Assembly (NCBI GenBank): GCA_029785685.1
Contig: JAFLZE010000007.1
Span: forward strand, 25,174-46,079
Source of the DNA: Nitrososphaerota archaeon
GTDB taxonomy: Archaea > Thermoproteota > Nitrososphaeria > Nitrososphaerales > UBA183
Direction: 5' to 3'
Length of the DNA stretch: 20,906 nucleotides
The notes beneath the pieces are model-generated. The model saw nothing but the letters and a program-made list of their open reading frames with translations, did no database searches and was not told where the DNA came from. The position numbers were made by a program, and so were the translations under genes. Shown piece after piece: positions 1-20,906 of the stretch (within the stretch, counting starts at the first letter, position 1; each line of letters begins with the position of its first letter).

Positions 1-223
1 TCGCCGTTGTCCTGTCGCCCCTCTCTATAGCTTCCGCTGCATTCTGAACCTGCAGCTCTGTCGCCCCTATCAGGGCGATCTGCTCTTCAGGTTTGAGGTA
101 CACAAGGTAGCTCATGGCGTAGTGCAGCTCTTCGTCTCCCTGACATAGGATTGAAAGCGAGTCCTGAGCAGCAGTCGTCGGCTCCGTCTTGGCCGCAGCC
201 TTCCCACGTCGAAACAGTTTCAT
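1..223 (-). CDS. Hypothetical protein, N-terminal part, cut by the window edge
   Basis: An open frame of 74 codons runs from an ATG at 221-223 off the left edge without a stop. It begins MKLFRRGKAAAKTEPTTAAQ and continues as a mostly helical, soluble-looking segment containing LCQGDEELHYAMSYLVYL and LKPEEQIALIGATELQ. The start lies only 13 nt after the stop of the upstream binding-protein gene, with a purine-rich GGAAGTGAGG stretch ahead of it, so the two are probably co-transcribed. No family is recognised, and the basic N-terminus is not followed by a membrane segment. The remainder, and so any function, lies outside the window. Confidence 0.6.
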   Translation of the reverse strand, partial: MKLFRRGKAAAKTEPTTAAQDSLSILCQGDEELHYAMSYLVYLKPEEQIALIGATELQVQNAAEAIERGDRTTA

Positions 224-236
224 CGTCGTTCGCGCC

Positions 237-1217
237 TCACTTCCCAGCCACCTGCGAGAATATCCTGAGGTCTCTGAGGTCGCCTTTGCCTGGTTGCAAT
301 ATCGTGGCAAGCTCTCTGAACCATCTCTCGGGGGCATAGGCGCCCTCTTGCCAGTAACCGACGCCGAACCCGAAGACTCGGTTGTTTTTGTAGGCGGGAG
401 AACCGACAATCTCTGGATACATCGATGAAATATGCTGCATGGACGGTCTCACCATGGTAAACACCATGACGTCCGCGTCGCCCATCTTGTTGCCAATCCA
501 CTCTCTTGATGTTTCGGCGCTGCCGCACGCTCCCGAATCTTGGGTCACGACTCTCGACCCTAGACGTGAGATTTCGTGGGCCACCCAAGAGTTCCCGCCT
601 GTCACGAACTGGTACCCTTGGAAGTCGGTGAACCAGAGGACCTTGCGGCTGTCAGATTTCATCTCAGAGGCGGTGCGGTCTACGTCTTCGCGGATTTTGT
701 CGATTGTGCGGCGCGCTTCGTCCTCGACCCCGAAGAAGCAGCCGATGAACTCCATCCACCTTATCCTCTCGAAGAGACTCGGCTCGTACCAGGCGTCGAT
801 GGTCGCGTAAGGCAGGTTGTAGTGGCGCAACGCTCCTGCCAGAGATGGATTGTCGTGGGGGTACGCGAAGGTGAAGATGACGTCATACTGCATGCTTCTC
901 AGCGCCCGCAGGTTTTCTGCGTTCTGTATCTGGCCGCTCCTGAATCTGCCAACGAGGTCAGGCAGCACCAAGTGTGCCTCCTGGGCGTTGACGATTCCTA
1001 CAAACCTGTCCAGGATTCGGACCGAATCGTTGAGCCGAAGCGCGAACGCGAGCGTTATTGGCGAGCTTGCGACAGCCCTGTCTATGGGCCGGCGCAAAAT
1101 CAGATCTGCTTTCCTTCCTGACGGCTCGGATTTCGTATAAAGAAGAATCCGTCTACCCAGCGCGTCTGTCAGGTTCAAGCTCCCGTCCTGATTAGGCTCC
1201 GCTAAGAAGTTGGCCAT
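237..1217 (-). CDS. BtuF/FepB-like ABC substrate-binding domain protein without a signal peptide
   Basis: The 326-residue product resembles the cobalamin/Fe-siderophore periplasmic binding family (Peripla_BP_2). It has an early TDALGRRILL segment (the usual 'D..GR.v.l' opening of the family), a middle region QYDVIFTFAYPHDN where these proteins have 'DLVi', and a later MGDADVMVFTM strand. Unlike exported members, the N-terminus (MANFLAEPNQDGSLN) has no hydrophobic signal or lipobox Cys, so as read the protein is cytosolic. I chose ATG 1217 because GGTGAT stands about 4 nt before it; a TTG at 1229 and a GTG at 1226 in the same frame would add 4 or 3 residues but lie in the T-tract of the upstream hairpin. 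No permease or ATPase gene is visible, although the next gene continues past the edge. Ligand unknown. The domain call is fairly sure, the role is not. Confidence 0.65.
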   Translation of the reverse strand: MANFLAEPNQDGSLNLTDALGRRILLYTKSEPSGRKADLILRRPIDRAVASSPITLAFALRLNDSVRILDRFVGIVNAQEAHLVLPDLVGRFRSGQIQNAENLRALRSMQYDVIFTFAYPHDNPSLAGALRHYNLPYATIDAWYEPSLFERIRWMEFIGCFFGVEDEARRTIDKIREDVDRTASEMKSDSRKVLWFTDFQGYQFVTGGNSWVAHEISRLGSRVVTQDSGACGSAETSREWIGNKMGDADVMVFTMVRPSMQHISSMYPEIVGSPAYKNNRVFGFGVGYWQEGAYAPERWFRELATILQPGKGDLRDLRIFSQVAGK

Positions 1218-1227
1218 CCCTATCACC

Positions 1228-1258
1228 AAAAAGGACGAAGTAGGTTTACCCTACTTCG
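1228..1258 (-). terminator. Hairpin plus T-tract between the zinc-finger gene and the binding-protein gene
   Basis: CGAAGTAGG at 1236-1244 and CCTACTTCG at 1250-1258 form a perfect 9-bp inverted repeat with a 5-nt loop. Read on the minus strand it is followed by TCCTTTTTGG, with the T5 run at 1228-1232. It overlaps the stop codon of the zinc-finger gene and lies directly before the binding-protein start. It resembles an intrinsic terminator or attenuator. Archaeal terminators usually depend on T-tracts more than on hairpins, so the function is inferred. Confidence 0.45.
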
Positions 1259-1427
1259 CTCCATGGGTTGACTTCAGGTGCTCGGAGAGTTCTGGCGCGC
1301 TCTTGAAGGTGACGCCGCAGCAGGTCAGCCTGTCCTGCCCGTGAATGGTCTCGACGTGCTTCGCGTACGCTCCAGCTTCCCTGAAGTTGACCCCGCAACA
1401 GCTGAGTTGAGTCGCTTTTGCCGGCAT
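1251..1427 (-). CDS. 58-residue tandem C2H2-like zinc-finger protein
   Basis: The 58-residue frame starts at an ATG (1425-1427) preceded by GGTGA about 7 nt upstream. It holds two near-identical units, LSCCGVNF...AKHVETIHG (residues 8-30) and LTCCGVTF...SEHLKSTHG (35-56). In both, the second Cys, Phe, hydrophobic residue and two His follow classic C2H2 spacing: C-x3-F-x5-[YL]-x2-H-x4-H. The first Cys, however, is directly adjacent to the second (CC) instead of two to four residues away. The repeat and its spacing make a real protein very likely. It probably binds zinc and nucleic acid or a protein partner. It is followed by the hairpin at 1228-1258 and then by the binding-protein gene. Confidence 0.8.
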   Translation of the reverse strand: MPAKATQLSCCGVNFREAGAYAKHVETIHGQDRLTCCGVTFKSAPELSEHLKSTHGAK

Positions 1428-1637
1428 TTCTTTTTCACCGAAACTCTAGACATCCACCCGCTTTTGACCTCGTCGTGTAATTTGTAACAATCTGTGTTAT
1501 CGTGGAGACCCATCTTGTAAGGGGTATCCGACAGGACACGGCGCGTCACAGGCAGAGGAAGTGCTGGAAGCACTCTGAGACGGGTTTATGACGCGCGGAA
1601 CGCAGAAATAACGACCCTTGGCCCTTAGGCGACCGGC
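1428..1637. promoter_or_regulatory. Divergent intergenic region with TATA-like boxes
   Basis: This 210-nt stretch separates the minus-strand zinc-finger gene from the plus-strand RHH gene, and I see no convincing gene in it. On the plus strand AAATAA at 1606-1611 lies 27-32 nt before the TTG start at 1638, the spacing expected for a leaderless archaeal transcript. An alternative, TTTATG at 1585-1590, would give a short leader. On the minus strand an AT-rich stretch around 1474-1490 could be the zinc-finger TATA box, leaving a leader that carries its GGTGA ribosome site. Confidence 0.4.
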
Positions 1638-2159
1638 TTGGCCCAGGCGCGGAAGAGTGTAATCAGGTCCTTCAGGTTGGACGAATCGGTCCTCCAGAGG
1701 CTCGAAGAGGAGGCGAAGCGAAGGAACGTCAGCACCAACACGTTGATGAACCAAATCGCGTCTGGGTTCGTGAACTTCGACAGATACTTCGAGAAACTCG
1801 GATTGATGAAGATCGCTCACCCCACCTTCAGTCACCTCCTGCAGTCAGCTTCCGAGGAGGAGATTGTCAACGCCGGGAGGAATGCTGGAAAGGACGTGCC
1901 GAAGGCCATAATCTCGGCCAAACAGGGCTCCATGACCCTGCATACAGCGATAGACTTCCTGAGGATGATGGGGGACTACGCGAACCTCTACAAGTACAGC
2001 GAAATCGGAGAGGGAGGGGTGAGGACGCTGACCTTGATGCACGAGTTAGGCCCGAAAGGCTCCCTGTTCCTGATGCACTATGCGGGAGGGGTCCTCGAGC
2101 AGGTCGGCATAAGAGCCAAGTATTCCTCGACCGACCATTCGGTCACCATCGAGTTCTGA
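1638..2159 (+). CDS. RHH-type DNA-binding protein with an uncharacterised C-terminal domain
   Basis: The 173-residue protein starts at TTG 1638. Residues about 6-40 read VIRSFRLDESVLQRLEEEAK followed by RRNVSTNTLMNQI, a strand-helix-helix pattern typical of ribbon-helix-helix DNA-binding domains (CopG/MetJ/Arc class). The remaining 130 residues are not recognised. They include a helical part and a predicted beta-rich end (VRTLTLMHELGPKGSLFLMH, then YSSTDHSVTIEF) that could be a ligand-binding or dimerisation domain. No Cys is present. The gene stands alone, with a TATA-like AAATAA about 30 nt before the start and about 100 nt of AT-rich DNA after it. A transcriptional regulator is inferred; its target and ligand are unknown. 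Confidence 0.6.
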   Translation: MAQARKSVIRSFRLDESVLQRLEEEAKRRNVSTNTLMNQIASGFVNFDRYFEKLGLMKIAHPTFSHLLQSASEEEIVNAGRNAGKDVPKAIISAKQGSMTLHTAIDFLRMMGDYANLYKYSEIGEGGVRTLTLMHELGPKGSLFLMHYAGGVLEQVGIRAKYSSTDHSVTIEF

Positions 2160-2221
2160 AGTTCGGTCAGGAAGTTTCTCAGGTTACACTTTGTTATATT
2201 ATGCTACGGTTTACACGTCCT

Positions 2222-2230
2222 CATAATATA
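2222..2230 (+). promoter_or_regulatory. TATA box for the surface-protein gene
   Basis: CATAATATA lies 31-39 nt before the TTG start at 2261, the distance at which an archaeal TATA box places transcription a few nucleotides before the start codon. A second AT-rich stretch, TTGTTATATTATGC at 2191-2204, may serve as the end-of-transcript T-rich signal of the preceding gene or as an alternative promoter. Confidence 0.45.
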
Positions 2231-2260
2231 CGAAGTTCTGGACGTCCACTACGAAGATAA

Positions 2261-3229
2261 TTGGCCAAAGGTAAAATCGCAATCTCGAACGTCATCTTCG
2301 CATCTGTCACAATAATCCTCCTGGTGATTGCCGCCGGTGGATTCGCTCTGTACACAACCAAGCAGGGCGCCGTCACGACCACAACGGCCACATCGGTCGA
2401 AACTACCACGCTGACGTCGAACCGGTCAGTCTGGTTCGAAACGGGCGGTCTCTATAACGGGCAGGTCGTGACATTCGTCTATCCGCGTCAATACGCCTGC
2501 ACACCCAGCCTGCTGACCTTCTTCCCCAACCAGACGGCTGCAGCATCCCAGACGAGCTGTGAAGTGGGCGCTGGCAACGGCAACGCTGAGGCGGGGGCCG
2601 TTCCGCTGTGGGTCGTCGTCCCTGCGTACGCAGGACTATCCGTATTCGGCGTCAAAGCCCTGGGCGCTTCTCCGCAGGGGTATCCAGTCTTCGACAACCA
2701 AACGATAATCACCGATTGTGGCGCGAGCGGGACGCCCTCCGGCTGCCCCGACCACCCCCTGCTCCTGTACTCTCCGTTCTTCACAGCCGTGGAACAGCAC
2801 CTCGGCATTACAAACGGCTACGGCGGCCTCCCTGAAGGGGTCTTGCCCACTCCGGCCCACGACCACCTGATAAACTGCTGCTTCCAGGTCATCCCCTGGT
2901 ACACCGTCGTCGTCCTGAACTTCGATCCCAACATCCAGCCGAACCCTGTCACTGGGCAGTGCTCGGAAATCGTGCCTTCGTCCCTCGCCAACGCCACAGC
3001 CGACTGCCTCAACAACTATTCAGCGCTGGTCAACGCTCTGACGACTCATAACTCCGCAATCTCCCAGATAGACGCCAACAACCCCATCTGGCAGACGCTC
3101 GGAGGGCCGACCACTCAGGTGGTAGTCCCCGGCGCAGCTACGGCGGTCCAACTCAACAACGCCAACACGAACCTCTTCGAGCACTTCACGGTGAACTCGA
3201 CCAACTTCTATCTCCAATACAAAGGATGA
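2261..3229 (+). CDS. Membrane-anchored extracellular protein of unknown function
   Basis: The 322-residue protein starts at TTG 2261. A short basic N-terminus (MAKGK) precedes one hydrophobic segment (residues about 8-31, ISNVIFASVTIILLVIAAGG), then a Thr-rich linker (about 38-52). The rest is Asn/Thr/Pro-rich and looks extracellular. It contains several N-x-S/T sequons (NRS, NQT, NAT, NST) and several Cys, including an adjacent pair in LINCCFQVIPWY, that could form disulfides. PAHDHLINCC adds two His near the Cys pair, a possible metal site. The hydrophobic helix so close to the N-terminus resembles both archaeal type-IV-pilin-like leaders and simple signal anchors. No enzyme domain is recognised. 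A secreted, membrane-tethered protein is likely; its function is unknown. Confidence 0.65.
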   Translation: MAKGKIAISNVIFASVTIILLVIAAGGFALYTTKQGAVTTTTATSVETTTLTSNRSVWFETGGLYNGQVVTFVYPRQYACTPSLLTFFPNQTAAASQTSCEVGAGNGNAEAGAVPLWVVVPAYAGLSVFGVKALGASPQGYPVFDNQTIITDCGASGTPSGCPDHPLLLYSPFFTAVEQHLGITNGYGGLPEGVLPTPAHDHLINCCFQVIPWYTVVVLNFDPNIQPNPVTGQCSEIVPSSLANATADCLNNYSALVNALTTHNSAISQIDANNPIWQTLGGPTTQVVVPGAATAVQLNNANTNLFEHFTVNSTNFYLQYKG

Positions 3230-3576
3230 GTCACGGTGGTCTGACCAGAACCACGTGTCCTCATCCTCCCCGGTTTTGTACTAGGATTCCACTGGGGATT
3301 TCAGGGTAATCTCTTACCTGACCTTTGATTCGCTGTCGATTGGAGGTCGAAATTGAACGCTGAGCGCAGCAGGGATGGTCCTTCACGTTCGCCCAAGCTG
3401 GTTTGTACTCTTACCTCTGTTCTTACCACACATCGATAGAGGCGACCGCCCCCGCCAGGGGATAGCAACTAACGCAGGAACGAGCGCCACTCCGTGCATC
3501 CTCGTGCGGGACCGGCATGAAATCGAGCCCACAGATCTTCGGACTGGCGGGGGGTGATGCTCTATCCCGTTGACCT
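3230..3576. other. Intergenic region with a doubtful short ORF and a degraded tRNA-like stretch
   Basis: These 347 nt hold no gene I would stand behind. GGAGGT at 3342-3347 sits 5 nt before a TTG at 3353 that opens a 28-codon frame ending at 3439. This is ideal ribosome-site spacing, but the peptide (LNAERSRDGPSRSPK...) has no recognisable feature. On the minus strand, 3505-3575 resembles parts of a tRNA: AACGGGATAGAGC like a D-arm, AGTCCGAAGATCTGTGGG like the 3' half of an anticodon arm plus T-arm, and GGTCCCGCA like an acceptor end. The arms do not pair and the 5' acceptor strand is replaced by the end of the AhpD-like gene. Confidence 0.25.
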
Positions 3577-4068
3577 TCAATCTGCCTTCGCCTTCGGGAC
3601 TCCGGTTCTGGGCGAGGGGGTCGGCCGGTAGTCGCCGGGCACGGTGCCGAAGGCGACATTGAACCTGTTCCATCCGTTAATTGCGATCACGGCCATTGTG
3701 AGGTCGACGAGTTCCTTTTCGGCGAAATGCTTGCGCGCCTCTTCGAACACATCTTCAGGGACACCCGAAGCGGCCACAAGTGTGACCGCCTCTGTCCAGG
3801 CAAGCGCAGCACGCTCCTTGGGGGTATAGAATGGCGTCTCCCTCCACGCCGAAAGGGCGTAAATCCGCTGCTCTGTCTCGCCGGCCGCTCGGGCGTCCTT
3901 CGTGTGCATGTCGAGACACCAGGCACACCTGTTGATCTGCGACGCGCGGATCTTGATCAGGTTCAGGAGCCCAGGTCCTAGGCCGCTGGATTCGACGTAT
4001 TTCTCAAGGCCCAACATCGCCTCACGGACGCCGGGCGCGACTTTTCCATAGCTCAACCTCGGTTTCAT
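3577..4068 (-). CDS. AhpD-like alkylhydroperoxidase / carboxymuconolactone decarboxylase family protein
   Basis: The 163-residue protein has the AhpD core motif INRCAWCLDMH (Cys48, Cys51, His55), the CxxC-x3-H site that performs peroxide reduction or thiol-disulfide exchange in this family. Flanking features also fit: the preceding LLNLIKIRASQ helix and the following RIYALSAWRETPFYTPKE and AIAINGWNRFNVAF segments. Length matches one-domain members. I chose ATG 4068 rather than longer in-frame starts (up to 4344) because homology begins there and because TTATAG (plus-strand 4095-4100) lies 27-32 nt upstream, consistent with a leaderless message. The gene diverges from the DUF488 gene. A peroxide or organic-hydroperoxide defence role is likely; the reducing partner is unknown. 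Confidence 0.85.
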   Translation of the reverse strand: MKPRLSYGKVAPGVREAMLGLEKYVESSGLGPGLLNLIKIRASQINRCAWCLDMHTKDARAAGETEQRIYALSAWRETPFYTPKERAALAWTEAVTLVAASGVPEDVFEEARKHFAEKELVDLTMAVIAINGWNRFNVAFGTVPGDYRPTPSPRTGVPKAKAD

Positions 4069-4266
4069 AGGATTGGGACCGCGCCGCTTCGGTTCTATAA
4101 GATGTGCGCCAAAGGACTTCGGGGCAGATCTCGCCATACCCATGTAAGCTCGACGTCCCGAAGGGCTTTGGGGGAGAGCATAAGGGAGCTCCTGGCTCCC
4201 CCAGGGGCTGGAGAAGGACCATTGGGGACGAGGGACGCTCGTCGGGAAACCGGTGGCCGGCAGGCC
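4069..4266. promoter_or_regulatory. Divergent promoter region with TATA box and stem-loop
   Basis: This stretch lies between the AhpD-like gene (minus) and the DUF488 gene (plus). CTATAA at 4095-4100 reads TTATAG on the minus strand, 27-32 nt before the AhpD start. A 9-bp stem (AGCTCCTGG at 4187-4195, CCAGGGGCT at 4201-4209, one G-T pair, loop CTCCC) lies 58 nt before the DUF488 start and could be a leader structure. Open frames cross the region but show no protein family. Confidence 0.4.
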
Positions 4267-4821
4267 TTGAAAGGAACGACGGTCTACGCTGTAGGGCATT
4301 CGACGAGGGAAATCCAGGAATTCATCGGAATACTGCGAGCCCACAACGTGGACACTCTGGTCGACATACGTACGATTCCAAAGTCAAGGCACAACCCGCA
4401 ATTCAACGGGAACGACCTCGCGCTTTCGCTCTGCCAAGGAGGGATCGGATACATCCACCTCAAGGAACTGGGGGGCCTCCGCCGTCCTGCCAAGGATTCG
4501 AAGAACACAGGGTGGCGCAACGCGAGCTTCCGAGGCTTCGCAGACTACATGCAGACTGAGGGGTTTGAGGCCGGCTTGGAGAAGCTCGGGCGCCTCGCAA
4601 AGGAAAAGAGAATCGCCATGATGTGCGCCGAGGGGAACCCCTTCAGGTGCCACAGGTCGCTTGTGGCCGACGCCCTCACCGTGCGCGGCGGGAAGGTCAT
4701 CCACATTGCGAACAGAGGGGAGGGTCGACCCCACAGACTCACCCCGTTCGCCCGAGTCAAGGGAACTGCTCTGTCCTATCCCGCGGAAGCAGCTGAACCA
4801 AGGATTCGTCCGAAAGGCTGA
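4267..4821 (+). CDS. DUF488 family protein
   Basis: The 184-residue protein shows the DUF488 landmarks: an early YAVGHSTR, then DIRTIPKSRHNPQF, a central LGGLR, and a C-terminal MCAEGNPFRCHRSLVAD with the family's conserved Cys, Glu and HR. The family is widespread and its biochemical role is unsettled. TTG 4267 is chosen because homology begins within five residues of it and GGTGG lies about 17 nt upstream; a longer frame back to 4102 is open, but that stretch is Arg/Gly-rich and looks non-coding. A second, shorter DUF488 protein is encoded at 19110-19463. Linkage to a peroxidase on one side and the DUF2249-cupin/NnrS pair on the other suggests a stress-related role, but this is inference. 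Confidence 0.8.
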   Translation: MKGTTVYAVGHSTREIQEFIGILRAHNVDTLVDIRTIPKSRHNPQFNGNDLALSLCQGGIGYIHLKELGGLRRPAKDSKNTGWRNASFRGFADYMQTEGFEAGLEKLGRLAKEKRIAMMCAEGNPFRCHRSLVADALTVRGGKVIHIANRGEGRPHRLTPFARVKGTALSYPAEAAEPRIRPKG

Positions 4822-4863
4822 GCGGACCTGCGTTGGCCTCGGCAAGGGACAGAGGCGGCCGAC

Positions 4864-4890
4864 CCCAAACATCTTTGGGCCAACCAATAA
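4864..4890 (+). promoter_or_regulatory. Inverted repeat next to a weak TATA box
   Basis: CCCAAA at 4864-4869 and TTTGGG at 4874-4879 form a perfect 6-N4-6 inverted repeat. A weak TATA-like AATAA follows at 4886-4890, 28-32 nt before the ATG at 4918. The repeat therefore covers the place where TFB would bind, which would suit a repressor or activator site for the DUF2249-cupin/NnrS pair. Confidence 0.35.
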
Positions 4891-4917
4891 CAGAAGAGGC
4901 CGGGACGAGGGTGGCGG

Positions 4918-5553
4918 ATGTCTTCCCAGAAGCCGACCCGGCAGGAAATAGACGTCCGGGGCCTTCCACCGCATGAGAGACATGGCAAGGTGCTAGAGCT
5001 CTTCGACTCACTGAAGCCAGGAGAGGTTCTTTCGGTGGTGAACGACCACGAGCCGGTGCACCTGGTGGCGTTCATGAAGCATGAGCGCAGGGACTTCGAC
5101 CCTGAAGCGTACAGGGCCTACGAAAGGAGGTCGGGTGAGTGGGTGGGGGTGTTCACAAAACGCGTGGGCGTGGCTGGAGACAGGGCTGGTCCGGTCATGA
5201 CGAGCTTTGGAAGAGAAAGGCAATACAGTGACTCCTCTTTTTCGCCGGTTCCGGTCTATGCGACGCCCTCGTATCGGGTGCTGCTCACCTACATCAGGGC
5301 CGGGCAGTTCATCCCTGTCCATACGCCTAACATCGACCTGATCTTTGTGGTGCAGTCAGGGAAAGGCACGGTGGTTGCCGGGAGCGAGAGACAGAGAATA
5401 TCCCCTGGAGACGTGATAATTGTCCCCAAAGGAGTCAGGCGCGGGATCTTGGCCGAGACCGACATGGAAGCGCTCCATGTGGTCTCTCCTCCTCCCGGCG
5501 ACTCTGATCACGAAGAGGTCTCCCGGAAGATAGCGGCCGGCTCCTTCGAGTGA
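4918..5553 (+). CDS. DUF2249 domain fused to a cupin domain
   Basis: The 211-residue protein has two parts. Residues about 10-60 match DUF2249, a TusA-like fold: DVRGLPPHERHGKV (12-25), the Leu-rich helix, SLKPGEVLSVVNDHEPVHL (31-49). Residues about 115-192 are a cupin barrel: IRAGQFIPVHTPNIDLIFVV, then SGKGTVV, ISPGDVIIVPKGVRRG and ALHVVSP. The usual cupin metal triad is poorly kept (one His at 135), so it may bind a small molecule or act structurally. In bacteria DUF2249 proteins often neighbour NnrS, hemerythrin-like and denitrification genes. Here an NnrS-like gene follows after 30 nt, presumably in one transcript. The domain calls are good; the function is unknown. Confidence 0.8.
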   Translation: MSSQKPTRQEIDVRGLPPHERHGKVLELFDSLKPGEVLSVVNDHEPVHLVAFMKHERRDFDPEAYRAYERRSGEWVGVFTKRVGVAGDRAGPVMTSFGRERQYSDSSFSPVPVYATPSYRVLLTYIRAGQFIPVHTPNIDLIFVVQSGKGTVVAGSERQRISPGDVIIVPKGVRRGILAETDMEALHVVSPPPGDSDHEEVSRKIAAGSFE

Positions 5554-5583
5554 CCACCCGAGGGATGATGAACGCCTAGGAAC

Positions 5584-6753
5584 ATGGCCCTCCCCTTCAT
5601 GGGCGCCTCCATTGCTTTCATGCTCCTCGCGCTGATGGCGGGGATTTTCCGCCTCATGGCCCAGAACGGGGTCGGTCCCGTGGTGCTGGGCAACCTCTTC
5701 GCTCTACACCCTCTGCTGATGGTCTTCGGTTTCATAGCGGGGATGATCGTCACTGAGAGGATAGCAGGCGTCGAACTCCTGCCACATACAAAGCAGACTC
5801 GCCTCTCCCTCGCAATACCTCCGTTCATCTTCGTAGGGATGGCGGTTGAAATGCTAGGCTTTCTCTTCGATCTTGCCCTGGCTAGCTATGTCGGCGCGGC
5901 GTTGCTCGTGGTTGCATCTCTCCTCTTCCTTTCATTGCTGCGCTCGTTCCTTACGATGGGGCGCGAGAAGATGTCGGTCCTATTCATGGTCGTTTCCGGC
6001 GTCGCTCTGCTGCTCTCTGCCCTCCTCTCGGCCTTCTCGCTCCCTGCTGGGAACGTGGGCTTCGTGATGACCCTTCTCCTGTTCCCGGTCGTCTTTGTAC
6101 TCGGCGAAAGAGTGGAACTGACCAGCCTGGCGACCAAGAGCTCTTCGGACAGGTTCGTCCCCGCGCTCATCATGGTCGCGGTGGCGCTCGGCCTGTTCGG
6201 ACTGGATGCGTGGTCCTTGACTTCGATGACCCTCGTCGCGTTCGGGTTGACCGGCCTCACCTTCGGGTTCTTCTTGGTTAATGAGAGGAAGGCGCGTCCC
6301 AACGCGACAGCCTTGCCCTTCCAGAAATATGTGCGCAACCACGTCGAGCTCGCCTACGTCTGGGGTCTGGCTGGATCTGTGTTTGGGGTAGCCTATTCGC
6401 TCTCTCCCTTGTTCGTTTTTTACGATGCCTTCATCCACTCGCTCGCGTTGGGCTTCATCGGGCTGATGTTCCTGGCGCACGGCCCGATAATACTCCCCAT
6501 GGTGACCCGCAGGCAGTTCGACAACGCGAAGCTTTCCTCCATCCCACTCGCAATCCTCATGGTCGCCCTCGTTACAAGGATAGGTTCTGAGCTTGCGCTT
6601 CTGTACGATGGTGCTTGGCTGCTCAATCTCTCCGTTGCGGTTTCAGGGTGGCTGGTCCTCCTCGCCGTCGCGGCCTTTTTCGTTGAGATTCTCCGCGGGA
6701 CCAGGCGAAGCGGGGCGGAGCGCCACCTAGGCGCCGTCCAAGCGCCAAAGTGA
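5584..6753 (+). CDS. NnrS-like polytopic membrane protein
   Basis: The 389-residue protein is almost entirely membrane-spanning, with about 12 hydrophobic segments. An early helix starts LHPLLMVFGFIAGMIV (His42), and late in the protein comes DAFIHSLALGFIGLM followed by LAHGPIILPMVTR. These two His-containing motifs resemble the NnrS family, heme- and copper-associated membrane proteins that relieve nitrosative stress in bacteria. The ATG at 5584 follows AGGA by 2-3 nt and in-frame stops lie just upstream. The gene follows the DUF2249-cupin gene by 30 nt and converges on the PrpD-like gene. A shorter, divergent paralogue forms the N-terminal part of the protein at 11512-13188. Assignment rests on motif and topology, so a related heme-copper family remains possible. 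Confidence 0.7.
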   Translation: MALPFMGASIAFMLLALMAGIFRLMAQNGVGPVVLGNLFALHPLLMVFGFIAGMIVTERIAGVELLPHTKQTRLSLAIPPFIFVGMAVEMLGFLFDLALASYVGAALLVVASLLFLSLLRSFLTMGREKMSVLFMVVSGVALLLSALLSAFSLPAGNVGFVMTLLLFPVVFVLGERVELTSLATKSSSDRFVPALIMVAVALGLFGLDAWSLTSMTLVAFGLTGLTFGFFLVNERKARPNATALPFQKYVRNHVELAYVWGLAGSVFGVAYSLSPLFVFYDAFIHSLALGFIGLMFLAHGPIILPMVTRRQFDNAKLSSIPLAILMVALVTRIGSELALLYDGAWLLNLSVAVSGWLVLLAVAAFFVEILRGTRRSGAERHLGAVQAPK

Positions 6754-6788
6754 CCTAGTAATTTTCGGTAAGGGTGCAGGCGCCTTGC

Positions 6789-8165
6789 TCAGCCCTTCCC
6801 TCTCCTGCCCGCTCTCCCGAGGAGGGGAGTCAGCTCTTTGATTTCCATCTGGTCGAGGCGCCTCACGGCGTCCTCGATTTTCATCCTCAGGCCTTCGGGG
6901 ACACGGGAGGACGCCAGCCTGTGGAACTTCTCGGCGGCCCTTTCCCAGCTCATGGGTCGAGTGAAGAACCCTTCGTAGTCATCTGCAGATCTTTCAAGAG
7001 ACCTCCCATCATTCAGACGGACGGCTACGATGCATGGCATGGCGTTCGGAAACTTGGAGCTGAGCTGCTCGTCCGGGCGGACTTCGACCCTTCTGAGGAG
7101 GGATTGTATGTCTTCCCCGGCGATCCTTTCTGGCAGGTACTGGCGCGGCATGACTTCGCCATCGAGGAGAGCCGCTGAGAGGATGTATGGAAGGCTGTGG
7201 TCAGCCTGCTCCTTGTTCTCTACCACTTTCTTGTTCCCCTCTTCGCCGCCCCCTATGATGTTGTACGCCACGTCGAAGATTCTCAAATCGATCGATTCGA
7301 CGTCCTCGGCCTTGAACTTGGACTCTGCCTGCATGGCCAAGATGCACTCTATCGCGGACTGGGAATGGACCTCTGCGTTGTACTTCTTCACTATCGTGCG
7401 GGTGACGGCTTCGAGATTCTCCCGCTCCCAGTCAATCTCGAACTTGCCAGCGATCGAGTCCATGAACCCCTTGTTCCCCTCGAAGACTTCCAGGGGGCCC
7501 GTTATCCCTTTCATGGCCATGAAGACAGCCGTCAACGCGCCGAACGACACGAACGGATAGGCGAGCCCCTTCCAGTTCGAGAGCCTTCCCGTCCGCGTCA
7601 CCCTCAGGGCGTTCAGCGTGGTGCCGGCGATGGCGATCGCATTGGCTGCTTTCGCAGGGCTGAGGGAGAGGGCCCGTGCGGCGCCCGCGGCCACTGCGTA
7701 AGCCCCCTGGGTCGTGTGGTCGAACCCCTTCGCCCTCACAGGCGCGACTTCGCTCATCCTGCACTGGACCTGATAGGCTACAGCCAGCGCCGTGAGGAAG
7801 TCTTTGCCGGAAGCCTTCGAGTATTCAGAGGCGGCGAGAACAGGGGCGACGTTGTCGCTGGGGTGGCAGGTCTCGCCCTTCGCGAGGAAGCTGTCGTTGA
7901 AGTCGAGGTACCTGATCAGTGCCCCGTTATAGAGCGCGGCCCTGTCCGGGCTCGTCTTCCCGCCTCCTATCAGGGTGCAGAGGGGCGAGCCCCCGAAGTC
8001 GTCTTCGAAAGCGCGTATCCTGGCCACGGGCTCTGCCGACAGAGCGCCTATCGCGCAGCCGATGGCATCCAGGACCCGGACCTTCAGTTGAAGGACGGCT
8101 TCGTCTGAGAGAGCCTTGTACGTAGAAGATGAAACGAATTCAGCCATCTCCTCGACTAGGGTCAT
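6789..8165 (-). CDS. MmgE/PrpD family protein
   Basis: The 458-residue length is typical of the MmgE/PrpD family, which includes 2-methylcitrate dehydratase and cis-aconitate decarboxylase. Visible landmarks are VLDAIGCAIGAL (31-42), YNGALIRYLDFND (79-91), HPSDNVAPVLAASEY (101-115), the helical-domain GAYAVAAGAARAL with KAANAIAIAGTT, and VHSQSAIECILAM in the C-terminal domain. Start ATG 8165 has a GGGAAGG stretch about 10 nt upstream. It lies 59 nt downstream of the ComA-like gene on the same strand and is probably in its operon. No methylcitrate synthase or methylisocitrate lyase gene is visible, so propionate degradation cannot be claimed. A dehydratase or decarboxylase on a tricarboxylate-like acid is the best general reading. 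Confidence 0.85.
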   Translation of the reverse strand: MTLVEEMAEFVSSSTYKALSDEAVLQLKVRVLDAIGCAIGALSAEPVARIRAFEDDFGGSPLCTLIGGGKTSPDRAALYNGALIRYLDFNDSFLAKGETCHPSDNVAPVLAASEYSKASGKDFLTALAVAYQVQCRMSEVAPVRAKGFDHTTQGAYAVAAGAARALSLSPAKAANAIAIAGTTLNALRVTRTGRLSNWKGLAYPFVSFGALTAVFMAMKGITGPLEVFEGNKGFMDSIAGKFEIDWERENLEAVTRTIVKKYNAEVHSQSAIECILAMQAESKFKAEDVESIDLRIFDVAYNIIGGGEEGNKKVVENKEQADHSLPYILSAALLDGEVMPRQYLPERIAGEDIQSLLRRVEVRPDEQLSSKFPNAMPCIVAVRLNDGRSLERSADDYEGFFTRPMSWERAAEKFHRLASSRVPEGLRMKIEDAVRRLDQMEIKELTPLLGRAGRRGKG

Positions 8166-8224
8166 AGGCCCGCCTTCCCTGTTGTCAGGTTCCTGTCCTC
8201 ACCGGCGTCGGGTCAGCCGCCGCA

Positions 8225-9094
8225 TCAGGCGTATTCGACCTTCTTCCCTTCCCAGATCTCCTTGTCTCCCCAGAGCCTGGTCCTCCAGGCCGCGAACTCG
8301 ACGACCTGGGAGTGGTCGATGAACAGATTAACGTCGCGCCCGAAGGTGGTCAGGTACCATTTGAAGACCGGAGGGTCGGACGCCTCGAACATGAACACTT
8401 TGTGCCCGAACCTGTCAACGAGCTTCTTGATCACGTCCTTCCTCCACTTTTCGGGGGGGAGGTCCTCGGTCAGACCCTCCGACTCCACCATGATCATCTT
8501 GGCGCCGGCCTTCAAATGGGCCTGGACCTCGTCCGAGAACTCGCCGAAATCTCTCATCCTCATGGACTCATCGTAGCCTGTCACGTGGGTGCCTGCCCCC
8601 GCGCCTATCATCATCGAAACCTCGGGCTTGGGCTTCATCCCTAGCTTCTTGACGCGCTCGACGATCTCCAACTTGTCCTTGAGGGGGATGGGTGCGAGGC
8701 CGCTCGATACCTCGACCACGTCGAACCCCAGCTTCCTGCACTCCTCTAGGTACCGGTCGACGGCCCTCTTCCCTTGGACTATCACCCGCTCTACGAACCC
8801 GCCAGTCGACACGTAGAGGTCGTGCGCGTGGCAGGCTCTGATGGTCTCCTTCACCCTGCTTCTGTTAAGAAGCCGCATCGACCCGCCGGCGAACTTGTAC
8901 CCATCCACATAGTCGCTCCAGTCGTCCAGGAGGTCTTTGAGGTAACCGTAGCTGATGGAAGTGTAGTAAGGCCCCCTCATCTCGACGACGCCCACCTGCC
9001 TGGGCTTCTTGGGCGGCATGTCTATCCTGATGAAGTCGAACGCCTTCTTCTCTGCGGGCATAAGCCGCCTGAATTCGGGAATCGTATTTACCAT
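8225..9094 (-). CDS. Phosphosulfolactate synthase (ComA) family protein
   Basis: The 289-residue TIM-barrel protein aligns by eye with ComA, which adds sulfite to phosphoenolpyruvate in coenzyme M synthesis. Matching strand ends are DGYKFAGGS (64-72; ComA has 'vKFGwGTS'), YVSTGGFVE (94-102; 'yPGGTLfE'), VVEVSSG (126-132), PKPEVSMM (155-162), MIMVESEG (200-207) and VFMFEASDP (233-241). The family also contains non-methanogen proteins such as plant HSA32, so the substrate is uncertain. I start at ATG 9094; an in-frame extension to 9154 is Arg/Pro-rich and unlike the family. Upstream GGAGGAG (minus strand, about 9116-9122) lies rather far from this ATG, so the start is not fully settled. The PrpD-like gene follows. 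Confidence 0.8.
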   Translation of the reverse strand: MVNTIPEFRRLMPAEKKAFDFIRIDMPPKKPRQVGVVEMRGPYYTSISYGYLKDLLDDWSDYVDGYKFAGGSMRLLNRSRVKETIRACHAHDLYVSTGGFVERVIVQGKRAVDRYLEECRKLGFDVVEVSSGLAPIPLKDKLEIVERVKKLGMKPKPEVSMMIGAGAGTHVTGYDESMRMRDFGEFSDEVQAHLKAGAKMIMVESEGLTEDLPPEKWRKDVIKKLVDRFGHKVFMFEASDPPVFKWYLTTFGRDVNLFIDHSQVVEFAAWRTRLWGDKEIWEGKKVEYA

Positions 9095-9188
9095 TTTCTC
9101 TCGAGAGCGACATCTCCTCCGTGGCACCACTGGTAACCTGGCGGGTGCGTCCACGGATTATCGGCGGGCCCGAACACCGTAGGGTGAC

Positions 9189-9410
9189 ATGTATGTACGA
9201 GTGCAATCTCCTCGAGATAGACATGAGTTGGGCACCACGTGCACGGTGTGCGGGGGGCGTGGCGAGTTCAATCTCGTCATCGCCGAATGGTCTGACCCGA
9301 ACGCAGCCCCTCAGAGATACACCGCAACGAACAGGTCCATCGAGCTCCCCTGCAAGCGCTGCAATGGCAGAGGCGGGAGTTACGGGTACTGGAACCGCGC
9401 TCTTGATTGA
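9189..9410 (+). CDS. 73-residue DnaJ-zinc-finger-like protein (two CxxCxGxG motifs)
   Basis: This small protein carries CTVCGGRG at residues 18-25 and CKRCNGRG at 55-62, the exact C-x2-C-x-G-x-G module that repeats in the zinc-binding centre of DnaJ and in small zinc proteins. The four Cys could bind one zinc ion. There is no J domain. ATG 9189 has AGGGTGA immediately upstream; a TTG at residue 14 could be an alternative start. The gene stands between the divergent ComA-like gene and the HTH_10 regulator. A chaperone-like or metal-handling role is inference; that it is a real zinc-binding protein is well supported by the paired motif. Confidence 0.7.
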   Translation: MYVRVQSPRDRHELGTTCTVCGGRGEFNLVIAEWSDPNAAPQRYTATNRSIELPCKRCNGRGGSYGYWNRALD

Positions 9411-9468
9411 GGTAGTGGTCGCTGTGGATTGCCTTCCCACGATTCCGGGCCACCGAAAGTTTTCCTCT

Positions 9469-9492
9469 GGTTAGGATTCAACCTGAAATATA
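9469..9492 (+). promoter_or_regulatory. TATA box and flanking inverted repeat for the HTH_10 regulator gene
   Basis: AAATATA at 9486-9492 lies 25-31 nt before the ATG at 9517, indicating a leaderless transcript. Directly upstream, GGTT (9469-9472) and AACC (9480-9483) form a short inverted repeat with a 7-nt spacer. The repeat is short enough to be chance. Confidence 0.45.
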
Positions 9493-9516
9493 GGACATGG
9501 TGCCTCCTCTTTTGGA

Positions 9517-10143
9517 ATGATAGAGGTCCGGTTGGCAATCCAGAACCCGGCGAACTGGGTAGGGAGTCTGGCCGAGTCTGCCCGCGTCAAGATAGTCGAC
9601 GTAAAGGAAAGGAAGGGAGTCGTGGAAGACTTCGTGGAGCTCTCGTCGGAGAGCCTTTCACCAGAGGAGATACTTTCTCACCTGAGGGCGACGGCGGGGG
9701 TCCTCTCGGCCGACATGACGAAGGTCGACAGGAACAGGGTAATCGGCATGGTCTCTACACACAGTTGCCCCATCTGCTCCACCTTCGCCGGACTGAACTG
9801 CTTTCTCATCTCGGCAAACACCAGGGATGACGGGAAGATGGAGTGGAGGCTTTTCATCGGCGGCGACACCGACCTCAAAAAGCTCTGCGGGAGGCTCGAT
9901 GCCAACGGGGTCAAGTACGATATCCTTGAGGTTTCGCGCCATGCGCAGAAGAAGGAGATTACCGCGAGGCAGGAGGAGATCCTGAGGGTGGCCCTTGACC
10001 TCGGATACTTTGAATTCCCGAAGAGGATGCATCTTGAAGAACTGGCGGAAAAGCTTGGAATAACGCCTGGAACCCTCTCCGAAATCCTCAGGAGAGCGGA
10101 GAAGAACATCATCTCGAACCACTTCGGCACCGCCAGGGAATGA
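9517..10143 (+). CDS. HTH_10 (bacterio-opsin activator type) regulator with a Cys cluster
   Basis: The 208-residue protein ends in the archaeal Bat-type helix-turn-helix (about 148-203): TARQEEILRVALDLGYFEFP, KRMHLEELAEKLGITPGTLS, EILRRAEKNII. The N-terminal 145 residues form a sensor-like domain with STHSCPICSTFAGLNCF, giving C84-x2-C87-x7-C95, plus C124. Such a Cys arrangement could hold zinc or an iron-sulfur cluster, or act as a thiol switch. A TATA box 28 nt upstream implies leaderless transcription. It precedes two hemerythrin-like genes and the NnrS-Ddn fusion in the same orientation, so it is a plausible O2/NO/redox-responsive regulator of that set. The HTH call is strong; the signal is inferred. 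Confidence 0.85.
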   Translation: MIEVRLAIQNPANWVGSLAESARVKIVDVKERKGVVEDFVELSSESLSPEEILSHLRATAGVLSADMTKVDRNRVIGMVSTHSCPICSTFAGLNCFLISANTRDDGKMEWRLFIGGDTDLKKLCGRLDANGVKYDILEVSRHAQKKEITARQEEILRVALDLGYFEFPKRMHLEELAEKLGITPGTLSEILRRAEKNIISNHFGTARE

Positions 10144-10308
10144 CGTCTCAGCTTTCGGCTCCGCCTGCCGCGGGCCATCGTGGGGTCGGCAATGCTTCCG
10201 GTTGACAAACCCCCTTCCGGGGGCCAGCCATAGGGTAAGCCAATAGCAGCTCTGATGCCATAATTGTTTGGGGTTAACGCTAACTCCACCCCCTTCCCTT
10301 CTGTCCTC
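10144..10308 (+). promoter_or_regulatory. Regulatory region ahead of the hemerythrin genes
   Basis: This 165-nt gap holds a perfect GC-rich hairpin (CCCCC 10210-10214, loop TTCC, GGGGG 10219-10223) that may end the regulator transcript. A TATA-like CATAATT follows at 10259-10265. An imperfect 7-N4-7 inverted repeat follows it: GGGGTTA 10270-10276, spacer ACGC, TAACTCC 10281-10287, with one mismatch. The repeat lies between the TATA box and the expected transcription start, where a bound repressor would block initiation. Confidence 0.4.
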
Positions 10309-10770
10309 ATGAGTGGTTTGCAAGCTCCGAGTTCCCTTGCGGAGGAACACCGCGGGCTTTTCCGCGAACTCGTGGAACTGGAGTCGGAGGGAGGCAAGAC
10401 AGGAAAAGCCGTCAACGAGCTTTTGGCGGTCCTTGAGCCGCACTTCGAAAAGGAGGAGGAAGCTGTGATGCCCCTTCTCGGAGCCCTAAGGCCGCTCTCC
10501 GAAGGGAAGGCGATACGTGATTATTCCGAAGCGATATCTCTTCACGAGAGGTTCTCGTCAGACTATCCGATGATGCTAAAGGAACATGCACAGGTGAAGA
10601 AGCTCATCGAGCGCGTTCGGACGGCGGCAAGGAAGGAAGGCAAAGGCGGCGTTGTAGCGGCGATGGACGAACTCGAGCACCACGCCAAAGTGGAAGAAGA
10701 GGTTCTCTACCCGGCCGCCATGCTGGTCGGAGCGTTCGCGAGCGGCAAGGCAAAGGCGAAGGTCTCTTGA
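10309..10770 (+). CDS. Hemerythrin-like (HHE) domain protein 1
   Basis: The 153-residue, four-helix protein carries the spaced His/Glu set of hemerythrin-like domains: LAEEHRGLFREL (His14), LEPHFEKEEEAVMPLL (His45, Glu49), LKEHAQVKKLI (His93) and ELEHHAKVEEEVLYP (His124/125, Glu129/130). These would hold a di-iron centre that binds O2 or NO or supports iron-sulfur repair as in YtfE/RIC proteins. ATG 10309 is chosen over an in-frame TTG at 10264, which lies inside the TATA region. A Lys/Ala-rich tail follows the last helix. The next hemerythrin-like gene starts inside its stop codon (TTGA), so the two are translated together. Confidence 0.85.
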   Translation: MSGLQAPSSLAEEHRGLFRELVELESEGGKTGKAVNELLAVLEPHFEKEEEAVMPLLGALRPLSEGKAIRDYSEAISLHERFSSDYPMMLKEHAQVKKLIERVRTAARKEGKGGVVAAMDELEHHAKVEEEVLYPAAMLVGAFASGKAKAKVS

Positions 10771-11186
10771 GCGTCGTCGAGCCGATAGAACATCTGCAGG
10801 AACTCCGTGCGCTGGTTAGTCAACTGGAAAGGGAACACAAGAAGTTCGCGTCCGACATCGACGGACTCGAAGCAAAGGTCCAGGCAGACGAAGCCGACTT
10901 GGTCAAAGAGCTCTTCATTCGGTTGCAGGACAGCCTGACCGATCACATGCTGGTGGAGGAATTCGAAGTCTATCCCGAACTCATGCGAAAGAACCTATTC
11001 GATGCGGCGATAAGCTCCATAATGCAGCAGCATCACGACGTGACATCCTCGCTCGGCAAGATGGAGCTTTCCCTTCGTTTGGGGAACTTCATAGAATTTC
11101 AAGCGGCCCTTGAAGAGCTCGCCGCCGTCCTGCGCGAGCACCAGCCTGCAGAAGAAGAGAAGGTTTTCCCGCTCGCGACGGGTTGA
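10767..11186 (+). CDS. Hemerythrin-like (HHE) domain protein 2
   Basis: The 139-residue protein has the same fold and ligand pattern as its neighbour but is clearly diverged: LEREHKKFASD (His24), LTDHMLVEEFEVYPEL (His60, Glu64), MQQHHDVTSSL (His89/90) and LREHQPAEEEKVFPL (His125, Glu129/130). Start TTG 10767 overlaps the upstream TGA by TTGA, indicating translational coupling and perhaps a stable heteromer of the two proteins. A small Cys protein gene follows after 12 nt. An O2/NO-binding or iron-sulfur repair role is inferred from the family. Confidence 0.85.
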   Translation: MSVVEPIEHLQELRALVSQLEREHKKFASDIDGLEAKVQADEADLVKELFIRLQDSLTDHMLVEEFEVYPELMRKNLFDAAISSIMQQHHDVTSSLGKMELSLRLGNFIEFQAALEELAAVLREHQPAEEEKVFPLATG

Positions 11187-11198
11187 GGGGTGCTCCTT

Positions 11199-11501
11199 AT
11201 GGCCGACCCTCGACATTCAGGGCCAAAGGCTAGGCAGCCGAGATTCTGTTCCCTGTGCGCGGCTTCTGGCGTCGTCACCCCGTCGGAGTGGTACCGCGCG
11301 ACGCAGCTGGAGTACTGCACCTTCCACTACTGGCTCATGCGAGGGCGTGTTGGGAGCCACGCCTATTCGCTGGAAGACTACGCGAACGCGTCGAAAAGAT
11401 TCGCCTTCAGGGTTTCCCTGCCTTCGAGGGCCGACTGCGAAATGATGCAGAAGGAGGGCGACGGAAAGCACAGTAAGCCCGCCACAGAGCTCGGGACCTG
11501 A
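11199..11501 (+). CDS. Small CxxC...CxxH protein, probably zinc-binding
   Basis: This 100-residue protein has C17-S-L-C20 and C40-T-F-H43 separated by 19 residues, a spacing seen in small zinc-binding folds, plus a lone Cys near residue 82. The region between (TPSEWYRATQLEY) is aromatic. ATG 11199 is preferred over a TTG at 11190 because GAGGGGTG stands 6 nt upstream of it. It lies 12 nt after the second hemerythrin gene and 10 nt before the NnrS-Ddn gene, so it belongs to that operon. The family is not recognised; an iron-sulfur or redox-sensing role is as possible as zinc. Confidence 0.65.
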   Translation: MADPRHSGPKARQPRFCSLCAASGVVTPSEWYRATQLEYCTFHYWLMRGRVGSHAYSLEDYANASKRFAFRVSLPSRADCEMMQKEGDGKHSKPATELGT

Positions 11502-11511
11502 GGGGACATCC

Positions 11512-13188
11512 ATGTTGAATCGGAGTCAGGCAGGCACCGGCCAGGGATCTGTCCCCTCCACACAGCCGAAAGCCGCGCAGAGGCCAGAGCGGACGCTCAC
11601 TCTCCTCTCAGTTTCGACCGGAGTACTGTTCGCGTTCATCGGCAGCACGGTCGGCGCCCTTTTCTTGGGCCAGCTGTCCGGGCTGCCCATCGAAACAGGA
11701 GCCAGCCTGTTTCCCAGCCACCCCTTCCTGCAGATCTATGGCTTCATCGCGCTCTTCGTCATGGGCGTCGACTACTCCCTCCTGCCCCGCTTCAAGGTGG
11801 GGAGACTCCCTTCGCTGGTCCTCGGGTATGCCGCCTATGCCTCGATCACCGCAGCCAATGCCTTCTTTCTGCTCTACTCTATCCTTCCACTCGGCTCGTT
11901 TCAGTACGTGACGGCCGGCGCCCTGCTCATGCTCGCTGGCTCGGCGATCTCTCTCTCACAGGTGGTCATCCTGGTCACGAGGCCCTCAGGAGGCTTCCCA
12001 GAGGCCAATCCTCTGATCATGCTGTCGTCGATTTCTCTCGTCATGATATCGCTCCTCCTGGTCGCCGGATCGGCGGGATACCCGCTCCCGGGCGGGACGT
12101 TCTCTCCGCAGATGGTCTATCTCGCGCTCGTTGGGTTCGCCGGTTCCATGATCTATGCGGTCGAAATCAGGTCGGTCAGCTTCAGGCAGTGCAACTACAG
12201 GAAGCAGGTCGCGAACCTGTGCTGGGTCCTGCAGGGGCTGGGCATAGGCGGCATGTTCACGGGGGTGGTGACGAGGAGCAACCTCTTCTCACTGCTCGGA
12301 GCGGTCCTCCTCCTCGGTGCGGCCCTGAGCCAGCTGGTGTCCATCAAGATCCTGGAGCTGGCGCACCCGCTGATGTACAGACCCGCGATGACCAAGATGC
12401 ACTTCAGAATCATGAGATACAACGAGGTCTGCATGCTCCTGGCTTCCGGGTGGCTGGTGTTCGGGTCGCTGATGGGGATGGTCTGGCTGGCGACCGGGAC
12501 GGGCACCTTCTTTGTCAAGGACTCTTTCATCCACGCCATAGCCATCGGGTTCGTGGGGTCAACCATAACCTGTTTCGCGCCTATGCTCCTGCCCGGACTC
12601 TTGGGACACAAGGGGCCGGTTACGGGACTGTCGTTCGGTCCCATCGTCATCCTGAACGCCGGGGTACTGGTCAGAATCGTCGGTGATTTCCAGACACTGA
12701 CAGCGCGAGCCCCACCCCTCTGGGAGTCCGTGTCTGGCCCCCTGGTGCTGGTGGCGATGGGGTGGTTCCTGGTGATGATCCGAGGGATAGGAAGGCCGAA
12801 ACAGGCGGCTGCGCAGAGCAGCGTGTCAAGGAAGTTCAGCCTCGCTGAGTCTCGGGGGATTGCGGAAGGGCAGCTCACAGTCTCCACTAGAACGACAAAC
12901 AGAGAGGTGACGTTCCCGGTCTGGTTCGTCGTTGCGGATGGCTTAATCCATCTCCTGCCCGTCAACGGCTCCTCGACAAGGTGGTACAGGAACGTCTCGA
13001 AGAACCCGGGCGTGAAGATCACAATAGCCGGGCACGTCTACCTTGGCACTGCGCAGTCCACTCGGGAGAAGGAGAAGGTGAAGCAGGTGATGGACATCTT
13101 CAGGGACAAATACGGGGACAGAAACTGCAGGAATTTCTTCGGAGACCGGACGGATGTGGCGGTGAGCGTTTACGTCCCTTCGCCGTAG
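11512..13188 (+). CDS. NnrS-like membrane domain fused to a Ddn-like split barrel
   Basis: The 558-residue protein has two unrelated parts. Residues about 28-425 form about 12 membrane helices with FPSHPFLQIYGFIALFVMG (His70) early and DSFIHAIAIGFVGSTITC followed by APMLLPG late, the same His-bearing motif pair as the NnrS-like protein at 5584-6753. Residues about 455-558 resemble the deazaflavin (F420)-dependent nitroreductase (Ddn/PNPOx-like) barrel: TNREVTFPVWFVVADGLIHL, GSSTRWYRNVSKNPGVKI, and a C-terminal FRDKYGDRN helix. The barrel would be on one face of the membrane, presumably the cytosol. ATG 11512 follows GAGGGGAC by 4-5 nt. Last gene of the hemerythrin operon. Each domain call is fairly good; the combined function is unknown. 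Confidence 0.75.
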   Translation: MLNRSQAGTGQGSVPSTQPKAAQRPERTLTLLSVSTGVLFAFIGSTVGALFLGQLSGLPIETGASLFPSHPFLQIYGFIALFVMGVDYSLLPRFKVGRLPSLVLGYAAYASITAANAFFLLYSILPLGSFQYVTAGALLMLAGSAISLSQVVILVTRPSGGFPEANPLIMLSSISLVMISLLLVAGSAGYPLPGGTFSPQMVYLALVGFAGSMIYAVEIRSVSFRQCNYRKQVANLCWVLQGLGIGGMFTGVVTRSNLFSLLGAVLLLGAALSQLVSIKILELAHPLMYRPAMTKMHFRIMRYNEVCMLLASGWLVFGSLMGMVWLATGTGTFFVKDSFIHAIAIGFVGSTITCFAPMLLPGLLGHKGPVTGLSFGPIVILNAGVLVRIVGDFQTLTARAPPLWESVSGPLVLVAMGWFLVMIRGIGRPKQAAAQSSVSRKFSLAESRGIAEGQLTVSTRTTNREVTFPVWFVVADGLIHLLPVNGSSTRWYRNVSKNPGVKITIAGHVYLGTAQSTREKEKVKQVMDIFRDKYGDRNCRNFFGDRTDVAVSVYVPSP

Positions 13189-13220
13189 CGCTTGTGGCGT
13201 CCCTCTCCGAAGCGGGCTCC

Positions 13221-13868
13221 TCACATGCCTAGGGGAGGGCCTCCTCTGAAGTGCTCTTCCAACAGCTTCTTCTGCGTCTTCCGCAGCGACTCGTAAAGCG
13301 TGGGAGGCGCGACATCCATCATTCTTGCTAGGGGTCCGATGCGGATTCTCTTTGGGTAGTCGAAGTATCCGTTTTCGTAGGCAGAGCGGATGAGCCATTC
13401 CTGTCGCGTGGTAAGCGCCCTCGTCCTCTTCACCTCTGAAATGTCGCTCACCCTAAAATCGACCCTCAGCCTCCTTAACCTCGCCATGAGCTCTCTCAAG
13501 GAATGTTTCGTCCCAAGCACCCTCCACGCGATCTCCCTGCCCGACCCGTTCGATGCGTAAACAAGGAAGCAGTCCGAGTCCGCCACGCACCTCATGACCA
13601 CTCCTTTCGCTCGCACTATGCCGACAAGTCTGCCGTGGCTCGAATTCGTTATCTCGAGCTCAGATATGTCCGGACTGTTCCGAAGGTACCTGAGTAGCCG
13701 ATTTTCCAGCTTCCGGTCGACTGTAATCTCGAACAGCTCGAGTATCTCGTCTCGCCTCCGCGTCCCCTTGGAGTTCAGCAGCCTCAACCTCGCTCCGTAC
13801 CGTCCCGTCACCGCGTCGATCCACTTCTGGTGACCCTCTACAAGAATCGTGGCCTCGATTAGATCCAA
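13221..13868 (-). CDS. HTH_10 (bacterio-opsin activator type) regulator, second copy
   Basis: The 215-residue protein ends in a Bat-type HTH (about 151-206): TTRQEWLIRSAYENGYFDYP, KRIRIGPLARMMDVAPPTLY, ESLRKTQKKLL. The N-terminal sensor-like domain has MRCVADSDCFLVY (C94, C100) and lacks the three-Cys cluster of the paralogue at 9517-10143. Start TTG 13868 is supported by TTTAAG (plus-strand 13895-13900) lying 27-32 nt upstream, which implies a leaderless transcript. It diverges from the redox operon starting at 13977, with a perfect inverted repeat between, so it may control that operon and itself. It converges on the NnrS-Ddn gene with 32 nt between. Confidence 0.85.
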   Translation of the reverse strand: MDLIEATILVEGHQKWIDAVTGRYGARLRLLNSKGTRRRDEILELFEITVDRKLENRLLRYLRNSPDISELEITNSSHGRLVGIVRAKGVVMRCVADSDCFLVYASNGSGREIAWRVLGTKHSLRELMARLRRLRVDFRVSDISEVKRTRALTTRQEWLIRSAYENGYFDYPKRIRIGPLARMMDVAPPTLYESLRKTQKKLLEEHFRGGPPLGM

Positions 13869-13894
13869 GCCTCAATGCCTTCAGCCTTCCGAAA

Positions 13895-13946
13895 CTTAAA
13901 GCCTGACACGAAGGCCGAATATGCCTAATTCTGATTAGGTAAAATT
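13895..13946. promoter_or_regulatory. Divergent promoters with a perfect 6-N4-6 operator-like repeat
   Basis: CCTAAT (13924-13929) and ATTAGG (13934-13939) form a perfect inverted repeat with spacer TCTG. On the plus side it abuts a TATA-like TAAAATT (13940-13946), 31-37 nt before GTG 13977. On the minus side TTTAAG (13895-13900 on the plus strand reads CTTAAA) serves the regulator gene. The repeat is placed to control both transcripts; the divergent HTH_10 protein is the obvious candidate binder. Confidence 0.5.
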
Positions 13947-13976
13947 CCCATATCTGCTCCGGACATACCTTGGGCC

Positions 13977-14303
13977 GTGCAGGGCATCCATGATGCGAAG
14001 AGCGCGACGAAATGGCTTGAGGGGCAGGTCATTTCGTATCTCTACGGAGGGACAGACGAGCACAGCCTGAGTCGATGCGTGAACAAGCTCATGTCGACAT
14101 ACAGAGTCTCACCGCGAGACATAAAGTCGTTGTTCGAGTCGGTGGAAAACAACCTCACTACCTACTACGGGGGCAGATACCGCCTCGCCTACGGCGCGAT
14201 GGGAAGGCGATTCGGAGAGACGAGTTTCACAGAGAGCCACCAGAAGAAAGCAATCTTGCAGTCGCTGGGAAACGTAAGCCGAGCGCTTTCGGATTCGAGA
14301 TGA
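13977..14303 (+). CDS. Hypothetical protein, first gene of the redox operon
   Basis: This 108-residue protein starts at GTG 13977 and has no recognised family. It is soluble, helical and moderately basic: KSATKWLEGQVISYLYGG, then CVNKLMSTYRVSPRDIKSLF and a Tyr/Gly/Arg-rich YYGGRYRLAYGAMGRRFG. One Cys is present. The C-terminal half has the look of a nucleic-acid or polyanion-binding surface, but that is speculation. It lies 12 nt before the zinc ferredoxin gene and is surely co-transcribed with it. The operon's first position behind the operator suggests a regulatory or assembly role. Confidence 0.65.
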   Translation: MQGIHDAKSATKWLEGQVISYLYGGTDEHSLSRCVNKLMSTYRVSPRDIKSLFESVENNLTTYYGGRYRLAYGAMGRRFGETSFTESHQKKAILQSLGNVSRALSDSR

Positions 14304-14315
14304 GGGGAGAGGAGC

Positions 14316-14744
14316 ATGGTAAGACCAGTAGATTACAAGACGAAACCCATCGACCCTGATTTCCTCTCAAAGCCAGACGAGTTCCCGATCACCGGTGAGC
14401 ATAACGGCCACAAGGTCAGGGCGCAGGGGCTTTCGAGGACGAGCGGCGATGGCAGCCCCTATCCCACCACCCAGGGGATACATGGCAGTCAGGTGGCGGT
14501 GGACTGGGAGACGTGCATCGCCGACGGAGTATGCATGGATGTCTGTCCCGTCTTCGTCTTCGAATGGGCCCTCACCCCCGGCCAGGCAGGGACGGGGAAG
14601 GACAAGATAATCGAACAGAACACGGACGAGTGGAAAAGCTACCGGACCGATAAGTCAGAACCGATAAGGGAGCCGGACTGCATCTTCTGCATGGCGTGTG
14701 AAACCAGCTGTCCAACCCAAGCCATCAAGATCACCCAGCCCTAA
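14316..14744 (+). CDS. Zinc-containing dicluster ferredoxin
   Basis: The 142-residue protein matches the 7Fe zinc ferredoxins of Sulfolobus and Thermoplasma. Cluster I: C67-IAD-GV-C73-MDV-C77-P, where Asp70 takes the place of a Cys as expected for a 3Fe-4S centre, completed by C132. Cluster II: C122-IF-C125-MA-C128 with C132-P nearby. The N-terminal extension has GEHNGH (His29, His32) and GIHG (His56), the zinc-binding His of these proteins. A family-specific insert lies between the clusters. ATG 14316 follows GAGGGGAGAGGAG. It is the natural electron acceptor of the 2-oxoacid:ferredoxin oxidoreductase encoded just downstream. Confidence 0.92.
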   Translation: MVRPVDYKTKPIDPDFLSKPDEFPITGEHNGHKVRAQGLSRTSGDGSPYPTTQGIHGSQVAVDWETCIADGVCMDVCPVFVFEWALTPGQAGTGKDKIIEQNTDEWKSYRTDKSEPIREPDCIFCMACETSCPTQAIKITQP

Positions 14745-14770
14745 AGCGATTAGAGGTGTGAATAGACTAA

Positions 14771-14911
14771 TTGGTTGCTGACGAAACGCGCTTGGACGTC
14801 TGTCCCGGCTGCCAGGACCCCATCGACCAGTGCAGGTGCGCTTGTCCGTCGTGCGGCCAGGTCGAGGGGTGCGACTGCGCCATAGGACGAGACATGGCGA
14901 CGGGAGGATAG
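14771..14911 (+). CDS. 46-residue, 8-Cys zinc-ribbon-like protein
   Basis: A short frame from TTG 14771 to TAG 14909-14911 encodes 46 residues with eight Cys at 11, 14, 21, 23, 25, 28, 34 and 36, in CPGCQDPIDQCRCACPSCG and GCDCAIG. The pattern would hold two zinc ions or an iron-sulfur cluster. GAGGTGTG lies about 11 nt upstream. It sits 26 nt after the ferredoxin gene and 4 nt before the OFOR alpha-gamma gene, so it is translated as part of the operon. Too Cys-rich and too well placed to be chance. It may help cluster assembly on the oxidoreductase or act as a small carrier; no family is recognised. Confidence 0.7.
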   Translation: MVADETRLDVCPGCQDPIDQCRCACPSCGQVEGCDCAIGRDMATGG

Positions 14912-14915
14912 AAGG

Positions 14916-16886
14916 ATGAGCTCGAAGACTGTGAACGAACTCAATTGGATGATCGGGGGGGCCCAGGGGAGTGGGGTCGACCTCTCAGCCAGTTCGTTCG
15001 CCAGGTCGTGCGCCCTCGCGGGCCTCTGGGTTTACGGGACTAGGGAGTACTACTCGAACATCAAGGGCCTGCACAGCTACTTCGAGATCAGAACGAGCGG
15101 CCGGCAGATAAGGTCCAAGGTCGAGGGGGTGGACCTTCTCGCGACTTTCGACGCTGAAACCGTAGTCAGGCACGCAGACGCAGTCAATCCGGATGGCGGG
15201 ATAATCTACGACCCTGCGGTCTCCCAGACGCCCATCGAGAAGGTCGATACGCTCTACAAGGACGAGGTGAGGCAGATTCAGGCCAGGCTCGCCCAGGAGG
15301 GACTCGGTTCGGACGTCGACGCGATTCTGGAGGAGGCGAAAGGGAGGGGGGTCAAGCTCTTCGCCATCCCGTACGGCGCCCTGATCCAAGAGATTGCCAA
15401 GCGCCTGGAGACGTCAGAGCTCACTCGACTCAACAGGATTGTGAACGTCCTCGCCGTCTCCGTCTCTCTTTCTCTGTTAGGTCTCGACAGGCGCTACATG
15501 GAGGAATCGGTGCGCCAGGCCTTCGCAGCTTCAAGGAAGCAGAAGCTTGTAGAAATGAACCTGGCCGGGGTAGATAGGGCCTACGAGTTCGCCAAAGAGA
15601 AGTTCGGCGAGGGAGGCCTTCCTATCAGACTCGCTCCCATCCAGAACAAACCCAGGATGTTCGTGGTGGGGAACCAGGCCGTCGCCCTGGGGAAGATGGC
15701 CGGGGGCTGCAGGCTGCAGACCTACTATCCCATCACCCCGGCGAGCGACGAGAGCGAATTCCTCGAAGCCCATGAGAATTTCGACCTGCTAGGCGGGGAG
15801 TCCAACGACGGCAAAGGCTCGATCGTGGTCGTGCAGACGGAAGACGAAATCGCAGCCGTCACCATGGCCATAGGCGGGGCGCTCGCCGGTACCAGGGCGG
15901 CCACCTCTACCTCCGGGCCAGGTTTCTCCCTGATGGTCGAAGGAATGGGCTGGGCGGGGATGAACGAAGTGCCTGTGGTGGTTACCTTGTACCAGAGAGG
16001 CGGACCATCGACCGGCATGCCGACCAGGACGGAGCAGGGCGACCTGAAGTTCGTCCTGAACGCCTCTCACGGGGAGTTTCCGCGGATGGTCCTCTGCTCG
16101 GGGGACATGGAGGAGTGCTTCTACGACGCCTTCAGGGCCATGAACTACGCGGAGAGGTATCAGCTCCCAGTCATCCACTTGGTCGACAAGGGGCTCGCCA
16201 ACAGCAACATGACGATACTGCCCCCCGACCCGAACTTGGTAGACATCGAGAGGGGGAAGCTTATCCTGACTAGCGGCGGTGGTGCGCCCAAGGACGGGGA
16301 ATACAGGAGGTTCGCGCCCGCCGAGGATGGTATCTCGCCGAGGGCAGTGTTGGGTCTCAAGGGGTACAGGTTCTGGAATACCGGAGACGAGCACGACGAG
16401 CTCGGCCACATAAACGAGAACTCCGAGAACAGGATAAGGATGATGAAGAAGAGGATGTCGAAGTTGGAAACCGCAGACAGGGAGATACCTGTGACCGAGA
16501 AGGTCGGCTTCTACGCTGCCGCGGGGCGTCCTGACGTCACCCTCGTCAGTTGGGGGTCGTCGAAGGGCGCCATCCTCGAAGGGATGGAACTGCTGGAGAA
16601 GAGGGGGATCAAGGCAGAGTTCCTCCAGATCAGGCTCGCAAGCCCGTTCCCCGCGCAGGCGGTGCGCGAGAGGCTGTCAGAGGCGAAGCTGGTCATAGAC
16701 ATAGAGCAGAATTATTCGGCCCAGATGGCGGCCGTCATAGCGGAGAAGACACAGATCAACATCAAGCACAGGGTTGTAAAGTTCAACGGACGGCCGATAT
16801 CGTGTAACGAAATCTATGATTCGGTTAGACAGATCGTGGCAAGACCTGAAGCTAACGAAAGGGTGATCCTCACACATGGCGCTTAA
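14916..16886 (+). CDS. 2-oxoacid:ferredoxin oxidoreductase, fused gamma-alpha subunit
   Basis: The 656-residue protein joins an N-terminal gamma domain (MIGGAQGSGVDLSASSFARS and YYSNIKGLHSYFEIRTS) to the alpha subunit's pyrimidine domain. The signature YPITPAS lies near residue 270, followed by SIVVVQTEDEIAAVTMAIGG and GTRAATSTSGPGFSLM. Domain III (PDVTLVSWGSSKGAIL) and a C-terminal EQNYSAQMAAVI stretch follow. Length and gamma-alpha order match the Sulfolobus-type heterodimeric enzyme, which oxidises 2-oxoacids to acyl-CoA and CO2 and reduces ferredoxin. ATG 14916 has GAAGG 4 nt upstream. The stop overlaps the beta-subunit start by 11 nt. Substrate range cannot be read from sequence alone. 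Confidence 0.93.
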   Translation: MSSKTVNELNWMIGGAQGSGVDLSASSFARSCALAGLWVYGTREYYSNIKGLHSYFEIRTSGRQIRSKVEGVDLLATFDAETVVRHADAVNPDGGIIYDPAVSQTPIEKVDTLYKDEVRQIQARLAQEGLGSDVDAILEEAKGRGVKLFAIPYGALIQEIAKRLETSELTRLNRIVNVLAVSVSLSLLGLDRRYMEESVRQAFAASRKQKLVEMNLAGVDRAYEFAKEKFGEGGLPIRLAPIQNKPRMFVVGNQAVALGKMAGGCRLQTYYPITPASDESEFLEAHENFDLLGGESNDGKGSIVVVQTEDEIAAVTMAIGGALAGTRAATSTSGPGFSLMVEGMGWAGMNEVPVVVTLYQRGGPSTGMPTRTEQGDLKFVLNASHGEFPRMVLCSGDMEECFYDAFRAMNYAERYQLPVIHLVDKGLANSNMTILPPDPNLVDIERGKLILTSGGGAPKDGEYRRFAPAEDGISPRAVLGLKGYRFWNTGDEHDELGHINENSENRIRMMKKRMSKLETADREIPVTEKVGFYAAAGRPDVTLVSWGSSKGAILEGMELLEKRGIKAEFLQIRLASPFPAQAVRERLSEAKLVIDIEQNYSAQMAAVIAEKTQINIKHRVVKFNGRPISCNEIYDSVRQIVARPEANERVILTHGA

Positions 16887-17853
16887 GCTGGCCGACGTCC
16901 GGACGGACCTACACAACGACTGGTGCAGCGGCTGCGGTGACTTCGGGATCGAGGCGTCGCTTCAGATGGCGCTGACTGAGATGAACGTGGACATACACAG
17001 GGTCGTCATCTTCTCAGGGATAGGCTGCCATGGCAAGATCGTCCACTGGACCAACGCCTTCGGGATTCACACACTTCATGGGAGGACGCTCCCCTTCGCG
17101 CAGGGCGCGAAGCTCGCCAACCCCGGGTTGGAGGTCATCGCCATTAGCGGGGACGGGGACGGCTACGGCATCGGGGCGGGGCACTTCGTTCATTCGGGGA
17201 GGCGGAATGTGGACATGACGTACATCGTCCACGACAACGGAGTCTACGGGCTCACCAAGGGGCAGGCCTCTCCGACCCAGAAGCTAGGCGAGCAGACGAA
17301 ATCCCTCCCCCAGCCGAACATAAACAGCGCCGTCAACCCCATAATGCTCGCTCTCGCGGCGGGGTACACTTTCATCGCTCGCAGTTACGCCTTCGACAAC
17401 AGGCACCTGAAGGACACAATCAAACGAGCAGTCGCCCACCGAGGCTTAGCCCTTGTGGACGTCCTTCAGCCCTGCCCCACGTACAACGACATCGAGACCA
17501 AGGCCTTCTACAGCGGGGAGGATAGGCCCGACCCGTCTACTCACAGGCCGGTACCACGGGTCTACGACATCGAGAAGACAGGCTACAACCCGTTGATCAC
17601 GACAGACATGACAAACGAAGACGTGGACAAGAAGACGCTGGAAGTAATCAGGATATCCAATGAATGGGGGGACAGGATACCCGTCGGCGTCTTCTACCAG
17701 AACGAGAACGTCCCCACCTACGAAGACAGGATAATGCGCAGGGTCCCCTTCTACCTCGACCAACCCCCCGCCACCCAACAGATCCAGCTTCAGAACAAGA
17801 AGTCGGCGGTGGACCTCTCCAGCCTCCTGAAGGAGTTGACCATAGGGGGTTGA
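16876..17853 (+). CDS. 2-oxoacid:ferredoxin oxidoreductase, beta subunit
   Basis: The 325-residue protein binds thiamine diphosphate and one 4Fe-4S cluster. NDWCSGCGDFG gives C17 and C20, FSGIGCHGK gives C51, and LQPCPTYND near residue 200 gives the fourth Cys. AISGDGDGYGIGAGHF followed by VHDNGVYGLTKGQ is the TPP/Mg motif. It starts 11 nt inside the alpha-gamma gene and so is translationally coupled. Its codons 150-175 (17323-17399) recur with perfect nucleotide identity, inverted, at the right edge of the window. The enzyme would feed the zinc ferredoxin encoded upstream. Confidence 0.93.
   Translation: MALKLADVRTDLHNDWCSGCGDFGIEASLQMALTEMNVDIHRVVIFSGIGCHGKIVHWTNAFGIHTLHGRTLPFAQGAKLANPGLEVIAISGDGDGYGIGAGHFVHSGRRNVDMTYIVHDNGVYGLTKGQASPTQKLGEQTKSLPQPNINSAVNPIMLALAAGYTFIARSYAFDNRHLKDTIKRAVAHRGLALVDVLQPCPTYNDIETKAFYSGEDRPDPSTHRPVPRVYDIEKTGYNPLITTDMTNEDVDKKTLEVIRISNEWGDRIPVGVFYQNENVPTYEDRIMRRVPFYLDQPPATQQIQLQNKKSAVDLSSLLKELTIGG
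17323..17399 (+). repeat. 77-nt inverted repeat, copy 1 (inside OFOR beta)
   Basis: This segment, from AACAGCGCCGTC to TTCGACAA, matches the reverse complement of 20830-20906 at every base. It encodes NSAVNPIMLALAAGY and following residues of OFOR beta. The match breaks at the next base (C here, A in the other copy); the other end runs off the window, so the true repeat may be longer. Confidence 0.95.
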
Positions 17854-17885
17854 GGTCGCGTGAACGAGAGGCAGGGCGAGCCCGA

Positions 17886-19109
17886 TTGCCAGATCATGCG
17901 GATTACCTGATCGTCGGCGGAGGCGTGGCGGGAGGGCATGCGGCCTATGCGATTAGGAAGCACGACAGGACTGGGAGGATAGTGGTCGTCTCCGATGAGA
18001 GGCAGTTCCCGTACGACCGCGTCCCTCTGTCCAAGGAATTCCTTGCGGGGAAGAGGAAGAGAAAGGAGCTCTTCTTCAAGGGGAACTCGTACTATTCAAG
18101 GAACAAGGTGGAGGTAATCAGGGAGCGCAGAGCCGAGGCGCTCGACATTTCGAGCAAGACACTGCGGCTTGACAACGGGCAGGCGTTCTCTTACAAAAGG
18201 CTGCTACTTGCGACAGGGGGGCGCCCCAGGAAGCTGCAGTTGCCCGGGTCGGACCTCGCTGGGATCTATTACCTGAGGACGCTCGAAGACTGCGACGCCA
18301 TAAGGAATGCTTCGTCAGGGGCCGGCGAGGCCGTAATCGTCGGGGGTGGGTTCATAGGATGTGAGGTCGCTGCGACGCTCCGCGGCAGGGGCCTGAAGGT
18401 TACCCTCGTGGAACTGGCCGACCATCTGCTAGGGGCAGCGATCGACGAAAAGACCGCCGGCTGGATTCAGGGATATCACGCCAAACAGGGTGTGAAGGTC
18501 CTGACCAAGACGACTGTCAACGAATTCGTTGGCAAGGACGGGCGGGTGACGGGCGTGAAGCTAGGGGGCGGCCTCGTGGTCCCCGCAGACCTCGTGGTTG
18601 TGGGGGTGGGCATAATACCGAATATTGAGGTTGCCCAAGAGGCGGGCCTCAAGGTGGACAGGGGCGTCGTCGTCGACGAGCGCCTCAGGACGAGCGCGAC
18701 GGGCGTGTATGCCGCTGGGGATGTCGCAAGGTTCTACAGCCCAATCCTCAAGCGCGTCATGAGGGTGGAGCATTACGACTTGGCAGAGAGGCAGGGCGCC
18801 GTCGCTGGGTCGAACATGGCGGGCAGAAGGGCTACTTTCGAGGAGCTTCCCTATTTCTTCTCCAACCAGTACGACCTCGAGATAAACGCGTACGGAGACC
18901 TGTCCAGCCGGACGTCTACAGTCCTCAGGGGGGGCCTGAATTCCAGCGCGGGTTTCTTACAATTCTACTTCAACGGGAATGTCCTCGACGGGGTCCTCTC
19001 CATAAATCGGGATTGGGATGAGATAGAGAAGGCCAAGGCCCTGGTCGAGCGGAGAAAGGCGATTGCCGACCCTTCGGCGGTCGGGGATGAATCGAGGGCC
19101 CTGAGATAG
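17886..19109 (+). CDS. FAD-dependent NAD(P)H oxidoreductase (ferredoxin/rubredoxin reductase type)
   Basis: The 407-residue flavoprotein has the FAD Rossmann motif DYLIVGGGVAGGHAAYAI (6-23), FPYDRVPLSKEFL, ATGGRPR, the NAD(P)H Rossmann motif VIVGGGFIGCEVAATL, and the second FAD motif TGVYAAGDVARF, followed by EHYDLAERQGAVAGSNMAG. This order is typical of rubredoxin/putidaredoxin reductase and AIF-like enzymes. There is no CxxC redox disulfide. TTG 17886 is chosen because homology begins there; TTG 17850, overlapping the beta-subunit stop as TTGA, would add 12 Arg-rich residues and is a real alternative. It probably exchanges electrons between NAD(P)H and a small carrier: the zinc ferredoxin, the Rieske protein or the four-Cys protein of the same operon. 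Confidence 0.88.
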   Translation: MPDHADYLIVGGGVAGGHAAYAIRKHDRTGRIVVVSDERQFPYDRVPLSKEFLAGKRKRKELFFKGNSYYSRNKVEVIRERRAEALDISSKTLRLDNGQAFSYKRLLLATGGRPRKLQLPGSDLAGIYYLRTLEDCDAIRNASSGAGEAVIVGGGFIGCEVAATLRGRGLKVTLVELADHLLGAAIDEKTAGWIQGYHAKQGVKVLTKTTVNEFVGKDGRVTGVKLGGGLVVPADLVVVGVGIIPNIEVAQEAGLKVDRGVVVDERLRTSATGVYAAGDVARFYSPILKRVMRVEHYDLAERQGAVAGSNMAGRRATFEELPYFFSNQYDLEINAYGDLSSRTSTVLRGGLNSSAGFLQFYFNGNVLDGVLSINRDWDEIEKAKALVERRKAIADPSAVGDESRALR

Positions 19110-19463
19110 ATGATAAGAATACAGAAGTCAATCTACGACGAAGCCGAGCCCTCGGACGGAAAACGAATCCTCGTGATGAGGATTTGGCCGAGAGGCATCT
19201 CGAAAAGCAAGGTCGATGTCTGGATGAGGGATCTCGGGACCCCGAAGGAGCTGATAAGGCAATGGAAGGACGGAAAGATTTCCTGGAACAAATTCGCGGC
19301 CAAATACAAAGAGAGCCTGAAAGGGAAAGAGGGGCTTCTCAGGGGCTTGGCGGAAGAGTCCAGAAAGGGAACGATCACGCTGCTTTGTACAGAGAAGGAC
19401 CCGACAATCTGCCACAGGTCTCTCCTGAAAGACGCGATAGAGGGGACCTCGAGGGCTGGATAG
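19110..19463 (+). CDS. Short DUF488 family protein (YeaO-like)
   Basis: The 117-residue protein has the hallmarks of the short DUF488 branch: LVMRIWPRGISKSKV (21-35), WMRDLGTPKELIRQW (38-52), and LLCTEKDPTICHRSLLKDAI with the conserved Cys and CHR near the end. ATG 19110 follows the upstream TAG with no gap, so it is translated in series with the FAD reductase. Function in this family is not established. It is the second DUF488 protein in the window; the two differ in length and share mainly the C-terminal Cys/HR region. Confidence 0.85.
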   Translation: MIRIQKSIYDEAEPSDGKRILVMRIWPRGISKSKVDVWMRDLGTPKELIRQWKDGKISWNKFAAKYKESLKGKEGLLRGLAEESRKGTITLLCTEKDPTICHRSLLKDAIEGTSRAG

Positions 19464-19467
19464 TCTC

Positions 19468-19779
19468 ATGCGAACGAAAGGAACGGAACCAGAGCTCCGG
19501 AGAAGCCTGAGGAGGCTGGCTTGGCAGGACGAGAATTGCCTGGCGTGTGCATGGTTCTCACCCAACGATCCGATCAACGCCGACTTGCTGGAGCGCGGAA
19601 AGTGCGTTCATCCGAAGCTAAGGGAGTACAACCTGATAGTCTCAGGACGCGACTGGTGCAATCTCTTCGAGGAGACAACACGGCAAAACATCGATGACCT
19701 TCAGGAGAAGGCTATGAAGGCAGAAGAGGAACTAGGACTAGCGCACAGCAGGGCCGAGACGTCGCGGCGGGGTAAGTGA
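19468..19779 (+). CDS. Four-Cys small protein with a HiPIP-like pattern
   Basis: The 103-residue protein has C24-L-A-C27, C46 in ERGKCVHPKL, and C64 in SGRDWCNLF. The order C-x2-C, a single C about 18 residues later, and a final W-C about 17 residues after that recalls high-potential iron-sulfur proteins (HiPIP), whose last Cys often follows an aromatic residue. Against this, there is no Tat signal, the spacings are slightly long, and a long helical tail (about 70-100) follows. A zinc-binding protein is the alternative. The ATG lies 4 nt after the DUF488 stop and the Rieske gene starts 4 nt after its own stop, so it is in a run of electron-transfer genes. Confidence 0.65.
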   Translation: MRTKGTEPELRRSLRRLAWQDENCLACAWFSPNDPINADLLERGKCVHPKLREYNLIVSGRDWCNLFEETTRQNIDDLQEKAMKAEEELGLAHSRAETSRRGK

Positions 19780-19782
19780 AAG

Positions 19783-20097
19783 TTGCCTGGCGAATTCGTG
19801 AGGGTCGCAAGCAGAAACGAAGTCCAAGAAGGCAAGATGAAGGAAGTCAGCGTGGGTGCGAACAAAATCATGCTGGCGAATGTCGGAGGAGAGTTCTTCG
19901 CGATGGGAAACTCGTGCACCCACATGGGCGGACCTCTTGCACGAGGGAGATTGGAGGGCCACGTAGTGACCTGCCCGTGGCACGGCTCGCAGTTCGACGT
20001 CAGGACGGGAGCAGTGGTCCGGTCGCCGGCGGAAAAGCCCCAACCATGTTACGAGGTGCGGGTTGAAGGAGAGCACATCCTGCTCAAGACGACTTGA
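19783..20097 (+). CDS. Rieske [2Fe-2S] ferredoxin
   Basis: The 104-residue soluble protein has both Rieske cluster motifs: C45-T-H47-MGGPL and C64-PW-H67-GSQFD. A short FVRVASRNEVQEG opening and a C-terminal TGAVVRSPAEKPQPCYEV are typical of small NirD/BphA3-like Rieske ferredoxins. There is no membrane anchor, so it is cytosolic. TTG 19783 is the start, 4 nt after the previous stop. It closes the operon. In dioxygenase systems such a ferredoxin takes electrons from an FAD reductase like the one encoded at 17886-19109, so those two are likely partners; no oxygenase is visible here. Confidence 0.9.
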   Translation: MPGEFVRVASRNEVQEGKMKEVSVGANKIMLANVGGEFFAMGNSCTHMGGPLARGRLEGHVVTCPWHGSQFDVRTGAVVRSPAEKPQPCYEVRVEGEHILLKTT

Positions 20098-20211
20098 GCT
20101 ACACGTAGCCGAGAGCAGCGCCCCGGGTCCCTGTCGAAAAACGCGATAGAGGAATCCGCGGGGCTAACTGGCGTCGGACCCCGCATGTCCGCCCGTGTCT
20201 TGGCGGCATAG

Positions 20212-20709
20212 CTAGAAGGGCATCTGCAACATGACTGCGAGGAGTAGAATCACCAGCATCAAGACTAGGTTGGCGGCCGAGACCAACCGGCTCCTCTTCC
20301 TGAGCGCTTTCAATTCTTCGAGCCTCTTCTCCCTGGCGAGTTGGATGATCTTCTTCCCAAAGTAGACGTTATGCACGTAGATGAGGAGAACGAGCGCGCC
20401 TACAAGTATCACCTTGAGGAGAAGGATGTTCCCTGTGGGGGTGTCGAAGAGGGCAGCGGTCGAGGGGAGGTACCAGGACGCGTTGTAGATGCCTGTGAGG
20501 ACGAGTATGACCAGGACAATGTTGGTCATTCTTCCGAACCGCTTTGCAATCACCCCCGTAATCCGAGTCCGCTCCGACTCGTCGGCCGTCGTCAGCCGGG
20601 ACGAAGGCACGACCACCAGCCACATGAAGAACGAGCCGCCCACGAAGAGGACAGCCATGAGGAGGTGGACCCAGAGAATGACGGCGTTCAGGACTTGAGG
20701 CAGAATCAT
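20212..20709 (-). CDS. CopD-like four-helix membrane protein
   Basis: The 165-residue protein has four predicted membrane segments (about 8-34, 60-80, 93-113, 142-163). WVHLLMAVLFVGGSFFMW in the first, the RFGRMTNIVL loop, FDTPTGNILLLKV and YVHNVYF match the general pattern of CopD-type and related heme/copper-associated membrane families, with His15 and His113 as possible ligands. It converges on the redox operon with a 114-nt gap. No clear ribosome site precedes ATG 20709. The family placement is by pattern and topology; a role in copper handling or in membrane electron transfer cannot be separated. Confidence 0.6.
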   Translation of the reverse strand: MILPQVLNAVILWVHLLMAVLFVGGSFFMWLVVVPSSRLTTADESERTRITGVIAKRFGRMTNIVLVILVLTGIYNASWYLPSTAALFDTPTGNILLLKVILVGALVLLIYVHNVYFGKKIIQLAREKRLEELKALRKRSRLVSAANLVLMLVILLLAVMLQMPF

Positions 20710-20816
20710 GATGAGTCGAATAGGATCGGAGGCGCGGATTGTCTTGGGATTAGGCGTGAGACTTGGGAAGACAAAGCTAGTCTAGTCAACACGTGTTGGG
20801 AGAAGGCACGTCACTG
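20710..20816. other. Spacer with a 12-bp perfect palindrome next to the duplication breakpoint
   Basis: This 107-nt stretch lies between the CopD-like gene and the truncated OFOR beta copy. It holds the palindrome CAACACGTGTTG at 20787-20798, just upstream of which CTAG occurs twice. The palindrome is 19 nt from the stop of the truncated copy and 32 nt from the repeat boundary. No gene is seen. Confidence 0.5.
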
Positions 20817-20906
20817 TCAGCTCGTTCTTTTGTCGAAGGCGTAACTGCGAGCGATGAAAGTGTACCCCGCCGCGAGAGCGAGCATTATGGGGTTGACGGC
20901 GCTGTT
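20817..20906 (-). pseudogene. Truncated copy of the OFOR beta gene, cut by the window edge
   Basis: On the minus strand the last 90 nt read NSAVNPIMLALAAGY and on through SYAFD in the same frame as residues 150-175 of the OFOR beta subunit, then four novel codons (KRTS) and TGA at 20817-20819. The first 77 nt are identical at every base to 17323-17399. All the beta subunit beyond residue 175, including the fourth cluster Cys, is lost. Identity without any synonymous change means either a very recent inverted duplication or an artefact of assembly or amplification. Confidence 0.85.
20830..20906 (-). repeat. 77-nt inverted repeat, copy 2 (right edge)
   Basis: The reverse complement of this segment equals 17323-17399 base for base. 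The two copies face each other across about 3.4 kb. The repeat continues past the window edge, so its full length is not known. Confidence 0.95.

Follow-up and report, generated by a model that had tools for sequence, protein, structure and literature searches.

An archaeal gene fusion joining an NnrS-like membrane domain of predicted oxidase fold to a C-terminal split barrel

In a Nitrososphaerota archaeon, a membrane domain of 12 helices, related to the NnrS proteins and modelled with the fold of heme-copper oxidases, continues in a single reading frame into a cytosolic split barrel, and this fusion is both real and conserved. The gene lies in a stretch of 20,906 nucleotides (the window). 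We propose, with confidence a little short of even, that an archaeal nitrosative-stress locus here encodes an NnrS-type membrane b-cytochrome with a cytosolic split-barrel module attached.

The fusion and its conservation

The original prediction, made from the DNA letters, had described an NnrS-like membrane domain continuing into a barrel of the Ddn/PNPOx superfamily, and an AlphaFold model built from a 40-sequence alignment (mean pLDDT 85.1, pTM 0.78) agrees with it, showing 12 helices followed by a split barrel. The long helices span residues 25-55, 62-94, 102-124, 132-155, 163-187, 199-224, 231-254, 257-278, 295-328, 333-364, 376-394 and 403-425, and the barrel strands residues 452-458, 465-475, 478-481, 500-505, 508-517 and 550-554. 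Averaged over the 40 rows, the loops, taken with four residues from each adjoining helix end, hold 21.6 lysines and arginines on the N-terminal side vs 2.1 on the opposite side, which would place both termini and the barrel in the cytosol. The features of the gene, with positions in the window, are as follows.

11512..13188, + strand: fusion gene, 12-helix NnrS-like domain of heme-copper-oxidase fold plus C-terminal split barrel; 558 aa, uninterrupted open reading frame
11584..12786, + strand: membrane domain, residues 25-425, 12 transmembrane (TM) helices, predicted N-in/C-in
12787..12864, + strand: linker, residues 426-451, low pLDDT at 431-440
12865..13173, + strand: predicted cytosolic split-barrel domain, residues 452-554 (DUF2255 / F420H2_quin_red), by PF10012, PF04075 and a Foldseek match to Ddn
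11719..11721, + strand: H70 in TM2, predicted low-spin heme ligand, present in 40/40, aligned with the TM2 heme histidine of CcoN (hhalign)
12400..12402, + strand: H297, cytosolic end of TM9, invariant throughout the fused family and also in the barrel-less relative G034
12526..12534, + strand: F339-I340-H341 in TM10, at the HxH position of heme-copper oxidases (hhalign)
12922..12924, + strand: W471, present in 40/40, aligned with Tyr65 of Ddn, a cofactor-orienting residue

A search of 5.77 billion proteins, scoring the 7997 candidates with the most shared words, returned 61 relatives of the fusion at E<=0.001, of which 59 are at least 455 aa long and two short ones (P0012 and P0058) end inside the membrane part. 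A precomputed PF04075 and/or PF10012 domain is present in 41 of the 61 and absent in 20, the two cut-short rows included. Taxon names, where given, were Nitrososphaerota, Nitrososphaerales or Conexivisphaerales, most rows being unnamed. The window protein and 39 of these relatives make up the 40 rows of our alignment, A1, from which 22 relatives were omitted as near-copies, as shorter rows, or by thinning for diversity. In a survey of 300 genomes of the order, with at most four candidates scored per genome, matches spanning both parts occurred in five genomes from two families. The fusion is in a single frame in G000, G028, G082 and G016; that of G029 has a break near residue 65-70, and the copy in G001 is truncated by the contig end. 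Full-length fusions outside the window share 83% (G028), 76% (G016) and 47% (G082) identity with its protein, and the architecture recurs in other archaea.

Membrane-only and barrel-only relatives exist separately, as they would if the fusion were an artefact of assembly or of a frameshift. We found no sign of a join at residues 425-455, where one had been considered, and such a join is excluded in practice because of the lengths of the relatives and the full-length fusions in other genomes. The spread of fused copies over two families and the placement of the fused barrels on one side of a strongly supported tree branch (below) speak against it as well, and we regard an artefact as having a negligible probability.

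The membrane domain and its predicted heme site

Very probably, the fusion is an NnrS-type protein with an oxidase fold. The window protein has no PF05940 (NnrS) hit at E<=1 (Pfam gathering score 28), only one of the 40 fused members has one at E<=0.01 (0.0017), a family search of 61 related genomes gave a single sub-threshold match, and direct comparison of A1 with a profile of 14 rhizobial NnrS proteins reached 0.1%. The profile of archaeal NnrS-like paralogues, A3, is matched by the fusion profile at 99.7% (E 4.3e-27); 13 of these 30 paralogues match PF05940 at E<=0.01 (best 4e-10), and their own match to the rhizobial profile is weak, at 11.5%. A search of PDB sequences with A3 returned nothing meaningful. 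The link to NnrS therefore rests on the archaeal paralogues and on the fold, as the direct Pfam and rhizobial-profile comparisons failed. Among the archaeal NnrS-like sequences we also observed two (P0204 and P0206, 510 aa) with about 110-120 extra C-terminal residues that include hydrophobic, membrane-like stretches, and two (P0210 and P0237) that bear the source name 'nitrite reductase (NO-forming)', probably a mislabel.

Aligned through A3, the fusion shares the NnrS trait of 12 helices with histidines in TM2 and TM10, and the histidine motif pair of the original prediction was recovered as H70 and H341, each present in 40/40. The TM9 histidine of NnrS is conserved as H284 in 22/22 rhizobial and as H253 in 29/30 archaeal NnrS-like proteins, and has no counterpart in the fusion, where column 307 holds C in 24, G in 7, A in 5 and S in 4 of the 40 rows. 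We had considered H297 as the counterpart of H284 and rejected it, since the archaeal H253 aligns with C307 of the fusion. Bacterial H69, H172 and H334 are unmatched in the fusion and, judged against a narrow rhizobial set, seemingly also in the archaeal set; they thus do not define the NnrS family.

The modelled membrane domain has the 12-helix fold of heme-copper oxidase subunit I, as found in cbb3 oxidases and NO reductases (NOR). A merged profile of both archaeal families aligned collinearly with 13 oxidases (hhalign, E 5.4e-5, 66%, 389 columns), at a modest score of 47.2 vs 43.0 for the best of 30 block-permuted decoys, none of which reached it, and these controls weaken the link to oxidases where it is drawn from sequence only. 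The window protein has no PF00115 (COX1) match at E<=1. Of the two histidines in the TM10 HxH of heme-copper oxidases, the second binds the low-spin heme and the first binds heme b3. The fusion keeps the former as H341, a predicted low-spin ligand in 40/40, and has phenylalanine (F339) at the latter position in 37/40. Histidines are also absent from TM6 (0/40) and nearly so from TM7 (2/40, none conserved), leaving no set of binuclear-centre ligands. As the low-spin pair is kept and the binuclear ligands are lost, a single low-spin heme is favoured, which we consider probable, and a heme-copper reaction centre is disfavoured.

The earlier idea of a membrane heme-copper site thus survives as regards the fold and fails at the ligands. 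A version in which the protein would be a terminal reductase of NO or O2, with F420 feeding its heme-copper (or heme-iron) binuclear centre, fits the fold of cbb3 oxidases and NOR and the NO-type neighbourhood described below. We rejected it on account of the missing ligands in TM6, TM7 and TM10, and hold it to be very improbable; these residues make a canonical centre for reducing NO or O2 unlikely, and the membrane domain may have a different, unprecedented active site.

Several residues of the membrane domain are shared beyond the fused family: H70, Q74, R93, D337, H341 and R388 also occur in all six barrel-less relatives checked, of seven in the tree. Y229, Q241, H297 and N304 are fully conserved across the fused family and G034, and are absent in the five other membrane-only relatives checked, the TM9 alignment of the distant rows being unsure. 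By topology, these four residues lie on or near the cytosolic side, that of the barrel, and cationic and aromatic residues at the cytosolic helix ends are invariant in the fused family.

The barrel and its history

Two domain models pass their cut-offs in the barrel: PF10012/DUF2255 at residues 455-537 (31.6 bits, cut-off 29.8) and PF04075 at residues 455-546 (25.3 bits, gathering cut-off 22). Of the families that had been named in advance, PF04075 is therefore present, PF05940 is missing from the fusion itself and found in relatives, and PF01243 stays under its cut-off (15.1 vs 28.1 bits). TIGR00026 is likewise under its cut-off (24.5 vs 46.35 bits). Among the fused copies, 31/40 match DUF2255 and 29/40 match PF04075 at E<=0.01. 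By Foldseek, the barrel model matches Ddn (3r5r, E 1.9e-5) as well as further FDOR-A proteins that bind F420.

The motif Gx[KR]xG[QKE]xR is said to occur in all FDOR-A proteins and to hold the F420 tail (PMC5623714). It was found in 0/40 fused copies and in two of 27 stand-alone barrel kin, one of them (L001) being the stand-alone barrel of the window's own genome. A looser GRK[TS] loop occurs in 7/40 fused copies vs 15/27 stand-alone kin. Since the strict motif is rare in the stand-alone kin too, its absence is mostly a trait of the barrel family, to which the fused copies add some erosion of their own. We softened the idea that an intact F420 loop was eroded by the fusion, as 25 of the 27 kin lack the strict motif. 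W471 is conserved at the position of Ddn Tyr65, a residue needed for the F420H2-dependent activity of Ddn (PMC3567243), and R537 is invariant (40/40) within a highly conserved C-terminal FKDKYGxRN block. In eight aligned rows (P0053-P0057 and P0059-P0061, two of them named Conexivisphaerales), the barrel is degenerate and its WYxN-type block is gone. On these sequence features, F420 binding by the barrel is possible. The genome itself holds one of the F420 gene families that the original prediction looked to, CofE; CofD is found as well, and is less specific, as it also matches genomes such as that of E. coli.

We regard electron input by the barrel as possible, with the balance leaning against it. 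Its main rival, because of the weak F420 loop, is a degenerate, non-redox barrel, serving the NnrS-like protein as a cytosolic lid, a dimerisation module or a sensing module. The counts for both loop motifs point that way, as do the loss of the WYxN-type positions in the eight rows and the persistence of the membrane part in G034, which is without a barrel and yet, of 20 membrane positions compared, keeps 18, the changed ones being K95 and G365. Such a reading sits poorly with W471 and R537 in every row, with the conserved FKDKYGxRN block, and with DUF2255 and PF04075 matches in most fused copies, and we hold it to be less likely than not.

The barrel was probably acquired once. When four long-branch stand-alone rows were dropped, the fused barrels fell on one side of a branch (support 100/99) vs 23 stand-alone barrels; with all 67 rows, they did not form one clade and two changes were needed. 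In the membrane tree, the barrel-less G041 and G108 lie outside the fused clade and the barrel-less G034 lies inside it on a long branch, as if it had lost its barrel. The best fit is one fusion event, after which the barrel eroded in one branch and was lost in another. Given G034 and the 20 of 61 relatives without a precomputed barrel domain, the barrel is not essential to the membrane part.

Neighbourhood, proposed function and known systems

The fusion gene closes a co-directional run of a regulator, two hemerythrins and a 103-aa protein. The neighbouring features in the window are as follows.

4918..5553, + strand: DUF2249-cupin protein, also retained in the G082 locus
5584..6753, + strand: NnrS-like paralogue without barrel, PF05940 11.9 bits, below 28
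9517..10143, + strand: HTH_10 regulator with C-x2-C-x7-C, opening the co-directional run, PF04967 72.5 bits
10264..10770, + strand: hemerythrin-domain protein 1, PF01814 55.9 bits
10767..11186, + strand: hemerythrin-domain protein 2, overlapping the first by 4 bases, PF01814 52.9 bits
11190..11501, + strand: 103-aa protein with CxxC and CxxH, ending 10 bases ahead of the fusion, without a Pfam hit at E<=1
13221..13868, - strand: second HTH_10 regulator, convergent, PF04967 60.6 bits

The gene order of the run is kept in G028 and G016, and an HTH_10 regulator is conserved near the fusion in G028, G016, G029 and G082. In G082, from another family, the fusion is accompanied by an HTH_10 regulator, two hemerythrins, DUF2249-cupin and DUF488 proteins, a carboxymuconolactone-decarboxylase-type protein, a ferredoxin like the zinc-type one of the window, and an NnrS paralogue, so that the regulator, the hemerythrins, the DUF2249-cupin protein and the NnrS paralogue are kept near the fusion in two archaeal families. 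Some relatives of the window's paralogue carry PF05940. Neither the 103-aa protein nor the second HTH_10 gene was found near the fusion in G029, and none of these neighbours occurs in the 11 kb upstream of the contig-cut fusion gene of G001. The neighbourhood looks like a nitric-oxide stress response, and a role of the fusion in NO or nitrosative stress seems to us somewhat better than an even prospect.

Other features of these loci and genomes were recorded alongside. The 103-aa protein has CSLC and YCTFHYWL blocks, and is present in G028 and G016. The regulators near the fusion (9517-10143 in the window and 8137-8793 in L093) share C-x2-C-x7-C as CPxCSxxxGLNC, by its sequence a possible metal, Fe-S or NO-sensing site, which the second HTH_10 gene lacks. 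Beyond the fusion, at 14316-20097, follow a zinc-type ferredoxin, alpha and beta subunits of a 2-oxoacid:ferredoxin oxidoreductase (beta being assigned solely from position and synteny), a dioxygenase-reductase-type FAD reductase and a Rieske-type ferredoxin, mostly kept in G028 and G016, and in G029 for the first three genes. The barrel-less relative in G034 adjoins a NirK-like gene whose match is below the model's cut-off. The fusion carrier G016 has a gene with qNOR-like motifs (PF00115, 85.6 bits; L060 / L107, with HSYVEGFW, GTAHHFYW and AHAHASF blocks), and the window's genome, 78% complete, has no NirK-like or COX1 (PF00115) match.

Fused architecture, conservation, model fold, invariance of H70 and H341, missing binuclear ligands, side of the barrel (by charge) and neighbours were all computed; the heme content, electron path and NO role we infer. 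One low-spin heme b would be bound in the outer half of the membrane. As a relative of Ddn-like reductases, the barrel would feed a two-electron reductant, either F420H2 or a flavin or quinone replacing it, into a cytosolic-face site whose lining would be R93, K95, R220, R225, Y229, R230 and H297. F420H2 is described as a low-potential, obligate two-electron carrier (PMC5449967), and it should therefore not reduce heme directly. The likeliest route, in a context of NO stress, runs from the barrel to a quinone or flavin at the cytosolic face, which would split the electron pair, and on to heme b, which would pass single electrons on and in this way protect iron enzymes from NO. In the branch with degenerate barrels (eight aligned rows), the input function would probably have been lost, leaving a structural or regulatory role.

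Alternatively, the fusion could be a membrane-anchored F420H2:quinone reductase, its NnrS-like part being only an anchor with a quinone site. Ddn has been described as a membrane-associated F420H2-dependent quinone reductase (PMC3567243), and the invariant cationic and aromatic residues at the cytosolic helix ends, like the CofE family in the genome, would suit such an enzyme; a mere anchor would not need the H70/H341 pair seen in 40/40, the FDOR-A motif is missing, and the neighbourhood is of the stress type, which together make this reading improbable.

An NnrS-type cytochrome with a barrel would point to F420H2 or flavin as a candidate redox partner in the cytosol and would, if true, link F420 metabolism to NO defence in archaea. 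If NnrS and its archaeal relative share the oxidase fold with only a low-spin heme, NnrS would be expected to transfer electrons, or to bind NO, at one heme, and not to reduce NO at a copper-heme pair. A bolder reading, which we consider speculative and unlikely, is that of a new class of deazaflavin-coupled membrane cytochrome: an oxidase fold without an O2- or NO-reducing centre, rewired by one fusion into a conduit from cytosolic F420H2 (or flavin) to heme b for nitrosative-stress defence, and, more widely, NnrS as a branch of the heme-copper oxidase superfamily that lacks the binuclear site. Titles and abstract openings in the open PMC literature held nothing on an NnrS-barrel fusion or an oxidase fold of NnrS, which is weak evidence of novelty, and NnrS, nitroreductase and DUF2255 all go unmentioned in the main text of a paper on archaeal fusions (PMC11237513).

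NnrS is common in denitrifiers, and to our knowledge its mechanism is unresolved. We know of no described NnrS with a cytosolic barrel, and none appeared in our searches. In one description, NnrS contains heme and would shield the iron pool against dinitrosyl complexes (PMC11526790). The fusion resembles NnrS (PF05940) in its 12 helices, its histidines in TM2 and TM10, an arginine in TM11 and its stress-type neighbours, and the oxidase fold appears in a model of S. meliloti NnrS as well; it differs in falling under the Pfam threshold, in lacking the TM9 histidine (H284 in S. meliloti) and in carrying a cytosolic barrel. With heme-copper oxidase subunit I (cbb3 CcoN, NorB) it shares, by alignment, the low-spin heme histidine pair in TM2 and TM10, but it has no binuclear-centre ligands and no PF00115 hit. 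The stand-alone barrels of the same order, encoded by reading frames of 116-170 aa in 26 of 27 cases (mostly 116-144 aa; one of 386 aa), mostly share the WF block with the fused ones, and those examined in full also share the WYxN-type block. Like Ddn and other FDOR-A proteins, the barrel has the split-barrel fold, a PF04075 score over the cut-off and an aromatic residue at the Tyr65 position; unlike them, it is without Gx[KR]xG[QKE]xR, stands behind 12 membrane helices and has the C-terminal FKDKYGxRN block.
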